Of a stretch of DNA of 64,000 nucleotides, positions 1 to 64,000 are shown piece after piece; position 1 is the stretch's first letter, and the number at the start of each line of letters is the position of its first letter. The position numbers and the translations under genes are program-made. The stretch is from Haloarcula sp. CBA1129. Lineage in GTDB: Archaea; Halobacteriota; Halobacteria; Halobacteriales; Haloarculaceae. Location of the stretch: the NCBI RefSeq assembly GCF_008729015.1, contig NZ_RKSM01000001.1, forward strand, positions 62,001 to 126,000, read 5' to 3'. The notes beneath the pieces are model-generated. The model worked only from the letters and a program-made list of their open reading frames with translations. It made no database searches and was not told where the DNA came from.

Positions 1-105
1 CACCGTCACATCGTAGCGGTCGGCGAGCGCCATCCCGAGGGCAACGGTGCTCGTCGTCTTGCCAGTTCCGCCCTTCCCACTGGCGACCGCGAACACTTCG
101 ACCAT
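1..105 (-). CDS. MinD/ParA-family P-loop ATPase, N-terminal fragment
   Basis: Only the first 35 codons lie in the window; the gene runs off the left edge. The visible N-terminus begins MVEVFAVASGKGGTGKTT, a deviant Walker A motif (KGGTGKTT) typical of MinD/ParA/Mrp ATPases. These dimerise on ATP and position cellular structures or load cofactors. The ATG at 105 is preceded by a TATA-like element about 25 nt upstream, so the transcript is probably leaderless. Its target cannot be told from this fragment. It is transcribed in the same direction as cbiP but has its own promoter. Confidence 0.8.
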   Translation of the reverse strand, partial: MVEVFAVASGKGGTGKTTSTVALGMALADRYDVTV

Positions 106-127
106 TGGGGAATATTGCGAGCTAGCT

Positions 128-138
128 GTATATAAATT
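128..138 (-). promoter_or_regulatory. TATA box of the MinD-like gene
   Basis: On the minus strand this reads AAATTTATATA, centred about 27 nt before the ATG at 105. That is the usual spacing for a leaderless haloarchaeal promoter. Confidence 0.5.
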
Positions 139-165
139 TCCGGAATTTAAGAGAGTATCAAACAC

Positions 166-1644
166 TCACTGGTCGGGCAGTCCGAGCGGTCTCAGGTCGA
201 TGTGCTCGGCGATGAGGCCGGCCGCTCGTTCGTACGGGTCCCCGTCGTCTCGCTCGCGCGTCGCTGGCGGCTCGATACCGGCAGCCTCGAACACATTTCG
301 CACAAAGGTATCTCTCGCGGTGTCGTTGACGAAGAGGTCGTGCAGGTAGGTTCCGAGAACGCTGTCGGTCGCTGCCCCGTCGCTGTCGAACGGCCGGGCT
401 ACCTCGTCGGTCAGCGTCGAGTCGCCCATGTGAATCTCGTAGCCCTCAACAGTCCCACTCGCTCCGGAGAGCGGTCCGACCCCATCGAGGTCCCGCTGGA
501 CGTGCTCGACCGTCTTCGATTCGCTGAACTCCGTCGTCACGGGGAGCAGTCCCAGACCGTCCACTCGGTCCCCGTCGCCGGTCCCCTCGATGTCGGCGTT
601 TGTGATCTCCTCGCCGAGCATCTGGTAGCCGCCACAGAGACCGACGACGGGACCGCCGAACGCCCGTAGCCGGTCCCCGAACCCAGCGTCGGTAAGCGCC
701 AGCAGGTCGTCGACGGTGTTCTTGCTCCCCGGCAAGACCACCGCGTCGGCATCGTCGAGTCCGCCGTCGGGCGGAACGTACGCGACTCGGACGCCGGGCT
801 CGCGGGCGAGTGGCTGGAGGTCTGTGAAGTTCGAGATGCGCGGGAGTCGCGGGACGGCGACAGTGACGCTCTCGTCGGCGGGCACGCCGTCGTCAGCGCC
901 GACCACGGAGCGCTCGCCGACCGGCGGCAGCGCGACGCTATCTTCTTCGGGGAGTCCGGGGTCGTCGTAGGGAATCACGCCGAGGACGGGCACGTCGGTT
1001 CGGTCCTCGAACTCCTCGATTCCGGGCTCCAGCAGCGAGCGGTCGCCGCGGAACTTCGTGATGACTGCGCCGGCCACTTGATCCCGGATGTCGTCGGGAA
1101 CGAGTTCGAGCGTGCCGACGAGCGAGGCGAACACGCCGCCGCGTTCGATGTCGGCGACGAGCAGGATGTCGGCGTCGGCGAACCGGGCCGTCTCGACGTT
1201 CGCAAGGTCGCGGTCGTGGAGGTTGATTTCGGCGATAGAGCCAGCGCCCTCGGCGACGATGACGTCGTGGGACTGCGCGAGTCGGCCGTGGGCCGCGCGT
1301 GCGGCCTCCAGCGCGTCCGCCCAGTGCTCGTCGTAGTAGCCACGGGCCTCGAAGTGGCCGACCGCTTCGCCGTGCAGAATAAGCTGTGATTCGCCGTCAC
1401 CTCGCGGTTTCAGCAGGACGGGATTGTGGTCGGTCGCGGGCACGACGCCGGCCGCGCGAGCCTGAACGTACTGGGACACGCCGACCTCGCCGCCCGGCGT
1501 CGCCCGAGCGTTGTTGCTCATGTTCTGGGCTTTGAACGGCGCGACCGAGACACCGCAGTCGGCCAGATAGCGACAGAGTCCGGCCGCGACGGTGGACTTG
1601 CCGACGTGGCTGGCCGTCCCGGCGACCAGCAGCGTGTGGGCCAT
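166..1644 (-). CDS. cbiP: Cobyric acid synthase (glutamine-hydrolysing)
   Basis: This enzyme amidates four carboxylates of adenosylcobyrinic acid a,c-diamide, using glutamine and ATP, to give adenosylcobyric acid in the cytoplasm. The 492-residue protein has the usual two parts. An N-terminal dethiobiotin-synthetase-like domain starts [18 protein letters not shown] and continues with the family signature [12 protein letters not shown]-terminal class I glutamine amidotransferase-like domain carries the nucleophile Cys337 in GLCGGYQ and His435 in TYLHDLF. Full length for CobQ/CbiP. It heads the cobalamin cluster, although the satD pair now separates it from cobO. No riboswitch-like structure is seen upstream. 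Confidence 0.96.
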
Positions 1645-1812
1645 CAGGCTGTGTTGGGAGACGAACGCACTGGTGTCTTTCGCTCAGATGACTAAACTGA
1701 TATCCATTTAACACCACCTCATTAATCGAATCCGGGTTAGCAGTTCACGCGATATTCAATGTTAAACAGTTTAACCAAAATAAGTAAACCCTATCAGGTT
1801 GAGTCAGCGAGT

Positions 1813-2454
1813 ATGGCGGAACGGTGGTGCGTCATCATCGGTGATGTCATCGGGTCACGGTCAGTCACAGATAGAGAGGCGTTGCGGGCGTCGCTCAATC
1901 AGGGCGTGTCACGAGCGACCGACGCACTCGCCGACCAGACGGTTGCGCCGTTCTCGGTGTTGAAGGGGGTTGACGAAGTCGGAGGGGTCATCAGAAACCC
2001 CGGACATGCTTACCGCGCTATCCGGGAAATCACCGAATCGATACACCCGACTGCGATTCGGTTTGCGGTTGTCCACGGAGAAGTTGACGTGGGGATGACA
2101 ACGAGCGAGGTTTCAGAGATGGATGGCCCTGCGTTCCACAAAGCAGATACGTTGCTAGCTGACATCACGGAAAACGGTCGGGCCGTTGCGCTGCACGATC
2201 CTGTCGTGAAGTCTTGGCTACTTTCACTGCTTGCCGACCAGATACACCTGCTGTTTGCGTGGAAACAGGAATGGACGCCACACCAAGCGTCAATCGTTCG
2301 TGAGTACCGCGAAAGAAAGAGTATGCAGGCGTTGGCTGACGACCGAGACGTATCGATTCAGGCCGTCTCACAGACGCTTTCGCGGGCAAAGGCGAAGATG
2401 GTACTGTCAACCGAAGCGAATCTTGAAGCGGCTATGACGGAGGTCTGGGAATGA
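1813..2454 (+). CDS. satD: SatD-family protein
   Basis: The 213-residue protein resembles the SatD family, named from a streptococcal secretion and acid-tolerance locus; its biochemical role is unknown. The N-terminal part (MAERWCVIIGDVIGSR) matches the family's opening strand. The C-terminal segment, about residues 155-205, reads like a sigma-70 region 4-type helix-turn-helix (QALADDRDVSIQAVSQTLSR), suggesting DNA binding. An in-frame ATG exists at 1759, but 1813 begins exactly at the conserved domain. Its stop overlaps the next gene's start by 4 nt, so the two are co-transcribed. Base composition is lower in GC than the flanking cobalamin genes, and it sits between cbiP and cobO on the opposite strand. 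Confidence 0.75.
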   Translation: MAERWCVIIGDVIGSRSVTDREALRASLNQGVSRATDALADQTVAPFSVLKGVDEVGGVIRNPGHAYRAIREITESIHPTAIRFAVVHGEVDVGMTTSEVSEMDGPAFHKADTLLADITENGRAVALHDPVVKSWLLSLLADQIHLLFAWKQEWTPHQASIVREYRERKSMQALADDRDVSIQAVSQTLSRAKAKMVLSTEANLEAAMTEVWE

Positions 2455-2891
2455 GTTCTGTGAGTTGGCGGACACCAGCGTCAGCCGTAGTCACAGTCGG
2501 TGCTATCCTTTGTCTTGTCTGGGCGACCGGTGATTTGACCTCGTCTATATCATTTCGCTCAGCGGTCGTAATTGGTGCCGGGTACGCTCTGTTGCTGTCG
2601 ACAAGTGGGACCATGGTCTCCGGCGCTCTCCAATACGCCGGTGCCGATGTGAGTGAAGAAGAAGCGGATACGGGACGTGCGGTCGGGAAAGTGGAGAATG
2701 TTCTGATACTTACGTTGACGCTACTCGGCGCATACACGGCACTAGGGCTGGTGTTTACCGCAAAATCAATCGTCCGCTGGCAAGATATCTCCAGTGGGAA
2801 CACGACGTATTATCTCACGGGGAGTATCGCCAACGTGACGTACTCGCTAGTCTTCGGCGTCTGTCTTGACTATCTGCTTGGTGCCGTTTAG
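2451..2891 (+). CDS. DUF3307-like small membrane protein, partner of SatD
   Basis: A 146-residue protein with about four hydrophobic segments, overlapping satD by 4 nt. The C-terminal stretch (LVFTAKSIVRWQDI, followed by YYLTGSIANVTYSLVFG) resembles the end of DUF3307 membrane proteins, which usually accompany satD in bacteria. Those proteins are nearer 240 residues, so this would be a short version lacking the N-terminal membrane region. The function is unknown. It ends 3 nt into the convergent cobO 3' end. The family assignment rests on remembered motif similarity and genomic pairing. Confidence 0.6.
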   Translation: MSSVSWRTPASAVVTVGAILCLVWATGDLTSSISFRSAVVIGAGYALLLSTSGTMVSGALQYAGADVSEEEADTGRAVGKVENVLILTLTLLGAYTALGLVFTAKSIVRWQDISSGNTTYYLTGSIANVTYSLVFGVCLDYLLGAV

Positions 2892-3538
2892 AATTCTGTG
2901 CCTTTCCGCGCGCCCTGTCCAGCGTCGATGGGGTGTTTCTCCTTGCTGACCTCCGTGATGAGGTCCGCGTGGTCGGTCAGGAACTCTGGCCGTTCGTGTC
3001 CGCCTGTCAGGACGAGTTCAAGGTCGTCGGGCTTGGCCTCGATAAGCCCGAGTACGTCTTCGGGGTTGACGAGGCCGCGGTTCGCGGCGTAGAGAATCTC
3101 GTCGAAGACGAGCATATTGACGCCCTCCTCTGGTGGCCCGTCGGCGTCCCGCGGCGTCGAGAGGTCGGCGTCAGCACTGGCTTGAACGAGTTCCTGTGCC
3201 CGGTCGAGTGCTCCCTTCGCGCGGGCCTCGTGCTCGTCGTCCTCGCTCCCGTCGAGGAAGCCGTGCCAGCCGTAGTGGCCGGCGTTCTCGTAGGAGAAGC
3301 CCGGCAGCGCGGCGATAGCGTTGTACTCACCGCGCACGTCCTCGACGGTGCTGGTCCCGCCTTTCATGAACTGCAGGAGGTGGACCCGATAGCCGTGGCC
3401 GACGGCGCGGGTCGCCATCCCCAGTGCCGCCGTCGTCTTGCCCTTGCCGTCGCCCCACCAGACCTGTACCAGCCCGAACTCCTCGGGTGTGCTCGGACTG
3501 ATGGGCTCGGCGGTCGGTCCGGCCGTGTTGTCGCTCAT
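2888..3538 (-). CDS. cobO: Cob(I)yrinic acid a,c-diamide adenosyltransferase
   Basis: This enzyme transfers the 5'-deoxyadenosyl group of ATP to cob(I)alamin or corrinoid precursors. The 216-residue protein belongs to the CobA/CobO/BtuR family. It has a P-loop close to the N-terminus (VWWGDGKGKTTAALGMATRA), the LLQFMKG strand, and the typical end HPIDAGQGARKGTEF, where the bacterial family has IxAGIxARxGIE. An N-terminal acidic extension of about 25 residues is haloarchaeal in style. It lies 69 bp upstream of nothing transcribed in the same sense except cbiP beyond the satD pair; cbiZ follows on its 5' side in the same orientation. Confidence 0.95.
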   Translation of the reverse strand: MSDNTAGPTAEPISPSTPEEFGLVQVWWGDGKGKTTAALGMATRAVGHGYRVHLLQFMKGGTSTVEDVRGEYNAIAALPGFSYENAGHYGWHGFLDGSEDDEHEARAKGALDRAQELVQASADADLSTPRDADGPPEEGVNMLVFDEILYAANRGLVNPEDVLGLIEAKPDDLELVLTGGHERPEFLTDHADLITEVSKEKHPIDAGQGARKGTEF

Positions 3539-3607
3539 GCCAGTCTGTTCGACCGGATTCTGTTTAGCCGTTTGGACTTCGGGAACGTCGCGCGAGACAC
3601 TGATCTG

Positions 3608-4312
3608 TCACGGCTCGAAAACCACAGTGTCCCGGTCGGTGACGACGCCGTACGCCGCGTCCTCGACGGTCGGCAACGCATCCCCGTCGTAGCGGGCGGC
3701 CAGACTTGCCCGGATGGCATCACGGACACAGACGCGGGCAGCGGCCCCAACTTCTGTTGCACTGCCGGCGAAGGATGCGCGCTCAGCGCTCGGGACACAG
3801 CCGACGATGGCCGCGTCCGATGTTGTTCCCGGAACGCCCGCTGTGTCGAGTAGCGTCGCGGCCTTCGCCTCGACGGCCGTGCCAAGCAGCGTCGCCAGCG
3901 CGCCGTCGTCCAGCGCGCGGTCGACGCCGACAATGAGATTGACCGTTCCGGGTCGCCAGTCGGGGCTGTCAGACGGACCGGCGGCCGCATCCGGCGTCGC
4001 CCCCGCCGTCATCGGCAACGCCGCAGGGTTCGAGATGCCAGCGGTTGCCAGCACCGACACCGGGCCACAGCGGGCACAGCGGGCGTGTTCCATGTGGACG
4101 CCGGTGAGCAACGCCGGACCGGCGGGGAAGCCGGTCGCGGACAGCCGCTCAGCGCGGTACGTGTCGAGGTCAGTCCGTTCGAACCCTTCCGGGACGGTGA
4201 CGTTGTAGACTGTGTCGGCGGTCCGGTAGCCCCCGTCCCACGCCGTCGAGAGCCAGTGTGCTCCCTCGCGGCGAATCTGACAGACGCCGTCCCGAACGGT
4301 CGTCTCAAACAT
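3608..4312 (-). CDS. cbiZ: Adenosylcobinamide amidohydrolase
   Basis: CbiZ removes the aminopropanol side chain from adenosylcobinamide, giving adenosylcobyric acid so that scavenged incomplete corrinoids can re-enter synthesis. The 234-residue protein shows the family core: STAWDGGYRTADTVYNVTVP near the N-terminus, then TGVHMEHARC and ATAGISNPAALP, and later VNLIVGVDRAL. Its start overlaps the end of cobD by 8 nt, implying co-transcription. With cobD and cbiB nearby, the cluster serves both de novo attachment of aminopropanol phosphate and salvage. Confidence 0.93.
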   Translation of the reverse strand: MFETTVRDGVCQIRREGAHWLSTAWDGGYRTADTVYNVTVPEGFERTDLDTYRAERLSATGFPAGPALLTGVHMEHARCARCGPVSVLATAGISNPAALPMTAGATPDAAAGPSDSPDWRPGTVNLIVGVDRALDDGALATLLGTAVEAKAATLLDTAGVPGTTSDAAIVGCVPSAERASFAGSATEVGAAARVCVRDAIRASLAARYDGDALPTVEDAAYGVVTDRDTVVFEP

Positions 4313-5363
4313 CTAGCGCGTCCAGCAGCCGGTCGTTTTCCTCGGGGGCTCTGACGGCGACGCGGATGTGCGAGCCGAGACCGCGGAACGTTCGGGCGTC
4401 GCGGAGGGCAAGACCAGCTTCGCGGGCCGAGGCAAGGATGTCATCGACGGACTTGTCCGCGTCGCTGACCGACAGCAGGAGGAACGGTGCATCGGAAGGA
4501 AACACGTCGAACCGCGCCGAGAGCCGGTCACGCATCCGTGCTCGCTCGGACTCGACATGGGCCTTTGTCTCGGCGACGAACTCAGTCTGGCCGTAGCAGT
4601 GTGTCCCGACCGCGGCCGCCGGCGCGCTCATCGACCAGGCGCGGCGTGCGGTAGCGAGTCGGTCCAGCACCTCGCCCGAGCCGACAGCGTAGCCCATTCG
4701 GATACCGGGAAGGCCGAACAGTTTCGTCAGCGAGCGCGCGACGACGACCCCCTCTCGGCCTGCCAGCGACCGTTTGTCGGTGAATCCGAGAAAGGCCTCG
4801 TCGACCAGCAGTGTTGTCCCGGCCGCGAGACAGTCGTCGGCGAAGGCCCGGAGCGCCGGCGAGTCGGCGGCCTCTCCGGTCGGATTGTTCGGGTTACAGA
4901 CGATTGCCAGCGCGTGGCCGGACGGGTCGGCAGTCAGCAGTTCGTCGTGTGGAACGAACTCCGGTGTCCCGCCCTGTAGACGGACCTCGCGGGCGTACTC
5001 GCCGAAACTGGGGAACGGGACGAGCACCCGATCCCCCGCTCGGACCGTTGTCTGGATCGCCAAACGTATCGCTTCGAGGCCGCCGGCCGTTGGTATCACC
5101 TGCTCCGGCTCGCAACTGACAACGGACGCCGCGGCCGCTCGGAATTCGGGGTAGTCGTCCGCCGGATACGAGCGGGCGGTCTCGAAGGTCTCTCGGTACG
5201 CTTTCCCTGCGTCCGGCGGGACGCGGGGGTTCGTGTTCGCGCTGAAGTCCAGCAGGTCCGGATCGTCGCTACTGCCGTGCGGAACGCGGCCGTCCGGACC
5301 GATAGCGTCTTCGGCCCTGCCACCACCACCCGCCCGCAAGCTCTCGACCGAATCAGGATCCAT
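4305..5363 (-). CDS. cobD: L-threonine-O-3-phosphate decarboxylase
   Basis: A PLP enzyme of aminotransferase fold type I that makes (R)-1-aminopropan-2-ol O-2-phosphate, the linker attached by CbiB. The 352-residue protein has DFSANTNPRVPPD near the N-terminus, the IVCNPNNPTGEA signature, and the Schiff-base lysine Lys214 in RSLTKLFGLPGIRMGY. The sequence is close to histidinol-phosphate aminotransferase (HisC), so the product name depends on context. Neighbouring cbiZ, cobY, cobS and cbiB make CobD much more likely. It overlaps cbiZ by 8 nt. Confidence 0.88.
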   Translation of the reverse strand: MDPDSVESLRAGGGGRAEDAIGPDGRVPHGSSDDPDLLDFSANTNPRVPPDAGKAYRETFETARSYPADDYPEFRAAAASVVSCEPEQVIPTAGGLEAIRLAIQTTVRAGDRVLVPFPSFGEYAREVRLQGGTPEFVPHDELLTADPSGHALAIVCNPNNPTGEAADSPALRAFADDCLAAGTTLLVDEAFLGFTDKRSLAGREGVVVARSLTKLFGLPGIRMGYAVGSGEVLDRLATARRAWSMSAPAAAVGTHCYGQTEFVAETKAHVESERARMRDRLSARFDVFPSDAPFLLLSVSDADKSVDDILASAREAGLALRDARTFRGLGSHIRVAVRAPEENDRLLDALDV

Positions 5364-5575
5364 TGACGGAGATTACGGCGGGCGATGTGGAGAAGGTTTC
5401 GCGGCAGGCTCTCACTCTCAACTATCGTGCGCCAGCCACTGTGTCGTCCGCCACCTCACCGCTCTGCCTCCTCATCTCAGTTGCCGTTTCATACTGTCCC
5501 CAGAACGGTCACAGTGCAGTTGTTTTGGGAGTATCACCCGCTGACTGCACGGAGACCTGAGGCGGCCAGTCGAAC

Positions 5576-8500
5576 TCACTCTGCAGTATCGACGCCACGG
5601 AACTCGAACCGAGCGCCCCCGTCAGCGCTCTCGGTCACGGTGACTGTCCAGTCGTGTGCCTCGGCGATCTCCCGGACGATGGCGAGGCCGAACCCGGTCC
5701 CGTCCTCCGAGGTCGAGTACCCGCTCCGCAACACTTCCTCGCGTTCGTCCTCGGGGATGCCGGTGCCATCGTCAGCCACGTAAAAGCCCGAGCTGTCGGC
5801 AAGATCGCCGACGCTGACGGTGACACTGTCATCGGTCATCCCGGCCCGTGTCTCGGATTTCGTTTGCGCGTTTGATACCGGCGTTACGTCGCCCTCCTGT
5901 GCTTCCTCCGTCGAGACCGCTGTGCCGTGCTCGATACTGTTCCGAATAAGGTTCTCGAACAGTTGCTGGAGTCGCGTTGGGTCCGCGACTACCGGGTCTT
6001 CAGTGTCAGCTTCGAGCGTGGCCGTCCCGGTCTGGACGCTCCGCCAAGCCTGTTCGACTGCGTTTCCGATGGCGACCGGCTGAAGCTCGGCGACGGATTC
6101 TCCCTGACGGGCCAGTGTCAGGAGGTCGTCGATAAGTTCCTGCATACGGTTGAGCGACCGCTCGATGACTGGCAGATGTTCCCCCGACTGGTCCGCCTTG
6201 GCGAGTCGTGTCCGCCCCATTGCAACATCGAGTGGGTTCCGGAGGTCATGCGAGACGATGCTTGCGAACTCGTCGAGGCGCTCCTTCTGGCGCTCGACAT
6301 GGGCCTTGTACTCGGCCCGTTCGGTGATGTCGGTGGCGATACCACAGATCCCCGTGACGGTTCCCTCGTCGTCGTAAATCGGGTTCTTGAGTGTGAGGAA
6401 GGTCCGTGTGCCGTCGGTAGTCGGGACTTCTTCCTCGCGCTCGATCGATTTGCCGGTCTCTATCACCTCCCGGTCGTCAGCGCGAAATCGTTCGGCAGTT
6501 TGCTCCGGGAACAGTTCCGCATCAGTCTTGCCAACCGCGTCTATCGCCCCCTCGAGGAATATCTCCCGGAACCGTTGGTTTATGCGCTGATACCGTCCGT
6601 CGCTGTCCTTGACGAACACCAGTGCGGTCGTGGTTTCGAGGATCGTCTGGAGCTGTCGGTTCGCTCTGGCGAGTGTCTCTTCACGCTCTTTCCGAGCCGA
6701 GATATCGCGTCCGATGGCGGCGACTCGTGTCTCGCCCGCAGGATTTTTGACCCGGTCGAAGATGAACTCGTACGGAACGGGTTCGCCGTCGTCGTTCACG
6801 AGCGGTAGTTCCAGCGTGGTGTCGCCAGTCCGGAACGCGTCGGAGACGCGCTCGCAGTCCTCCGCTCGGAACAACGCCTCCCCATCCATCGAGGAGAGAG
6901 TGTCACCGGGATACCCGGTCACGCGCTCTAGGGGTTTGTTCCAGCGCCTGACCCGCCCGTTCTCATCGAGTAGGAAGAACACGTCGTCGACGGCATCCAG
7001 AATGTCATCAGTGAACTCCTTGTGCTGTCTCAGCGTCCGCTCTCGTTCTTTGAGCGCCCGCGTCGTCTGTTTCTGGTCAGTGATATCGAGGGTTGCTCCA
7101 CGGATGATGTCGTCTCGGTGCTCGGGCTGCTCCGAGATGACACGGAGCCATCGCTCCTTGCCCTCGCCCGTCATGATGCGATACTCCTGTGTGAGTCCCT
7201 CTCCCTCCGCAATGAGCCGTTCCGTTTCCGCTGCAACGCGGTCGTGGTCGTCGGGGTGAACGAAACTGAGCACGTCCTCCGGAGTCAGGGGGTCTCTCGG
7301 TGGGATCTCGAAGATCTCGAAAAGCTGGTCTGTCCACGTCGCCTCGTACGGCGGCTCGGAGATGTCGAGTTCCCACCCACCGACATCTGCGATCTGCTGG
7401 GTATGCCGGAGCAGATCGGTCGTCCGTTCGAGTTCCGCCGCCTGTCGCTTCTGATCGGTGATGTCGACCATCGCGCCGCGGCACTTGCTGAACTCACTCG
7501 CCTCTCCAACGGGGACGCCCATGGACCGCACCCACCGCGTCTCGCCGTCCGGCGTCACGATTCTGGCCTCGACGTCGAACGGTTCGCCGTCTGTCAAGAG
7601 CGCCGAGAGTGCATTCTTCACCTGCCTGCGATCTTCCGGGTGGAGCAACTCACCGGTCTGTTCTACGGGAACGTGCTCGTCAGGGTCCAGACCGTGAAGG
7701 TGGTAGAACCCCGCTGTCGGATTCCCCTCGTACGGCGGGCCGTCGGTCACATCGATTTCCCACCCCCCGACTGACGCGAGCTGCTCGGTCTGTGAGAGCA
7801 GGTCGCGCGTCCGCTCGAGTTTCTCGGTGCGCTCTTTCTTTCCTGTCACGTCGTGGCCCGATGCAACGAGCGAGACGATATCGCCGTTGTCGTCTCTGAC
7901 TGGCCGTATGTAGCCGTGATAGCTGAACTGCGTTGATTCGATTCTGGTGTGATCGATCTCGATCTCGACGTACTCGCCGGCGGCGGCGCGGTCGACCCAC
8001 TCTTGAACCTCGGCCGAATGCCCATCGGGCCACCACGATAGCTCCCAGAACGGCTGGCCGATGACCGTCTCTCGCGAGGCGTCGACCGCTTCCAGCGCCG
8101 TCTGGTTCGCCTTGCGGACTGTCCCATCCGGATCGAGAACGCCGACCAGTGTCTGTGGGTCCTGAAAGACGGCTTCGAATCGCCGTTCGCTCCGTTCGCG
8201 CTCCCGGCGGGCGCGCCGGCGCTCGACGGCGTTCCGGATGCGGTTGGCCAGAACCGTGTACTGGTCCGTGCTCCCGTCTTTCTGGAGGTAGTCCGTGACA
8301 CCCGCCGTGATGGCCTCGCTTGCAACACTCTCGTTTCCTTTCCCGGTAAAGAGCATGAACGGCAGATCCGGATAGCGATTCCGGACCTGATGGAACAGCT
8401 CTAACCCGTTTCGCTCCGGCATCTCGTAATCGCTGACGACACAGTCGAAACTATCGTCGAGGCGGGCTAAGGCGGTCTCGGGGCGCGTCTCCGTGACGAC

Positions 8501-8596
8501 TGTCAGGTCGTCGGCTGCTCGTTCGAGATACTCGGCCGCCATCTCGGCGAACCCCTGTGTGTCATCCACGTGGAGCACACGGATCGTATCGGCCAT
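5576..8596 (-). CDS. Receiver-PAS(x5)-histidine kinase
   Basis: A 1006-residue soluble sensor kinase. Residues 1-120 form a response-regulator receiver domain with the phospho-acceptor Asp56 in VVSDYEMP. Five PAS domains follow, at roughly 138-250, 272-385, 395-505, 520-640 and 645-770; two share the opening (S/D)VGGWE. A HisKA dimerisation helix carries His783 in IVSHDLRNP, and a HATPase_c domain ends the protein (ENLIRNSIEHG, DDGTGIPEDE, GTGFGLAIV). No membrane segment is seen, so the signal is cytoplasmic. No cognate output regulator is adjacent. It splits the cobalamin cluster between cobD and cobY, with 212 bp on the cobD side. A link to cobalamin or light sensing is untested. Confidence 0.92.
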   Translation of the reverse strand: MADTIRVLHVDDTQGFAEMAAEYLERAADDLTVVTETRPETALARLDDSFDCVVSDYEMPERNGLELFHQVRNRYPDLPFMLFTGKGNESVASEAITAGVTDYLQKDGSTDQYTVLANRIRNAVERRRARRERERSERRFEAVFQDPQTLVGVLDPDGTVRKANQTALEAVDASRETVIGQPFWELSWWPDGHSAEVQEWVDRAAAGEYVEIEIDHTRIESTQFSYHGYIRPVRDDNGDIVSLVASGHDVTGKKERTEKLERTRDLLSQTEQLASVGGWEIDVTDGPPYEGNPTAGFYHLHGLDPDEHVPVEQTGELLHPEDRRQVKNALSALLTDGEPFDVEARIVTPDGETRWVRSMGVPVGEASEFSKCRGAMVDITDQKRQAAELERTTDLLRHTQQIADVGGWELDISEPPYEATWTDQLFEIFEIPPRDPLTPEDVLSFVHPDDHDRVAAETERLIAEGEGLTQEYRIMTGEGKERWLRVISEQPEHRDDIIRGATLDITDQKQTTRALKERERTLRQHKEFTDDILDAVDDVFFLLDENGRVRRWNKPLERVTGYPGDTLSSMDGEALFRAEDCERVSDAFRTGDTTLELPLVNDDGEPVPYEFIFDRVKNPAGETRVAAIGRDISARKEREETLARANRQLQTILETTTALVFVKDSDGRYQRINQRFREIFLEGAIDAVGKTDAELFPEQTAERFRADDREVIETGKSIEREEEVPTTDGTRTFLTLKNPIYDDEGTVTGICGIATDITERAEYKAHVERQKERLDEFASIVSHDLRNPLDVAMGRTRLAKADQSGEHLPVIERSLNRMQELIDDLLTLARQGESVAELQPVAIGNAVEQAWRSVQTGTATLEADTEDPVVADPTRLQQLFENLIRNSIEHGTAVSTEEAQEGDVTPVSNAQTKSETRAGMTDDSVTVSVGDLADSSGFYVADDGTGIPEDEREEVLRSGYSTSEDGTGFGLAIVREIAEAHDWTVTVTESADGGARFEFRGVDTAE

Positions 8597-8687
8597 TATC
8601 GAACATACTGCCTCCCGGGTAATATTTGCTTACCAACCAACAAGTATCAGAGTGCGACCCGGGCCCACTCTTGCAACGTAGCCACGG

Positions 8688-9242
8688 TCACAGCCACTGT
8701 TCTGCGACGTGGGCGTCAGACAGCGTGTTCACGTTAACTGCGACGCGTCGGTCCCGCGTGAGCCAAGCATCATCGGGGCCGTCGCCGACGACGTTGACGC
8801 CCGTCGGCGCGACTTCTCTGTCGCCGTTTTCGAACGTCGTGTCGTCGCTCACACCGAGTCTTCGCTTCAGCGAAGCCGGGACCAGCACTGTCAGCGACCC
8901 GCCGCTGTGCTCGTCGAGTACGCGGTCAACTATCTCCCCGTCAAGCAGCGGCAGGTCGGCGGCGACGGTCAGTACCGGCCGTGAGAGCCGGTCGTCGTCG
9001 AGCGCCGCGTTGAGGTCCGCGACGTACCCCTCACCCGGCGTCTCGATACAGGGCACGTCCAGATATGTCCGCGTCTCCGGCGCGTTCGGCGACGTTACAG
9101 CGATAATCCGTTCGACGGTGCTATCCTGCAGTGCGCCGACGACCCGGTCAACCATCGGGACGCCGTCGACCCGGAACAGCGGTTTCTCGGCATCGGTGTC
9201 CAGTCGCGTCCCGCGCCCGCCACACATCACGAGAGCGTCCAT
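8688..9242 (-). CDS. cobY: GTP:adenosylcobinamide-phosphate guanylyltransferase
   Basis: The archaeal non-orthologous replacement of CobU; it makes AdoCbi-GDP from AdoCbi-phosphate and GTP. The 184-residue protein starts MDALVMCGGRGTRL, the GGxGTR nucleotidyltransferase motif of MobA-like folds, with EKPLF providing the conserved Lys. An upstream in-frame ATG at 9383 would add 47 arginine-rich residues read from inside cobS, so I use 9242. The gene overlaps the end of cobS by 16 nt. Confidence 0.93.
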   Translation of the reverse strand: MDALVMCGGRGTRLDTDAEKPLFRVDGVPMVDRVVGALQDSTVERIIAVTSPNAPETRTYLDVPCIETPGEGYVADLNAALDDDRLSRPVLTVAADLPLLDGEIVDRVLDEHSGGSLTVLVPASLKRRLGVSDDTTFENGDREVAPTGVNVVGDGPDDAWLTRDRRVAVNVNTLSDAHVAEQWL

Positions 9243-10018
9243 GCGAGCACCCCCCAGTCGCCCAGTAGAGTCCCAAAAACCGACCATGCAGCGACGCCGA
9301 CGTGGAGCGCGACAGCCCGTGTGAGTTCGTTGGCCGCGCCGAAGGCGTCGCCGCCGACGCCACCCAGTCGGCGGTCGGCCCATCGTGAGAGGCCAACGGC
9401 GAGCAGCGGACCGGTGAGGACTGCGACTGCGGTCGCCGGAACGGCGACGACAGCGGCCGGGAGCGCGACGGCGAGCGAAGCGAGAAGCTGCTTCGGGCCG
9501 GTCCCGTCGAGGACCGTTGACCCGAACCCATCGTGGCTCGGACGGCCGATGCAGGCAAGCGTCGCCATCGAAAGCTTCGCGCTGACTTCGGCCGAGACCA
9601 CGAGCGCGAGAGCGACTAGCGGTGGGAGCCCGGCAGCGGCCAGCGCGGCCAGTGCGAGCGCGAGAAGCACGGTCCCCAGCGCGAGGACGGCTCCGACGCC
9701 GACGGTCGTGTCCCGCATCACATCGCGGCGCTCCGCGGGGTCGCCGTGGACGACAGCGGCGTCACCGAGGTCTGCGAGGCCGTCCGCGTGGTTGACGCCG
9801 GTGACGAGGACGACGCTTCCGAGATACGCCGCGGCGACGACCGGTGCCGGGAGCAGGCCGGCAGCAAGGAACGGAAGCGCGACGAGGCCGCCGATGACGT
9901 AGCCGGCCAGCGGGAACGCCGCCGGCGTTTCGACGAAGGCGTCCCACGCCCGTTCGCTGTGGCCCACTGGGAGCCGCGAGAGAAATCCGATGGCACCCCG
10001 GACCGCGGTCAGAACCAC
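9227..10018 (-). CDS. cobS: Adenosylcobinamide-GDP ribazoletransferase (cobalamin synthase)
   Basis: An integral membrane enzyme joining AdoCbi-GDP to alpha-ribazole (phosphate) in the last assembly step. The 263-residue protein is almost entirely hydrophobic and contains the family motif NHADGLADLGDA, whose acidic residues bind metal. No ATG lies at the homologous start; a GTG at 10018 gives VVLTAVRGAIGFLSRLP, the expected N-terminus, and overlaps the stop of cbiB by 10 nt. The longer reading frame to 10396 is an artefact running into cbiB. Confidence 0.93.
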   Translation of the reverse strand: MVLTAVRGAIGFLSRLPVGHSERAWDAFVETPAAFPLAGYVIGGLVALPFLAAGLLPAPVVAAAYLGSVVLVTGVNHADGLADLGDAAVVHGDPAERRDVMRDTTVGVGAVLALGTVLLALALAALAAAGLPPLVALALVVSAEVSAKLSMATLACIGRPSHDGFGSTVLDGTGPKQLLASLAVALPAAVVAVPATAVAVLTGPLLAVGLSRWADRRLGGVGGDAFGAANELTRAVALHVGVAAWSVFGTLLGDWGVLAWTLS

Positions 10019-10932
10019 GCGAACACCCCCACCCCGGCCAGCAGGTATGCCAGCACTCCGGCGACGCCGACCCGCTGCACGCTGCGCCGGGCCGTCGTTA
10101 CGTCGGGAAGGTGTCCTGTGGGGTTCAGGACGTACACGCCCGGCTTTTCGAGTCGAACGTCGAGCGCTGCGGCGGCTGTCCCCATCGGCCACCCGGAGTT
10201 CGGCGAGGGAACGCCGTCCAGCCAGAACCGAGCGCGGGCCACCGACCGGGGCGACCCACAGGCGAGCGCGAGCAGGAGCGCACTTATTCGGGCTGGGAGC
10301 CACATCACGGCGTCGTCGAGCCGCGCCGCGGGCGTCCCGACCCTCTTCGAGCGGTAGCCCAACATCGAATCCATCGTGTTGACGGCCTTGACCCACGCCG
10401 CCGCGCCAGCGGCGACGGGAAGCGGTGGCAGGCCGACGCCCGTTGCGACGGCCCCGCCAAGAACGAACGCGGCCAGCGACGCGACGAGACCGTCAGCGAG
10501 GTTCTCCGATGTGCTCTCGACGGCCGCGCTGCGGACCTCGCCTGCCGAGAGATCGCCGGCGTCGCGGCCGGCAAGTGCAAGCAACCCCTCACGAGCGGCA
10601 TGGAGGTCGCCCTCCGTGTCGGCGATGACGTCACGGGCGGTCGAGAGGAGGCTGCGGAGGCTCGTGGTCAAAAACAGCGCGAGGCCGGCGAGCGCGACGG
10701 CGGCCGGCGGTGCGAGGCTCGCGACGAGTGCGACCCCCGCGCCGACGACCCCGGCGGCTCCGAGCGGCAACAACACTGCGGCAAGCGTCCCGACTGCGAG
10801 CGGGTGCTCCCACTCGCGGTCGACAGCCCCGACGAGCCGCCCGAACCACGCGACTGGGTGAAAGCGGGTCGGTGGTTCGCCGACGGCGAGTTCTAGCCCG
10901 CCGGCGACGGCCACGGCCAGCGCGCTCAACAC
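10009..10932 (-). CDS. cbiB: Adenosylcobinamide-phosphate synthase
   Basis: A membrane protein that condenses adenosylcobyric acid with aminopropanol phosphate to AdoCbi-phosphate. The 307-residue protein carries the N-terminal family motif GEPPTRFHPVAWFGRLV and several membrane segments. NTMDSMLGYRS is the conserved central motif. The start is taken as GTG at 10932 (VLSALAVAVAGG), because longer frames are arginine-rich translation of the HAD gene in another frame. It overlaps the HAD gene by 7 nt and cobS by 10 nt, so HAD-cbiB-cobS-cobY form one tight operon. Confidence 0.92.
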   Translation of the reverse strand: MLSALAVAVAGGLELAVGEPPTRFHPVAWFGRLVGAVDREWEHPLAVGTLAAVLLPLGAAGVVGAGVALVASLAPPAAVALAGLALFLTTSLRSLLSTARDVIADTEGDLHAAREGLLALAGRDAGDLSAGEVRSAAVESTSENLADGLVASLAAFVLGGAVATGVGLPPLPVAAGAAAWVKAVNTMDSMLGYRSKRVGTPAARLDDAVMWLPARISALLLALACGSPRSVARARFWLDGVPSPNSGWPMGTAAAALDVRLEKPGVYVLNPTGHLPDVTTARRSVQRVGVAGVLAYLLAGVGVFAWF

Positions 10933-11564
10933 AGCTCCCCCTCCAGGAGCTGTTCGGCTATTGCCGGTAGCGAGCGGTCGTCCAGCAGAACCGACCGTGC
11001 GCCCACGCGACCCGCGCCGCCGTCTGTCCGGGCGTCGTCGCCGACGTGGACGAGGTCGGCGAGCGCCACGTTGAGCGCGTCGGCAGTCGCCTCGAAGATG
11101 CGCTGATGGGGTTTCCGCCACCCACAGCCGACGCTGGTGACGACGGCGTCGAACGAGTGACCGCTCTGCGATTCGATGGCCGCCCGCTCGATTGTTCGCT
11201 CGACCAACCCCGGGACACTGCAGTTCGAGCAGATTCCGACCGGTCCCCGCTTCGCTGCGGCGTCTAGTGCCTCTATGGCTCCGTCGCGGACCGCTACCGG
11301 GCCGTCGAACGCGTCGAGAACGGCCTCGGTCGCCGTCGCCTCGGTGACCTCGACCCCGCGGCTGGCAAGCGCCAGACGGACGTGCTCGTCAAGCGGCGCT
11401 TCCCGGCCGCGGTCGTAGTCGCGGTGGGCCGAACGGTAGGCGTCCTCCCAGTCGTCCGGTACCCGAACCGACCGGGCCGAAAGCGCCGCTGCGACGGCGT
11501 CCCACGGCTCCGACGGCCGGTCTGCCGCGACGAGCGTCTCGAACAGGTCGAACGAGAGTGCCAC
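10926..11564 (-). CDS. HAD-superfamily hydrolase at the head of the cbiB-cobS-cobY operon
   Basis: A 212-residue HAD protein with motif I at the extreme N-terminus (SFDLFETLV; nucleophile Asp6), a motif II region around ICSNCS, and motif III/IV near GCGWRKPHQRIF and HVGDDARTDGGAG. Residue 8, which in most HAD phosphatases is the second Asp of DxDxT, is Phe. The gene overlaps cbiB by 7 nt, so it is translated with the cobalamin assembly genes. The pathway needs a phosphatase acting on alpha-ribazole phosphate or adenosylcobalamin phosphate, and no CobC or CobZ is recognisable nearby. This protein is therefore a candidate by position only. Confidence 0.85.
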   Translation of the reverse strand: MALSFDLFETLVAADRPSEPWDAVAAALSARSVRVPDDWEDAYRSAHRDYDRGREAPLDEHVRLALASRGVEVTEATATEAVLDAFDGPVAVRDGAIEALDAAAKRGPVGICSNCSVPGLVERTIERAAIESQSGHSFDAVVTSVGCGWRKPHQRIFEATADALNVALADLVHVGDDARTDGGAGRVGARSVLLDDRSLPAIAEQLLEGELC

Positions 11565-11733
11565 ACCTGTGTGGTTAGTGCAATCTCACTTGAACTGTGG
11601 GGGTGGGGCTGGGAACGGCCGTGGGGCGCGGTACTGCTGTCAGGTCGTTCAGACCGGTCGAAACCCAGCCACGGCGGACGCCCACCGACAGAGCGGTAGT
11701 AGCGACGGCCTTGGCTTACGGCATTCCAAACCG

Positions 11734-11740
11734 TTTATAC
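11734..11740 (+). promoter_or_regulatory. TATA box of eIF5A-speB
   Basis: TTTATAC lies 24-30 nt before the eIF5A ATG at 11764, consistent with a strong leaderless promoter driving both eIF5A and the agmatinase gene. Confidence 0.6.
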
Positions 11741-11763
11741 CCAAACAGGGGTAATCCGGCGGT

Positions 11764-12144
11764 ATGGCAAGAGAGCAGACCGAAGTTCGAGAGCTCGACG
11801 AAGGAAGCTACGTCATGATCGAGGACACGCCGTGTAAGATCAACTCCTACAGCACGGCCAAGCCGGGCAAGCACGGCAGCGCCAAGGCCCGAATCGACGC
11901 CAAGGGCGTCTTCGACGGGAAGAAGCGCTCGCTGTCCCAGCCTGTCGACGCGAAGGTCTGGGTCCCGATCGTCAACCGGAAGCAGGGGCAGGTCGTCTCC
12001 ACGGACGGTAACGACGCACAGGTGATGGACCTCGACACCTACGACACGTTCACGATGCGTGTCCCTGAGGACATCGACCTCCAGCCTGACGACGAGATCG
12101 AGTACCTCCAGTACGAAGAGCAGCGCAAGATCACACGCTCGTAA
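11764..12144 (+). CDS. eif5A: Translation factor eIF5A/aIF5A (hypusine-containing)
   Basis: This factor promotes peptide-bond formation and ribosome progress. The 126-residue protein has the SH3-like N-terminal domain with the hypusination loop [12 protein letters not shown]; Lys36 is the residue modified to (deoxy)hypusine. The C-terminal OB-fold domain ends in an acidic, salt-adapted tail. Length is standard for archaea. The agmatinase gene begins 2 nt after the stop, and deoxyhypusine synthase lies at 17.4 kb, so the modification pathway is clustered around its substrate. Confidence 0.97.
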
Positions 12145-12146
12145 CG

Positions 12147-12950
12147 ATGTTGCCCGGTGCGGGGGCCGACCGCGGGGCGGCCGACTACGCGCTCGTCGGC
12201 GCACCACTCGACGCATCCACGTCGTTTCGCCCCGGCGCACGCTTTGGCCCGCGCCGCATCCGTCAGTTCGGTCGGCAGTTCGACGATTACGACCACCGCA
12301 CCGGCCAGCACTTCACTGACTGTTCTGTGTACGACCACGGCGATATCGGTCCCACGGCCGATGTCGCCGAGTACCTCACCTTCCTTGAGGGCACCCTCTC
12401 GGATTTCGATAGCGAGGGGGCCGTCCCCCTCGTCCTCGGCGGCGAACACACCGTCTCCGTCGCCGGCGTGCGCGCCCTCGACCCCGACGTGTTCGTTTGT
12501 CTGGACGCCCATCTGGACCTACGGGAGTCCTACGCCGGGGATGAGTACTCCCACGCGACGGTGACCCACCACGCGCTTTCAGTGGCTGACGAAGCGATTG
12601 TATTGGGTGCACGCACCGGGTCGGAAGCCGAGTGGGACCGCGCCGCTGCCGACGACGTGACCGCCGTTCCGCCAGCGGACGTGGCCGACTGGACGCCCGA
12701 CTTCGACGACGAGCGGGTGTATCTCTCCGTCGACATCGATGCCGCCGACCCCGGGTTCGCGCCGGGAACCGGAACGCCGGAGCCGTTCGGCCTCGACCCG
12801 GGAGAGATACACGACGTGGTCCGGGCCGTCGCGCCGCAGGCCGTCGGCTTCGACGTGGTCGAGGTCAACGACCGCGACGACGGTCAGGCGGCGACGCTGG
12901 CCGCGAAACTCCTGCGAGCGTTCGTGTTCGCCCACGCCACCGACGAGTAA
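12147..12950 (+). CDS. speB: Agmatinase (agmatine ureohydrolase)
   Basis: A manganese enzyme of the arginase/ureohydrolase family, 267 residues. It shows the metal-binding signatures GGEHTV, DAHLDLR and the C-terminal VDIDAADPGFAPGTGTPEP. It releases urea from agmatine or, as proposed for haloarchaeal hypusination, from an agmatine-derived deoxyhypusine intermediate. The gene starts 2 nt after the eIF5A stop and shares its promoter, which supports a dedicated role in eIF5A modification. Specificity for agmatine over arginine or formiminoglutamate is inferred from this context. Confidence 0.9.
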   Translation: MLPGAGADRGAADYALVGAPLDASTSFRPGARFGPRRIRQFGRQFDDYDHRTGQHFTDCSVYDHGDIGPTADVAEYLTFLEGTLSDFDSEGAVPLVLGGEHTVSVAGVRALDPDVFVCLDAHLDLRESYAGDEYSHATVTHHALSVADEAIVLGARTGSEAEWDRAAADDVTAVPPADVADWTPDFDDERVYLSVDIDAADPGFAPGTGTPEPFGLDPGEIHDVVRAVAPQAVGFDVVEVNDRDDGQAATLAAKLLRAFVFAHATDE

Positions 12951-13013
12951 GCCCGCCCCGTCACAGGCTTGGGCCACGGTATACTGATACGCCCGGGACC
13001 AGACTATCAGCGT

Positions 13014-13985
13014 ATGAGTACTGGTACCACAATTCCGCAGGACCGCGCGCTGTCGCCCGATGACTGGTCCCATCCGGCGGAGCGAGACTATGCGGACGCC
13101 CAGGCCCGCCTTGCCGACCACTACGACCTCACCGTCGAGTCCAGAGCGACCGAGACGGACGCGGCGGGCCGGGTTCATTATCTTGTGGGCGGGAACCCAG
13201 ACGGCGACCCCGTGCTCCTCCTTCACGGAGTTGGCACACCGGCCGCGACGTGGCTCCCCCTGTTCCCGGCGCTTACCGACGAGTACCGTGTGTACGCTCC
13301 CGACCGACCCGGCCTCGGCCTCTCCGCCGCGCCGAGCTACCGCGACCGGGACCTCCGGTCGTTTCTGGTGACGTACTTGCTGGACCTGCTTGAGGACCTC
13401 GCTATCGAGCGGCCCCACGTAGTCGGCAACTCCCACGGCGGCCTCCAGTCGTTCCTGCTCGCAATCGACCACGACCGCGTGGACCGACTGCAACTGGTCG
13501 GCGCGCCGGGCGGCGTCTCACGGGACCTCCCGCTCCCGTTTCGCCTCCTGACGGTTCGTGGACTCAACCGCGTGTTGCTGTGGCTACTCAACCGCGGTGA
13601 CCCGGTCGAAAACGCGAGGCAGTCGATGGAGCGGGTCAACGTCGTCGACGCCTCGGCCATCCCGGACGCCGTCTACGAACTACTCGCCGTCGGGCAGGAC
13701 CTGCTAGGGCGACAGGAAAGCCAGCGGTCGCTGGCGACCGCACAGGGGTCCTACGGCCGCGCCCACCCGCTGTTTGATATCCGGGACGAAATCGTGGAGA
13801 TCGACCGCCCGACGCAGTTCGTCTGGGGAACGGAGGACGCCTTCTGGCCGCCCGACGTTGGTCGTCCCGTCGCCGAGAAGATGCCCGACGCTGCGTTCCA
13901 CGAACTCCCCGGCCACGGCCACACACCGTGGCTGGAGCCGGACGATGCTGTTGCCGAACTAGTCCGGACATTTCTCGACCAGTAA
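13014..13985 (+). CDS. Alpha/beta-hydrolase fold protein
   Basis: A 323-residue protein with the classical alpha/beta-hydrolase layout: oxyanion-hole region LLLHGVGTPAATW, nucleophile elbow VGNSHGGLQS with the catalytic Ser, a late Asp in VWGTEDAFWPP and the His in LPGHGHTPWLE. No signal peptide is seen, so it is cytoplasmic. The ATG at 13014 is preferred over one at 12969, which adds residues unlike the family. Substrate unknown; the closest general relatives are esterases and C-C hydrolases. It stands alone between speB and the zinc-domain gene. Confidence 0.85.
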   Translation: MSTGTTIPQDRALSPDDWSHPAERDYADAQARLADHYDLTVESRATETDAAGRVHYLVGGNPDGDPVLLLHGVGTPAATWLPLFPALTDEYRVYAPDRPGLGLSAAPSYRDRDLRSFLVTYLLDLLEDLAIERPHVVGNSHGGLQSFLLAIDHDRVDRLQLVGAPGGVSRDLPLPFRLLTVRGLNRVLLWLLNRGDPVENARQSMERVNVVDASAIPDAVYELLAVGQDLLGRQESQRSLATAQGSYGRAHPLFDIRDEIVEIDRPTQFVWGTEDAFWPPDVGRPVAEKMPDAAFHELPGHGHTPWLEPDDAVAELVRTFLDQ

Positions 13986-14115
13986 AATGTATCCAATGTC
14001 ATACACTGCAGACACGTTCTATCAGTGCTGTCGGGACCGGTGATGTAGGCTGTCGGTTCTTGAGAGCCGATACGCCACGACGTGTTTTATTAAACGGGCT
14101 ATCTTTCTTGCGGGC

Positions 14116-14913
14116 ATGGACCAGCTATCGTCGTGTTACTTCTGTGGCGGTGCGCTCGATGTCTCACTCTCCGAGTATCCGATTATCCCGAAATCGCTGG
14201 ACCCGGAAGCCGAGAAGCAGGGGACCGTCGTGCTCTGTTCGACGTGTCGAGAGAAGCTTGCGACTATCGTCGAGCCGGCCGTCGAGGCGGCGAAGGCAGA
14301 CGCCCGCGACGCGGCGGAGACGGCTACCGACGACGGGACTGCGGAGCCGCCGGGACAACTGGCGGAGTCTGAGACGACGACAGCCGACGAACCAACGACC
14401 ACCGACAGCGTGGTCGAGCCGGCCGACGACGGCTCGCTACTGGGCGGCGACAGCGCAACCGCAGACGACCAAGAGAGATCGGTGCAGTCGGCGGAGACAG
14501 CGGCCTCAACCCCGGAGCAGGATTCGGCGGAGCCAGCGAACTCGACGGCGGAATCGGATGCAACGGGAACGTCCAAGGCGGACACTCCAGATGAGCGACC
14601 GGCGGAACCGACCGAAACAAATGACACAGGAACGGCTACAGCCGAGACGGAAAGCGGGGACACCGACAGCAGCAACAGCAGCGATACCAGCGATAGCAGC
14701 ACAGACGGCCCCTCGCTGACGAAATTGGAGTACAACAAGGTGATGCGCCTGCTCCAGAACCGCGAGATGCCGGTCGACCGCGCGGAGATACGTGAGGTCG
14801 CGGTCAACGCCTACGACATCGACGGAGAGCAGTTCGACGCCATCATCGACGCTGCCGTGGACCGGGGCCTCATCGGGCAGGAAAACGGCCAGTTGGTCGA
14901 ATCGGACGGGTAG
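14116..14913 (+). CDS. Zinc-knuckle protein with acidic linker and C-terminal helical domain
   Basis: A 265-residue protein in three parts. Residues 5-55 contain CYFCGG and, about 35 residues later, CSTC, a four-cysteine zinc site. Residues 60-195 form a very acidic Thr/Ser/Glu/Asp-rich linker of low complexity that is probably disordered. Residues 200-262 are a compact domain beginning LTKLEYNKVMRLLQNREM and including AVNAYDIDGEQFDAIIDAAV, reminiscent of a small winged-helix or UBA-like fold. I do not recognise a named family. A role as a haloarchaeal adaptor or DNA/RNA-binding protein is only a guess. It has its own promoter (TTTTATTAAAC about 25 nt upstream). Confidence 0.75.
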   Translation: MDQLSSCYFCGGALDVSLSEYPIIPKSLDPEAEKQGTVVLCSTCREKLATIVEPAVEAAKADARDAAETATDDGTAEPPGQLAESETTTADEPTTTDSVVEPADDGSLLGGDSATADDQERSVQSAETAASTPEQDSAEPANSTAESDATGTSKADTPDERPAEPTETNDTGTATAETESGDTDSSNSSDTSDSSTDGPSLTKLEYNKVMRLLQNREMPVDRAEIREVAVNAYDIDGEQFDAIIDAAVDRGLIGQENGQLVESDG

Positions 14914-14964
14914 CCCGACGCCAGTAGAGAAAAGCATACCACCGGCCCTCTCGAAGGCCGCGCT

Positions 14965-15732
14965 ATGAACGCAGGCAACATCGCGACGCGTCTCGACGAC
15001 CGACTCGACATCGATGCCTACGCTGACATCGACGCCAGCCCGAACGGCCTGCAGGTCGGGCCGGCGACCCAGCCGGTCGAGCACGTCGCTTTCGCAGTAG
15101 ATGCGGCTGTCGAAACTATCGACCGCGCCGCCGAGGCGGGCGCTGACCTGCTCGTGACCCATCATGGTATCGTCTGGGGCGGGATGGAACGCGTGACCGG
15201 AACCAATTACCGGCGGGTCGCACCGCTGATCGACAACGACCTCGCGCTGTACGTCGCCCATCTCCCGCTGGACGGCCATCAGTCGCTTGGCAACGCCGCC
15301 GGCGTCGCGGACCTGCTGGACCTCGACAACCGCGCGCCGTTCGGGTCGATGGGTGGTGAGAACATCGGCCAGCGCGGGGTCCTTACAGAACCTCAGACGG
15401 TCTCTGAATTAGCTAATACCCTCAAAGGAATTTTGGATACTGGTGGACAGGATGTTCAGGTACTCGATTTCGGCCCATCGACTATCGAGAACGTCGCAAT
15501 CGTCACTGGCAGCGGCGTCGACTGGCTGCAGGAGGCAGTCGAGAAAGACGCCGACGTGCTCATCACCGGCGAGGGGAAACAGCAGGCCTTCCACGAGGCG
15601 CGCGAACAGGGACTCAACGTCATTCTCGCCGGCCACTACGCGACGGAAACGTTCGGCGTCCAGTCGCTCCAGACCGTCGCCGAGGACTGGGGGGTGGAGA
15701 CGACCTACATCGACTGTCCGACCGGTCTCTGA
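14965..15732 (+). CDS. Nif3-like dinuclear metal-centre protein
   Basis: A 255-residue member of the NIF3/YbgI family, hexameric proteins with a di-metal site, sometimes annotated as GTP cyclohydrolase I type 2; the physiological role is unsettled. Conserved metal ligands occur in LLVTHHGIVWGG, AHLPLDGH and, near the end, ITGEGKQQAFHEA with GHYATETFG. Length is typical. The SprT-like gene starts 5 nt after its stop, so both are probably co-transcribed. Confidence 0.92.
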   Translation: MNAGNIATRLDDRLDIDAYADIDASPNGLQVGPATQPVEHVAFAVDAAVETIDRAAEAGADLLVTHHGIVWGGMERVTGTNYRRVAPLIDNDLALYVAHLPLDGHQSLGNAAGVADLLDLDNRAPFGSMGGENIGQRGVLTEPQTVSELANTLKGILDTGGQDVQVLDFGPSTIENVAIVTGSGVDWLQEAVEKDADVLITGEGKQQAFHEAREQGLNVILAGHYATETFGVQSLQTVAEDWGVETTYIDCPTGL

Positions 15733-15736
15733 GGCG

Positions 15737-16300
15737 ATGGCCGATAGCGTTTCGTACGTGGGTATTCGCTCGGATGCGGCCCTCATCGACTGGTCGCAGC
15801 AGTACTGCCGACAGGTCCGCCGCGAGCGGGGCGTCTCGGTTCGGTTCGACCTCGTCGACTGGACGGTATCCCATCGCGCCAAGCGCCGAGCCGCCGCGGT
15901 CAAGCGGCCGAGGCTGGACGATGCCACTGTCGGCGACCGGTACGACTGGGACAGCATCGACAGGAGCGACGGCCGCCCACTCCCGTGTACGGTGTCGCTG
16001 ACTTGGGATGCGTTTTCGGCCTTCGACCGCGCCGAGTGGGAGTCGACGCTGCGACACGAACTCATCCACGTCGAACAGTACCAGCGCGACGGAACGACTG
16101 ACCACGGCCGAGCCTTCCGGGAGCGGGCCGACCAGCTCGACACTGCCGTCCATTGTCCGGCATTCGCCGATCCGAAGCACGTCCTCACCTGCGGGGCGTG
16201 TGGCGACCTCGTCGCTCGTCGCTATCAGGACTGTAAGCTCATCGAGCAGCGCGAACAGTACCAGTCTGACTGCTGTGGGGCGGCGCTAGAGCTGGGCTGA
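15737..16300 (+). CDS. SprT-like zinc metallopeptidase with C-terminal zinc ribbon
   Basis: A 187-residue protein with the zincin motif HELIHVEQYQ (HExxH), followed by DHGRAFRERA, which supplies the third ligand, and a four-cysteine ribbon (TCGACG, then DCCGA). This is the architecture of SprT/Spartan family proteases, whose eukaryotic members cleave DNA-protein crosslinks. It is small, with no PIP or ubiquitin-binding extension. The ATG at 15737 follows the nif3 stop by 5 nt. A DNA-repair role here is inferred from the family, not shown by context. Confidence 0.85.
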   Translation: MADSVSYVGIRSDAALIDWSQQYCRQVRRERGVSVRFDLVDWTVSHRAKRRAAAVKRPRLDDATVGDRYDWDSIDRSDGRPLPCTVSLTWDAFSAFDRAEWESTLRHELIHVEQYQRDGTTDHGRAFRERADQLDTAVHCPAFADPKHVLTCGACGDLVARRYQDCKLIEQREQYQSDCCGAALELG

Positions 16301-16630
16301 CTATAGCAAGAACCTGATGGCCCAGAGGACGCCCATCCCGGTCACCATCGTGGCGAACACGTCTTCGGTTTTCCAGGCGACACCTGCTGCGAGCGCGCCG
16401 GCGACGAACTTGTCCGGAGCGAAACTACCGGCGTCGAGTGTCACGAACGAGGGGAGTACGAGCGCGGCGAGGACAGCTGCGGGGACGAACCGCAACACCT
16501 GTTCGACGACCGGCGGAATCTCGTCGAGCCGGCCGAACAGCGCGATAAAGGAGAGTCGACAGGCGTACGTCAGTACGCCGATGACAGCGATGACGCCGGC
16601 TATCTCAACCGGGCCGTAATTAGTCGCCAT
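16301..16630 (-). CDS. azlD: AzlD-family transporter subunit
   Basis: A 109-residue membrane protein with about four transmembrane helices, beginning MATNYGPVEIAGVIAVIG. AzlD-type small subunits pair with AzlC in export of branched-chain amino acids or related compounds. The motif YACRLSFIALFGR and the VLRFVPAAVLAALVLP stretch fit the family. The start at 16630 overlaps the end of azlC by 11 nt. Longer frames read azlC out of frame and were not used. Confidence 0.9.
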   Translation of the reverse strand: MATNYGPVEIAGVIAVIGVLTYACRLSFIALFGRLDEIPPVVEQVLRFVPAAVLAALVLPSFVTLDAGSFAPDKFVAGALAAGVAWKTEDVFATMVTGMGVLWAIRFLL

Positions 16631-17312
16631 CGGTCCCTCCCACGGCGGATTCAGTGAGAACGCCAGCAGTGATGCCAACGCCGGCTGCGACGAGCAGCCC
16701 GAGATTGAGCGGGAGGCCAGCGCCAACGACGGCAACGGTACCACCGACGACAGCAGCGACGCCGGTCGCTGCGTCTTCGATTGCCGGCACCAGAATCGCG
16801 AGGAAGACAAGCGGGATCGCGAATTCGAGACCCCAAGCGTCCGGGACGCCAGTGCCGAGTAGCGCCCCGGCAATGGTCGTGACCTGCCAGACTCCCCAGA
16901 GCGTCAGGGCGACGCCGAGGTAGTACCACTTCCGGTTCGTCTCACGGTCGGACCGGTAGCTGGCGACAGAGAGTGCGTACGCTTGGTCGGTCAACACATA
17001 GGCGAGCACCGCTTTCCACCGGCCGGTGAACTCCCGAAAGTACGGTGCAATCGATGCCGAGTACATCAGCAGTCGGAGGTTGATGACGACGGCTGTCGCG
17101 ACGACGACTGTCAGTGGTGCGTTCTGTCCGAGCAACTCCAGCGCTGCGAGCTGTGATGCGCCGGCGAAGACGACCACCGAGAGGCCGACTGCGGTCGGTA
17201 GCCCCAGTCCGGCGTTGACGGTAGCGATGCCGGCAACGAGGCCAAACGGAATAATTCCCAGCAGGAGCGGCGCAACATCGCGAACGCCGCGCCTGAAGGC
17301 AGCAGTATCCAT
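16620..17312 (-). CDS. azlC: AzlC-family branched-chain amino acid exporter
   Basis: A 230-residue membrane protein. The family signature is GIIPFGLVAGIATVNAGLG near the N-terminus, then VVFAGASQLAALELLG and VVINLRLLMYSASIAPYFR. Together with the overlapping azlD gene it forms a two-component exporter in the cytoplasmic membrane. Substrate specificity within the family varies (branched-chain amino acids and others) and cannot be set from sequence. Confidence 0.93.
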   Translation of the reverse strand: MDTAAFRRGVRDVAPLLLGIIPFGLVAGIATVNAGLGLPTAVGLSVVVFAGASQLAALELLGQNAPLTVVVATAVVINLRLLMYSASIAPYFREFTGRWKAVLAYVLTDQAYALSVASYRSDRETNRKWYYLGVALTLWGVWQVTTIAGALLGTGVPDAWGLEFAIPLVFLAILVPAIEDAATGVAAVVGGTVAVVGAGLPLNLGLLVAAGVGITAGVLTESAVGGTDGD

Positions 17313-17439
17313 AGCTCCCAGTCCAACGTAGGGGCGTCTAAGCCCTCCGTTTCAGTGGCAGTATGTGATGTTATGTCGACACATAGTCCGTAACCGTCAC
17401 GGCGAACCACGACGTTGAAACCCGACGCCATTCGACTCC

Positions 17440-18453
17440 ATGGTAATGAGCGACCACACCGACGAGCGGGAGACGTTCCATCACGACCCGATCGGGCACG
17501 CGGAAGCCCGTGCCGGGATGACGGTCGGCGAACTGGCTGACAGCTACGGTGAGGCCGGCATCGGCGCGAACGACATCCACGAGGCCGTCGACATCTACAG
17601 CGAGATGCTCGACGACGACGTGACGACGTTCTTCGGGCTGGCTGGTGCGATGGTCCCGACCGGGATGCGGGCCATTGTGAGCGAACTCATCCGCGACGGG
17701 CACATCGACGTGCTCGTCACGACCGGCGCGAACTGCACCCACGACAGCATCGAGGCCATCGGCGGGAAGCACCACCACGGCGAGGTCACGCCCGAGGGGC
17801 AAACGGAGCGCGAACACGACGAGACGCTCCGGGACGAGGGTGTCGACCGAATCTACAACGTCTATCTCCCGCAGGAGCATTTCGCCCTGTTCGAGAACCA
17901 CCTCCGCGACGAAGTGTTCTCGACGCTGGAAGACGAGGGCGCGGTCTCGATCCAGCGCATGACCGAGGAGCTGGGCCGGGCCAACAGCGAGGTCAACGAG
18001 CGCGAGGACGTGCCCGAGGACGCCGGCGTGCTCGCGGCGGCCTACGAGAACGACGTGCCGGTGTACTGTCCGGCTTTTCAGGACTCCGTGCTCGGACTGC
18101 AGGCGTGGATGTACTCCCAGACCAGCGAGTTCACGGTCGACGCGCTCGCGGACATGACCCAGATCACGGACATCGCCTACGAGGCCGACAGTGCCGGCGC
18201 GATGGTCGTCGGCGGCGGCGTCCCGAAGAACTACGTCCTCCAGACGATGCTGGTCTCGCCCGACGCCTACGACTACGCCGTCCAGCTGACGATGGACCCG
18301 TCGAACACCGGTGGTCTCTCCGGCGCGACGCTCGACGAGGCCCGCTCGTGGGGGAAGCTTGAAAAGGACGCCCGGAATGTCTCGGTGTATGCCGACGCGA
18401 CGATTACACTCCCACTGGTCGTGGCCGCGGCCCGCGAGCGCCACAGTACGTAA
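17440..18453 (+). CDS. dys: Deoxyhypusine synthase family enzyme
   Basis: This enzyme transfers the aminobutyl group of spermidine (or, in halophiles, probably an agmatine-derived group) to the eIF5A lysine using NAD. The 337-residue protein has the NAD-binding glycines (GLAGAMVPTGMR, TTGANCTHD), the VGGGVPKNY loop and the active-site lysine Lys306 in RSWGKLEKDA, corresponding to the human WGKI motif. This separates it from catalytically altered homologues. Two ATGs at 17440 and 17446 are both possible. It is 5 kb from eIF5A and agmatinase on the same strand. Confidence 0.93.
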   Translation: MVMSDHTDERETFHHDPIGHAEARAGMTVGELADSYGEAGIGANDIHEAVDIYSEMLDDDVTTFFGLAGAMVPTGMRAIVSELIRDGHIDVLVTTGANCTHDSIEAIGGKHHHGEVTPEGQTEREHDETLRDEGVDRIYNVYLPQEHFALFENHLRDEVFSTLEDEGAVSIQRMTEELGRANSEVNEREDVPEDAGVLAAAYENDVPVYCPAFQDSVLGLQAWMYSQTSEFTVDALADMTQITDIAYEADSAGAMVVGGGVPKNYVLQTMLVSPDAYDYAVQLTMDPSNTGGLSGATLDEARSWGKLEKDARNVSVYADATITLPLVVAAARERHST

Positions 18454-18570
18454 TCGTGACCCGTTCGACGTAGACGGCTACAGACCCGGCCGATGTGGGT
18501 CACGTCTACTGAGAAAAATATATCCCTCATATAAAGGGTCTTTCACGACCGCTTGCCAGCCGTATCTGCC

Positions 18571-19572
18571 ATGTCACAGTATCTCGGCCGGCGGACGTTC
18601 GTTGAAGGCTCAGCGGCGGCGCTGGCAAGCGCGGGGCTCGTGGGGAGCACACCGCGTCAGGAATCGGACGACAGCGAAACGACCAACAGTGACGCAGATG
18701 ACAACGAGTCCGAAGCGATGACCGGCGAGACGACCCTTATCGCCCACCGTGGGTTCGCTGGCGCGTACCCGGAGAATACGGAACTGGCCGTCGAGGCGGC
18801 CTCGTTCGGCGGCCCGGGGACACAGACGGTCCACCGGCGCGCCGACATGATCGAGGTCGATGTCGTGCCAACGGCCGACGGCACGCTCGTCACCTTCCAC
18901 GACAACGGACTGTCAGAACGCGACGGGGGCGAGCGCGGCCTGACCGGCGCTGATGGGCTGGTCTTCGAGACCGACACCGACACCGTGACCAGCGCGACCG
19001 TTCTCGGGACCGAGGAGACGGTTCCGACGCTCGAAACGGTCATGGACTCGATTCCGCCGAGCGTCGCCGTCAATCTGGAGTTCAAAAACCCCGGCAGTCA
19101 GGACCTCCGTTTCGCCGAGTCGTTGCCGGACCAGACGCTGTCGACACAACGAGAGCTGTGGCGACCATACACCGAGCGCGCGCTCGACCTCGTCAGCGAG
19201 TACGACAACGACATTCTCGTCTCGTCGTTCTACGAAGCCGCGCTCGCGACTGTTCGGGACTACGACGACTCGATTCCCATTGCCTGTCTCTTCTGGGACG
19301 ACATCGAGGAGGGGCTTGAGATCACCCGCCGCTACGACTGTGCCGCGATGAACGTCCCCCGGAACATGGTTCAGGGAACGCCATTCTTCAACGACAGCGG
19401 CTACATCGACTCCGACCTGAGCGACGTCGACCTCGCCGAAATCGCCGCTGACGAAGACCGGGAGTTGAACGTCTGGACGGTTAGCACATGGTATCAGGCA
19501 CAGGAGCTCGTCCGGGCTGGCGTCGATGGACTCATCTCAGATTACCCCAGCGTGCTCCCGTCCCAGAACTGA
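18571..19572 (+). CDS. glpQ: Secreted glycerophosphodiester phosphodiesterase
   Basis: This enzyme hydrolyses glycerophosphodiesters to sn-glycerol-3-phosphate and an alcohol outside the membrane. The 333-residue protein starts with a twin-arginine signal (GRRTFVEGSAAALASAGLVG) and an acidic spacer. It then has the GDPD motifs: HRG...PENT around residues 58-67, the metal-binding IEVDVVPTADG, and FHDN. A late substrate-binding strand contains VNLEFKNP. The ATG at 18571 places the twin-arginine pair seven residues in; an upstream ATG at 18553 adds six residues. Two AT-rich elements, at about 18514 and 18528, may be the promoter. Confidence 0.9.
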   Translation: MSQYLGRRTFVEGSAAALASAGLVGSTPRQESDDSETTNSDADDNESEAMTGETTLIAHRGFAGAYPENTELAVEAASFGGPGTQTVHRRADMIEVDVVPTADGTLVTFHDNGLSERDGGERGLTGADGLVFETDTDTVTSATVLGTEETVPTLETVMDSIPPSVAVNLEFKNPGSQDLRFAESLPDQTLSTQRELWRPYTERALDLVSEYDNDILVSSFYEAALATVRDYDDSIPIACLFWDDIEEGLEITRRYDCAAMNVPRNMVQGTPFFNDSGYIDSDLSDVDLAEIAADEDRELNVWTVSTWYQAQELVRAGVDGLISDYPSVLPSQN

Positions 19573-19621
19573 CGCACATCGAGGCCGAATGTTGAAGGGG
19601 CGACCGGCCGACAACGACAGT

Positions 19622-20092
19622 ATGGAAGCACCGACCGGGGATGCAGGAATCTACGCGCGTGAGTCGTCGTATCTCGACCGGTACGTCCAGCTGGGTGAGG
19701 CCGGCGACCGGATCATCTCACTGTCGTTTCCGTCCCAGCCAGAGGCCGACGCTGGCGAGGACCACGCCTTGCTTGACCGCATCGACGAGTATCTCCAAGG
19801 GGCTGAGGACGATTTCACGGATGTCACCGTCGGCCTCACGGTCCCGACGGACCAGCGCACAGTGCTGGAAGCCATCAGAGAAATCCCGTACGGCGAGGAC
19901 GCGTCCGTCGCACAGGTCGCGCGGATGACGCCCGACTTGGACGATGACGACGAGGACGACATAGCACAGGTCCGGAAAGCACTGGCCGCGAACCCCGTAC
20001 CGCTGTTGATTCCGGATCACCGGGTTCGTGACGGGCCGAGCGCCGCGCCGCCGCCCGTCGAGCAGAAACTGCGCGCTATCGAGGGCCTCTAG
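19622..20092 (+). CDS. ogt: Alkyltransferase-like (Ogt/MGMT family) protein lacking the acceptor cysteine
   Basis: A 156-residue member of the O6-alkylguanine alkyltransferase family. It has the C-terminal DNA-binding part: TVLEAIREIPYGEDASVAQVA, then an Arg-containing helix (VRKALAANPVP). The catalytic motif, normally PCHRV, reads IPDHRV here, so residue 132 is Asp (codon at 20015-20017) instead of the methyl-accepting Cys. The region after it also lacks the GYxGG motif. It therefore cannot be an ordinary suicide methyltransferase and may bind lesions like ATL proteins, which typically have Trp, or be a decayed paralogue. It overlaps the 3' end of the convergent protease gene by 4 nt. Confidence 0.8.
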   Translation: MEAPTGDAGIYARESSYLDRYVQLGEAGDRIISLSFPSQPEADAGEDHALLDRIDEYLQGAEDDFTDVTVGLTVPTDQRTVLEAIREIPYGEDASVAQVARMTPDLDDDDEDDIAQVRKALAANPVPLLIPDHRVRDGPSAAPPPVEQKLRAIEGL

Positions 20093-20910
20093 GCCCAGAG
20101 CCGGTCGACACCCAGCCCTTCGTGGACGATCAGTTCGAGGGCGTTGACGAGATAGTGGGCGACGACGACGGCTAGCAGGCTGTTTGTCGCGATGAACAGG
20201 CCCGCGAGCGCAAGCCCCAGCGTGCCCGTGACGACGATACCCGCCCGGCCCTGTGCGCCATGACCCAGCGCGAAAGCGACGGAGGCGACGACAGCCATCG
20301 CCCACGCTGGTGCGCCTAATCCCGCGACGGGGACGCCGATAGCAGCCGCCCGGAAAAGGAGTTCCTCGACGATTGCGATGACTGGCAGGACGACCCCGAG
20401 CAGGACGACCCAGCCGCCAGCCGAGTCCGGGGCGAGCAGTTCCCGCAGCGACTCGTCGAAGGCGACGCCGAAGCCGTCGGCCACGGCGGCGGCGAGTTCG
20501 TTGCCCAGCCAGAACCCGATACCAGCGCCGATGCCGACGGCCATCGCCGGCAGTCCTGTCGAGAGCGCGTCCGCGGAGATGCCGAACGCACTGGCCGGAA
20601 TCGCGAAGTAGAACGCACCGGCGACGAGCAGGACACCGAACAGCCCCTGCGTGAACGCGACGTTGGCAAGTAACGCCCCGGTCGAGAGGTCACCCGGGGC
20701 CAGCGTGTCGCGCATTTGTCGTCGCTGGGCCGCTGCCCGCTGGGTCTCGAAACGCGGGATGGTCGGGTCTCCTTCGGGCATCGAGACCCCGTCGACAGCC
20801 GACGAAACGCCGCCGTCGGACCGGACGGCTCCCTGTGAGAGCCGTGCGAGACCGAGAAGCGCGGTTAAAAGAAACCCCGTGAGGCCGACGAACGCGGCCC
20901 ACTCGGGCAT
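20089..20910 (-). CDS. CPBP-family intramembrane metalloprotease
   Basis: A 273-residue polytopic membrane protein of the CAAX/Abi (CPBP) family. The glutamate-rich active-site motif EELLFR lies in VIAIVEELLFRAAAIG; a conserved second motif is ALGHGAQGRAG, and a late one is VVAHYLVNALEL. The region of roughly residues 25-75 is hydrophilic. It follows lonB with no spacer (its start is adjacent to the lonB stop), so two membrane proteases may be expressed together. Substrates are unknown. Confidence 0.88.
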   Translation of the reverse strand: MPEWAAFVGLTGFLLTALLGLARLSQGAVRSDGGVSSAVDGVSMPEGDPTIPRFETQRAAAQRRQMRDTLAPGDLSTGALLANVAFTQGLFGVLLVAGAFYFAIPASAFGISADALSTGLPAMAVGIGAGIGFWLGNELAAAVADGFGVAFDESLRELLAPDSAGGWVVLLGVVLPVIAIVEELLFRAAAIGVPVAGLGAPAWAMAVVASVAFALGHGAQGRAGIVVTGTLGLALAGLFIATNSLLAVVVAHYLVNALELIVHEGLGVDRLWA

Positions 20911-23040
20911 TTATTGGGGACTCGGACTGCCGCTCTGCCGGCCGACCTCGTGGTCGAGTGCCTTGCCCGTGATGGACTTGAGGCGGTCGACCAGCGAGTC
21001 CTTCTCGGCTTCGCCGGCGAGGGCGACCTCGAGGACTTCTGAGATGTGCGAGACGGGAATGATCTCGATCATGTCCTCGTACTCGTCTTCGATCATCACG
21101 TCTTGGGTGTTCGCTTCGGGAATGATGACCGTATCGAGGCCGGACTTGGCGGCGGCCTCGATCTTGTGCGTGACACCGCCGACCGGGAGCACGTCGCCCC
21201 GGACAGACAGTGAGCCGGTCATGGCGAGGTTCTGCTTGATCGGCACGTCTTCTATCGCGGAGATGACCGCGGTCGCAACCGTGATAGAGGCGGAGTCGCC
21301 GTCGACGCCGCCTTCACCGGCCTGAACGAACTGGATGTGGACGTCCTTCTCGGAGATGTCCTCGTCGGAGAACTTCTTGATAATCGCCGAGACGTTCTGG
21401 ACGGCCTCTTCGGCCATCTCCTTTAGCTGTCCCGTAGCGATGACTTGGCCGGGACCCTGTGACGGGCTGACCTCGGCCATGACGGGGAGGACGATACCGC
21501 TGTCCTCACCCATGACTGCGAGGCCGTTGACGCGGCCGACCACGTCGCCCTGATTGACGGTGAGCTCGTAGTCTTTGCGGCGCTCGATGTAGTTGTCCGC
21601 GAGCTGTTGCTCGATGGATCGGGAGCGCCGCTTCGCTTGGAGCACGTCCGCGCGCTCGGTCTGCTCACGGTCCTCGGCGCGGGCGATGTCGCCGGCGACG
21701 CGGACCAGCCCACCGAGGTCGCGGAACTTCAGGCTGAGGTGGCCTTTGCGGCCGGCGCGACGCCGGGCCTCCAGAATGAGTTCCTGAACGGCCTCCTCGG
21801 TGAAGTGTGGGAGTCGACCGTCGTTCTCGACCTCTTGGGCGACGAAGCGCGCGTACTTCCGTCGCATTTCGGGGTCGTCCTCGATGGTGTCGTCCATGTA
21901 CACCTCGTACCCGTACCCCTTGATACGGGAGCGCAGCGCGGGGTGCATGTTCTCCATGGCGTCGAGGTTCCCCGCCGCGATCATGATGAAGTCACAGGGG
22001 ACTGGCTCGGTCTGGACCATCGCGCCCGAGGAGCGCTCGGACTGGCCCGTAATCGAGAACTCGCCCTCCTGAATAGCCGTCATCAGCTTCTGCTGGCTGC
22101 GGATATCGAGCGTGTTGATCTCGTCGACGAACAGCACGCCCTTGTTTGCCTGGTGGATCGCGCCGGGTTCGACGCGGTCATGAGATGGCGTCTCCATCCC
22201 ACCGGACTGGAACGGGTCGTGGCGAACGTCGCCGAGCAGCGCACCGGCGTGAGCGCCCGTGGCGTCCTCGAACGGCGCGGTCTTCTGGTTGGCGTTGTTG
22301 ACCAGCAGGTTCGGAATCATCGCGTCGCTGCCGCGCGAGCCGTAGCGGAAGGCGAGATAGATGACACCGGCCGCGAGAATCCCCAGCAGGACTTGCTGGA
22401 CGAGGATCAGGGCGTAGCCGATGACGATGGCGATGATGATCCACATGAGGAAGGTCCGCATCTGGTTGCGCTTGCGGGCCTCCTCCTTGTGGGCCTCGAC
22501 AATCTGTTCCCCTTTGCCGCCGGGGACGGTGCGAACTTTCGGCTCGTTGCCGTCGTCGGGATTGTGGTAGACAAGAACGTCCTGCAGTTCCTCTCGTGGG
22601 AGCAACTGGGACATCGCCTTCGCCAGCATCGACTTCCCCGTCCCGGGGGAGCCGATCATCATCACGTGGCGGCGCTGCTTGGCCGCCTTCTTGATCACGT
22701 CACGGGCGTGGTCCTGCCCGATGACTTGGTCGACGAGTCGGTCTGGTACTTCGATGTCGGCGGTCGAATCGATTTCGAGACCGCCGAGGAGATTCTCCTC
22801 GTCTCCGTCCAGTTCGGACTCGCCGTCAACTTGGACATCGCTTCCGAGTGTCGTTTCGGACGTTTCTCCCTCGCCGCCCCATCGGTCCTCAGGCGGGTCG
22901 GATGGCTCGTCGGCCGAGGGCTCAGAGGCAGGTTCGTCGGGGTCCTGTTTGGCCCCGTTGGTCGACGCCTCTTCCTCCCCAGCGTCGGATGCCTCCCGGT
23001 CGGGGTCGGGAGTCGCGTCGGTGTCGGTGTTGTCGCTCAT
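20911..23040 (-). CDS. lon: Membrane-anchored ATP-dependent Lon protease (LonB)
   Basis: The archaeal B-type Lon, 709 residues. An acidic, probably disordered N-terminal tail of about 85 residues precedes an AAA+ module with Walker A GSPGTGKSM. It is interrupted by two transmembrane helices at about residues 200-235 (FLMWIIIAIVIGYALILVQQ and a second). The Walker B region is GVLFVDEINTLD. The C-terminal protease domain holds the dyad Ser583 (GVDGDSASIT) and Lys626 (GGVTHKIEAA). It degrades regulatory and damaged proteins at the membrane; in Haloferax LonB is essential and affects carotenoid and lipid levels. It is followed by the CPBP protease gene. Confidence 0.97.
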   Translation of the reverse strand: MSDNTDTDATPDPDREASDAGEEEASTNGAKQDPDEPASEPSADEPSDPPEDRWGGEGETSETTLGSDVQVDGESELDGDEENLLGGLEIDSTADIEVPDRLVDQVIGQDHARDVIKKAAKQRRHVMMIGSPGTGKSMLAKAMSQLLPREELQDVLVYHNPDDGNEPKVRTVPGGKGEQIVEAHKEEARKRNQMRTFLMWIIIAIVIGYALILVQQVLLGILAAGVIYLAFRYGSRGSDAMIPNLLVNNANQKTAPFEDATGAHAGALLGDVRHDPFQSGGMETPSHDRVEPGAIHQANKGVLFVDEINTLDIRSQQKLMTAIQEGEFSITGQSERSSGAMVQTEPVPCDFIMIAAGNLDAMENMHPALRSRIKGYGYEVYMDDTIEDDPEMRRKYARFVAQEVENDGRLPHFTEEAVQELILEARRRAGRKGHLSLKFRDLGGLVRVAGDIARAEDREQTERADVLQAKRRSRSIEQQLADNYIERRKDYELTVNQGDVVGRVNGLAVMGEDSGIVLPVMAEVSPSQGPGQVIATGQLKEMAEEAVQNVSAIIKKFSDEDISEKDVHIQFVQAGEGGVDGDSASITVATAVISAIEDVPIKQNLAMTGSLSVRGDVLPVGGVTHKIEAAAKSGLDTVIIPEANTQDVMIEDEYEDMIEIIPVSHISEVLEVALAGEAEKDSLVDRLKSITGKALDHEVGRQSGSPSPQ

Positions 23041-23210
23041 ACAAACGTTGCTAACATACTCACGGAAGGCCTGTCGACTGATATACTTTCTCCCCGTGTC
23101 GGTTGTTGCAACACCCCTGAAACCGCAGTACAGCGCCCGAATTGGCCGGGGTTGTATCCCGGCAGTACCGCGTCGTCGGGTTTATCAAACCACCACACCC
23201 ACTGGGGAAT

Positions 23211-23777
23211 ATGCGTGGGTTCTACATCGGCCGCTTCCAGCCCTACCACAACGGCCATCACTCGATGGTCGAGCGCATCGCCGAGGAAGTCGATGAGCTC
23301 GTCTTGGGCATCGGAAGCGCCGACGATTCACACACCACACATGACCCCTTTACCGCCGGTGAGCGGATCATGATGATCACGAAGGCCGTCGCGGAGTACG
23401 ACCTGACGACCTATGTCGTGCCCCTTGAGGACATCAACCGCAACGCCGTCTGGGTGAGTCACGTCGAGAGTATGTGTCCGGACTTCGACGTGGCCTACTC
23501 GAACAACCCGCTTGTCGTCCGCCTGTTCGAGGAGGCCGGCATCGAGGTTCGCCAGTCGCCGATGTTCGACCGTGACCGGCTGGAGGGCAGCGAGATCCGC
23601 CAGCGGATGATCGACGACGAGTCGTGGCGCGACCGCGTCCCGTCGTCTGTCGTGGAGGTCATCGAGGAGATCCACGGCATCAAGCGGCTCCAGCACGTCT
23701 CGGACAGCGACTCGCTCGAACGGTACACCGCCGCCGACGAGTCGGTCGAGAAGTCTCTCGAAGACCTCGACGACTGA
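23211..23777 (+). CDS. nadM: Nicotinamide-nucleotide adenylyltransferase
   Basis: An archaeal-type NMN adenylyltransferase making NAD from NMN and ATP. The 188-residue protein begins MRGFYIGRFQPYHNGH, containing the (H/T)xGH nucleotidyltransferase motif. The second motif, near the C-terminus, is ISGTxIR-like (LEGSEIRQRM). Length matches the archaeal enzymes with a small acidic C-terminal extension. The ATG at 23211 is preferred because it begins the domain directly. Its stop shares one base with the start of the SAM hydrolase gene. Confidence 0.95.
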   Translation: MRGFYIGRFQPYHNGHHSMVERIAEEVDELVLGIGSADDSHTTHDPFTAGERIMMITKAVAEYDLTTYVVPLEDINRNAVWVSHVESMCPDFDVAYSNNPLVVRLFEEAGIEVRQSPMFDRDRLEGSEIRQRMIDDESWRDRVPSSVVEVIEEIHGIKRLQHVSDSDSLERYTAADESVEKSLEDLDD

Positions 23778-24553
23778 TGATTACGCTGAGTTCAGACTTC
23801 GGCTCTCCGTATCCCGCGGCGATGAAGGGTGTCATCTGTCAGGCGACGGACGCACGTATCGAGGATATCGCCCACGACTTTCCGCGACAGGATGTCAGGG
23901 CGGCGGCCTTCTGGCTCACGCAGACGCTCCCGTACTTCCCGCCGGCAGTCCACTGTGTGGTCGTTGACCCGGGCGTTGGGACCGACAGGGACGCGCTTGT
24001 GGTTCGCGCAGGCGAGCACGCGCTCGTGGGTCCCGACAACGGCGTCCTCCTGCCGGCCGCCCGCGAACTGGCCGAGAACGCAACCGGTGCAGCGGACACC
24101 TTCGAGGTGTTCACTTGGGCGTACGACGACCCGCCAAGTACGACGTTCCACGGACGGGACGTGTTTGCGCCAGCCGCGGCGGCCGTCCACGACACCGGCG
24201 TCGACGACATCGAAACACGGCCCGAAACTGACTCGACCGACGACTACGTCGACCTTCGGTTTCCGGCGGCCACAGTCGAGGGCGACAGAGCGACCGGTGA
24301 GATACTCGTCGTCGATGAGTTCGGGAACGCTGTGACGAACATTCCCGGTGAGGTACTCGCGGACCGGTTTGGGGACACAATCGGCGTTAGCGGGCATGAT
24401 GCTCCAGTCCGCCGCGCCTACGCCGCCGTCGATCAGGACCAGCGACTCGTGACCGTCGGCAGCCACGGGAACGTCGAACTCGCGGTCAATCGGGGTCGCG
24501 GCGACGAGGCGTTCGGTGTCAGTGCCGGCGACACAGTCACCATGTCACTGTGA
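23777..24553 (+). CDS. S-adenosyl-L-methionine hydrolase (adenosine-forming), DUF62 family
   Basis: This enzyme uses a hydroxide to cleave SAM into adenosine and methionine. The 258-residue protein shows the family motifs in order: TLSSDFG at the N-terminus, VVVDPGVGT, VGPDNGVL, TFHGRDVFAPAAA and VDEFGNAVTNIP. Its ATG overlaps the nadM stop by one base, giving translational coupling with NAD synthesis. The biological reason for destroying SAM is not established in this family. A T-rich stretch and the iron-type boxes follow. Confidence 0.92.
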   Translation: MITLSSDFGSPYPAAMKGVICQATDARIEDIAHDFPRQDVRAAAFWLTQTLPYFPPAVHCVVVDPGVGTDRDALVVRAGEHALVGPDNGVLLPAARELAENATGAADTFEVFTWAYDDPPSTTFHGRDVFAPAAAAVHDTGVDDIETRPETDSTDDYVDLRFPAATVEGDRATGEILVVDEFGNAVTNIPGEVLADRFGDTIGVSGHDAPVRRAYAAVDQDQRLVTVGSHGNVELAVNRGRGDEAFGVSAGDTVTMSL

Positions 24554-24574
24554 CGACGTGTGATTTCGCGGCAG

Positions 24575-24588
24575 TTTAGGCTCGCCGA
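24575..24588 (+). promoter_or_regulatory. Upstream DtxR/IdeR-type palindromic box
   Basis: The sequence TTTAGGCTCGCCGA is an imperfect inverted repeat (TTAGGC/GCCgAA, one mismatch), spaced 35 bp before a second, better copy. Together the two flank the TATA region of the lipoprotein gene. It resembles binding sites of iron/manganese-dependent DtxR-family repressors; metal response is inferred from the motif. Confidence 0.55.
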
Positions 24589-24610
24589 AAAATCGGTGCT
24601 GTTAAGTCTT

Positions 24611-24624
24611 TTAGGCCTGCCTAA
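24611..24624 (+). promoter_or_regulatory. Proximal DtxR/IdeR-type palindromic box
   Basis: TTAGGCCTGCCTAA is a near-perfect inverted repeat (TTAGGC, CT, GCCTAA) ending 8 nt before the ATG at 24633. It would lie over the start of a leaderless transcript, ideal for repression. The same paired arrangement recurs at 27111-27161. Confidence 0.65.
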
Positions 24625-24632
24625 TCGATTGT

Positions 24633-27101
24633 ATGCCACAGAGACGTGATTTGCTGAAGACGGTGGGGATCGCTGCGACGGGACTCCTTGCTGGCTGTCC
24701 CGGGGTGGGGTCGTCCGACTCGAACACGGCGTCAGCGGATACCGAAGCAGCGACAGAACAGGTAACGGCTGCAGAAACCGACGATGGGGGCGAAAGCGGC
24801 GGTTCGGTCGGAGCGATGACCGCTGTCGCGACTGAGTGGAACGCCTACCGGGCGCGGCTGTACGACGCCGTCGCGCTGGGCCGGGCCGGTGTGCCCGGTG
24901 CAGGGGCGACCGTCGCACAGAATATTTTCGCTCGGTTCGAAGGTGCATCGGGTGAGTATGGGGCCCACGAACAGCTTGAATCCACGTCCGAATCGGCATA
25001 CGAGGGGTTCGAAGACGCACTCGGCGCTGTCCAGTCGTCGCTGTCCGAGGGGGACGTGTCGGGGGCCGCTTCGGCAGCAGACGAGGCGTCAGGCCACCTC
25101 CAGACCGCACAGCAGGCCGCTGCTGGACAGCAGGCTACCAGAGTGCTGGACCTGCTCTTGCTGGGCAGCCGAGCGAGTAACGCTGCCATGGCCGCGACGC
25201 TGGGCGCTTTTGAAGGGGCTGCCGCTATCGCGGAAGAGACGACGACCGCGTTCGAGGACGCGCTGGTCCACGACAGGCTGGAGGCGGCCGACAGCGAGGC
25301 GTACGAGGCCTTCGAAGGCGCACTGTCTGGTATCGGCTCCGCTGCGGGCAATGAAGACGGAAGCAGTGTCACCGAACAGGCTCGCGCCGCGCTCGATGCG
25401 ACTGTTTCGGGTGCGTACGCGCTAATCTCCGAGGAGGTAGTCGCCGGTGCGGGCCACCTCTCGACAATGCAGGCCCGCGGTTGGGACGCAGCCGCACTCG
25501 CCTCCGCTGGCGGTCCCGGACAGGCGTACGCGCACACGGTCACGCTGAACAGTTACCGTGCCCGCGTCGCCGATGCGGACTGGCTCGCTGCCAACGACGC
25601 GGCGGCTGCAGCGTCGACGGCCGTCGAGAACGTCTTCGCTCACTTCGAGGGAGCAAACGCACACGACGCGCTGGAGGAGGCCGACGGCGAGGCCTACGAA
25701 GCGTTCGAGGGCGGGCTGGAGGACCTCTCCGGTGCTATTGAGAACGGCAACGCGGACGGCATCGACAGCGCCATCGAAACGGTCGATACGAACCTCGTGA
25801 CGGGTATCGAAGCGCTGGTCGGCGGTGAGGACGCCCGCGCTGCGCTGGAGTCGGCGTTCTTCCGTGCCCGCATCGCGGACGCCCGCGAACTGTATCGCCT
25901 CGGCGACGCAGACAGCGCGGCAACGATTGTCTCGGACGTCTTCGCCCGCTTCGAGGAGAACGAACTCGGCTTCCACGAGACGATGGAGCACGAGAGCGAA
26001 GACCTCTACCACCGCTTCGAGGAGGAACACCTCACATCGCTCCAGTCGGCCTACGAGAACGACGACAGTGCGGCCGTGGCGACCCACCACGACGGAGTCC
26101 AGCAGGCGCTGCTTGACTTCGAAGGGGCGCTGTCGACGGCCGTCGCCAGCGGCGCGGAGGCGGACTACATGATCGGTCGGGCCTTCGACGCGGCTGGACT
26201 CGCAGCGCTGTCGGAGACCGACCGCGCGGCGACCGTCATTCAGGACACCTTCGCTCACTTCGAGAGCGGTGCGGCGGGCTTCCACGAGGCACTGGAAGAA
26301 GCCGACGAGGACACCTACGAGAGCTTCGAGGCGACGCTTGCGGATGTTCGCTCCGCCGCTGAGGACGGCGGCGACGTCACCGCCGCGGCAACGGCGTTCA
26401 ACGCCGAGGCCATCGCGGCAGCGTACGCCATCGCCGGGAGTGCTGGCGGCAACGGGGAGGCCGCGGCGGCAGTCATTCAGGATGTCTTCGCGACGTTCGA
26501 GGGGGCGAAAGTTCACGAGATGCTGGAGGAAGCGGACCACGACGCCTACGAGAACTTCGAGGCCGCGCTGAACGACTACTCGCAGGGGCTCACGGGCGGG
26601 GACGCGGACCCGACGGTGTTTGCGGACGCGACGCGAACCGCGCAGTTCGCCGTCGTCGGCGCTGTCGACAACGCTCCAAGCGGGTCCGCGGGCGACGGCG
26701 GCGAGGCGTCCGAGGAGACCGAATCGTCGCTTTCGGGTGGCCCGAACGTTGTCGAGGGCGTTCCCGACGACGCGGACCACGTCGTCGACATGGAGGCAGT
26801 GGCGTTCGCGCCCGAGGAACTCACCGTCAGCGTCGGCGACAAAGTCGCTTGGGAACACGTCGGCGGCGAAGCCCACTCAGTCACCGCCATCGAAGATGAC
26901 ATCCCGGAGGACGCGTCCTACTGGGCCTCCGGTGGATTCGAAAGCGAATCGGCCGCACGCGAGGGCTGGGAGAACGGAGACGGGGCTGTGCAGTCCGGCC
27001 AGAGCTACGTCCACACGTTCGAGACGGCCGGCGAGCACGGCTACGTCTGTATTCCGCACGAAGCCGCGGGGATGGTCGGCACCGTTATCGTCGAAGAGTA
27101 G
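24633..27101 (+). CDS. Tat lipoprotein with six FExxx-HExLEEAD repeats and C-terminal blue-copper domain (DUF5059/halocyanin type)
   Basis: An 822-residue secreted protein. A short Tat-like signal (MPQRRDLLKTVGIAATGLLAGC) ends in a lipobox, so it is anchored outside the membrane. Six repeats of a Phe-Glu/His-Glu motif begin near residues 97, 190, 333, 434, 537 and 616. The best copies read VFAHFEGANAHDALEEADGE, then AYEAFEG. The C-terminal domain from about residue 715 is a cupredoxin with a full type I copper site: His748, Cys806, His809 and Met814. The repeats are rich in conserved Glu and His and could bind metal. The tandem metal-repressor boxes upstream suggest a role in iron or copper handling or electron transfer. 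A T-run follows the stop. The detailed function is not known to me. Confidence 0.85.
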   Translation: MPQRRDLLKTVGIAATGLLAGCPGVGSSDSNTASADTEAATEQVTAAETDDGGESGGSVGAMTAVATEWNAYRARLYDAVALGRAGVPGAGATVAQNIFARFEGASGEYGAHEQLESTSESAYEGFEDALGAVQSSLSEGDVSGAASAADEASGHLQTAQQAAAGQQATRVLDLLLLGSRASNAAMAATLGAFEGAAAIAEETTTAFEDALVHDRLEAADSEAYEAFEGALSGIGSAAGNEDGSSVTEQARAALDATVSGAYALISEEVVAGAGHLSTMQARGWDAAALASAGGPGQAYAHTVTLNSYRARVADADWLAANDAAAAASTAVENVFAHFEGANAHDALEEADGEAYEAFEGGLEDLSGAIENGNADGIDSAIETVDTNLVTGIEALVGGEDARAALESAFFRARIADARELYRLGDADSAATIVSDVFARFEENELGFHETMEHESEDLYHRFEEEHLTSLQSAYENDDSAAVATHHDGVQQALLDFEGALSTAVASGAEADYMIGRAFDAAGLAALSETDRAATVIQDTFAHFESGAAGFHEALEEADEDTYESFEATLADVRSAAEDGGDVTAAATAFNAEAIAAAYAIAGSAGGNGEAAAAVIQDVFATFEGAKVHEMLEEADHDAYENFEAALNDYSQGLTGGDADPTVFADATRTAQFAVVGAVDNAPSGSAGDGGEASEETESSLSGGPNVVEGVPDDADHVVDMEAVAFAPEELTVSVGDKVAWEHVGGEAHSVTAIEDDIPEDASYWASGGFESESAAREGWENGDGAVQSGQSYVHTFETAGEHGYVCIPHEAAGMVGTVIVEE

Positions 27102-27110
27102 CGCCGCTAT

Positions 27111-27161
27111 TTTTTGGATAGCCTAAAAACCGATGCCTTTTTGTGTTTTAGGGTTACCTAA
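27111..27161 (+). promoter_or_regulatory. Second copy of the paired DtxR-type promoter
   Basis: Two palindromic boxes lie here, one around 27114-27127 (TTGGATAGCCTAAA) and TTAGGGTTACCTAA at 27148-27161, with 34-35 bp between them. The stretch 27110-27172 aligns without gaps to 24573-24635, about 46 of 63 bases identical, including the final TTGTATGCC that contains the start codon. It is clearly a duplicate of the lipoprotein promoter. Confidence 0.65.
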
Positions 27162-27169
27162 ATAATTGT

Positions 27170-27286
27170 ATGCCGGACGAACAGGCCACATCGAGGCGGG
27201 ACATCTGTCGCCGTAGCGAGTCGGGTACTGCCGTCCCTGTCGTCCGCGCAAACCCCGCCCGACGGGAGGTGAGAGTCTGGACGTGA
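27170..27286 (+). pseudogene. Short remnant of a Tat-exported protein behind the duplicate iron-type promoter
   Basis: From the ATG the frame gives only 38 residues: MPDEQATSRRDICRRSESG and then arginine-rich sequence to a stop. The start contains a twin-arginine (SRRDI) in the position expected of a Tat signal, but the hydrophobic core is missing. A single frame shift after SRRDI gives VAVASRVLPSLSSA, which looks more like the lost signal-peptide core and then stops. I read this as the decayed 5' end of a secreted metalloprotein gene, though a real short peptide cannot be excluded. The rest of 27287-27539 shows no convincing gene. Confidence 0.4.
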
Positions 27287-27539
27287 GCGTGTACTGACCT
27301 GTCAGCTTCGACCATCTTTCGCGGCGACGACCACCGTGGGCATAGCCCGTCGCCGCGCGCCACGAGTTTTTCGTGTCTGTCCCGTGGGCGTCTCGCCCCA
27401 AGGACGCCCCATTTCAGGTCCTTCGCCGTGGACCACGCTGGAACCACTGATTCTTGCCAGCCACTGGTGTCCGATGAGTCGACACTGGTGCTGGTATTTC
27501 GGGACAGGCGTTTTGGGTCCGCCAGCCTTGACACCGACT

Positions 27540-28376
27540 ATGAGCGACGAGGAACCAGCGGAGAACATCAGCGGGGGGACCGCTGGCGGCGGCCAATCGG
27601 CAACGTTCGACCCGGAAACGGCGGGGACACGGGCCGAAGCCATCGTCGACCGTCTCGGTGAAATGTACTGGACGAAGACATACGGCGGCCGGGACGCCTT
27701 CGAGTGCTTGGTCCGGACGATTCTCAGCCAGAACACCTCCGACAAGGCGAGCCAGCCGGCCCACGACGAGCTGATGGCGCGGTACGGAAGCGGCGGGGAC
27801 GTGGACAGCGAGGGAGATACCGACGGGACCGGTCTTGCCCGCGCACTGGCCGACGCCGATCAGCCCGAACTCGCCGAAACCATCTCCTCGGCCGGGCTCT
27901 ACAATCAAAAATCCGAGCGCATCATTGCCCTCGCTCAGCGTGTCTGCGAGGAGTACGGCGGCGAAGCGGGCTTCGACGAGTTCGTCCGAGACGGCGACCC
28001 CGAGGCAGTTCGGTCGACGCTGCTCGACATGAACGGCGTCGGTCCGAAGACCGCCGACTGCGTCCTGCTGTTCGCGGGCGGCCGTGGCGGCGTCTTCCCC
28101 GTCGACACACACGTTCACCGCATCGCCCGCCGGATGGGGCTGGCCCCGGCCGACGCCGACCACGAGACGGTCCGCGAGTCTCTGGAGCGCGACGTGCCCG
28201 CAGCGAAGTGCGGCTTCGGACATACCGCGATGATTCAGTTCGGCAGAGAGTACTGCTCGGCCAGAAAGCCGGCCTGTCTGGACGACCCCGACGCGTGTCC
28301 GCTCGCGGGGCACTGCGACCAAGTCGGTGTGTATCCGGCCGCTGATGAGGTTGTCGACCCCGCCGAAGCGGAGTAA
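27540..28376 (+). CDS. nth: Endonuclease III-family DNA glycosylase
   Basis: A bifunctional glycosylase/AP lyase removing oxidised pyrimidines. The 278-residue protein has an acidic N-terminal extension, then the catalytic helix-hairpin-helix LLDMNGVGPKTADCVLLFAG with the Schiff-base Lys. The catalytic Asp follows in GVFPVDTHVHRIARRMG. A [4Fe-4S] loop near the C-terminus has four Cys with spacing 6-6-5, where bacterial Nth has 6-2-5, so the middle spacer is four residues longer. The ATG at 27540 is the first sensible start; the frame upstream is uninterrupted but unlike protein. A T-rich stretch after the stop may terminate transcription. Confidence 0.92.
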   Translation: MSDEEPAENISGGTAGGGQSATFDPETAGTRAEAIVDRLGEMYWTKTYGGRDAFECLVRTILSQNTSDKASQPAHDELMARYGSGGDVDSEGDTDGTGLARALADADQPELAETISSAGLYNQKSERIIALAQRVCEEYGGEAGFDEFVRDGDPEAVRSTLLDMNGVGPKTADCVLLFAGGRGGVFPVDTHVHRIARRMGLAPADADHETVRESLERDVPAAKCGFGHTAMIQFGREYCSARKPACLDDPDACPLAGHCDQVGVYPAADEVVDPAEAE

Positions 28377-28482
28377 GTAGACGAGTTTTGGGTCTTTTCT
28401 GGAACGTTCCGAGTGATCACAACCGCAAAGATTCAGAAAGTCCCACCCGTAGCCGGCTGGTCAATCTGTGTTGGGTCGGACT

Positions 28483-28593
28483 GAAAGGGGCGGGTAGCTG
28501 AACGATGGCGGACGACGCAAGCACTACATGAGCGACCGAAGGGAGCGAAGAAGCGCGCAGCGAGTCCCCCGAGTTCAGCTACGCGGGGCTTTC
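28483..28593. other. Structured intergenic element with long-range hairpin
   Basis: A perfect 10-bp inverted repeat, GTAGCTGAAC (28494-28503) and GTTCAGCTAC (28573-28582), is enclosed by a second pair, GAAAG (28483-28487) and CTTTC (28589-28593), leaving symmetric G-rich internal loops. The 69-base apical region contains repeated GCGA/GAAG motifs. It lies in the 276-bp gap between nth and the convergent aldo/keto reductase gene. It could be a small RNA, a dispersed repeat or a bidirectional terminator; the direction of transcription is unknown. Confidence 0.5.
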
Positions 28594-28652
28594 TGGCTGT
28601 TAGAGGTCTGCCTGCAGAGATAAATAACGGTCTCTAACGTATTACCGAACGC

Positions 28653-29684
28653 TCATTCCCGGTGGCCCCAGCGCTCGCCGTCGTCGCCGTACCGCGCACT
28701 CACGATGCGGTTGAACTGGTCGTCGGACAGCGAGATGTCGGTCGCGCCGACGTTCTCGTCGAGCTGGTCGACAGTACGAGCGCCGACGATGGGGACGCAG
28801 GTGAGGTCCGGCTGTTCGATGAGCCAGCGGAGTGCGACCTGCGCGGGCGTGGCGTCGAGTTCGTCCGCGACAGCACGGAGTTCGTCGAGGACGTGCCAGC
28901 CGCGCTCGGAGAGGTAGAAGTCCTCGAAACGGTCGGACAGCGAGCCGCGAGCGCCCGCTGGTCCCTCGAAGGCTGTCGGGTCGTCGTCGTCCGTGCGCTC
29001 GTACTTGCCCGTGAGGAATCCGCCGGCCAGCGGCGAGTACGGACAGACGGCCATGTCCTGATCGGCACACACATCGAGGTAGTCCTTCACGTCGTCGCGG
29101 TAGCCGGCGTGGAACAGCGGCTGGGTCACCTCGAAGCGCTCGTAGTCCTCGACGTCGCTTTTCCAGAGCGCCTTCGTCAGCTGCCAGGCGGCCATCGTCG
29201 ACGCGCCGAGGTGGTGGACCTTGCCCGCGCGGACGAGGTCGTCAAGCGTCGACAGCGTCTCCTCGATGTCGCTCTCTTCGTCCCAGCGGTGGATGTAGTA
29301 GAGGTCGAGGTAGTCCGTGTCGAGGCGGTCGAGCGTCCCCTGAATCTGGGCGCGAATGTGCTTGCGGCCCAGACCGGAGTCGTTGGGACCGGGCTCGCCG
29401 CGGCCGTCGAAGGGGAAGTACACCTTCGAGGCGATGACGAAGTCCTCGCGGTCGTAGTCGTCGAGCCACTCCCCGATGTACTCCTCGCTGGTCCCGTTGG
29501 GGTTGCCGTAGACGTTAGCGGTGTCGATGAAGTTGATGCCCCGTTCCCACGCAGCGTCGAGCAGTTCGTGGGCTTCCTCGCGGTCGGTCTCGACGACGCC
29601 GCCGGTCTCCCGGCCGAAGCGCCACGTACCGAAACAGAGCTGTGAGACCGTTGTCCCGGTCGAACCGAGTCTGGTGTACTCCAT
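28653..29684 (-). CDS. Aldo/keto reductase
   Basis: A 343-residue NADPH-dependent oxidoreductase with the (beta/alpha)8 barrel of the AKR family. The catalytic tetrad is visible: Asp and Tyr in NFIDTANVYG, Lys in IASKVYF and His in YYIHRWDEE. Later motifs GGFLTGKY and VPIVGARTVDQLDEN complete the cofactor site. It resembles the YajO/general-stress-type AKRs that reduce small aldehydes. The gene stands alone with its own promoter, convergent with nth. Substrate not predictable. Confidence 0.92.
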   Translation of the reverse strand: MEYTRLGSTGTTVSQLCFGTWRFGRETGGVVETDREEAHELLDAAWERGINFIDTANVYGNPNGTSEEYIGEWLDDYDREDFVIASKVYFPFDGRGEPGPNDSGLGRKHIRAQIQGTLDRLDTDYLDLYYIHRWDEESDIEETLSTLDDLVRAGKVHHLGASTMAAWQLTKALWKSDVEDYERFEVTQPLFHAGYRDDVKDYLDVCADQDMAVCPYSPLAGGFLTGKYERTDDDDPTAFEGPAGARGSLSDRFEDFYLSERGWHVLDELRAVADELDATPAQVALRWLIEQPDLTCVPIVGARTVDQLDENVGATDISLSDDQFNRIVSARYGDDGERWGHRE

Positions 29685-29747
29685 ATCGGGGGCACGTCGG
29701 GCAGGCGGAAAAAGAGGCGCGGTCCCGGCGAAGGCTGTCCGGTACTC

Positions 29748-30167
29748 CTACGACCGCATCGTGGACGCTGCGACGACCAGCCCGGACACCAGAAGGAACG
29801 CTACCAGCGAGAGGTTCGGCACGGTCAGACCGAGCACCCGATACTGTACCTGTGCACAGCTAATCGCTCCGAGGCCACAGGTCGTCTGGCTCACCTGCAG
29901 CCAAGAGTGATACGCGGCGATAGCGGCTCCCGGCACGGAAAGCGGGAGCGCCGTCCGGACGACGCCGGGGCGGTCCTCGACGGCGGCGACGCCGAGGACG
30001 ACCACCAGCGGGTACATGAGGATACGCTGATACCAGCAGATCCGACAGGGCGTGAGTCCGAGACCAAGCGAGAGATAGAGGCTGCCGGCCGTCGCAACGG
30101 CGGCGACGACAGTCGCGGCGGCCAACAGGAGCTGAGATCGGTCGGAGACGAATCGGGAGTCGACCAC
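29748..30167 (-). CDS. DsbB-family disulfide oxidoreductase
   Basis: A four-helix membrane protein that passes electrons from DsbA-type proteins to quinone. The 139-residue reading begins at GTG 30167 (VVDSRFVSDRSQLLLAAATV) because longer frames overlap the divergent gene. The active-site pair CRIC lies in LTPCRICWYQRILMYP, the hallmark of DsbB. A second Cys pair sits in the extracytoplasmic loop (TTCGLGAISC). The expected DsbA partner could be the Tat lipoprotein at 44.3 kb, but it is not adjacent. Confidence 0.88.
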   Translation of the reverse strand: MVDSRFVSDRSQLLLAAATVVAAVATAGSLYLSLGLGLTPCRICWYQRILMYPLVVVLGVAAVEDRPGVVRTALPLSVPGAAIAAYHSWLQVSQTTCGLGAISCAQVQYRVLGLTVPNLSLVAFLLVSGLVVAASTMRS

Positions 30168-30267
30168 AGCAAAGCCGGCGATGGCCGGCGAAAAAAGCGT
30201 TCCGAGACCCGCGTTTGGGTGGCTCGGCAACGCCCGCTTTTTCAGTCTCGCCGCCGACAGCCAGCGT

Positions 30268-30570
30268 ATGCCCGACGATTCGGACCCCGAGGCGAATCTC
30301 GAACAGTGGAAGTCGGCGATGCAGGAAGAGCACGCCGACGCCATCGCGAACCCGGACCCGAACGAGTCCCACCAGATAGAGGGCGTGGCACAGGTCACGT
30401 ATCGGGTGACCTTCGACTACGACGCCAGCGAAGACGCGCTCGAACGGGAAAGCGCCGAGGAGGTCGATGATCTGACTGACCCCGAACTGCTCTCCTGTGC
30501 GTGTGGCGTCCGCGGGATGACGCCCGAGGAAGCGCGGGAGCACATGGCCGCCGCTGTCGAGCAGTCGTAA
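30268..30570 (+). CDS. Small conserved haloarchaeal protein, function unknown
   Basis: A 100-residue acidic protein starting MPDDSDPEANLEQWKSAMQE. It has a central beta-rich stretch (QVTYRVTFDYDASED) and a C-terminal portion with CACG in LLSCACGVRGMTPEEAREHM, which could coordinate metal or form a disulfide. It is divergent from dsbB, with start codons about 100 bp apart. I do not recognise a named family. Confidence 0.7.
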   Translation: MPDDSDPEANLEQWKSAMQEEHADAIANPDPNESHQIEGVAQVTYRVTFDYDASEDALERESAEEVDDLTDPELLSCACGVRGMTPEEAREHMAAAVEQS

Positions 30571-30589
30571 TCAGTTACAGCGGCCAGCC

Positions 30590-31138
30590 TCAATCGTGGA
30601 TGGTCACACCGTCCTGATCGACCGAGATGTCGAGCAGGCTGGTCACCTCGTAGTCGGTGTCATCGAGCGCCGACTCGCCCTGTTTCCGGAAGACGACGAC
30701 GATGTCCGAGATGTTCGCATCGATGTCGTCGAGCGCCTCGCAGATCGCGGCCATCGTCCCACCGGTCGAGAGCAGGTCGTCGACGATGAGCAGGTCGTCG
30801 CCCGCCTCGATGTCGTTGATGAACATCTCCGACTCGGAGTAGCCGGTGGTCTTGTGCAGCGGGACCTCGTCGTCGAGGCCGTAGGAGCGCTTGCGGATGA
30901 CTACGAGTGGAATGTCCGTCTGCAGCGAGAGCGCAGTCGCGATGTGGATACCCATCGCTTCCGGTGCGACGATCTTGTCCACGTCGAGGTCGGCTGCCCG
31001 CGTCACGCCGACGACGACCTCGCGGAGGAGTTCCGGCTCCAGCATCGGCACGCCGTTGCTGAGCGGGTGGACTAGGTAGGAGTATCCATCCTTGTCGATG
31101 ATCGGGGCCTCGTGTAGCGACTCGCGGAGCTTCTCCAT
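30590..31138 (-). CDS. hpt: Hypoxanthine/purine phosphoribosyltransferase
   Basis: A purine-salvage enzyme joining PRPP with hypoxanthine, or adenine for some archaeal members. The 182-residue protein starts MEKLRESLHEAPIIDKDGY and carries the PRPP-binding motif LLIVDDLLSTGGT near residue 120. The archaeal Hpt family resembles adenine PRTases in length and motif, so specificity is uncertain. The long upstream frame to 31669 is antisense noise over the CrtI-like gene. A TATA element 23-29 nt before the ATG indicates a leaderless transcript. Confidence 0.88.
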   Translation of the reverse strand: MEKLRESLHEAPIIDKDGYSYLVHPLSNGVPMLEPELLREVVVGVTRAADLDVDKIVAPEAMGIHIATALSLQTDIPLVVIRKRSYGLDDEVPLHKTTGYSESEMFINDIEAGDDLLIVDDLLSTGGTMAAICEALDDIDANISDIVVVFRKQGESALDDTDYEVTSLLDISVDQDGVTIHD

Positions 31139-31160
31139 GCCTCCGTTACCTGAAGGGAGA

Positions 31161-31167
31161 TAATAAA
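31161..31167 (-). promoter_or_regulatory. TATA box of hpt
   Basis: On the minus strand this reads TTTATTA, 23-29 nt upstream of the hpt ATG at 31138. Confidence 0.5.
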
Positions 31168-31256
31168 CTGTTCGAGGCCGGGCCGTGGTGTGTGAGTGAC
31201 TGTATCGGACCGTGGCTCGGGTAGTCTGCCCACACGACCAACCGAGAGCGACGGCC

Positions 31257-32780
31257 TCAGTCCGCCGTCGAGGCCGGGCGCTCCTGCGTCGTTTCGAACG
31301 GGCTGTCTTCGATGATGTCGCGGGCAGTGTGTTCGCCGCTGATGAGACACATCGGCATCCCGATGCCGGGCGTCGTGTAGGCCCCGGTGTAGTAGAGTCC
31401 GTCCAGCCCGGCGCGGTGGCCGGGGCGGAGAGGCCCGGTCTGGAACAACGTGTGGGCCAGCCCGAGCGCCGTTCCCTGCGGGTCGCCAAAGCGGTCGGCG
31501 AACTCGCTGACACACGCCGATTCCTCGACGACGGTACGGTCACGGAGGTCCACGCCGGTCTGCTCGGCGAGGTCGTCCAGTACGAACTCGCGGTACTCCT
31601 CGCGAATCTCGGGGCCGTCGTCCAGCCCCGGCGCAATGGGAACGAGGACGACGACGGCGTGGTGGCCATCGGGGGCGACCGTTTCGTCGGTCTTGGACGT
31701 GACTGAGAGGTAGTACGCCGGGTCGTCAGGCCACGCCGGGCGGTCGAATATCTGCTCGAAGTGGCCGTCCCAGTCTGTCGGCAGGACCAGCGAGTGGTGG
31801 GCCAGCGGGTCTACGTCGCCCTCGACACCGAGATACAGCATGAACGCCGACGGCGCGTAGGTTTGGTCGTCCCAGTACTCGGGGTTGTGGTCGCGCGCGG
31901 CCGGGTCGAGCAGATTCTGTTCGGTGTAGGCGGGGTTGGCGTTGCTGACGACGATGTCGGAGCCGACGACGCCGTCTTCGGTGGTCAGTTCGAACGCGCC
32001 TGCCTCGCCAGCGATGTGCTGGATCTCGGTCCCAGTCTGTACATCGACGCCGAGTTCCTGTGCCAGCGACCCGAGGCTATCGACGACGCCGGCGATGCCG
32101 CCCGCCGGGTAGAACACGTTCATGTTCAGGTCGACGTGGCTCATGATGCTGTACAGCGCCGGCGTGTTGTGAGGAGCGCCGCCGAGAAACACCAGCGTGT
32201 ATTCGAGCAACTGCCGGAGCTTCGGGTGGTCGATGTAGCGGCTGACGTAGTCGTCCATCGACCCGAACAGCCGCGCCCGCGGCGCGAGCGGGAGGAGGTT
32301 AGTGTCGACGTAGTCCCGCAACCGCTCGCGGCCCTCGTAGACGACCCGCTCCATCGCCAAGTCGTAGTTGCGCTCGGCGGTGTCGAGGTAGTCGGCCAGC
32401 GCGTCGCCGGCCCCCTCCTCGTAGGATTCGAACACCTCGCGGGCGTTCTCGCGGTTTGGCCGCATCGTCACGCGGTCGCCGTCCTTCCAGAACACCCGGT
32501 ACTGGGGGTCCAGCCGCTCCAGTTCGTAGTAGTCCGCGGGCTCGCGGTCGAAGTGGTCGAAGAAGCGCTCGAACACGTCGGGCATCAGGTACCACGACGG
32601 GCCGGTGTCGAACCGGAAGCCGTCGCGTTCGAGAACGCCCGCGTGGCCGCCGAGGCGGTCGTGGCGTTCGAGCAGTCGCACGTCGGCCCCGGCGTCGGCC
32701 AAGTAGCACGCAGCCGAGAGGCCGCCGAAGCCGCCGCCGACGACGGTCACCGTCCGGTCGCGAGGGAGGCCATCACGCAT
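31257..32780 (-). CDS. crtI: CrtI-family carotenoid desaturase/isomerase
   Basis: A 507-residue FAD enzyme. The N-terminal Rossmann motif is VVGGGFGGLSAACYLADAGA, followed by ERHDRLGGHAG. FDTGPSWYLMPDVF and FLGGAPHNTPALYS are typical of phytoene desaturase-like proteins, and the C-terminal FAD segment is YYTGAYTTPGIGMPMCLISG. In haloarchaea this family includes phytoene desaturase and the 3,4-desaturase of bacterioruberin synthesis, and I cannot separate these here. It is divergent from the Brp/Blh gene, so both carotenoid steps share a control region of 149 bp. Confidence 0.88.
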   Translation of the reverse strand: MRDGLPRDRTVTVVGGGFGGLSAACYLADAGADVRLLERHDRLGGHAGVLERDGFRFDTGPSWYLMPDVFERFFDHFDREPADYYELERLDPQYRVFWKDGDRVTMRPNRENAREVFESYEEGAGDALADYLDTAERNYDLAMERVVYEGRERLRDYVDTNLLPLAPRARLFGSMDDYVSRYIDHPKLRQLLEYTLVFLGGAPHNTPALYSIMSHVDLNMNVFYPAGGIAGVVDSLGSLAQELGVDVQTGTEIQHIAGEAGAFELTTEDGVVGSDIVVSNANPAYTEQNLLDPAARDHNPEYWDDQTYAPSAFMLYLGVEGDVDPLAHHSLVLPTDWDGHFEQIFDRPAWPDDPAYYLSVTSKTDETVAPDGHHAVVVLVPIAPGLDDGPEIREEYREFVLDDLAEQTGVDLRDRTVVEESACVSEFADRFGDPQGTALGLAHTLFQTGPLRPGHRAGLDGLYYTGAYTTPGIGMPMCLISGEHTARDIIEDSPFETTQERPASTAD

Positions 32781-32897
32781 ATCGACCGCTAGCGACTATG
32801 CCTGAAAAAGGGTTCCTCGGATTCTCAGGACTTCACAACAGACACCGTCATCATTAATTCACTGGGCCGTTCTCAGTTCGCTGGAATCGCTTGTTTC

Positions 32898-32907
32898 GTT
32901 TATACTG
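32898..32907 (+). promoter_or_regulatory. TATA box of the Brp/Blh gene
   Basis: GTTTATACTG lies 23-32 nt before the ATG at 32930, giving a leaderless transcript from the divergent carotenoid promoter region. Confidence 0.5.
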
Positions 32908-32929
32908 AGCTTTTCCCTAGCGTCGCCGT

Positions 32930-33994
32930 ATGCGAACAATCAGCTTGGGCTCCGTCTGGAACCGCCACCGGGACGCCGACCGTCATCCGTCGCTCTGGCT
33001 TTCGCGGGCGAGCCTGCTGGTACTCGCCGTCACCTTCGGTCTCCTCGGTGCTGTCGGCGTCAGGGTTCCGCTCCGGGCCCAGATGGTCGTGTACCTCGTC
33101 GGGATGGTCGCGCTCAACCTCCCGCATGGCGGCTACGAGCACTTCGAGAACCTCCGTCGCCGTCGTCCCGGATTTCGCTGGCGGTACGTCGCGGTGTATC
33201 TGGCGGCCATCGGCGGGTTCGTCGGCCTGTTCCTCGCCGCTCCCGTTGCAGGCCTCGCGCTGGCGCTGACCGTTGCCATGGCGAAGGGCGGCCTCGGCGG
33301 CCTACAGGTGCTGGAAGCGACGAGCGGCACCGAGCACCTGCAGACTCGGTTCCAGCGCTGGCTGGCGGCAGCCGTCCGCGGTGGGGCAGTGATGCTCGTC
33401 CCCATCGTGTTCTGGCCGGAGACGTTCCACGCGTTCAGTTCACTGATGGTCGGCCTCGTCGAACCCGGCGCGCTATCGCCGTACGCGGGCTCGTTCGACA
33501 CGACCCGGCTCGTCGTCGGGTCCGCCTACGGCCTCGCTTTGACGGCGCACATCCTGCTGGGATACGTGCGTGGCGGCAGCCGCGCTTGGCTCGTCGATGC
33601 GGGGGAGTCGGTGCTGCTGGCGGCCTATTTCGCGTTCGTTCCGGTCCTCGTCGCTGTCGGCCTGTACTTCCCGTTCTGGTACTCCGCCCGGCAGGTGGCG
33701 CGGACAGCGTCCGTGGAACAAGAACCAGTCGGCGACGAGCGCTGGGACCTGCTCGGCGGTGCGGAGCCCTCGACCGTCGCACTGCGGGCTTGGGTCGTCC
33801 TCGTCGTCGGGGCGCTGGCCACCTTCGGCGTCCTCGTCGCTGTCTACTGGGCGTTCCCGAACCCGCTTGGCACGAGCGACCTGCTCCCCGGCGCGGTGGC
33901 GTTCTGGAGCGTGTTTATCAGTATCGTCGCGCTACCCCACATCGTCGTCGGGTCGGTCCTCGACCGTGACCGGGGTATCTGGTACGTGCCGTGA
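32930..33994 (+). CDS. blh: Brp/Blh-family beta-carotene 15,15'-dioxygenase
   Basis: An integral membrane oxygenase that cleaves beta-carotene to two retinals, supplying rhodopsins. The 354-residue protein has about eight hydrophobic segments. Candidate iron-ligating His residues occur in NLPHGGYEHFENL, LTAHILLGYVRGG and the late LPHIVVGSVLDRDRG. Full length for the family. It is divergent from the CrtI-like gene. No rhodopsin gene is in this window. Confidence 0.87.
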   Translation: MRTISLGSVWNRHRDADRHPSLWLSRASLLVLAVTFGLLGAVGVRVPLRAQMVVYLVGMVALNLPHGGYEHFENLRRRRPGFRWRYVAVYLAAIGGFVGLFLAAPVAGLALALTVAMAKGGLGGLQVLEATSGTEHLQTRFQRWLAAAVRGGAVMLVPIVFWPETFHAFSSLMVGLVEPGALSPYAGSFDTTRLVVGSAYGLALTAHILLGYVRGGSRAWLVDAGESVLLAAYFAFVPVLVAVGLYFPFWYSARQVARTASVEQEPVGDERWDLLGGAEPSTVALRAWVVLVVGALATFGVLVAVYWAFPNPLGTSDLLPGAVAFWSVFISIVALPHIVVGSVLDRDRGIWYVP

Positions 33995-34072
33995 CGGCCC
34001 ACTCCCGCGAAGGATTGTGACACCGACCCGCAGATGACTAGGTTTCTGTAGCTGGCGACCACTCGGGACGGT

Positions 34073-35263
34073 ATGACCGAGTTGCGCCCTGTCCCGACGA
34101 CTGACCGCGAAGCCTGCCAACGGATGCTTCAGTACGCGTTTGCCCCCGAACGGGGACCTGTGCTGTCGGAGACGGATGACGACTGGCCGCCGTCGCTGTT
34201 CGACCAGCGAGGCCTCTACGACGGCGACAGCCTCCGGGCGGTCTGCAAGCTCTACTATCACGACACGACCGTTCGCGGCGAAGCGGTGACGGTCGGCGGC
34301 CTCGGCGCAGTCGCGACGCCGCCCGAACACCGCGGACAGGGGTACGCTGCCGACCTCTGTCGGCACGCATTGCACGAGTACCGTGAGGCTGCTGTCACCT
34401 TCGTCACTCTCTGGCCGTTTTCGACGCCGTTCTACCGGCGGCTGGGCTGGGGCACGGCGAACACCTATCGCCGCTTCGACCTGCCGCCGTCAGCGCTCCC
34501 GGACTACGATACTGCCGGACAGTTCGTCCCTCTCGACGCCGACGGCTGGGAACGACTCCGTCGGGTCGAGACCGCTGCAGCCGCCGGGACGGCGCTCTCG
34601 CTCCGGCGCTCGGAAGCGTGGTGGCGCAAGCGGACGCTCGCTGACTGGGACGACGGCGGTAGCCCGTACTGCTACGGCTACGAATGTGATGGGGAACTCC
34701 GGGGGTACGTCGTGTACACCGTCGCGGACGATGCTGACAACACGCTCTCGGTTTCGAACTTCGCGGCCGCCGATGAGGAGGCCCGCCGCGCGCTGTTCGC
34801 GTTCCTCGGGAACCACGGCGCACAGATCCAACGCGTCACGCTCCAGTTGCCACCCGACGCTGCCCTCCTCCACCGCGTCGACGACCCCGGCGCGGTCGAC
34901 TGTACCGTCGAAGCCGGGCCGATGGTGCGGCTCACCGATGTCAGGCACCTCGAACGCCTCGACTGGCCCGACGGCGACCTCGACTGTCTGCTCTCGGTCA
35001 GCGATCCATTGCTCGACCGCAACGACGGCCTGTTCGAACTGTCCGTGAGCGGTGGCACCGCAACGGTCGATCCGCTTCCGGCCAGCGACTCGGCAGCCGA
35101 TGTGACCGTCGACATTGCGACCCTTTCCCAGCTGGCCGTCGGCACGCACGGCGTCGACGCCGCTGACCGTCTGGCCGGACTGGAGATACTCGATGATTCG
35201 GTTCGCAAGCCGCTTGCGGACGTTTTCCGGCCCGAATCCGTCTATCTGGACGAGTTCTTCTGA
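34073..35263 (+). CDS. Eis-like GNAT acetyltransferase
   Basis: A 396-residue protein with the three-part Eis layout. An N-terminal GNAT domain carries the acetyl-CoA loop VATPPEHRGQGYA, followed by LWPFSTPFYRRLGWG. A second GNAT-like region follows, and a C-terminal sterol-carrier-like domain ends in LDEFF. In mycobacterial Eis the terminal Phe carboxylate acts as base, and this protein also ends in Phe. Substrates in archaea are unknown. It stands alone, 78 bp after blh. Confidence 0.85.
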   Translation: MTELRPVPTTDREACQRMLQYAFAPERGPVLSETDDDWPPSLFDQRGLYDGDSLRAVCKLYYHDTTVRGEAVTVGGLGAVATPPEHRGQGYAADLCRHALHEYREAAVTFVTLWPFSTPFYRRLGWGTANTYRRFDLPPSALPDYDTAGQFVPLDADGWERLRRVETAAAAGTALSLRRSEAWWRKRTLADWDDGGSPYCYGYECDGELRGYVVYTVADDADNTLSVSNFAAADEEARRALFAFLGNHGAQIQRVTLQLPPDAALLHRVDDPGAVDCTVEAGPMVRLTDVRHLERLDWPDGDLDCLLSVSDPLLDRNDGLFELSVSGGTATVDPLPASDSAADVTVDIATLSQLAVGTHGVDAADRLAGLEILDDSVRKPLADVFRPESVYLDEFF

Positions 35264-35349
35264 GCCTGTTCGCTGTATACTTCGAGCGATTCGCTATTCT
35301 GGGATAGTGGAATCCGCCACAGAGTACCGTTGACAGTATGAACGCCGGG

Positions 35350-36684
35350 TCACTCAGTCGACGGCGAGTCGTCAACGCCGCTCTCGCTGATTCGGATCGT
35401 CGAGATACGGGTGCCGTCGACGCTCGTCACCTCGAACTCGTGTCCGGCCGCTTCGGCGGTGTCGCCGACTTCCGGCGCGCGGTCGAGGTGACTCAGTACC
35501 AGCCCGCCGATGGTTTCGACCGCGTCGCTGTCGAGGTCGACACCGAGCGCTTCACTGACTGTCGACAGCGGGACACCGCCGTCGGCATCGTAGCTCCCGT
35601 CGCTTTGCTTGCGGATGGCGTGTTCGCGGCCGTCGACATCGAACTCGTCGCGCAGGTCACCGACGACGGCCTCGACCACGTCCTCGATGGTCGCAATCCC
35701 CTCCAGCGACCCCCATTCGTCGATAACCGCGGCCATCTGCCGGCGGTCCTGCCTGAACTGTAACAGGAGGTCGTTGATAGCTGTCGTCTCTGGGACGACC
35801 GGTATCTCCCGGGCGATGTCGCCGGCAGTCGCGCTCTCGTTTCCTTCCTCGCCGGCCCGCAGTACGTCCTTGACGTCGATGAACCCGACAATCTGGTCGC
35901 TGTCGTCGGCGTCGACCACCGGATAGCGGGTGTGCCCCTCGTCGAGAACGACGGCCCGGATATCCGACAGCGTCGCGTCGGCCGGCACGCTCACAACGTC
36001 TGGCCGCGGGACCATGACCTCCCGAACGTTGGTATCGTCGAGGTCGAACACGCGCTCTATCATGTCGACTTCGGACGCGTCGATGTTCCCCTCTTCACCG
36101 GACCGGGCCAGTACTCGCCGGATTTCGCGCTCGCCGAGCGTCTCGTCCGTTTCCGAGGCCGGTGGGACACCCAGCAGCTTCGTGAAGGCGTTGGCCGAGC
36201 CGTTGAACACGACGATACCGGGATAGAACAGGTAGTAAAACAACTGCATTGGCGGCGCGAGCAACAGCGAGAGCCGCTCAGTCTGGGCAATCGCGAACGT
36301 CTTCGGTGCGAGTTCGCCGAAGACGACGTGGAGGAACGTGATGATGGTGAACCCGACCGCAAACGCGACGAGGTGGAGGAGGCTCTCCGGCAGTACCGGG
36401 GCCAGAACAGGTTCCAGAAGCGCTGCGACGGCGGGCTCACCGACCCACCCCAGCCCCAGTGAGGCGAGCGTAATGCCGAGCTGGGTCACTGCAAGGTAGT
36501 TGTCAAGGTCCGCCATCACTGCCTGAAGCGAGCCTGCGCCGGCCTGTCCTTCGTCGGCGAGCTGTTCGACAGAGGTCCCGCGGACTCGAACGAAGGCGAA
36601 CTCCGCAGCGACGAAAAAGCCGTTCAGTGCAACGAGTCCAAGCGCCAAGACGAGCTGTGCCGCCGAAAGTACGAGATTTACCAT
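35350..36684 (-). CDS. CNNM/HlyC-CorC family membrane protein with tandem CBS domains
   Basis: A 444-residue protein. Residues 1-185 form the DUF21 membrane domain, with LNGFFVAAEFAFVRVR and FGELAPKTFAI as conserved motifs. Residues 205-325 hold two CBS domains (VREVMVPRPDVVSVP and later IPVVPETTAIND), and residues 345-430 a CorC-HlyC transporter-associated domain. The family moves or senses divalent cations such as Mg2+. ATG 36684 begins the first helix; upstream ATGs at 36729 and 36738 are less likely. The IS element sits 150 bp upstream. Confidence 0.92.
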   Translation of the reverse strand: MVNLVLSAAQLVLALGLVALNGFFVAAEFAFVRVRGTSVEQLADEGQAGAGSLQAVMADLDNYLAVTQLGITLASLGLGWVGEPAVAALLEPVLAPVLPESLLHLVAFAVGFTIITFLHVVFGELAPKTFAIAQTERLSLLLAPPMQLFYYLFYPGIVVFNGSANAFTKLLGVPPASETDETLGEREIRRVLARSGEEGNIDASEVDMIERVFDLDDTNVREVMVPRPDVVSVPADATLSDIRAVVLDEGHTRYPVVDADDSDQIVGFIDVKDVLRAGEEGNESATAGDIAREIPVVPETTAINDLLLQFRQDRRQMAAVIDEWGSLEGIATIEDVVEAVVGDLRDEFDVDGREHAIRKQSDGSYDADGGVPLSTVSEALGVDLDSDAVETIGGLVLSHLDRAPEVGDTAEAAGHEFEVTSVDGTRISTIRISESGVDDSPSTE

Positions 36685-36783
36685 CGCAACCCCCGGGCGG
36701 CGAGCGTCGGTGCGTTCATACACACCCATCTCCGTCACTGTACTAAAATGCTGGAATACACTCGCCCGTACCGCCGTCGCTTC

Positions 36784-36837
36784 TCAGCGGTACGCGGCGC
36801 GAACAGTGTCCGCGAGGACACTGGGTTTCCGGTAGTC
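36784..36837 (-). pseudogene. Displaced original C-terminus of the oleate hydratase gene
   Basis: Read on the minus strand immediately beyond the IS, in phase with the gene at 37874-39448, this piece encodes KPSVLADTVRAAYR and then a TGA at 36784-36786. Joining it to the codons for KHYR before the IS restores an uninterrupted ending. The motif xxSVLADTVRA looks like the usual end of the family. The insertion thus cut off the last 14 native residues. Confidence 0.75.
36830..36837 (+). repeat. Target-site duplication, left copy
   Basis: CGGTAGTC flanks the left end of the IS and matches CGGTAGTG at the right end in seven of eight bases. The duplication is therefore 7 bp, or 8 bp with one later change. 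Confidence 0.65.
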
Positions 36838-36852
36838 AGGGTGTCATAGAAC
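36838..36852 (+). repeat. Left terminal inverted repeat
   Basis: AGGGTGTCATAGAAC is a perfect inverted match to 37890-37904. Weaker matching (8 of 12) continues inward to about 36864. Confidence 0.85.
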
Positions 36853-36891
36853 GGTTACCACACCAAAGAGCAGGGTGAATGCTGAGGTGGT

Positions 36892-37884
36892 ATGGACTCA
36901 GCGACCCTGCAAGATGATCCTTCGGTAGAGTCGTTCTTCAATGTCGCGGAGACGGAGACGTTAGCGTTGCTTGAGCATCTCTCCTTCGAGTTTCTCGCAG
37001 AGTTCGACGTGTTCGCCCCGGCGGAGACGGGGCGAACACGAGAGCACGAGCCACCAGAGCTGATGCGTGGCTTCCTCCATTGCTACTACAAGGACATCTA
37101 CGGCATTCGTCCGGTTGAGCGGGAGCTTCAGAACACGGTAGTTTGGCTGAGCTGTGGCTTCGATCGACCGCCGTCAAGAGACGCGGTCGATCGCTTTCTC
37201 ACCGATCTCGAACACGTCGTTGGCAAGGTCTTCGACCACCTCGTCGAGCAGGCCGTCTGGCGCGGCCTGCTCGACTTGACCTACTGCATTGATTCGACCG
37301 ACGTGAGAGCGATGCCTGCCGATCAAGACGCTTCGAAGTGCTACGATCCCACCGACGACGAGTACTACTACGGCTACGGCTGTACGATCGTCTCGACCGG
37401 GCAAAAGATCCCAATTGCAGCCGAGTTCACCGAGAGCAAACAAGCGCCAGAGGAGACGGCGATGCGCGTCACGCGTGACGCGCTCGCCGTCACCAAGCCG
37501 AGATGGATGATTGGCGATAGCGCCTACGACACGCTCGACTGGCACGACCACCTGCTGGCCGCAGGGGTCGTGCCAGTCGCTCCGTACAACGCGCGAAACA
37601 CCGACGATCCGAAAGACATCGAGTACAGGGTCGAAGACCGTATTGAGGAACACAGCAAGGACGTTCAGCTGAAGCAATCAACCTTAGACGAGACGTACAA
37701 CCGCCGCACTGGAGTCGAACGAACCAACGAATCAGTCAAGGACTGCGGCCTCGGGCGAACGCACGCCCGAGGCCGCGTCCACGCCCGAGCACAGGTGTTT
37801 CTCGCCCTGTGTCTTCGTCTCGTCGTCGCAATCACCAACTACGAACGCGGAGACAATCCGGGAAGTACGCTCATCACGGTGTGA
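36892..37884 (+). CDS. DDE transposase of the IS
   Basis: A 330-residue transposase with a helical N-terminal region and an RNase H-like catalytic core. The likely triad is Asp134 (CIDSTDVRAMP), Asp209 (WMIGDSAYDT) and Glu276 (GVERTNESVK). The last fits the YxRRxxxE-type C-terminal motif of IS4/IS5-type enzymes (YNRRTGVERTNE). No frameshift or stop interrupts it. Fifty-four bases separate the left end from its ATG. Confidence 0.92.
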   Translation: MDSATLQDDPSVESFFNVAETETLALLEHLSFEFLAEFDVFAPAETGRTREHEPPELMRGFLHCYYKDIYGIRPVERELQNTVVWLSCGFDRPPSRDAVDRFLTDLEHVVGKVFDHLVEQAVWRGLLDLTYCIDSTDVRAMPADQDASKCYDPTDDEYYYGYGCTIVSTGQKIPIAAEFTESKQAPEETAMRVTRDALAVTKPRWMIGDSAYDTLDWHDHLLAAGVVPVAPYNARNTDDPKDIEYRVEDRIEEHSKDVQLKQSTLDETYNRRTGVERTNESVKDCGLGRTHARGRVHARAQVFLALCLRLVVAITNYERGDNPGSTLITV

Positions 37885-39448
37885 GAAGAGTTCTATGACA
37901 CCCTCGGTAGTGTTTGGTCACCGAGGGGACCTCGCGGTCGAGGTCGAGCATCTCGTAGACGGCAGTCATCGCCGACCGAACCGAATACTCGACAGTGAAC
38001 ACGACGTCCCGCGGCTGTTCGGCGTACTGTCCGAGGAACGCCAGATTGTTCGACCCGTCCGGTACGACCTCTGGCCTGTCACCGGGCTCTCGGGGCTGGA
38101 AGTGCGCCGTGATGAACGGCATCATCGCCGGGATGCAGGTCACGTCGTCGAGTAGCTCCGGGAGGCGGTCCTCGCATTGCAGGTGGTAGCACAGTTCCTG
38201 CAGGATTTCCCGGCCGGTACACTCGGACATCGGTTTCTCCACGTAGTTCCCCTCGCGGTCCGGGAACAGCGCGTAGCCCCAGAACACCTTCACGTCGTCC
38301 GGCTGGTTCGCGAAGTGTGGCTGGGCGGCGACGACCGTCGACAACAGCCAGTTCGACCCGAGGTAGGTGACGAGCCCGTTACCCGGCTCCTCGTTCGTGA
38401 AGTCGACGATGTGGTCGAACAGCTCGGTGTTGTGCAGGGTGACGGTGAACGACTCCCATTTCGTCTCCGTGACGTTGTCCGCGAACACCGACGGATTGCC
38501 GAACTGTGGGTTGTCCTCGGCGATGGACTTCCACAGCTCCCACGACGCGCCGGTTTCGTTCAGTTCCGGGGCCTCGTCCATCCCGCCGATAGACGAGCCG
38601 TCGGTCATCGACCCGTTCGTCACGAACACGAGGTCGGACGGCTCGACGGGGACCGATTCGGTGCCGCTGTCGGTCTCACAGTATATTCGCTCGACGGTGC
38701 GCCCCGTCCGCGACGGGACGATGTCCATATCCGTCACTTCGTGGCCGTGCTCGAAGCTGACGCCCCTGTCTTCGAGCCAGCGCCGGAGCGGGAGGATCAT
38801 CGAGTCGTACTGGTTGTACTTCGTCCGGTCGATGCCCTCCATGGTGTGCAGGCGCGGGAACTCGTGGAGGAACCGGTACATGTACCGTCGGACTTCGGCG
38901 ACGCTGTGCCACGGCTGGAACGCGAAGATGGTCGCCCAGACGTACCAGAAGTTCGTTTCAAGGAAGGACTCGTCGAACCACTCCTCGATGCGCGTATCAC
39001 CGAGTCGCGGTTCGGGCGTGAGGAGCAGTCGAGCTATCGACTGCCGGTGCTGGCGCGTCAGTCCGTACTCGCCCGCGTCGATTCGTTCGCCCTCGTGCAT
39101 CAGCCGCGTTTTCGCGTACGAGGGGTTCGCTTCGTTGAACTCGTCCATCACGGCTTTGACCGACCGCGAATCGTCTTCGAGCGACGGGATGGACTCGAAG
39201 AGGTCCCACGTACATTCGTACGTCGGGTAATTGAACATCCGGCCACCTCGAATGAGGTACGCCTCGTCCGGGTCGCCGGCCCCGTCCATCGCGCCACCGA
39301 CGACGTCCAGCTTTTCGTAGACATGGATGTTCTCGCCGGGCATGTTGCCGTCCCGGATGAGGAACGCTGCGCCAGCGAGGGAGGCGATACCGCCCCCGAC
39401 GAAGTGTGCGTCGCGGTCAGTGACGTGTGGGTGCTGGTGGATAGTCAT
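37874..39448 (-). CDS. ohyA: Oleate hydratase family protein with IS-derived C-terminus
   Basis: An FAD-dependent hydratase of the 67-kDa myosin-cross-reactive-antigen family, adding water to the cis-9 double bond of unsaturated fatty acids. The 524-residue protein begins with the dinucleotide motif HFVGGGIASLAGAAFLIRDG and carries YEKLDVVGGAMDG and FNYPTYECTWDLFESIPS. Near the end it has the CTGREILQELCYHL and VVFTVEYSVRSAM motifs. The IS has replaced the native end: after KHYR the residues GCHRTLLTP and the stop are encoded inside the IS. The core is intact, so activity may persist. Archaeal membranes lack ester-linked fatty acids, so substrates may be exogenous. Confidence 0.9.
   Translation of the reverse strand: MTIHQHPHVTDRDAHFVGGGIASLAGAAFLIRDGNMPGENIHVYEKLDVVGGAMDGAGDPDEAYLIRGGRMFNYPTYECTWDLFESIPSLEDDSRSVKAVMDEFNEANPSYAKTRLMHEGERIDAGEYGLTRQHRQSIARLLLTPEPRLGDTRIEEWFDESFLETNFWYVWATIFAFQPWHSVAEVRRYMYRFLHEFPRLHTMEGIDRTKYNQYDSMILPLRRWLEDRGVSFEHGHEVTDMDIVPSRTGRTVERIYCETDSGTESVPVEPSDLVFVTNGSMTDGSSIGGMDEAPELNETGASWELWKSIAEDNPQFGNPSVFADNVTETKWESFTVTLHNTELFDHIVDFTNEEPGNGLVTYLGSNWLLSTVVAAQPHFANQPDDVKVFWGYALFPDREGNYVEKPMSECTGREILQELCYHLQCEDRLPELLDDVTCIPAMMPFITAHFQPREPGDRPEVVPDGSNNLAFLGQYAEQPRDVVFTVEYSVRSAMTAVYEMLDLDREVPSVTKHYRGCHRTLLTP
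37890..37904 (-). repeat. Right terminal inverted repeat
   Basis: GTTCTATGACACCCT on the plus strand is the exact reverse complement of the left end. It also encodes part of the new C-terminus of the oleate hydratase on the minus strand. Confidence 0.85.
37905..37912 (+). repeat. Target-site duplication, right copy
   Basis: CGGTAGTG flanks the right end of the IS; it corresponds to CGGTAGTC at 36830-36837. Confidence 0.65.
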
Positions 39449-39568
39449 ATTGAGTCACCGTCATGTAGTGGTACGCAAGTCACAGCCCTAACCGTTGCCA
39501 ACATATGTACAGCAATTTATAAGAGGGAGAGATATCGCCGAAATAGCCGCGCGCTGGCTAGTGTGCTG

Positions 39569-40213
39569 TCACTGTTCGGAACTGGCAATCGTGTGGTCGA
39601 TCAACTGGTCCGTCCCACGGCGGAGGCGCTCTGAGATCGCGGACGCCGTCGCGTCGAGTTCCGCTGAGAGTTCCGTCAGATCTGCCCCGCGGGGGACGGT
39701 GAAATACCCCAGTCGGTGGGCTGCCAGCAGCGCCTCTCGCTGTGGCGCGGTGAGCCCGTAATCGTCGCCGCCGTGCTCCGTCTCGCAGAGCCGGTGCGGG
39801 CGGAACGTGACACTGCGTGACTGACAGGTGTCCCGGAACGCTTCGAGGTCTGCTCGGTCGGCGAACTGCGTGCTCACCTTCCACCCGTGTTCGGTCACGA
39901 GCGCACCCATCGGATACGTCTGCCGGTCGACGAGTTGGGTGTACATCTCGACGTAGTTCGTATCGAGGACGACACGATATCGGGACTCGACGATAGCCGA
40001 GTCCATAGCGACGAACTCCACGACTGACTCGTCGCCGAGCAACGCCGATTCGAGTGCGTCCGGGTCGACACCCGTCGCGGAGAACACGAGCGCCGGTTCC
40101 GCAGTCGTTCCGGAGACGACGCTGTCGACGATCAGTTGGGTATCTAGTTCGGCAGCGACCGCACACAGCGGCATATCTGCGGACTGCAACTCGAATTCAC
40201 AGATGACGCTCAT
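39569..40213 (-). CDS. Bat-type (bacterio-opsin activator-like) HTH regulator
   Basis: A 214-residue haloarchaeal regulator. The N-terminal 150 residues form the bacterio-opsin-activator-like ligand domain, and the C-terminal HTH-10 domain is recognised by LTAPQREALLAAHRLGYF and a helix-turn-helix of ELSAELDATASAISERLRRG. The ending IDHTIAS also fits the family. The genes it controls are unknown; its nearest neighbours are the oleate hydratase, 120 bp downstream and in the same orientation, and the CosT-like transducer upstream. Confidence 0.9.
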   Translation of the reverse strand: MSVICEFELQSADMPLCAVAAELDTQLIVDSVVSGTTAEPALVFSATGVDPDALESALLGDESVVEFVAMDSAIVESRYRVVLDTNYVEMYTQLVDRQTYPMGALVTEHGWKVSTQFADRADLEAFRDTCQSRSVTFRPHRLCETEHGGDDYGLTAPQREALLAAHRLGYFTVPRGADLTELSAELDATASAISERLRRGTDQLIDHTIASSEQ

Positions 40214-40447
40214 GTGTGTTACTCAGCCGACCAAAATAAAGGCGTACTGGGGATTCTCACGCACCGAAACCGACCGCGAGGGCGGAGCTGCTCGACGAAC
40301 AGCTACGCTGTCTCTGCAACGTACGCGAACTGCGACTGGATCACTGATCGTATCGGGCCGCGTTGCAGTCGACACACGTAGCGAAACGGCAGAGAAAAGT
40401 GCGTACTGGACTGCGCCGAGCGCCAGCCCTGTTCACGCGGCTGTCGA

Positions 40448-42880
40448 TCAGCGGTCCCGGGAGTGTTCGCCCCCGTCGACACTGACCTCAAACTCCGAGA
40501 GGAGCGTCTTGAGCTGTTCGGCCTGCCCGCTCAGCGATTTGATGCTGTCGTTAATCTCCGACATCGAGGCCGCCTGCTCCTCTGCGGCGGCGGACACGCT
40601 CTGTACCTCATCAGCAGTGGATTCACTGAGGTCAGCGACTTCCTCGGTCATCGACACCGCCTCTTCAGTGCTGGCGGCCTGATCATCAGTGGTGTCGCTG
40701 ATCCCCTGAACGCCGGCGTCTGTTTTGTCGGCGTACTCCGATACTTCTGTGAACGCCGCCATGACCTCTTCGACCGCGTCGATGCCTGCCTCCATCGATT
40801 CCTCAGCTACTCTGGCCTCGTCGACAGTTGTCTCCGTCTGTGACTGGACATCGGTAATGAGCTGCTCTATTTCGGTCGCCGATGCCTGCGTTTCCCCGGC
40901 GAGTTCCTTGACCTCGTCGGCCACGACGGCAAACCCGTCGCCGTCTTTGTCGGCACGTGCAGCTTCGATGTTCGCGTTCAGCGCGAGCATATTCGTCTGC
41001 TCGGCGATGTCTGCAATCAGCTCGACGATGGTGCTGATTTCCGCCATTTGCTCGTCCAACTGTTCGACGTTCTCGACAGTCGTGTCGATGGCTTCCTGTA
41101 CCCTGCGCGAACTTTCGAGCGCGACTCTGGCCGTGTCTTCGCCCTCTCGGGCGACGTCGGCGGTCTGGTTCGAGTGTTCTGCAACCGAGTCAGCGGACGC
41201 GGCTACCTCTTCGATGGCTGCCGAAAGGTCAGTCATCTCTCCCGAGACCGTGTCCAGCATATCGCGTTGCTCGTCGGCGGCAGCCGCGATTTCCTGCACC
41301 GATTCGCTGACCTCACCACTCGCACGCTCGGCGTCAGCCGCCCCGACTTCAGCCTCCTCGCTGGCGGCTGTGACGGTATCCGCGAACTCCTGAATGTCGA
41401 CGATAGTGCGCTCCCACTGTGCGAGCATATCGTTGAACGACGACGCGATAGCCGCCATCGCCTCGTTGTCGGTCTCGCTTTCGGGGAGACGACGGGTCAG
41501 GTCGCCGTCCGCGCACGCTTCCATCACGTCGCTGTATATCTCTGCTTGCTGTTCCAGTTCCGCCGCCAGCGTCTCAGCCTCTTCCTTTGCCTGCTCGGCG
41601 CGGGCACGCTCTTCCTCCGCTTCTTGCTGGGCGTCTGTTGCTTGCTCACGGGCAGCCTCAGCTTCGTCGATTTTCGAGACGAGGGCATCGCGCATACTCC
41701 CGATTGACGTGAACAACTGCCCGATTTCGTCTCGACGAGAGCTCGAAACGTTGACGTCGTACTCTCCCTGCTCGATGGCAGTGGCGGCCGCAGAGAGCTG
41801 TTGCACGGACGTCGCCGTGTTCCGGCCAATCGTTCCACCGACGACGACAACACCACCGAGCGCGAGCAGAATGAACGCCAAGATATCAGTCCGAATCTGC
41901 TCGCTCAGTGCGAACGCATTCGCCGCAGGTGTGTGTTTGATAACGACCCAGTTTGTTCCGGGGATAGTCGCGTACGCGGCGACGTGCTCGGTGTCGAGCA
42001 GTTCTTCCTTTGTTGGCGAGCTGGTGAAGGTGCCCTGTTCCGTCGCTGTGCTAATCTCTGGGATGGCAGACTGCGACGTGTTCGGGATGTACGGCTGCCC
42101 GACAGCACTGGTACCTGCGTCTGAGAACAGGACTTCAGTCGAACTCGACGTCGGACGAACGACCTGTGTGAACGTGCCATCGATACCAGTGCTGAACTGC
42201 TTGCTCAGGTCGGTAGCGTCGTACTCGACCACGAGTACGTGTGTGAAGTCGGCGGCGACGCTCATCGAACTGACCACTCGTTTGTCGTTCGCGTTCGTGT
42301 ACGGGTTCGACGAGACTACTGTGTCGCGGCCGATAGACCGAGTCCGGTCCACCCACGGATGGGTGTCCGATGTGACGCGCGTTCCGCGGAGCGTGTCGTC
42401 AGTACTCGCCACAATCCTTGCCTCCCCTGCTGTGCCGACTGTGGGATCTGCGAGATGGACGGCAGCGACGCGGTCGGACTGTAGCTCATCCGCGGCGAGT
42501 GTTTCCACGTAGGCTTGCTGGTCTCCGCGGGTCGCGTTGAAACCGAGTAGCGGATTGTTCGACGCGACCAGCACCGGCCGCTCGTTGCGCTCAACCCACT
42601 CGTTCAACAGGCCGGCTTCGGCGTTGACCTCCTGTACGAGCTGTTGTGCTGTGTCGTCTTCGAGTGTGGCAGTTGCGTTCCCTTGTACCCAGAACCCGCC
42701 GGCCGCGATGAGTACAACAATCACGAGCAACGCCACGGCGAACTTGACGAGGTACGACCGAACTGGCAGTAGCGCAATGGCTTTCGCCCGGTCCAGTACT
42801 GTCGTCTCCGAGGCCGCTGACGCTGGTGCATCTGATGACTCGTCGCCACCGCCGTCTGCGTGTGCTGTAGATTCGTCCAT
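40448..42880 (-). CDS. cosT: Htr methyl-accepting transducer, CosT-like
   Basis: An 810-residue membrane chemoreceptor. Helix 1 is near residues 46-65 and helix 2 near 328-352, enclosing a Cache-like extracytoplasmic region ([20 protein letters not shown]). HAMP segments follow. The cytoplasmic signalling hairpin is [19 protein letters not shown], near 620-640, with [19 protein letters not shown] after it. Signals pass to CheW/CheA. It begins 6 nt after the stop of a glycine-betaine-type binding lipoprotein gene. That pairing matches the known Halobacterium CosB-CosT system for chemotaxis to compatible osmolytes. Confidence 0.88.
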
Positions 42881-42886
42881 ACTGAT

Positions 42887-43906
42887 TCAGATGAAGCCGT
42901 TGGCCTTGAGGTGGTCAACAACCGCCTGCTGGCTGCCGACCTCGGTTGCATGGCTGTTCAGCTCTTGCATCGTCTTCGCGTCAGGAATGACGTCCGGCAT
43001 CTTGTTCAGCGCCGACACCACGGCGTCCGTTGCGACGTCCTCGTGAACAACACCGACCGGGTGGAAAAACGGCCAGAAGTTCCGGTCGTCATCGAGGTAC
43101 ACGATGTCTTCGACAGTCGTGAGCCACGCGCTGGTGCTGTACCCAAAGCTGAGGTCAGCATACCCTTCGTCGACGGCCGTACCAGCTGCCTGCGCCGACG
43201 CCGCCTCGATGAACTCCTGTTCGGCCTCCCAGCGTTCCACGTGCTCGGAGTCAAACCCGTAGTAGTCCAGCAAGGCATCGAACCCGTCACTGCGAGTCCT
43301 GAACCCGTCGCCAAATGCCGGGCGGATATCGTAGTTCCCGTCGTTGACGTAGCCGGCGAGGTCGCTGATTGTCTCGATACCGGTTCCTTCGATAGCGTCC
43401 TCGCGGATAAATACGGCCCACGTGTTCTGCCAGTCTGCGCGGTCGAGAATCCGAATTGGGTGTTCTGATTCCATCTCGGACTTTAACGCCTCGTACTGTT
43501 CGTCGGGTGTCTCGAAGTTGGCTTCGTCGTGACGGGGTGGGTGCGCAGCCCACAGCGACCCCATGTAATCGTAGTACGCGTGGATGTCGCCGGCCCGATA
43601 CGCTTCGGCGTGTGCCGCGTTCCCTCCGAAGCCAGTTTCATCCACGAGACTCGCGCTCGTGTTGTTGGCGAGCAATTCGTAGGCGATGTACCCGAGATTC
43701 AACTGTTCCGTGTAGCCTTTCGAACTGACAACAACTGACAGAGAGCCGTCGGTTGATCCGGCCGCTCCGGCTCCACTTTCGGCTGTACTTGATTCTGTGT
43801 CTCCGCCGCTCGAACAACCAACCAGTGTGGCGGTTCCACCAGTCGCGAGCATTCCGAGCAACCGTCGCCGGCTTCCGGTCCACGGCTGCCGTCTTTCATC
43901 TACCAT
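42887..43906 (-). CDS. cosB: Betaine-type substrate-binding lipoprotein, CosB-like
   Basis: A 339-residue secreted binding protein of the OpuAC/ProX (quaternary amine) family. A Tat signal (SRRRLLGMLATGGTATLVGC) ends in a lipobox, followed by a Ser/Gly-rich linker. The ligand domain starts SLSVVVSSKGYTEQLNLGYI; YYDYMGSLWAAH and a late FWPFFHPVGVV are typical. No ABC permease or ATPase gene is nearby. The next gene in the operon is a chemotaxis transducer, so it probably presents ligand to that receptor and does not feed transport. The likely ligands are betaine-like osmolytes. Confidence 0.85.
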   Translation of the reverse strand: MVDERRQPWTGSRRRLLGMLATGGTATLVGCSSGGDTESSTAESGAGAAGSTDGSLSVVVSSKGYTEQLNLGYIAYELLANNTSASLVDETGFGGNAAHAEAYRAGDIHAYYDYMGSLWAAHPPRHDEANFETPDEQYEALKSEMESEHPIRILDRADWQNTWAVFIREDAIEGTGIETISDLAGYVNDGNYDIRPAFGDGFRTRSDGFDALLDYYGFDSEHVERWEAEQEFIEAASAQAAGTAVDEGYADLSFGYSTSAWLTTVEDIVYLDDDRNFWPFFHPVGVVHEDVATDAVVSALNKMPDVIPDAKTMQELNSHATEVGSQQAVVDHLKANGFI

Positions 43907-44312
43907 TGCTCAACCTGTAGCTAATGAGAGTCAAAAAGCCGTTGCCGAGAGTATCAACAGTGATACTAGAACAGTACAACCGTGTACAATTTAGAGTCTA
44001 GCTATCGGCAGTGTCCACAGAGGGCCTCTCTACAGAGGTGGCATCACAATGACTGACGTGCTAAATACTGTTCATGTCAGTTGAAATTGAGATGTTGGAA
44101 CACACTCGGCGAACCGTCGTCAGCTACAGCTAGCAGTTGGGGAAAGCCTCGGCACTCATAGGGCTCGTCACCAACGGGGAGTCACCCCGGTTCGGCCCCG
44201 TGAGTCGTCGTCATCGGCCGGCAGATGCTACTGCCGCCGGCGACAAGACGGTTACTCATCGGGGCCACACAGTAGAACAAACGCTAAACCAACGCGGGCC
44301 AACCAGTCATCT
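43907..44312. other. Intergenic region between divergent lipoprotein genes
   Basis: These 406 bases separate the divergent cosB and dsbA-like genes. No credible open frame, tRNA or repeat array is seen. It should contain both promoters: AT-richer stretches occur near 43935-43995 and near 44275-44295. The middle is unremarkable. Confidence 0.5.
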
Positions 44313-44969
44313 ATGAACAGACGACGCTTTCTCACACTTTCCGGGGTGGGTGTCGTCGGCGCAGTAGCGGGGTGCAGTAGCGAGGCGGACCGCGCTGAAT
44401 CCGTCGATAGTCACCCGGCGGCCGCCGACCTCGAAGCCCAGCCCCGCCGTGGCGAACTGGGCGGCCACGTCATTCTGGCGTTCGAAGACCCTTCCTGTCC
44501 CACATGTCGCCGCTTCCACGAGAACACGCTACCGGATATCCGGGAGAACATCGTGGACGCGGGCAAGGGCGCGTACGTCGTCCGAACGTATCCTGTCATC
44601 TACCCGTGGGGTGAGCCGGCGACGCAGGCGCTGGAGTCGACGTTCGCCCGCGACAGCGAGGCCTATTGGGCGCTGTTCGACCACTACTTCGCCGAACAGT
44701 CGTCGTTCGACTCGGACAACGTTCTAGAGCGAACAGCGACGTTTCTCACCGAGGAAACGGCGGTAGACGGCGAGGCGGTCGCGAGCGACGCGCGGGAGCG
44801 GGCACACGACGACGCTGTTCAGGCGGATATTCAGGCGGCCGAGAACGCTGGACTGGGTGAGACGACACCGATTATTCTGCTGTTCGAAGACGGTGAGTTC
44901 GTGACGAAGGTCAACGGGAGCGTCAGTTACGACCTCATCTCGGAGGCACTGGGAGAGCGCGACGGATGA
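44313..44969 (+). CDS. DsbA-like thioredoxin-fold Tat lipoprotein
   Basis: A 218-residue extracytoplasmic thiol oxidoreductase. A Tat signal (MNRRRFLTLSGVGVVGAVAG) and lipobox Cys lead into a thioredoxin-fold domain with the active site CPTC in FEDPSCPTCRRFHEN. The cis-Pro region is ETTPIILLFEDG, and the intervening helical insertion is typical of DsbA/DsbG-like proteins. It probably introduces or isomerises disulfides in secreted proteins. The next gene overlaps by 4 nt and encodes a membrane protein with a CxxC motif, a possible redox partner. Confidence 0.88.
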   Translation: MNRRRFLTLSGVGVVGAVAGCSSEADRAESVDSHPAAADLEAQPRRGELGGHVILAFEDPSCPTCRRFHENTLPDIRENIVDAGKGAYVVRTYPVIYPWGEPATQALESTFARDSEAYWALFDHYFAEQSSFDSDNVLERTATFLTEETAVDGEAVASDARERAHDDAVQADIQAAENAGLGETTPIILLFEDGEFVTKVNGSVSYDLISEALGERDG

Positions 44970-45565
44970 GCACCGCACGGGGGCTCCGTCTGCCGACGAC
45001 GCGCGGGGACTGGCGGCTCATGGGCCGGACGGTCAGGCTGGTGCTCACGCTGCCGTTCTACGCGGCGGTTGCCGCAATCGCCGCCGTCGTCTCGCTGACG
45101 GTGTTCGTCGTCTCGCTGAACGTCCCGCTGGTGCTTGATCTCGTGGTCGGGGGGTCGCTCCCGATTGCCAGCCGACTGCGCGTGCTCGCCGAACTGTACC
45201 CGTTCATCGGCACGTCGTTCAACCCCGCACAGGGGGTCCTGCTGATTGTCGTTGCTGTCTTCACCGGCGTCGACATCGGGCTGGTGACCTACCACTTCCG
45301 CGAGCACGGCCTCGACCTCCAGCAGGGCGGCGCTGGCGCTGCGGGGGTCATCCTCGGAACACTCGGTGCGGGCTGTGCGGCCTGTGGGTCGGCGGTTCTG
45401 CTGGGGCTGCTGTCGCTGCTCGGTATCTCGACCTCGCTGCTGTTTCTGCCGCTGGATGGGCTGGAGTTCGCACTGCTGGCACTCGTGGTGTTGACTCTGT
45501 CCGTCTACTGGCTCGCCGAAGGGATGCGCGGCGGCGAGATCAACGGCTGTCCGGTCGATATCTGA
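44966..45565 (+). CDS. CxxC-containing membrane protein paired with the DsbA-like lipoprotein
   Basis: A 199-residue membrane protein with about four to five helices. One helix region carries GAGCAACGSAVLLGLLSLLG, a CxxC motif at the membrane surface; another Cys occurs near the end (INGCPVDI). It overlaps the preceding gene by 4 nt (ATGA), so the two proteins are made together. I do not recognise a named family. Position suggests it reoxidises or reduces the lipoprotein, replacing DsbB or DsbD, but this is inference. Confidence 0.75.
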   Translation: MSTARGLRLPTTRGDWRLMGRTVRLVLTLPFYAAVAAIAAVVSLTVFVVSLNVPLVLDLVVGGSLPIASRLRVLAELYPFIGTSFNPAQGVLLIVVAVFTGVDIGLVTYHFREHGLDLQQGGAGAAGVILGTLGAGCAACGSAVLLGLLSLLGISTSLLFLPLDGLEFALLALVVLTLSVYWLAEGMRGGEINGCPVDI

Positions 45566-45668
45566 CTGTGTCGGTGGCCGGCCCTCGTTCCGACTCGGAC
45601 GGAGTCCCGACTGGTCTCACGGGAGAAAACGTATAGTGTCGTCACCCGAACACCAATACCGAGAAGGT

Positions 45669-46208
45669 ATGCCCGAGACGGAGTCCAAGGTGACGGCTTC
45701 GAGGGAGTCCCTCGCCGAGTACGAGCACCTCCACCGGAAGCGAAAGGAAACGGTCGGCACGGTCGAACTGGCCGAACTCATCGACGTGTGGGTCGGCGAG
45801 AGCGAACTCGTCTGTCAGTTCCAGTTCGACTGGGCGACCGATGCGATACAGCGGCGCTACGACCTTGACAGCGACCGCGACATCGCCAAGGTCGAGCGGC
45901 TCTGTGAAGCGAACGGCCTGCAGTTCGAGCAGGCCAGCCACCTAGAAGGCTCGCTGGTCGAACTCGAATACACCGGCTCACAGTGGCTGCCGCGGCCGGA
46001 AGCCGCCTACATCGACGGCGAGGGGTCGGCGGTCGAGACGTTCCGCGCGGAGGCCCGGTTGCTGGTGCGTGAACTCGCCCAGTCGCCCGCGTTCCTCCGG
46101 CGAGGCATCGAGCGCGTCCGGGGGCTGTCGACGACGCAACTGATTATCGGTGTGATTCTGGTCAAGAAAGTCGCCATCATCGTGTTGCTTGCTCACCTCT
46201 TCCTGTAG
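45669..46208 (+). CDS. Uncharacterised tail-anchored protein
   Basis: A 179-residue acidic protein starting MPETESKVTASRESLAEYEH. It has a soluble domain of about 150 residues (LIDVWVGESELVCQFQFDWA, then LERLCEAN-like helices) and a single C-terminal hydrophobic helix (LIIGVILVKKVAIIVLLAHL). This is the layout of a tail-anchored membrane protein. The family is unknown to me. It is convergent with the second transducer gene, 48 bp away. Confidence 0.65.
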   Translation: MPETESKVTASRESLAEYEHLHRKRKETVGTVELAELIDVWVGESELVCQFQFDWATDAIQRRYDLDSDRDIAKVERLCEANGLQFEQASHLEGSLVELEYTGSQWLPRPEAAYIDGEGSAVETFRAEARLLVRELAQSPAFLRRGIERVRGLSTTQLIIGVILVKKVAIIVLLAHLFL

Positions 46209-46256
46209 CCGTACGCCCGTCAGCCGACAGTGTGGGATACCGCTACCCGACGCGTC

Positions 46257-47897
46257 TCAGTCGCTCATCGCAGAGCCGGAGCCGGCTGGCGTGTCCACGC
46301 CGTCGGTCCCGGTGGTCTCGAACTGTGAGAGTTCATCGTTGAGCGTGTCGGCGTCGTCAGCGAACTGCTCCACAGAGTCGACCATCCCGGCAACGGTCTG
46401 GCCCTGCTGGTCGACCGTCGTAGCCATTTCACGGGCGTCGGCTGCGGTCTCCCCGGCGATGTCGTTGATGTCGTCGATTATCCGCACGACTTCCTGTGCG
46501 CTCGTCGCCTGCTGGTCGGTCGCCCGGTCGATCTCCTGAATCCCACCGTTGACATCGACAGTGGCGTCGACCACGTCCTCAAGCGTGGTAATGGTCTCGG
46601 AGATAGTATTGCTGCCGCGGTCGACAGCGTCTTCCATCGTCTCCATGGCGTCGACGGACGTACCGACCTGAGACCGCAACGATCCGATGAGACCCTCCAC
46701 GTCGGCGGTGGCTGCCTGCGTTTCGGTTGCGAGCTGTTTGATTTCGTCCGCGACGACGGCAAAGCCCGACCCCGCTTGGCCGGCACGGGCAGCTTCGATG
46801 GAAGCGTTCAGGGCGAGCATGTTCGTCTCCTCGGCGATGCCGTCGATGACTTCGACGATTTCGGCCATGTCCTCGGCGATATCGTCCAGTTGCTGGACCT
46901 CGCTCGCGGCGCTCGTCGAGTAGTGTCGGATTTCATCGACGGCGCTCTGGGCTTCCGAGGAGGATCGCTGGGCGTCTCGGCCGAGGTCCGCGGCAGTGTT
47001 GCTCTGCTCTGCGATCTCGGCCACGGACGACGCCATTTCCTCGACGGTAGCTGAGAGGTCACTGAGTTCGCTCGTCGCGTCATCTAGCTGCTGGCGCTGC
47101 GTTGCTGCCCCGTCGGCGATGTCGGATGCAGTGTCGGCCACGGACTCTGTCTCGTCACGGACCTGCTGGCCGTCGGTCAACACGGTTTCACTTCCAGTGG
47201 CGATACGTGTCGAGGTCGACTGGCCGCTGCTGATGGCGGTCCCTAGGGCAGCAAGCGTCTCGTTAATCGCGGTTCCGACGGCGGTCATCGCATCGCTCAT
47301 GCTGTCGGTGTCGACACGGGCGGTCAGGTCGCCGCTGGCTGCGTTGTCGAGCGCTGTGCGGTACTGTGTCGCTTTCAGTTCGAGGTGGCTGCTCAGCGCC
47401 TCCATCTCACTTCGCTCACCCTCTGCGGTTTCACGGGCCTCTTCGGCTGCTTCGCGCGCTTCTTCGGCGCGTTCTTGCGCTTCGGTTGCCTCCCGGATGT
47501 TCTGGCCGAGCGAGGCCGCGGCCCGTTCGAGTTTCGCGTACGTGTCCCCGACCTCGTCGATCCGGTCGGCGCCGAAGTCGATGTCGTACTGGCCGTTGTC
47601 GACTGCTGTCGCCTTTCGGTTGATCTCGATTATCGCGCGGTACATTTCACAGTAGCCCAGAAAACCGGTCACGGCGACGACAAACCCGATGAACACCGCG
47701 GCAGCTGTCACGGAGGAAAACAGCACGATAGCCAGCGCCGGTGCGCCCACAATCGACATTGCCGCAAGCAAAAAGACGCGAGCGCTGAATGTCCGACGGA
47801 GCGGCGTTGGCAAGTACGGCTCAATTGTCATCGGGACAGTGCCGACCGCAAGCATGAGTCGGCCAAGCGGATCCGTCGAATCATCTGCCGTTGTCAT
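46257..47897 (-). CDS. Htr methyl-accepting transducer with short membrane anchor
   Basis: A 546-residue transducer. The N-terminal 85 residues contain two close hydrophobic helices (about 38-60 and 62-85) with almost no extracellular loop. Two HAMP-like segments and a long coiled coil follow ([17 protein letters not shown]). The conserved hairpin [19 protein letters not shown] lies near residue 350, then [19 protein letters not shown]. Lack of an external domain suggests it senses an internal or membrane-borne cue such as redox state, or partners with a membrane sensor. ATG 47897 is preferred over 47927. Confidence 0.88.
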
Positions 47898-48022
47898 CGG
47901 TGCCACCTCGACACCGGTAGCAAACAAACGACGGAACTGGGCCTTTCGGGGTGCATATGACTCGTTTACCTCGGTCTATCAAAAACCGCACCCTCGGAGT
48001 ATCAGCGGTGAATCTCTCAGTG

Positions 48023-49210
48023 TCAGTTCGTTGTCGTAATCTCGACCACGTCGCGGTGGTCGAGTTCGGTGTCAGCACCGATCTGCCGCTCGGTTCGCAC
48101 GTCGTGGGCGTGGAGGAATCCGTCGCCGATGTCGGTGTGCAGGAAATACGCGAAGTCCTCTGCGGTCGACCCGTCGGGGAGGACGAAACAGTCCTGCAGG
48201 AAGGTCCCGTCCTCTTGGGGCTTGCGAGCGCCGGGGAACACCGCGATAGCGCCCAGTTCTTCGAACAGTGCGGTTTCGAGGGCCTGCTGGACGCCCGTGC
48301 CGCCGAACGCCGTCACGAAGTCCCGTATCTGTTCCAGCCCCGCAGCCTTCTCCTCGGGCAGGTCAGCCGTCACGGTGAAGTCCTCGTCGCCCGGCCGATA
48401 GTCGAGCACACCCTGCTCGTTGCCGTTTTTCAGCGCCTTCTCGGCGTGGGCCGAGACGGGGACGAACGTGAGATGTTCGTACTCTGGGTCCTCGGTGATT
48501 GGCTCCCAGTTTTCTTGCGCCGCTGGGGTGTCCATCTTGTTCGCCGCGATGAGCATCGGCTTGGTCCGGATGCGGATTTCCCGAGCGAGTGCCTCTCTGT
48601 CCTCGTCGTCCCATGTGTCGGGGTCCAGTTCCAGATCCAGAGCCAGCACGACCTGCTTGATTTCGTCGGCGTTGATCTTGAACGCCGACATCTGCTCGGC
48701 GAGGTCGTCCTCGATAGCCTTGTCCTCACCGTGGTACCCGGAACGGTAGCGCTCGATGCCCTTCTCCAGAACATCGAGATACCACATATCCAGTTCGTCT
48801 TCGAGGAAGTCGATGTCCTCGCGCGGGTCGTGGTCCTCGGTGGGTTCTCCTTCGAGGTCCGTCTCGCCGGTGAAATCGACGACGTGGACGAGCACGTCGG
48901 CCTCGTTGAGGTCCGTGAGGAACTGGTTCCCCAGCCCCTTCCCTTCGTGTGCGCCGGGGACGAGGCCGGCCACGTCGACGAGTTTCGTCGGGACGAACCG
49001 GACGCCGTCCGTGCAGTAGCCGTGGTTGGGCGTACAGGTGTGGTCGAACTCCGGAGCCGCACAGTCGACGCGGACGTACGCCTCGCCCATCGAGGGGTCG
49101 ATTGTCGTGAACGGATACGCGCCCTCGGGCACGTCGTTCATCGTCGCCGCATTGAAAAACGTGGACTTGCCGACAGAGGGTTTGCCGACGAGTCCGATCT
49201 TGTAGCTCAT
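48023..49210 (-). CDS. YchF/OLA1-type Obg-family P-loop NTPase
   Basis: A 395-residue cytosolic NTPase, TRAFAC class. G1 is GLVGKPSVGKST, G3 VDVAGLVPGAHEGKGLGNQF, and the G4-like motif is IAANKMDTP. The C-terminal TGS-type region ends TERQIGADTELDHRDVVEI. Archaeal members act with the ribosome or in translation and stress control; nucleotide specificity (ATP versus GTP) varies, and the clear NKMD motif here favours GTP. Full length. It is a single-gene unit convergent with nothing nearby. Confidence 0.92.
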   Translation of the reverse strand: MSYKIGLVGKPSVGKSTFFNAATMNDVPEGAYPFTTIDPSMGEAYVRVDCAAPEFDHTCTPNHGYCTDGVRFVPTKLVDVAGLVPGAHEGKGLGNQFLTDLNEADVLVHVVDFTGETDLEGEPTEDHDPREDIDFLEDELDMWYLDVLEKGIERYRSGYHGEDKAIEDDLAEQMSAFKINADEIKQVVLALDLELDPDTWDDEDREALAREIRIRTKPMLIAANKMDTPAAQENWEPITEDPEYEHLTFVPVSAHAEKALKNGNEQGVLDYRPGDEDFTVTADLPEEKAAGLEQIRDFVTAFGGTGVQQALETALFEELGAIAVFPGARKPQEDGTFLQDCFVLPDGSTAEDFAYFLHTDIGDGFLHAHDVRTERQIGADTELDHRDVVEITTTN

Positions 49211-49310
49211 TGCACCGATGAAGCGGTTTCAGCGGCTTAAACGCTGTTACACGAGCTACGAGAGCGTGTGAGTCACACACGCACTGGGAACGGATACCCG
49301 TCTTACCCGC

Positions 49311-49808
49311 CTACAGTCGCCGCTCATATACGTTGACTGGGTGTCCGTCTCCGCCGACCTCGGTCGTCCGCTCGTCGACCTTCTCGAAGTGGGACCGGTA
49401 AAACCCGTTACCGATCTCGTTTTCGGCCAGCACCTCGTCGCGGATTTTCCGCACGGAGAGGTCGTGTAGGTGCTGCTCGCCGCGGTAGAGTAACTCCGTC
49501 CCAATGCCTTCCCCCCAGTAGTCCGGGTGGACGTATATGTCGAGGTCGCCGAAGCCGGCCGCGTCCGTCATCCCACAACTCATGTACGCCACCACGTCAT
49601 CGTCGGCCATCGAAACGAACAGGCCGACCTCTTCGAGTTCGATCATCTGCTCCAATAGCGGCGGCGCGTACCCCTCTTTCAGATGCGCTTCCACTGTCTC
49701 TGCCCCAAGGATGTCATCGTACACGGTATGCCATGTCGCCTTGGCGACCCGGCGGATGTCCGCGATATCCACCGACTCGGCCGGCCGAATGACGGTTTGA
49801 AACGACAT
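49311..49808 (-). CDS. GNAT-family N-acetyltransferase
   Basis: A 165-residue acetyltransferase starting MSFQTVIRPAESVDIADIRR. The acetyl-CoA site is DIYVHPDYWGEGIGTELL (motif A, with GxGxGT-like spacing) and motif B is AENEIGNGFYRSHFEKV. The ATG at 49808 starts the domain; an upstream ATG at 49901 adds unrelated residues. It is divergent from trpC, with 128 bp between them. Substrate unknown. Confidence 0.88.
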   Translation of the reverse strand: MSFQTVIRPAESVDIADIRRVAKATWHTVYDDILGAETVEAHLKEGYAPPLLEQMIELEEVGLFVSMADDDVVAYMSCGMTDAAGFGDLDIYVHPDYWGEGIGTELLYRGEQHLHDLSVRKIRDEVLAENEIGNGFYRSHFEKVDERTTEVGGDGHPVNVYERRL

Positions 49809-49907
49809 ACGTGAACATGTAACGTGGAGAAGTATAGAACTGTGGAATGTTTGACAACGGAGGGTATCGGTCGTGTCCTGTTCCCCGAGATAATAGGGCA
49901 ACTCTTA

Positions 49908-49922
49908 TGTACACTTCTGTAC
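49908..49922 (+). promoter_or_regulatory. Putative TRP-box operator before trpC
   Basis: TGTACACTTCTGTAC contains the perfect inverted repeat GTACA-CTTC-TGTAC and a TGTACA hexamer, matching the TRP-box core bound by archaeal TrpY in Methanothermobacter. It sits between an AT-rich element (GATAATAGG near 49889) and the trpC ATG at 49937, where a repressor would block initiation. Confidence 0.45.
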
Positions 49923-49936
49923 GTTAGTGTTCAGTA

Positions 49937-50749
49937 ATGGACGACAGTGAGGAGATAGCACCAGCGGTTCAGTCGATTCTCGACGCGGCGCGGGAACGCG
50001 GTGGCGGCGGTGACCGTGTTTCGGTGACGCCCCGATCGCTGCCGGACGCCTTCGACGCGGCGGTAGACGCCGGGCGGACGCCGGTCGTCGCCGAAATCAA
50101 GCCCACGAGCCCGACCGCCGAGGGCGAACGGGCTGACGACCCGGTCGACCTCGCCCGACAGATGGTCGAGGGCGGCGCGGCGGCGCTGTCTGTCCTGACC
50201 GAACCGGAGCATTTCGGCGGGTCAGCGGCGACGCTCGAAGCGGTTCGCGAGGCCGTCGACGTGCCTGTTCTGCGGAAGGACTTCATCCTCCACGAGGAAC
50301 AGCTAGATGTCGTCGAGGCCGACGTTATCCTCCTCATCGTCCGTTTTCTCGAAGCTGACGGAACGGACGACCTCACAGACCTTCTCACGGCTGCGCGCGA
50401 GCGCGGCTTTCAGGTCCTTGTGGAGACCCACACGGCTGCTGAGGTCGAGACAGCACTCGACGCAGGCGCGGAGATCATCGGCGTCAACAACCGCGACCTC
50501 GGCGAGTTAGCGGTTGACCTCGGAACGTTCGAAGGCGTCGCGCCCGACGTGCCCGAGGGCGTCACACTCATTGCTGAAAGTGGCATACAGACAGCAGACG
50601 ATGTCTTGCGGATGCGCGACGCCGGTGCGGACGCCCTGCTGATCGGCTCGGCCATCATGGACCACGGCGCGGCAACGGACGTGGAAGCGAACACGCGGCG
50701 ACTGACACACGCGGAAACCGATGCGGTTGAGACGACTACAGACACATGA
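49937..50749 (+). CDS. trpC: Indole-3-glycerol phosphate synthase
   Basis: This enzyme closes the indole ring from carboxyphenylamino-deoxyribulose phosphate. The 270-residue TIM-barrel protein has [14 protein letters not shown] (catalytic Lys), [27 protein letters not shown] and [10 protein letters not shown] as family motifs. It begins the trpCBA operon, overlapping trpB by 4 nt. A TGTACA palindrome just upstream may regulate it. Confidence 0.95.
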
Positions 50750-52056
50750 GCACTGACGACGCACACGACCCCAAATTCGGCGAGTACGGTGGACAGTACG
50801 TGCCCGAGGCACTGATGCCAGCTATCGAAGAGCTGACCGACGCCTACCAGCGGTACGTGCTCGAAAACGAGGACGGCTTCATGGACGAGTTCCGGGAGCG
50901 GCTGGCCGACTTCGGCGGCCGACCGACGCCGCTCCAGTACGCCGAGCAGCTCTCGGCCCGCTACGACACGGATGTGTATCTCAAGCGCGAGGACCTGCTG
51001 CATGGCGGGGCCCACAAGCTCAACAACGCGCTCGGGCAGGTACTGCTGGCGAAGTACATGGGCAAGGAGCGCATCATCGCCGAGACCGGGGCCGGCCAGC
51101 ACGGCACGGCGACGGCGATGGCGGCGGCCCATCTCGACATGCCCTGTGAGATTTACATGGGCGAGACCGACATCGCGCGCCAGCGACCCAACGTGTTCCG
51201 GATGCGCATCAACGGCTCCGAGGTCAATCCCGTGACGGTCGGCCGCGGTACGCTGAAGGAAGCCATTTCCGAGACGATGCGTGACTGGGCGACCACCGTC
51301 GAGAACACCCACTACGTCATCGGGAGCGTCGTCGGCCCGCACCCGTTCCCGAAGATGGTCCGGGACTTCCAGGCGGTCATCTCCGAGGAGGCCCGCGAGC
51401 AGACAATCGAGAAGACCGGGAGCCTTCCTGATTCCGTCATCGCGTGTGCCGGCGGCGGCTCGAACACGATGGGGACGTTCGCACACTTCGTCGAGGATGA
51501 TGGGGAGCCACGCTCCCCGGAACAGTCGAGCAGCGACGAGCCGCGAGGCCGTGTCGACCTCTACGCCGTCGAGGCGGGCGGCTCCTCGCTGCAGGTCGAC
51601 GAGGAGGAAGGCGTCGCGCCCAACTCCGCGACGTTGTCGACCGGCGATGAGGGCGTCCTCCACGGCGCGCGCACGAAGCTCCTGCAGGATTCGGACGGCC
51701 AGATTATGGAATCGCATTCGGTGTCCGCGGGGCTGGACTACGCCGGCGTCGGCCCGGAACTCGCCCATCTTGTCGACGAGGACCGAGTCACGCCGGTCAA
51801 CGTCGACGACGACACCGCGCTAGAGGCGTTCCACCGGCTCTCCCAAGACGAGGGTATCATCCCGGCGCTTGAGACGGCCCACGCCTTCGGGTATCTGGAA
51901 GAGCACCACGACGAGGTCGGCGACACCGTCGTCGTCAACGTCTCCGGCCGCGGCGACAAGGACCTCGAAACGGTCATCGAGGAGACCAGCAAGCGCGACC
52001 TCGACATCGCGCCCGACATGTCTATCTTCGAGCGCGTCGGCGGGGGTGGCCTCTGA
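50746..52056 (+). CDS. trpB: Tryptophan synthase beta chain
   Basis: This chain condenses indole and serine with PLP. The 436-residue protein carries the Schiff-base Lys91 in [27 protein letters not shown] and the PLP-phosphate loop [13 protein letters not shown]. It is about 30 residues longer than many homologues because of an acidic, Ser-rich insert (near residues 250-268) just before LYAVEAGG, probably a surface loop. It overlaps trpC by 4 nt and trpA by 1 nt. Confidence 0.95.
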
Positions 52057-52886
52057 TGGGGCTCGAACGCGCTTTCGCCGACGAATCCGCCTTCGTCCCG
52101 TACCTCGCCGCCGGCGACCCGAACTATGAGGCCTCTCTGGAGTACGTCGAGGCGCTGGCCCGCGGCGGGGCCGATGTGATCGAACTCGGCCTGCCGTTCT
52201 CCGAGCCCATCGCGGAGGGTAAGACCATCCAGAACGCCATCGTTCGCTCGCTCGAAGCCGGGATGACGCCCGACCGCTTCTTCGAGTTCGTCACGGACCT
52301 CGACGTGGACGTGCCGCTGGTGTGTATGACCTACTACAACCTGATCTATCAATACGGTGCGGGTGAGGGGCCGCGTCCGTTCGTCGAGAAAGCCGCCGCG
52401 GTCGGCATCGAGGGGCTTGTCGTCCCGGACCTCCCCGCCGAGGAAGCCGCCCCGCTGCGTCGGGCCTGTGACGAGTTCGGTCTCGACCTGGTGTTCATCG
52501 TCGCGCCGACGACGAAAGGCGACCGGCTCGAACGGATGCTCGAACAGGTGTCGGGCTACGTCTACGTTCAGGCGCGTCTGGGCGTCACCGGCGCGCGCGA
52601 GGACGTGGACGACGCCACTGAGGAATCGCTGGCCCGACTCTCCGACTGGGACGTTCCCAAGGCTGTCGGGTTCGGCATCAAAACCGGTGACCACGCCGAG
52701 CGCATCGTCTCTGCCGGCGCTGACGGTATTATCGTCGGCTCCGCGCTGGTCGATATCGTCGCCGAGGGCCACGAGAACGGCGATTCCATCGAGGAGGTGG
52801 CCGACCGGCTCGAAGCGAAGGCTCGCGAACTCAAGGAGGGTGCGCTCCGGGGAGCGTCAGAACGACCGCAACCGGAACGCACATAA
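52056..52886 (+). CDS. trpA: Tryptophan synthase alpha chain
   Basis: This chain cleaves indole-3-glycerol phosphate to indole and glyceraldehyde-3-phosphate. The 276-residue barrel contains the catalytic Glu43 in [11 protein letters not shown]. The second catalytic residue, normally Asp in SDPxADG, is Glu54 here (SEPIAEG). Phosphate-binding glycines occur in [11 protein letters not shown] and IIVGSALV. The C-terminus has a charged extension. It is the last gene of the trp operon and overlaps trpB by one base. Confidence 0.94.
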
Positions 52887-52912
52887 TCGTACTTGCCACA
52901 CTGTCTCATAAC

Positions 52913-53716
52913 ATGACTGCAGGAAAACGCGCACGACTCGAACGCATCGGGACAGACGACACATACGTCATCATCCCGATGGACCACGGCATCACAATGG
53001 GGGCTGTAAAGGGCCTCAAAGACATCGAATCCACCATCGACGCGGTCACCAGCGGGGGCGCGGACGCCGTCCTCACCCAGCGGGGTATCGCCGGGCGCGT
53101 CCATCCGAACAAGAACGACGCGGGCTACATCACGCATCTCAACGGCTCTACCACTATCGGGCCGGACGAGCAGGATAAGCGAACCACCGGCACTGTTCAG
53201 GACGCCATCCGCGCCGGGGCCGACGCCGTCTCGTTCCATATCAACGTCGGCAGCCAGTACGAACCCGAACAGATCGAAGAGCTCTCCGAACTGACGACCG
53301 AAGCCAGCCAGTACGGCCTGCCGGTGCTGGCGATGGCCTACGCCCGCGGCCCCGACATCGACGCCGAGAACGAGGACTACAACCAATCCGTCGGCCACGC
53401 CGTCCGGCTGGCCGAGGAACTCGGCGCGGACATCGTCAAGACGGGCTACACCGGCTCCGCGGAAACCTTCCAGCACGTCGTCGAGTCCACGTCGCTGCCG
53501 GTGGTCATCGCCGGCGGCTCGAAGGGGACTGACGAAGACACCGTTCGCATGGTCCGAGGAACGATGGACGCCGGGGCCTCCGGCGTCTCGATGGGCCGCT
53601 CTATTTTCCAGCACGACGAACCGGAGAAGATCGCCCGCGCCGTCTCCGCTGTCGTCCACGACGACGCCACCACCGAAGAGGCGCTCCGCGAGGCCGGACT
53701 GGCCGTCGAAGCTTAG
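52913..53716 (+). CDS. 2-amino-3,7-dideoxy-D-threo-hept-6-ulosonate synthase (archaeal AroA')
   Basis: This enzyme makes the first intermediate of the archaeal route to 3-dehydroquinate from aspartate semialdehyde and a 6-deoxy-ketohexose phosphate. The 267-residue class I aldolase-like protein has VIIPMDHGITMGAVKG, SFHINVGSQYEPEQ, the Schiff-base Lys in DIVKTGYTGSAE, and PVVIAGGSKG. It starts 26 nt after trpA, probably in the same transcript. Its partner dehydroquinate synthase II is at 55.3 kb. Fructose-bisphosphate aldolase is the main alternative, made unlikely by context. Confidence 0.9.
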   Translation: MTAGKRARLERIGTDDTYVIIPMDHGITMGAVKGLKDIESTIDAVTSGGADAVLTQRGIAGRVHPNKNDAGYITHLNGSTTIGPDEQDKRTTGTVQDAIRAGADAVSFHINVGSQYEPEQIEELSELTTEASQYGLPVLAMAYARGPDIDAENEDYNQSVGHAVRLAEELGADIVKTGYTGSAETFQHVVESTSLPVVIAGGSKGTDEDTVRMVRGTMDAGASGVSMGRSIFQHDEPEKIARAVSAVVHDDATTEEALREAGLAVEA

Positions 53717-55023
53717 AGGCCAAACAACGCCCGCATTCGCGCGCCGAGACCGTCAGCATCATCCCCATCGTTGGTGGCCTCCGAATCACTTTCGCGCGTG
53801 GAGTCTGACGGCGAGCCGGTGGCCGGCTCAGTCTCGTGCTGTGATGCGCCGGTATCTTGGCCCAAATCGTTGCCAGCGGATTGCGATGTCCCAGCGGCCG
53901 CGTCCGGCATGTGGGCATTTTCAGCTGCTCCGTCACCCAGTCCTGAATCGGTGTCTACCAGATCAGTGCCGTCAATTATCGACGGGGCTTCAGCGTTCTC
54001 CTCTGATCCCGGTGGCTGGCGCTCTGAGACAGGCGTTCTCGCGGAGCCAGCTGATTCCGCTGTGTCATCCGCCGGCCGATCAGCTCCGGCTTCCTGACTG
54101 GCCGGCGATGGGCCGATCAGGTCGCTATCGTCAGCGCTCCCATCCGAGTGGTGAATTTTCCGGCCACCGTCCGTTGTGCCGACGGACTCGGCTGTATGCG
54201 GCTGTGTCTGGTGGTCCGTTCGACGGGATGCTGACACTGTGTCGTCCGGGATGGGTGAGTCCGATTGAGTGGGTGTGTCCGCTGTGGACTCAGTTGACGC
54301 CTTTTCTGCTTCGACAAGCTGTTTCGAGATCCGTTTATAAGCGATTGCGGCGCCGCTGCTGGGTGCGTTTTGAACGACAGGGACGCCGCCGTCTTGTGAG
54401 TGCGGGACGGCGTCGTCCTCCGGAACGTGACCGAGCAGTTCGACGTTGAGGAACTCCGATATCTCGTCGGCACCCGGTGACGCGCCCGTCCCGGACTTCG
54501 TGAGGATGAGGCCCCGGACTGGCGCGTCGACCCGCTCGGCGAGCTCTTTCGTGTTCGAAACGTTCCGGATCGACGCCACCCGCGGTGTCGAAACAAGCAG
54601 AACCTCGTCGGCGAGCTGGAGCGGCCGAATCGTCTCCTCACTCACGCCCGCTGGCGTGTCTAACAGAACGACATCGTGGTGCCACCGGAGGGTTTCGACG
54701 ATATCGGGAAGCCGGTCGAGGTCGGTGTCAACGTACCCGTCGAGCGTGGTCCCGCTCGGAACGATTGTGAGGTTTGTGTCGGTTTCGTACATCGCATCCG
54801 TTACTGACGCGTCGCCGGCGAGTACGTCATGCAGCGTCGCGTCTTCGTCGGTGTCAATGTCTACATCGAGAAAATCGACGAGGTTCGCCATCGGGAGGTC
54901 CATCTCCACGACGACAGTCGAGTATCCAGCTGTTGCCAGCAGCGTCCCGAGGTTGATGCTGGATGTCGTTTTTCCGACCCCGCCTTTCGCCCCGGCAACT
55001 GTATAGACGTGGTTAGTCACCAT
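53713..55023 (-). CDS. MinD-family ATPase with long acidic C-terminal tail
   Basis: A 436-residue protein. The first 240 residues are a MinD/ParA ATPase with the deviant Walker A AKGGVGKTTSSINLG, a switch II-type LLDTPAGVSEETIR and ELAERVDAPVRGLILTKS. Residues 245-425 form a Ser/Thr/Asp/Glu-rich low-complexity tail, ending in a short conserved-looking ADGLGARMRALFGL. A long C-terminal extension is also known for Haloferax MinD4, which positions archaella and chemosensory arrays, but orthology is not established. It is convergent with the aldolase gene (4-nt overlap) and splits the aromatic gene block. Confidence 0.88.
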   Translation of the reverse strand: MVTNHVYTVAGAKGGVGKTTSSINLGTLLATAGYSTVVVEMDLPMANLVDFLDVDIDTDEDATLHDVLAGDASVTDAMYETDTNLTIVPSGTTLDGYVDTDLDRLPDIVETLRWHHDVVLLDTPAGVSEETIRPLQLADEVLLVSTPRVASIRNVSNTKELAERVDAPVRGLILTKSGTGASPGADEISEFLNVELLGHVPEDDAVPHSQDGGVPVVQNAPSSGAAIAYKRISKQLVEAEKASTESTADTPTQSDSPIPDDTVSASRRTDHQTQPHTAESVGTTDGGRKIHHSDGSADDSDLIGPSPASQEAGADRPADDTAESAGSARTPVSERQPPGSEENAEAPSIIDGTDLVDTDSGLGDGAAENAHMPDAAAGTSQSAGNDLGQDTGASQHETEPATGSPSDSTRESDSEATNDGDDADGLGARMRALFGL

Positions 55024-55274
55024 CTGTAGCAGGAAAGTATTCTGTGATCACATGATTGGTCAAGCTCATTGATAAGTCTGCTGGCCAACATTTGATTACG
55101 ATAACTAGATACAGTAAATAATAACGGCCGAATTGCGCAGTCTCGAATTACAGGAAATCCAACGGTTCTCGTCCTCGGCAGCGACAGATCACGACTCCCG
55201 CTGGACTGTCTGCTATCCGACAGTCCGACCCGGGTTCCGCCACGTTCAAGCCCCGCCGTTGCGGACGTGGGCGT

Positions 55275-56441
55275 ATGACTCGAAGCGTCTGGCTCAAAGC
55301 CGACAGCGAAGTCGGCGACTGGGAGACACGGAAACGCCGGATAACCGCCGGTATCGAGGCCGGCGTCGACTGGGTACTGGTCGACGAGGAAGACGTCGAC
55401 CGCGTCTCGGAACTCGGGGAGATAAACATCGCCGCGTTCACCAACGGCGACGTCCACGTGATGGAGGCCGAGGCAGCGGACTCAGAGGCCGATGCAACCA
55501 TCGTCGGCAAAGACGGTGAGGGCGACGGCACGGTTGACCTTCCGTCCGATTTCTCCGGCTCAGCGGATCTTTCGACGCTCCGGCAGAACGGGGCCGCTCC
55601 CGATGGCGGCTACGTCCGCATCTTCGATGAGGACTACGAGGCCTTCGCCGAAGCGGTCGCCGCTGAAGCCGATTTCACTATCGTTATCGGCGAGAACTGG
55701 CAGATAATCCCGCTGGAGAACCTTATCGCCCGCGTCGGCGAGGAGACCGACCTTATCGCCGGCGTCCGGACCGCCGAGGACGCCCGAACGGCCTACGAGA
55801 CGCTGGAGTTGGGGGCCGACGGCGTCCTGCTGGACACGGACGACGTCGACGAGATACGCAAGACCGTCGAGGTCCGCGACGAGATGGGCCGGGAGTCACT
55901 CGATCTGGAGTACGCCGAGGTCACCGCCATCGAGCAGACTGGCTCCGCCGACCGCGTCTGTATCGACACGGGCAGCCTGATGGAACACGACGAGGGGATG
56001 CTCGTCGGGTCGATGGCGCGCGGCCTCTTCTTCGTCCACGCTGAGACGGCGGAGTCGCCGTACGTCGCCTCCCGGCCGTTCCGGGTCAATGCCGGCGCGG
56101 TCCACGCCTACGTCCGAACCCCCGACGGCGGGACGAAGTACCTCTCGGAACTCCAGTCCGGTGATGAGGTCCAGATCGTCGACGCGAAGGGTCGCACCCG
56201 CGAGGCCATCGTCGGCCGCGCGAAAATCGAGAAGCGCCCCATGTTCCGCGTGCAGGCCGAGACCGCGGACGGCGACCGCATCGAGACGCTGCTCCAGAAC
56301 GCCGAGACGATCAAAGTCCACACTCAGGACGGGCGAACCGCCGTCACGAACCTCGAACCCGGTGACGAAATCCTCATCTACCACGAGGATACGGCGACGC
56401 ACTTCGGCGAACGGATCGAAGAGAGCATCATCGAGAAGTAA
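55275..56441 (+). CDS. 3-Dehydroquinate synthase II (archaeal AroB')
   Basis: An NAD-dependent enzyme converting the product of the aldolase at 52.9 kb to 3-dehydroquinate. The 388-residue protein begins MTRSVWLKADSEVGDWETRK and contains the family stretches ENWQIIPLENLIA, GADGVLLDTDDVDEI, DTGSLMEHDEGMLVGSMARG and RPFRVNAGAVHAYV. Full length. It has its own promoter region of 251 bp shared with the divergent MinD-like gene. With aroD it completes the first archaeal shikimate steps. Confidence 0.94.
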   Translation: MTRSVWLKADSEVGDWETRKRRITAGIEAGVDWVLVDEEDVDRVSELGEINIAAFTNGDVHVMEAEAADSEADATIVGKDGEGDGTVDLPSDFSGSADLSTLRQNGAAPDGGYVRIFDEDYEAFAEAVAAEADFTIVIGENWQIIPLENLIARVGEETDLIAGVRTAEDARTAYETLELGADGVLLDTDDVDEIRKTVEVRDEMGRESLDLEYAEVTAIEQTGSADRVCIDTGSLMEHDEGMLVGSMARGLFFVHAETAESPYVASRPFRVNAGAVHAYVRTPDGGTKYLSELQSGDEVQIVDAKGRTREAIVGRAKIEKRPMFRVQAETADGDRIETLLQNAETIKVHTQDGRTAVTNLEPGDEILIYHEDTATHFGERIEESIIEK

Positions 56442-56477
56442 GCCGGCTTCAGCCCGGGACTGACCGCAGGCCCGAGG

Positions 56478-56894
56478 TTACTGCTGGTCTGCCTCGACCG
56501 GTTCCAGTTGCGTCGTACACCAGTGGCAGAAGTCGATGTCCTCATCGAGTTCCTTGCCGCAGTTCGGACACTTCATGCCGGCTTCGACCTCCTGTGTCTG
56601 GTTTTCGTTGACCGCGACCCAGTAGGCGTCGGCGACGTTAAGCGTCGTAATCACGACCGAGCCGATTGTTACTTCCGTGGGTCTGGACTGATACGACGAC
56701 GAGATAGCATCTAGGCTTAGCTGGGTGACGGGCTCGATAGCGCCAGTGACGACAAACACCACCGACAGCATGAACAAGAACCCGAGCCACAGCAGTCCCC
56801 GACCCCACTTACGAAGGTAGAAGTGTCCCAATCCCGGGAAAATGAACGCAAGCACTACGGCCAGTAACGGCCGCTTGCGTCCTATGTCAGTCAT
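56478..56894 (-). CDS. Small membrane protein with C-terminal zinc ribbon
   Basis: A 138-residue protein starting MTDIGRKRPLLAVVLAFIFP. The next segment GLGHFYLRKWGRGLLWLGF resembles the TM2-type fold, and two or three hydrophobic helices follow. The C-terminus is a treble-clef-like zinc ribbon: CPNCGKELDEDIDFCHWC. The soluble zinc domain probably faces the cytoplasm. Function unknown. It lies between dehydroquinate synthase II (convergent) and aroD (same strand, 85 bp). Confidence 0.78.
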   Translation of the reverse strand: MTDIGRKRPLLAVVLAFIFPGLGHFYLRKWGRGLLWLGFLFMLSVVFVVTGAIEPVTQLSLDAISSSYQSRPTEVTIGSVVITTLNVADAYWVAVNENQTQEVEAGMKCPNCGKELDEDIDFCHWCTTQLEPVEADQQ

Positions 56895-56979
56895 ACTCCG
56901 CGAATCCGTCTCGCATACTCCTATATCTTCCGAAGGATTACCGTCCGGAGGAAAATCATGTGACAGGCGCAGGCTGCCT

Positions 56980-57669
56980 TCAGGCGTTGCTCTGTAGCTG
57001 TCCGACCAGCGTCCGGAGCGTCGCGAGGTCGTACTGCCCCGGTGCGGTCGCGTCGGCCGGGTCGACCGGCGCGTAGCCGATACGGGAGCCGTACAGCGGG
57101 GCGACGGCTCTGGAGTGGCGACCGGCCGCACCCATGCACATCGTGGCCACCTGCTCGCCGCCGGTCGTCATTTCACGGGTCGCTCCCAGCATCGCCAGTA
57201 CGTCGTCCGGCGACTGGGCCGTACTTGCCATCTTTCCCACGTCGCCGTGTGTACAGGCTCGTTCGAGTCGACTCACGATGGCGTCACGGTCGGGCGTCGA
57301 CTCGAAGTTGTGCGTCGAGACGACCACGGATGCGCCGTTGTCGCGGGCCGTATCGGCGACCCGTCCGGCGTCGTGGTCGCCGGCTCCTTCGAGCGCTGCG
57401 AGTTCGAGGTCGACGGCCGTCACGGCGTCGTGTTCGAGCGCGGTTTCGAGCGCGTCGAGTCGGCCGGCGGTGTCGGCCGCCTCGCCGCCCTCCCACGTCG
57501 GTCGGTTCGTGACGAGTACCGGGAGCTCACCGTCGTAGGCGTCTAGTTGTGCCAGTGGCTCGTCGGCGAAATCCATCCGTAGTTCCACCCCGTCGGCATC
57601 GGCGCGGGCGGCCGGCGCCACCCCGAGGTCATCGGTAGCGGCGAGCAGCGTGAACGACTCGAAGTTCAT
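56980..57669 (-). CDS. aroD: 3-Dehydroquinate dehydratase, type I
   Basis: This enzyme dehydrates 3-dehydroquinate to 3-dehydroshikimate through a Schiff base. The 229-residue protein carries His120 (VVVSTHNFEST) and the imine-forming Lys146 (GDVGKMAST); the end region SRIGYAPVDPADATAPGQ provides the substrate loop. ATG 57669 is preferred to 57693, which adds eight residues outside the domain. It is near the other aro genes but on the opposite strand and downstream of the methyltransferase. Confidence 0.93.
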   Translation of the reverse strand: MNFESFTLLAATDDLGVAPAARADADGVELRMDFADEPLAQLDAYDGELPVLVTNRPTWEGGEAADTAGRLDALETALEHDAVTAVDLELAALEGAGDHDAGRVADTARDNGASVVVSTHNFESTPDRDAIVSRLERACTHGDVGKMASTAQSPDDVLAMLGATREMTTGGEQVATMCMGAAGRHSRAVAPLYGSRIGYAPVDPADATAPGQYDLATLRTLVGQLQSNA

Positions 57670-57705
57670 ACGTTGGCTTCGATGGAGTCGCACAAAAAGC
57701 CGCGC

Positions 57706-58734
57706 TTACTCGACCGGCTCGTGGACGGCCCGGAAACCGTCATCGGTCGGCTCGATAGAGTCGACCGCGTAGAACTGAATCCGCTGCTCCTGTTTCGTGT
57801 TGACGGCGAAGTCGTACTGCTTGGCTTCGTAGCCCGGTTCCTTGCCGTCGGCCCGCCGCTGTTCCACCCACGAGCGGTGGTCGGCGAGGCGCTCCTGAGC
57901 GATGGTCCGGGAGCGTTCCGGTGCGGTGGCGACTCGGTCTTCGAGCGCCGATAGCAGGTCCGGATCGCGGTCCACCCCAACCGAGTTCCGACCGGCGACC
58001 ATCGCTGCCAGCGTGGTCGTCCCGGTCCCGAGAAACGGGTCGAGCACGGTGTCGCCATACACCGAGAACATGGAGATGAGTCGGTACGGCACCGTCAGCG
58101 GGAACGCACCCGAGCGGTCCCGGAGGCCGTCGTCGAGCTCCTGTGCCTCGCCGCGGAGTTCCCAGAGGTCGGAGAACCACTCGTTGCGTTCCTCCCAGAA
58201 GTAGGCGCTCTCGTAGCGGCGGTCAGCGCCCGGTTCGAGGCGGCGGCGCTCCCCGTTGCGGAACACGAGGATGTGTTCGTGTTCAAGCGTCGGATAGGCG
58301 TTGGGCGGGACCATCCCCGAACCCATGAACTTCGCGCCGCTGTTGGTCGGTTTGCGCCACAGGATGTCGGGCAGCGCGCGCAGTCCGTGGTCGGTCAGCC
58401 GGTCGGTTATCTCCGCGTGGTTCGGATAGGAGCGAAAGCCGTCGTCCATCGAACGTGTCGCGTCCCCGACGTTGATGCAGGCGATACCGCCGGGAACCAG
58501 AACACGCTCTATCTCCGCCCACACCGAATCGAGTACGTCGTGCATCAGCGTGAACGCTCGGTCCCCGTCGCCGCGGTCCAGCGCCGATCCGATGTCGGGG
58601 TCCAGTTCAGCGAAGATGTCGTCCCACATCTCGATCATCGGGTACGGGGGGGACGTGACCACCAGTTCGACGCTGTCGTCGGGACAGTCGAGCGTTCGGG
58701 CGTCACCGGTTTGAACCCGGTGTGTCGTCTCCAT
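57706..58734 (-). CDS. zim: Orphan DNA methyltransferase (Zim-like, possibly CTAG-specific)
   Basis: A 342-residue SAM-dependent N4-cytosine/N6-adenine-type methyltransferase of the permuted class. Motif IV is VVTSPPYPM in the N-terminal part, and the SAM-binding motif I DPFLGTGTTTLA is C-terminal. The SPPY form points to N4-methylcytosine. There is no restriction or specificity gene beside it. The position between the aromatic genes and aglD resembles, from memory, that of Zim, the CTAG methylase of Haloferax; the CTAG specificity is therefore an inference. It is 36 nt from aroD. Confidence 0.78.
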   Translation of the reverse strand: METTHRVQTGDARTLDCPDDSVELVVTSPPYPMIEMWDDIFAELDPDIGSALDRGDGDRAFTLMHDVLDSVWAEIERVLVPGGIACINVGDATRSMDDGFRSYPNHAEITDRLTDHGLRALPDILWRKPTNSGAKFMGSGMVPPNAYPTLEHEHILVFRNGERRRLEPGADRRYESAYFWEERNEWFSDLWELRGEAQELDDGLRDRSGAFPLTVPYRLISMFSVYGDTVLDPFLGTGTTTLAAMVAGRNSVGVDRDPDLLSALEDRVATAPERSRTIAQERLADHRSWVEQRRADGKEPGYEAKQYDFAVNTKQEQRIQFYAVDSIEPTDDGFRAVHEPVE

Positions 58735-58856
58735 ACCGGGTCCCAGCGGACGGGACGACTCTAGTCTTGCGGTTATCGGTCGGCGAAGTACACGCTTTGC
58801 GTGTGACACTCGATGGCAAAAACGGCCCTCACAGCGGTGCAACGCGAGTACCGAGC

Positions 58857-59822
58857 TTACGCGACAGGAAGGTCCTGCTCGGCTTCCAGCAGTTCGTGAT
58901 AGCGGTTGCGGATGGTGACCTCGGAGATGTCGGCGACCTCAGATACCGCGGCTTGGGTCGTCTTCTCGTTGGTCAACAGCGCAGCGGCGTAGACGGCGGC
59001 GGCGGCGAGGCCGACCGGCGACTTACCGGAGTGGACGCCCTGTTCCTTGGCGTTCTGGAGCAGTTGGCGGGCGCGGTGCTCGGCCTCGTCGGACAGTTCA
59101 AGCGAGGAGGCAAACCGCGGGACGTAGCTCTCGGGATCGGCGGGGCGGACTTCGAGCGAGAGCTCGCGGACGACGTAGCGGTAGGTGCGGGCGATCTCGC
59201 TCTTTTCGACGCGGGAGACCTCCGTGATCTCGTCGAGGCTCCGCGGGACGCCGGCCTGACGAGCGGCGGCGTAGACGGAGGCCGTCGAGACACCCTCGAT
59301 GGAGCGGCCGGGAAGCAGGTCTTCGTCGAGTGCACGGCGGTAGATGACGCTGGCCGTCTCGCGGACGTTCTCCGGCAGACCGAGCGCGGAGGCCATGCGG
59401 TCGATCTCACCGAGGGCCTGCTTGAGGTTGCGCTCCTTGGAGTCACGGGTACGGAACCGCTCGTTCCACTTGCGCAGGCGTTGCATCTTCTGGCGCTGTT
59501 TGCCCGACAGGGAGTTGCCGTAGGCGTCCTTATCGCGCCAGTCGATGTTGGTCGAGAGGCCCTTGTCGTGCATCATGTTCGTCGTCGGCGCGCCGACGCG
59601 GGACTTCTCGTCTTTCTCGCTGGAGTCGAACGCGCGCCACTCGGGCCCGCGGTCGATTTCGTCGGACTCGACGACTAGGCCACAGTCCTCACAGACCGTC
59701 TCGCCGTGTTCGTCGTCGATAACGAGCGAGCCACTGCACTCCGGGCACGCTGTGCTCTCCGATTCCGTCGACTCCGTCGTCTGTTCCTCATGCTGCTGTC
59801 GCGTCCGTGTGTGTTCACTCAT
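58857..59822 (-). CDS. tfb: Transcription initiation factor TFB
   Basis: This factor recruits RNA polymerase to TBP-bound promoters. The 321-residue protein has an N-terminal zinc ribbon (CPECSG and, later, CEDCG), the B-finger/reader region (SSEKDEKSRVGAPTTNMMHD), and two cyclin-like repeats at about residues 120-215 and 225-310. The C-terminal helix-turn-helix, EVADISEVTIRNRYHEL, contacts the BRE. Haloarchaea carry several TFBs; this one cannot be numbered from the window. An acidic tail of about 25 residues precedes the ribbon. An AT-rich element (GTTTTAATAAC on the minus strand) lies about 80 nt upstream. Confidence 0.96.
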   Translation of the reverse strand: MSEHTRTRQQHEEQTTESTESESTACPECSGSLVIDDEHGETVCEDCGLVVESDEIDRGPEWRAFDSSEKDEKSRVGAPTTNMMHDKGLSTNIDWRDKDAYGNSLSGKQRQKMQRLRKWNERFRTRDSKERNLKQALGEIDRMASALGLPENVRETASVIYRRALDEDLLPGRSIEGVSTASVYAAARQAGVPRSLDEITEVSRVEKSEIARTYRYVVRELSLEVRPADPESYVPRFASSLELSDEAEHRARQLLQNAKEQGVHSGKSPVGLAAAAVYAAALLTNEKTTQAAVSEVADISEVTIRNRYHELLEAEQDLPVA

Positions 59823-60077
59823 TGGTTGCGAAGGCGGGTGCTCACCGGGTGAGAGACATCGCAGAACCCGGAGGCAGTCGGTAACACTGTATTCGAACGA
59901 AAGTTATTAAAACATTCCGGTATTGTAATGGAGACCGTCGATACACGTCACGTAACCCATGTTTGTGCATCAGTCGCATGACCATTCATATGGCAGCCCT
60001 TGTGTGTTTCAGGCTGATTTCCCACAACCCAGATATAATTGCCGACGATGTGGAGTAGTCCTTTTCGCTATCACCTC

Positions 60078-60998
60078 CTACTGAAACGTCTCGACGACAG
60101 CGGGCAGACACCCCTCGCTAGGTTCGTAATATGAATTGTGGTCAGCAACGATCTCCGTTACATCGTAATCAGTGTAGTTTTCGGGGGCATCTTCGGGACT
60201 CTGAACACCCGTTTCACCGACCGCTTCCGCCCACTCGGCAGCACTGAATGCAATCCCCAGCACCGTGTCGTCGTCCTTGTGGAAGTTGTTGAAAGACGTG
60301 GTGGCGTACTCAATCGGCTCACCGTACGCTTCGTCGACCTCAACGACGGATTCTCCGATAGCGCCACCCAGTAGCGTCACCGATGTGACGGCATCTTCAC
60401 GGCCGCGCTCGTGAAGCGATTCCACCGCCTCGACAGCTACCTTTGCGCCAAGCGAATGTCCGATTATCCGGATTGGAAGCCCACCGCCGTCGTTGTGGTC
60501 GACAACCCACTGTGCGAGTTTCGGACCGTTCTGTTCGGCGATAGCGACGCCCTCGTTCCAGCCGATGCCGTCGCCCTTATCGGCATCCCAAGTAAATCCC
60601 ACGGTGAATTGGTCGTATTCGTTCTCTTCAAGCCCGATCTGACAGGTGTAGGCGGCGTTTCGAGCATCCGTTTCCCCGAGACTCCAACCGTGGACGAAGA
60701 TGACGAGTTCCGAATAATCACTGTCCTGACTAGAGTCCCAATCCCCGATTGCTTCGTACTCTGTCTCAGTATACTCAGATTTCAGTTTTGCGTCGTCTGT
60801 GAACTGATCACGCGTCGAAACGAGCGGGAACCCCGATGGAGCCGTGTACTCTCCGTCATCACCGCCGAATTTGCCGCCTCGTACAGAGCCACTCGCACCG
60901 AGTGCTGCCACCGATGCCACAGTACCGGTCGAGGCTTTGAGGAACCTCCGTCGCGTTTGGCTGTCCAGTTCGCCCGATTGTATGCTACGTTGGAACAT
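60078..60998 (-). CDS. Tat-exported lipase-like alpha/beta hydrolase
   Basis: A 306-residue protein. A Tat signal (TRRRFLKASTGTVASVAALG) is followed by an acidic mature chain. The catalytic Ser is in IRIIGHSLGAKVA (GHSLG, typical of lipases), preceded by VIFVHGWSLGE. The rest, with a conserved NNFHKDDDTVLG near residue 240, fits secreted triacylglycerol-lipase-like hydrolases of haloarchaea. Base composition is clearly more AT-rich than the neighbours, suggesting acquisition. A TATA-rich stretch (AATTATATAATATTA) lies 23-37 nt before the start. Confidence 0.85.
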   Translation of the reverse strand: MFQRSIQSGELDSQTRRRFLKASTGTVASVAALGASGSVRGGKFGGDDGEYTAPSGFPLVSTRDQFTDDAKLKSEYTETEYEAIGDWDSSQDSDYSELVIFVHGWSLGETDARNAAYTCQIGLEENEYDQFTVGFTWDADKGDGIGWNEGVAIAEQNGPKLAQWVVDHNDGGGLPIRIIGHSLGAKVAVEAVESLHERGREDAVTSVTLLGGAIGESVVEVDEAYGEPIEYATTSFNNFHKDDDTVLGIAFSAAEWAEAVGETGVQSPEDAPENYTDYDVTEIVADHNSYYEPSEGCLPAVVETFQ

Positions 60999-61020
60999 AC
61001 CAGAAACGCGTAGCCTTCCA

Positions 61021-61035
61021 AATTATATAATATTA
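61021..61035 (-). promoter_or_regulatory. TATA region of the lipase-like gene
   Basis: AATTATATAATATTA on the plus strand, about 23-37 nt upstream of the ATG at 60998. It belongs to an AT-rich block extending to about 61100, unusual for this chromosome. Confidence 0.5.
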
Positions 61036-61217
61036 ACTATTATAATTAACATTGTTGGTAAAAACGCCATTATTTATAAGATTAGTAAAGAAATACACTG
61101 CTCCAGAATCTGCCAGCTGGAATGAATCTTAGTAGAGTATTGTTGTACCGTCCCGGGTACTGTCAGGGAAATCCCGGTAGTGATGGAGTGCTGCTGCGGG
61201 GCGCGTCAAAACTGTAC

Positions 61218-63035
61218 TCAGTCGTTCGTTTCCGGTTCGATAGCGTCTGTAGACTGGGACTCCTCGACGGCCGTCGTCAGCGAGACGTTGAGCCAAGCCA
61301 TCGACGCGACGCCGCCGATGATGGTGACGACGTTCTTGACCGCGTGGTCGACGATAGCGACGCCGACAGCCGCGGCGACGCTGACCGGCGTCAGCGACGC
61401 GACGATGACGGTGAATGCCCCCTCATAGAGACCGACGCCGCCGGGTGTCAGCGGCAGGACCTTTGCGAGGTTACCGACGCTGACCGCGAAAAAGCCGACA
61501 GCCACCAGCGACGGCGTCAGGCTGTAGCCGAAAGCGGCGAAGACGATCAACGCCGTAACCACATCAAGCGTCCAGATGAGCAGACTCCCCGCACCGACAC
61601 GAGCGAAGGCTGGGCCGTCGGCAGCAACTGTCTGCACGTCACCGACGAACCCCTCGATAACGCCGGCGACGTAGTCGGCATACGAGTCGCTGCTCAGTCG
61701 GCCGATAATCGCCCGGACGAAGTTCCGGTCCGTGCGTGCGCTGGCGACGATAGCGACCACCGCGCCGATCGCTGCGAGGCCGACCCCGGCGGCGACGGCG
61801 ACGGCCGTTCGACCGCTGCTTGCCGCGTCGCCGCCGACGGTGCCGCCTGTCAACGCGGTCAGCAACTGTTCGGCCGACCCGGTTGCAGCCAGTCCGATCA
61901 TAACGACGCCGGCAAGCAGCGTTATCGTCAGCAGGTCGAACACCCGCTCGACGGCCAGCGATGCGAACCCGGAGGGGTACGGAATCGAGCGACGGGCCTT
62001 GATGACGTACGCCCGGACAGCATCGCCGGCCCGTGCCGGAAACACGAGGTTTCCAGTCTGGCTGATGAATATCGCTCCCGTCAGGAACCCCCAGCGCTCT
62101 CGATACCCCATCGAAACGAGGATGTCTCGGTAGCGGATACCGCGAAGCGGCCACGAGACGGCGTAGACGACGGCGCTCAGCGCGACGATCTCCGGTGCTG
62201 CGCCGGCCATCTCCGCGAGGACGCGGTCGGGGTCGAGATACTGCGTCATCAACAGGAGAGCAATAACGACGAGCATCGTCCCCGCGCCGAGCGATACCTC
62301 GCGGGTGATTCGGGGACTGACCGACAGTTCCCAGAAGGTCCGGAGTATCTGGCTGCCCATCCCGAACACGTCCCGGACGATATCGACCTTCGAATCACCC
62401 TTCGGTGTCCAGTCGACAGGGAACTCCTTCACCCGGTAGCCGTCGCGCTGGGCCTTCACCAGCAGTTCAGTGTCCCAGAACCAGTGTTCGTCCTGCACGC
62501 GGGGCAGTAGCGTCTCCAGTGCCTGCCGGTCGAACGCTTTGAACCCGCACTGATGATCCTGAATCTCGGACCGGAGGACCGCCCGGACAAGCGTGTTGTA
62601 GCCGAAGCTCGGAATACCTCTCTTTGCGGGTCTATCGGCACGGTTCTCAGGCATCCAGCGCGATCCCGTCGCCACGTCGTACCCATCGATACGGACAGCG
62701 TTGACCAACTCTTCGAGATGCGACATGTCCGTCGCCAGATCAGTATCGAAATACACCAGCGTCTCGCCGTCGGCCCGCTCGAAGGCATACTCTAACGCGC
62801 CACCGCGGCCGAGGCGGTCGTCGCTGTGGACGTGTCGGACCCGGCTGTCCTCGTGTGCGAGTCGCGTCGCGATTTCTGGCGTGCGGTCCGAGCAGCCGTC
62901 CTCTGCGACGATAACTTCATACGCGTCTTCGGGGAGAAACGAGGCGAGCGTTTCGAGCGTTGTGGAGACCGTCTGCTCGATGGTGTCTGCTTCGTTGTAG
63001 GCAGGGAGAACGACGCTCACCTCGACTGCAGTCAT
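61218..63035 (-). CDS. aglD: AglD-like glycosyltransferase/flippase-domain fusion
   Basis: A 605-residue membrane protein. Residues 1-235 are a GT2 domain of the dolichol-phosphate mannose synthase type: VVLPAYNEADTIEQTV, VAEDGCSDRTPEIA, and the DxD-type metal motif Asp97-Asp99 in YFDTDLATD. The remaining residues form a UPF0104 (flippase-like) region with about eight helices, including ISQTGNLVFPARAGDAVRAY and LPLTPGGVGLYEGAF. Haloferax AglD has the same architecture and adds the final mannose to dolichol phosphate for S-layer N-glycosylation. No other agl genes are in the window, as in Haloferax, where aglD is outside the main cluster. Confidence 0.9.
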   Translation of the reverse strand: MTAVEVSVVLPAYNEADTIEQTVSTTLETLASFLPEDAYEVIVAEDGCSDRTPEIATRLAHEDSRVRHVHSDDRLGRGGALEYAFERADGETLVYFDTDLATDMSHLEELVNAVRIDGYDVATGSRWMPENRADRPAKRGIPSFGYNTLVRAVLRSEIQDHQCGFKAFDRQALETLLPRVQDEHWFWDTELLVKAQRDGYRVKEFPVDWTPKGDSKVDIVRDVFGMGSQILRTFWELSVSPRITREVSLGAGTMLVVIALLLMTQYLDPDRVLAEMAGAAPEIVALSAVVYAVSWPLRGIRYRDILVSMGYRERWGFLTGAIFISQTGNLVFPARAGDAVRAYVIKARRSIPYPSGFASLAVERVFDLLTITLLAGVVMIGLAATGSAEQLLTALTGGTVGGDAASSGRTAVAVAAGVGLAAIGAVVAIVASARTDRNFVRAIIGRLSSDSYADYVAGVIEGFVGDVQTVAADGPAFARVGAGSLLIWTLDVVTALIVFAAFGYSLTPSLVAVGFFAVSVGNLAKVLPLTPGGVGLYEGAFTVIVASLTPVSVAAAVGVAIVDHAVKNVVTIIGGVASMAWLNVSLTTAVEESQSTDAIEPETND

Positions 63036-63103
63036 ACGCTCTTGGTCATCCCCGGAGTGAAAAGTACTTTCCGTTCGTTACGCTGCCGGGACCGAAACGG
63101 CCG

Positions 63104-64000
63104 TTAGTCAGCGCCTTCCGGTGACTGGGCGGTCGCGAAGCGCTCGATGGATGCAACGTCGATGTCGCCGACCGACTCGTAGGGTCTGTTTACCACCACG
63201 TCGCCGGCGGTACTTCGGCCGATACCGGGAATCGCGGTGAGTTCGTCCATCGACGCATCGTTGAGGTCCAGCGGATAGGGGACGCCGGTGACCGACCGGT
63301 AGCCGTGGTCGGTAACCGCGATGTCGACGACGCTGCCGAGTTCGCGTTCGCCCGGAATACCCACGAGCAGCGGATAAGTCCCCAACTGCCGGCCGAAGGT
63401 CTTGCCGTCTTGGTGGTACTCCAGATGCACGTCGGGCAGTATCGTCCCCGGCGGCGCGACCCGCTGGAGCATCGGGTTGTCGATGGTCTCCCGGACCTCC
63501 TGTTTGTACTGCTTGAACAGTTGCTTATGATCCTTGGCGATGTCTGCGCCAGTGTCGGCCATGTCGGTCCCCTCGAACGCCATCACCTGCCGGATGTTTA
63601 CCCGGCGGAGCATCAGTCCCTCGTCATACACTCGCTGAAGGAACCGTTTGTTGTGCTCAAAGGTCTCTCGCGTCTCGCCTTTCAGCCCGTGGACGAGATT
63701 GATGCCGGGCAGGAGCTTCGGAAGCCGACGGGCGGCGTCGTCGCCGAAGTTGGGAGCAGAGTCTTTCGCTCCCCCGGGCCGCCAGCCAGCCACCTCGTTG
63801 ACGATTTTCACCGCCTCGAAACACTGGTCGGCGGTGACGTTGAGGTTGTTGTCGCTCATCACGTTCGGGTCGGCCGATTCTAGGCCAAAGGCGGCGGTGT
63901 CCCCGGGCGTGTTGTGCTCGGCGATAATTCGAATCCCCTCGCGGGCCTTCTCGGGCCATTTCACGACCGTTATGGGATTCATATTGTCCAGATGGAGCGT
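63104..64000 (-). CDS. Radical SAM protein with C-terminal helix-hairpin-helix (5' end outside window)
   Basis: Only the C-terminal 298 or so residues lie in the window; the frame is open through the right edge, so the CxxxCxxC cluster motif is beyond it. Visible parts are the mid-domain FGLESADPNVMSDNN, GINLVHGLKGETRETF and RVNIRQVMAFEGTD, all usual in radical SAM barrels, followed by a domain with PDVHLEYHQDGKTFGRQ. A helix-hairpin-helix ends the protein (MDELTAIPGIGRSTAGDVV). This combination is known from archaeal radical SAM proteins of unknown function. Confidence 0.85.
   Translation of the reverse strand, partial: TLHLDNMNPITVVKWPEKAREGIRIIAEHNTPGDTAAFGLESADPNVMSDNNLNVTADQCFEAVKIVNEVAGWRPGGAKDSAPNFGDDAARRLPKLLPGINLVHGLKGETRETFEHNKRFLQRVYDEGLMLRRVNIRQVMAFEGTDMADTGADIAKDHKQLFKQYKQEVRETIDNPMLQRVAPPGTILPDVHLEYHQDGKTFGRQLGTYPLLVGIPGERELGSVVDIAVTDHGYRSVTGVPYPLDLNDASMDELTAIPGIGRSTAGDVVVNRPYESVGDIDVASIERFATAQSPEGAD

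Follow-up and report, generated by a model that had tools for sequence, protein, structure and literature searches.

In bacteria, the iron-sparing small RNAs RyhB, PrrF, FsrA and IsrR are each made from a separate small RNA gene with an iron-repressor box at its promoter. In haloarchaea, an iron regulon of the DtxR-family regulators (Idr, SirR, TroR) is marked by TTAGGN4CCTAA boxes beside siderophore genes and DtxR-family regulator genes. Regulatory sRNAs have already been described in archaea, and one of them is linked to metal transport: s479 of Haloferax volcanii is tied to zinc transport and, in the proteome, to iron transporters as well (PMC8155600). HVO_1228, a DUF5059 gene of the same species, goes up along with siderophore genes (PMC7714728). 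An archaeal sRNA made from an iron-repressor promoter was not found in the searchable literature, whose coverage falls short of some central work. Here we describe an archaeal RNA that is a candidate regulator in iron starvation.

The window analysed is a 64-kb stretch of DNA (64,000 nucleotides) from Haloarcula sp. CBA1129, and all coordinates refer to it. It contains two similar promoters, one in front of a lipoprotein gene and one in front of a segment that a preliminary description had read as the remains of a paralogous lipoprotein gene, deleted or decayed behind a duplicated promoter (Table 1). The two 63-bp promoter stretches (24573–24635 and 27110–27172) aligned without gaps with 44 identities, close to the 46 or so given in that description, while random 63-mers from the window gave 17.0 ± 3.8 identities. 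Each stretch holds two TTAGG...CCTAA palindromes, as described, and their spacing was 35 bp at both promoters (34–35 bp had been claimed). Both stretches also end, as had been noted, with a start codon, the shared end being TTGTATG and the ATGs lying at 24633 and 27170; the ATG of the lipoprotein gene is 8 nt after its box 2. Other twin-box promoters in the same genome reached only 28–35 identities out of 63 with these two stretches, so the kinship of the pair is closer than regulon membership alone would give. In other genera and families (loci L177–L188 and L014–L016), DUF5059 genes also had twin boxes 34–37 bp apart directly upstream, so the twin-box promoter of the lipoprotein is old.

Table 1. 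Features of the two promoters and the RNA gene in the 64-kb window.
Feature	Position	Strand	Basis or remark
DUF62-type gene	23777–24553	+	Locus comparison; usual upstream neighbour of the RNA
Upstream box 1, TTAGGCTCGCCGAA	24576–24589	+	1 mismatch to TTAGGN4CCTAA; DUF5059 lipoprotein gene
Upstream box 2, TTAGGCCTGCCTAA	24611–24624	+	0 mismatches to TTAGGN4CCTAA; DUF5059 lipoprotein gene
Lipoprotein gene, DUF5059 with C-terminal cupredoxin	24633–27101	+	PF16502 (E 2e-268), PF00127 (E 5e-15); leaderless layout
Downstream box 1, TTTGGATAGCCTAA	27113–27126	+	1 mismatch to TTAGGN4CCTAA; RNA gene
Downstream box 2, TTAGGGTTACCTAA	27148–27161	+	0 mismatches to TTAGGN4CCTAA; RNA gene
Structured RNA, ~215 nt	27170–27383	+	Alignments of 13 to 31 species; covariance model matches
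Putative leaderless ORF, 38 codons	27170–27286	+	Inside the RNA; ATG 8 nt after box 2
5′ domain closed by helix P1	27171–27250	+	27171–27185 pairs with 27236–27250; minimum-energy fold
Linker motif GGAGGUG, Shine-Dalgarno-like	27265–27271	+	GGRGGUG in 31/31 Haloarcula sequences
Core helix P_A	27320–27357	+	27320–27329 with 27348–27357; compensatory changes, re-pairing in two other genera
Conserved loop GUGGGCA (GUGGGC-type), inside P_A	27336–27342	+	Alignment
Hairpin P_E	27361–27365 with 27371–27375	+	Part of 27361–27383
Tail UCUGUCCC	27376–27383	+	Invariant in all Haloarcula loci, kept in other genera
Extra 3′ hairpin GGGCGTC/GACGCCC	27386–27409	+	Alignment; present in close relatives

Perfect boxes in this genome stood mostly before iron genes. 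They precede a cluster that encodes an IucA/IucC siderophore synthetase together with an aminotransferase, as well as several Peripla_BP_2 lipoproteins (periplasmic binding proteins) and the gene for a DtxR-family (PF01325, iron-dependent) repressor, which has twin boxes of its own. Because the boxes lie at siderophore and DtxR-family genes, and because HVO_1228 rises with the siderophore genes of Haloferax, the metal is most likely iron, which agrees with the metal control proposed in the preliminary description. The boxes appear to mark an iron regulon, and the RNA gene would be a member by its promoter box. The ATG usually follows the box by 3–11 nt, and a number of iron genes have a TATA-like stretch immediately before the box. 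At the RNA promoter, a T-rich, TATA-like CTTTTTGTGTTTTAGG is found just upstream of box 2 (TTATACA in loci L070 and L071). This order of TATA, box 2 and ATG suggests that the transcripts are leaderless and begin at the ATG or close to it, so that box 2 comes after the TATA element and before the start point. The palindromes are also conserved in relatives: at the RNA gene, box 2 was present in 31 of 31 Haloarcula loci, and box 1, allowing up to 2 mismatches, in 27 of them.

The box search also brought up two other arrangements. At a PF01325 regulator gene (L098, G000:C1:3454700-3457800), twin perfect boxes at 1496 and 1532 lie ~300–370 nt upstream of the coding start, and the intervening leader holds an 85-codon ORF. 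The leader, 74–79% conserved in ten close Haloarcula genomes, could be subject to autoregulation or represent a second small gene. The gene of a SufC-like ABC ATPase starts 9 nt after a one-mismatch box at 701 of L102 (G000:C1:165000-166500), which suggests that iron-sulphur cluster assembly could be under iron control.

The segment behind the second promoter was followed through the genus. The promoter and the conserved stretch were present together in all of the first 13 genus members that have the DUF5059 gene. In a DNA search, 28 of the 32 Haloarcula genomes yielded the element; a covariance model of its 3′ core recovered it in four genomes that the DNA search had missed. Overall, the RNA is present in 31 of 32 genomes; the remaining one, a 71% complete assembly, gave fragments only. 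Conservation extends to ~27450 in close relatives and ends abruptly there, even where the following sequence differs. The RNA itself would begin at or near 27170 and end after the UCUGUCCC tail. No Rfam match was obtained for the window region at E up to 5, or for six relatives at E up to 1.

The flanking genes vary between species, while the RNA is retained. The DUF5059 gene precedes it in 17 of 31 Haloarcula genomes. In the 14 loci without an intact adjacent DUF5059 gene, what is presumably a DUF62-type gene lies no more than 1.4 kb upstream of the RNA, directly before it in 10/31 genomes and ~0.6–0.9 kb upstream in 4/31. The same gene is also found upstream of the DUF5059–RNA pair in other Haloarcula loci, where seen. 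In one of the ten (L066, genome G046), a deletion has left nothing of the DUF5059 gene but its final codons, which are joined to an apparent remnant of its promoter, and the downstream RNA is intact.

The RNA consists of a 5′ domain, a linker and a 3′ core. Read by eye, P1, which closes the 5′ domain right behind the AUG, was present in 13 of 20 representatives, with changed yet paired bases in L050 and L069. In the 3′ core, P_A encloses a small hairpin, P_D (RCCGU-GGGC-AYGGY), and is followed by P_E and the tail; most of the distant species have a further hairpin, P_C, before P_E. More distant species have U-rich DNA after the tail instead of the extra 3′ hairpin. Some Haloarcula species (L061, L063, L065) carry a very stable inserted hairpin of ~80 nt between GGRGGUG and the 3′ core, and their 3′ domain z-scores are −2.5 to −4.4.

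An initial MAFFT alignment of the core had broken P_A of the close group with gaps, and the structure was therefore defined on longer sequences and all sequences were refitted with the model. In the refitted alignment of 27 distinct sequences, which leans towards the structure, 10 of 27 pairs had compensatory changes (both sides changed), compared with 3.9 in shuffles, and none of 500 shuffles reached 10. Pairing was retained in 94% of cells, and when the partners were slid at most 3 pairs had compensatory changes. The sequences thus show compensatory base changes within a common structure, the mark of a structured RNA. Folding energy was not used as evidence, because the full window RNA was no more stable than its shuffles (z = −0.28). 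The z-scores of the 5′ domain were likewise near 0, and the 3′ domain had a moderate excess of stability over shuffles in most of the distant species. Pairing of the loop with the tail (GGGCA with UGUCC) is possible; both hardly vary, so covariation cannot judge it.

The RNA was also sought beyond Haloarcula. The pattern CACGAG-N{2,8}-TCGTGTCTGTCCC, which describes the P_E hairpin and tail, gave 13 records among 84,980 species, namely 12 from Haloarcula/Halomicroarcula and one Halobacteriales MAG. A looser pattern, GTGGGCA-N{12,42}-TCTGTCCC, was run over 126 genomes of the family and revealed short, highly diverged versions in two further genera, g20 (six genomes, five by the pattern and the sixth by synteny, L146/L174) and g19 (seven genomes). 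Each of these 13 loci has a perfect TTAGGN4CCTAA box upstream of the tail, at 113–174 nt for those found by the pattern, and many have a T-rich promoter as in Haloarcula. None of 17 other inspected core-pattern matches (7 + 10) had a box, and they were taken as chance matches; nine of the 10 lie in other families and one is a second match in a Haloarcula genome. The covariance model also matched sequences of other genera and families (E 6e-4 to 0.009); these were rejected, since the four inspected had neither boxes nor core motifs.

In g20 and g19, P_A is built from different sequence, for example GATTCCGG/CCGGAATC, CGCCCCGGC/GCCGGGGCG and TGGCGGC/GCCGCCA. When P_A strands were exchanged among 17 lineages, own partners fitted better than exchanged ones (0 of 5000 permutations), although in g19 and L197 the unsupervised best helix was sometimes not P_A itself. 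This test does not depend on the structure-fitted alignment and is the more independent of the two covariation tests. In part of g20 the DUF62-type gene is followed by twin boxes and the RNA, and then by further boxes and the DUF5059 gene, so that the two promoters stand side by side as in Haloarcula but with the RNA first. The sequence around the RNA differs in g19.

These comparisons leave little room for the decayed paralogue. The two promoters are unusually alike, as such a history would have it, and a DUF5059 deletion is real in G046, but there it removed the upstream gene and not the RNA. Thirty-one genomes conserve the segment, which shows the covariation of an RNA; it persists in 14 Haloarcula loci without the DUF5059 gene, and in a sister genus it stands before that gene. 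Neither homology of the segment to DUF5059 nor an intact second lipoprotein gene at this place was found in any relative. We rejected this reading because the segment is conserved, and regard it as scarcely credible. A structured RNA behind a regulated promoter might instead be a riboswitch-like leader acting in cis on the next gene, which in the window is nth, ~90 nt past the conserved segment. However, the next gene differs by species, nth is downstream in only some loci, and the U-rich DNA after the tail in more distant species also speaks against a leader. A cis leader of nth was rejected because the downstream gene is not conserved, and a cis-acting leader of the next gene seems very improbable.

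A more serious alternative is that the locus is an iron-controlled gene for a small leaderless protein of 36–43 residues, the RNA structure being merely its untranslated tail. The ORF had been described as 38 codons with a broken Tat-like start, yet it is recognisable in 14 close relatives and is therefore no broken relic. Its length across Haloarcula is 36–43 codons, and in 30 of 31 species its ATG follows box 2 at exactly 8 nt, even where the adjacent bases differ. No stop occurs in its frame before GGRGGUG, and one follows within 9–31 nt of the motif in 18 of 19 representatives, compared with 3 of 38 other frames that have a stop shortly after the motif (excluding the TGA built into the motif itself). 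The pN/pS of about 0.6 is a weak coding signal. The kept start and stop hint at translation within Haloarcula. However, variable sites were not concentrated at third codon positions, one Haloarcula species has lost the AUG and another has a shifted frame, and GGRGGUG is read in different frames across the genus. In g20 and g19 there is either no AUG or a frame that runs on past the 40-codon limit, and the peptide had no Pfam match. The frame is thus not conserved across relatives, and codon-type substitutions were not seen. A reading as protein-coding only was rejected for its missing third-position bias and the loss of the frame outside the genus, and we consider the small-protein gene improbable.

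Other genera lack the ORF and two Haloarcula species have it broken, so the shared function does not require it; the element common to the genera compared is the RNA, not the peptide. Within Haloarcula, the kept AUG and stop region mean that the peptide could be part of the function, and the ORF is possibly a genus-specific, leaderless and translated one. A dual-function RNA, in which translation of the ORF or the peptide cooperates with the structured RNA, would be a special case of a structured RNA gene. The start and stop positions kept alongside strong structural covariation, and the ribosome-associated sRNAs of Haloferax, are in its favour, but the same absences and breaks of the ORF count against it, and we think it rather unlikely.

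We consider it probable that 27170–27383 is a conserved structured RNA gene with its own iron-regulated promoter, most likely acting in trans in iron starvation. A small transcript under metal control, which the preliminary description had offered as a minor alternative, is thus well supported by a conserved, covarying RNA behind a putative iron box. When iron is sufficient, a DtxR-family repressor would sit on both boxes, and since box 2 would separate the TATA-like stretch from the start point, transcription would be blocked. As iron falls, the repressor would leave and the RNA would be made from at or close to the AUG. It would then fold into the 5′ domain with P1, the linker with GGRGGUG, and the 3′ core, in which P_A with its loop is usually followed by P_E before the terminal UCUGUCCC. 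In Haloarcula only, the 5′ domain may double as the short leaderless ORF. The most likely mode of action of the RNA is in trans, through base pairing with mRNAs, through ribosome binding, or through both. The GGAGGUG of the linker fits the anti-Shine-Dalgarno end of 16S rRNA. In Haloferax, sRNAs that associate with ribosomes are frequent (PMC12482152), and with that match they make ribosome binding a real possibility beside mRNA pairing.

If this is correct, archaea evolved small-RNA control of the iron response independently. Haloarcula would then provide a single-copy gene whose switch and structural core are defined, and in which targets and dependence on Lsm or ribosomes are directly testable. 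The RNA is also a clean case of a structured RNA gaining a short ORF in one lineage.

Several described systems resemble this RNA in part. Dual-function RNAs of the SgrS/SgrT type likewise have a short 5′ ORF and a structured 3′ part, a likeness confined to Haloarcula, but the Haloarcula ORF appears leaderless, is poorly conserved in sequence and is missing in other genera. Like s479, the RNA would be a haloarchaeal sRNA with a link to metal transport; s479, however, depends on Cas6 for its maturation and is linked to CRISPR-Cas, and it is not known to be related to the RNA described here. With the DtxR-family iron regulon it shares the boxes, but the accessible descriptions of that regulon cover protein genes, whereas the Haloarcula member is an RNA gene. 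A further parallel is with RyhB, PrrF, FsrA and IsrR. Promoter boxes and independence from neighbours, as a putative RNA unit of its own would have, are seen here from genome sequence, and the RNA is expected to be made when iron is scarce. Unlike these RNAs, it is archaeal, stands behind a DtxR-type box rather than a Fur box, has no sequence or Rfam relation to them, and possesses a structured core with a conserved loop and tail. Tentatively, and with less than even confidence, we suggest that it represents an archaeal family of iron-starvation regulatory RNAs, an independent counterpart of RyhB, and that one genus has gained a leaderless ORF through whose translation the RNA is modulated.

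Follow-up and report, generated by a model that had tools for sequence, protein, structure and literature searches.

The DUF5059–cupredoxin gene

The window (the whole 64 000-nucleotide stretch of DNA analysed here) contains, at positions 24633–27101 of the forward strand, a gene for an 822-residue Tat lipoprotein in which a DUF5059 region is followed by a cupredoxin domain. The position assigned to this open reading frame in the first-pass annotation is exact, and the description given there, a repeat-containing lipoprotein joined to a blue-copper domain and preceded by promoter boxes, is confirmed. DUF5059 (Pfam PF16502) occupies residues 64–682 and is matched over the complete model (positions 1–619 of 619; 892.8 bits against a cut-off of 25), and Copper-bind (PF00127) follows at residues 718–821 (E = 5e-15). 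The closest named homologues are from Haloarcula species (approximately 90% identity), and the host genome carries a single DUF5059 copy. About a quarter of the sampled genomes of the host order contain the family (96 of 392). Sampling 392 genomes across the phylum gave a match in 19, all 19 of them from the host order, and no match outside it. The earlier suggestion of an undescribed system has to be withdrawn, since the protein is a full-length member of DUF5059 and the gene already has a halocyanin name in Haloferax. Judged by its sequence, it is a member of a known family of unassigned function; the new findings concern how the gene is regulated and how its protein is built.

The gene stands alone. 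When the open reading frames surrounding the gene at 62 loci were clustered, no neighbouring family outside Haloarcula turned up in more than seven loci; a conserved operon partner or transporter was rejected on this result, and the gene is apparently transcribed as a unit of its own. By eye, the upstream open reading frames in the window (23142–23777 and 23624–24553) resemble ordinary housekeeping genes.

Conservation was assessed in an alignment of 52 full-length homologues (the window protein, sequences from 29 loci and sequences from 22 further genomes). The N-terminal Tat signal with its lipobox covers residues 1–22 (24633–24698, forward strand). The twin arginines R4 and R5 and the lipobox residues G21 and C22 are present in all 52 sequences and A20 in 51, and TIGR01409 matches the signal weakly (E = 0.38). 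The proposal of an extracellular lipoprotein is supported.

Six helical repeats follow, all encoded on the forward strand. Repeat 1 (residues 65–164; 24825–25124) carries E103, H112, E116 and E127; repeat 3 (residues 296–395; 25518–25817) E339, H344, E348 and E359; repeat 5 (residues 502–604; 26136–26444) E544, H551, E555 and E566; and repeat 6 (residues 608–674; 26454–26654) E623, H628, E632 and E643. In these four repeats and in repeat 4 (residues 399–498; 25827–26126) the set consists of the Glu of an F-E motif, a His, a Glu four residues after the His and the Glu of a Y-x2-FE motif, each present in at least 51 of the 52 sequences. In repeat 4 the set is E441, H448, E452 and E463; E449, H466 and H485 are invariant residues additional to it, E463 and H466 form an ExxH motif, and this pair, E441, H448, E452 and H485 are each present in 52 of 52. 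Repeat 2 (residues 166–264; 25128–25424) looks intact in the window protein, but its His/Glu set is lost across the family. All 36 combinations of single-repeat profile HMMs and repeats gave matches in the window protein at a domain E value of 1.7e-9 or better. The first-pass annotation had described six repeats with shared His/Glu motifs at a spacing of about 100 residues; the six related repeats stand, but the motif is kept in only five because the set of repeat 2 is not conserved, and the F-E motifs, starting at residues 102, 207, 338, 440, 543 and 622, are 79–131 residues apart.

The AlphaFold model of residues 64–822 has a pLDDT of 91.4 and a pTM of 0.56; the relative placement of the domains is therefore uncertain. 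For repeats 4 and 5 modelled together the values are 97.0 and 0.91. In this model each repeat is a four-helix bundle (helices A, B, D and E) with an additional short helix C, and the conserved residues occupy the last part of helix B, helix C and the first part of helix D. A sequence comparison of repeats 4 and 5 with the PDB returned designed bundles, T4 lysozymes and single odd chains, all at E values of 0.02 or worse, and a Pfam scan of the two repeats in the 52 members gave nothing consistent beyond DUF5059.

The C-terminal cupredoxin domain (residues 718–821; 26784–27095, forward strand; PF00127) aligns with plastocyanin (PDB entry 2plt; Z = 14.4, r.m.s.d. of 1.0 for 91 residues). All 52 full-length homologues have every one of its type I copper ligands, H748, C806, H809 and M814, so that the complete copper site noted at the outset is upheld by both ligands and fold. 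Eight homologues are shorter (496–525 residues) and contain only R1-, R2- and R6-type repeats, as called for three of the eight, with the cupredoxin domain kept. Six of the eight (L032, L033, L034, L035, L037 and L038) form one clade with a support of 1.0, and in five of these six the axial Met is replaced by His or Gln. Natural members of the family thus differ in how many repeats they have and in how the copper is tuned.

Promoter boxes and their genomic context

The lasting companion of the DUF5059 gene is its promoter. Two DtxR-type boxes lie upstream on the forward strand, 35 bp apart: the distal box TTAGGCTCGCCGAA (24576–24589) and the proximal box TTAGGCCTGCCTAA (24611–24624), which is perfectly palindromic as an inverted repeat and lies 8 bp upstream of the ATG. 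They were compared across 62 distinct homologous genes (from 63 distinct proteins, of which the truncated L031 was left out; the eight short forms and two frame-disrupted genes are included). A proximal box of the TTAGGCNNGCCTAA type, with at most two of 12 positions mismatched and starting 14–22 bp before the start codon, is present in all 62, and a distal box (at most three of 12 mismatched, 33–37 bp above the proximal box) in 53. The nine genes that lack the distal box are those of L022, L027 and L029 and six of the short forms. The same test at random positions in the same loci gave three proximal and one distal match among 2980. Within the window alone, box-like matches show no enrichment over shuffled sequence (8 versus 9.2 expected); the evidence for the boxes lies in their position and conservation. 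On these grounds the DtxR-like boxes reported in the first-pass annotation are real, and the metal-linked regulation that they implied is supported by the contrast between the homologous genes and the random positions. Two homologues (L070 and L071) that are split over two frames, by pseudogene formation or sequencing error, keep both promoter boxes.

The host genome has 21 exact matches to TTAGGNNNNCCTAA, compared with none for a reversed-pattern control. Among the scanned proteins whose genes follow one of these boxes are five Peripla_BP_2 lipoproteins, one solute-binding protein of the SBP_bac type, an IucA/IucC-FhuF siderophore synthetase, a class III aminotransferase and a glutamine-synthetase-like protein. 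An FAD oxidoreductase reading frame approximately 85 bp from a box is less directly associated, one box precedes a gene of another kind (an RGP-family reading frame) and for some of the 21 matches no gene is assigned. The genome displays what is expected of a DtxR/Idr-type regulon, an operator-like inverted repeat at the promoter that is common to iron-acquisition genes, and the box is presumably the Idr/SirR/FerR operator of the haloarchaeal literature. Iron-type regulation of the DUF5059 gene is well supported by these sequence comparisons. At another locus (L092:3454–4003) an iron box precedes a reading frame that by eye seems to combine the Tat signal of a siderophore-binding lipoprotein with the C-terminal end of an oxidoreductase; it has no Pfam match and is possibly a deletion fusion.

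A DtxR-type box alone does not distinguish iron from manganese, and with a blue-copper domain present the protein could act in the acquisition of copper or another metal, or in protection from it, at the cell surface, under DtxR-type control by that other metal. This reading is very unlikely given that in the same genome the same box precedes genes for siderophore synthesis and for Fe-siderophore binding. The published behaviour of the Haloferax orthologue, which moves with siderophore genes in the available parts of the sources, also argues against it. In Haloferax volcanii the DUF5059 gene HVO_1228 is among the ten most induced genes of an endA CRISPRi strain (log2 change of +4.2), seven of these ten being siderophore or Fe(III)-transport genes, according to the accessible text of PMC7714728. 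In the part of PMC9051519 available to us, HVO_1228 appears as the halocyanin hcpE with a value of -2.92, in the category 'Other' of a down-regulation table where iron genes are listed as well. In these two partial sources HVO_1228 co-varies with siderophore genes, which bears only indirectly on regulator binding and on de-repression at low iron. The consulted portions of two further papers name the H. mediterranei protein hcpG (PMC9240420) and mention HcpE only as a putative Tat lipoprotein (PMC6267482). HVO_1228 is not named in the main text of a Haloferax iron-starvation proteome, its table of more than tenfold changes included (PMC11349517), and the iron-gene table of PMC11218638 shows no such gene in the portion available. 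No proposal of an iron function for DUF5059 or HVO_1228 was found in the accessible parts of the literature on them.

The association with siderophore synthesis across genomes is loose. IucA/IucC is present in 41 of the 96 genomes with DUF5059 (55 are without it) and in 79 of the 296 others (Fisher p = 0.005, ignoring kinship), and a strict siderophore partnership was rejected on these counts.

A second tandem box pair lies directly after the gene (27113–27161, forward strand; boxes at 27113–27126 and 27148–27161, 35 bp apart). Under this second promoter is a conserved element (27170–27444, forward strand) consisting of a 38-codon leaderless reading frame with its ATG at 27170 and/or a small RNA. 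All eight of the other Haloarcula loci that were read (L002–L009) share the proximal box and the stretch downstream of it, L007 being strongly diverged and lacking a clear distal box; beyond the element, the following genes differ between Haloarcula species. The 38-codon reading frame has no Pfam match. An RNAalifold consensus of nine sequences of the element scores z = -4.1 against column shuffles, with compensatory changes in 11 of 77 pairs, mostly in one or two diverged rows, and with 56 of 693 cells broken; the fold of the single sequence is no better than shuffles (z = -0.68). A known RNA was rejected, there being no Rfam match at the gathering score and one chance hit at E = 0.94. The element may be an iron-regulated small RNA or a tiny gene. 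A similar unit occurs in the host genome at L088:3196–3245, where tandem exact boxes 36 bp apart precede an 85-codon leaderless reading frame with no Pfam match. Elsewhere in the window there is a C/D-box RNA, sR-tMet (44145–44219, reverse strand; Rfam RF02163, 67.4 bits), and at 31257–33994, by eye, a carotenoid-desaturase-like gene with a divergent membrane protein that is maybe a retinal-forming enzyme.

Conserved residues and the proposed role

Side-chain orientation was estimated from helical wheels with family-averaged hydrophobicity, rather than from model coordinates. The invariant His residues lie on average 66° from the hydrophobic direction (seven of eight within 90°) and the invariant Tyr residues 65° (six of six). 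For the invariant Glu residues the mean is 112°, with two of 19 within 90°, compared with 112° and 21 of 73 for the non-invariant polar background. His and Glu taken together differ weakly from this background (p = 0.04), a difference that is carried by His. Helices D and E of repeat 4 show this more clearly, with H466, H485, Y459 and E463 at 6, 27, 14 and 47° from the hydrophobic direction. Outward-pointing His and Glu residues had been named beforehand as the observation that would speak against a buried cluster; the wheels gave a mixed answer, with most invariant His but few invariant Glu on the hydrophobic side. A shared His/Glu site is plausible in repeat 4 and conjectural in the other repeats.

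The background-like positions of the Glu residues, together with an invariant Arg and Asp on helix A, allow a structural interpretation, in which the conserved His, Glu, Tyr and Phe cap the helix corner and lock it by pairing with the helix A Arg, and the repeats bind a ferric siderophore, a surface polymer or nothing. The invariant Glu residues could, for example, form salt bridges with the invariant Arg, and the EfeO relative Algp7 is reported in the available part of PMC3143127 to bind alginate. Each repeat has four to seven invariant residues of ligand type, however, and the promoter boxes are of the iron type, and we consider a purely structural role of these residues unlikely.

Another interpretation starts from the complete plastocyanin-type copper site and the annotation as a halocyanin, a haloarchaeal electron carrier. 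The protein would then be an iron-sparing carrier, a large membrane-tethered blue-copper protein that replaces or supplements iron proteins in electron transport, with the repeats as a spacer or docking scaffold; the iron boxes would fit any gene expressed at low iron. A spacer needs no invariant Glu/His sets, yet five repeats have them, and the fold does not require the set because repeat 2 has lost it and retains the same modelled fold. The change of the axial Met to His or Gln in five of six members of the short-form clade is also odd for a plain carrier, and this interpretation appears doubtful.

Because boxes of the iron-starvation type are kept in every relative examined, the DUF5059 protein is probably an unstudied iron-catching machine. 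The reading that we favour, with a rough probability of 0.5, is that the protein is induced by iron starvation, is anchored to the membrane, handles iron outside the cell and carries a copper redox module. It is consistent with the conserved boxes (62 of 62 and 53 of 62), the boxes of the siderophore genes, the co-variation of HVO_1228 with siderophore genes, the Glu/His/Glu/Glu sets, the confident two-repeat model, the ranking of EfeO in the Foldseek search described below and the full copper site. The Foldseek E value of 0.15 with its poor superposition, the VIA-align result, the EfeO profile probability of 7.8%, the background-like Glu wheel positions, the lack of a conserved neighbour or transporter, the 55 of 96 genomes without IucA/IucC and the absence of HVO_1228 from the proteome main text and from the consulted iron-gene table count against it.

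From this iron-handling reading we infer metal binding and redox chemistry of the DUF5059 protein along the following lines. With plentiful iron, a DtxR-family repressor, presumably of the Idr/SirR type, would occupy both boxes at the core promoter; on iron shortage, the DUF5059 gene would be turned on together with the siderophore genes. The exported lipoprotein would display its four-helix bundles in a row, and in five of them the E...H..E...E set, at the corner where helix B and helix D meet the short helix C, may hold ions, putatively of iron. The blue copper centre at the C-terminus could then pass single electrons to or from the bundle iron, and the captured iron, set to the right redox state, might be taken up by an ABC importer as the presumed hand-over partner. 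In a more detailed version, which is quite unlikely as a whole, the system would be a siderophore-independent form of haloarchaeal iron capture without FTR1, in which repeat 4 (E441, H448, E452, E463-xx-H466 and H485) is a diiron-type oxidation site wired to blue copper in one polypeptide, repeats 1, 3, 5 and 6 store or relay iron, and tuning comes from the repeat number (six, or three in the short forms without repeat 4) and from whether the axial copper ligand is Met, His or Gln.

If iron handling is correct, the protein would represent a second haloarchaeal iron-capture route beside siderophores, DUF5059 would gain a function, and the combination of a cupredoxin with helical metal-binding bundles would have taken another form in archaea. 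This large surface protein is present in 96 of 392 genomes of the order, yet FTR1 has a match over the cut-off in 0 of these 392 and M75/EfeO was found in 0 of 196 phylum genomes searched.

Comparison with EfeO and other known systems

The structural comparison with EfeO gives a mixed result. Among PDB chains compared with repeats 4 and 5 in Foldseek, EfeO ranks first and second (E = 0.15 and 0.18), Algp7 third and sixth and EfeM fifth; the E values of these ranks are between 0.15 and 1.2, none reaching 0.001, and the EfeO superposition is poor (r.m.s.d. of 11.6). VIA-align instead places unrelated single bundles first (best Z = 12.6, compared with the level of about 13 that is meaningful for helical bundles with this tool), with no EfeO among the best 50 matches. 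At E ≤ 5 the window protein has no match to M75 (PF09375). A profile comparison with 11 EfeO sequences, with a reversed-sequence control, did not show homology to M75, the best probability of 7.8% not being significant; the profile alignment falls on a GD-turn, not on the His motif. In the host genome the counts for FTR1 and M75 are both zero. Across the order, FTR1 has no match over the cut-off in 392 genomes and one weak match below it, and M75/EfeO was not found in the 196 phylum genomes searched.

The DUF5059 protein resembles EfeO, EfeM and Algp7 in being extracytoplasmic, in joining a cupredoxin to pairs of four-helix bundles, in a conserved GxH...E on a short helix and in iron-linked regulation (PMC9174327 and PMC3143127, as far as their available text goes). 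E. coli EfeO has TGFHRLE where repeats 4 and 5 have GFHE..E; in these two repeats the motif sits on the short helix that links the second long helix to the third. The accessible parts of the same two papers describe HxxE/GxHxxE motifs in EfeM and imelysins, with a site formed between two bundles; in the imelysin PIBO a short helix carries the motif. Repeats 4 and 5 depart from the HxxE motif of EfeO/M75, the spacing from the His to the invariant Glu being four rather than three. There are six bundles rather than two, and the cupredoxin is C-terminal with a complete type I site, whereas the Cup domain of EfeO is N-terminal; the EfeU (FTR1) partner of the EfeO system is missing from the host order (0 of 392 over the cut-off). 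The EfeO likeness put forward in the first-pass annotation therefore survives as the weak precedence of EfeO, Algp7 and EfeM in Foldseek, but not as an M75 match, a shared domain order or an FTR1 partner, and the DUF5059 protein is perhaps EfeO-like in plan, although not shown to be EfeO.

With ferritin-like diiron proteins, repeat 4 shares an ExxH motif (E463–H466) and further invariant His and Glu residues; it differs in that the ExxH is single, and the window protein has no Pfam match to such families. The C-terminal domain has the fold and all four copper ligands of halocyanin, plastocyanin and amicyanin, from which the protein differs in carrying 600 residues of repeats and in scoring 37.9 bits against the cut-off of 93.8 for the NCBIfam halocyanin model TIGR03102. 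The closest correspondence is with the DUF5059 halocyanin-like proteins such as HVO_1228 (hcpE), with which the window protein shares the full 619-position model plus Copper-bind; nothing sets it apart from them, and it is a member of that family.
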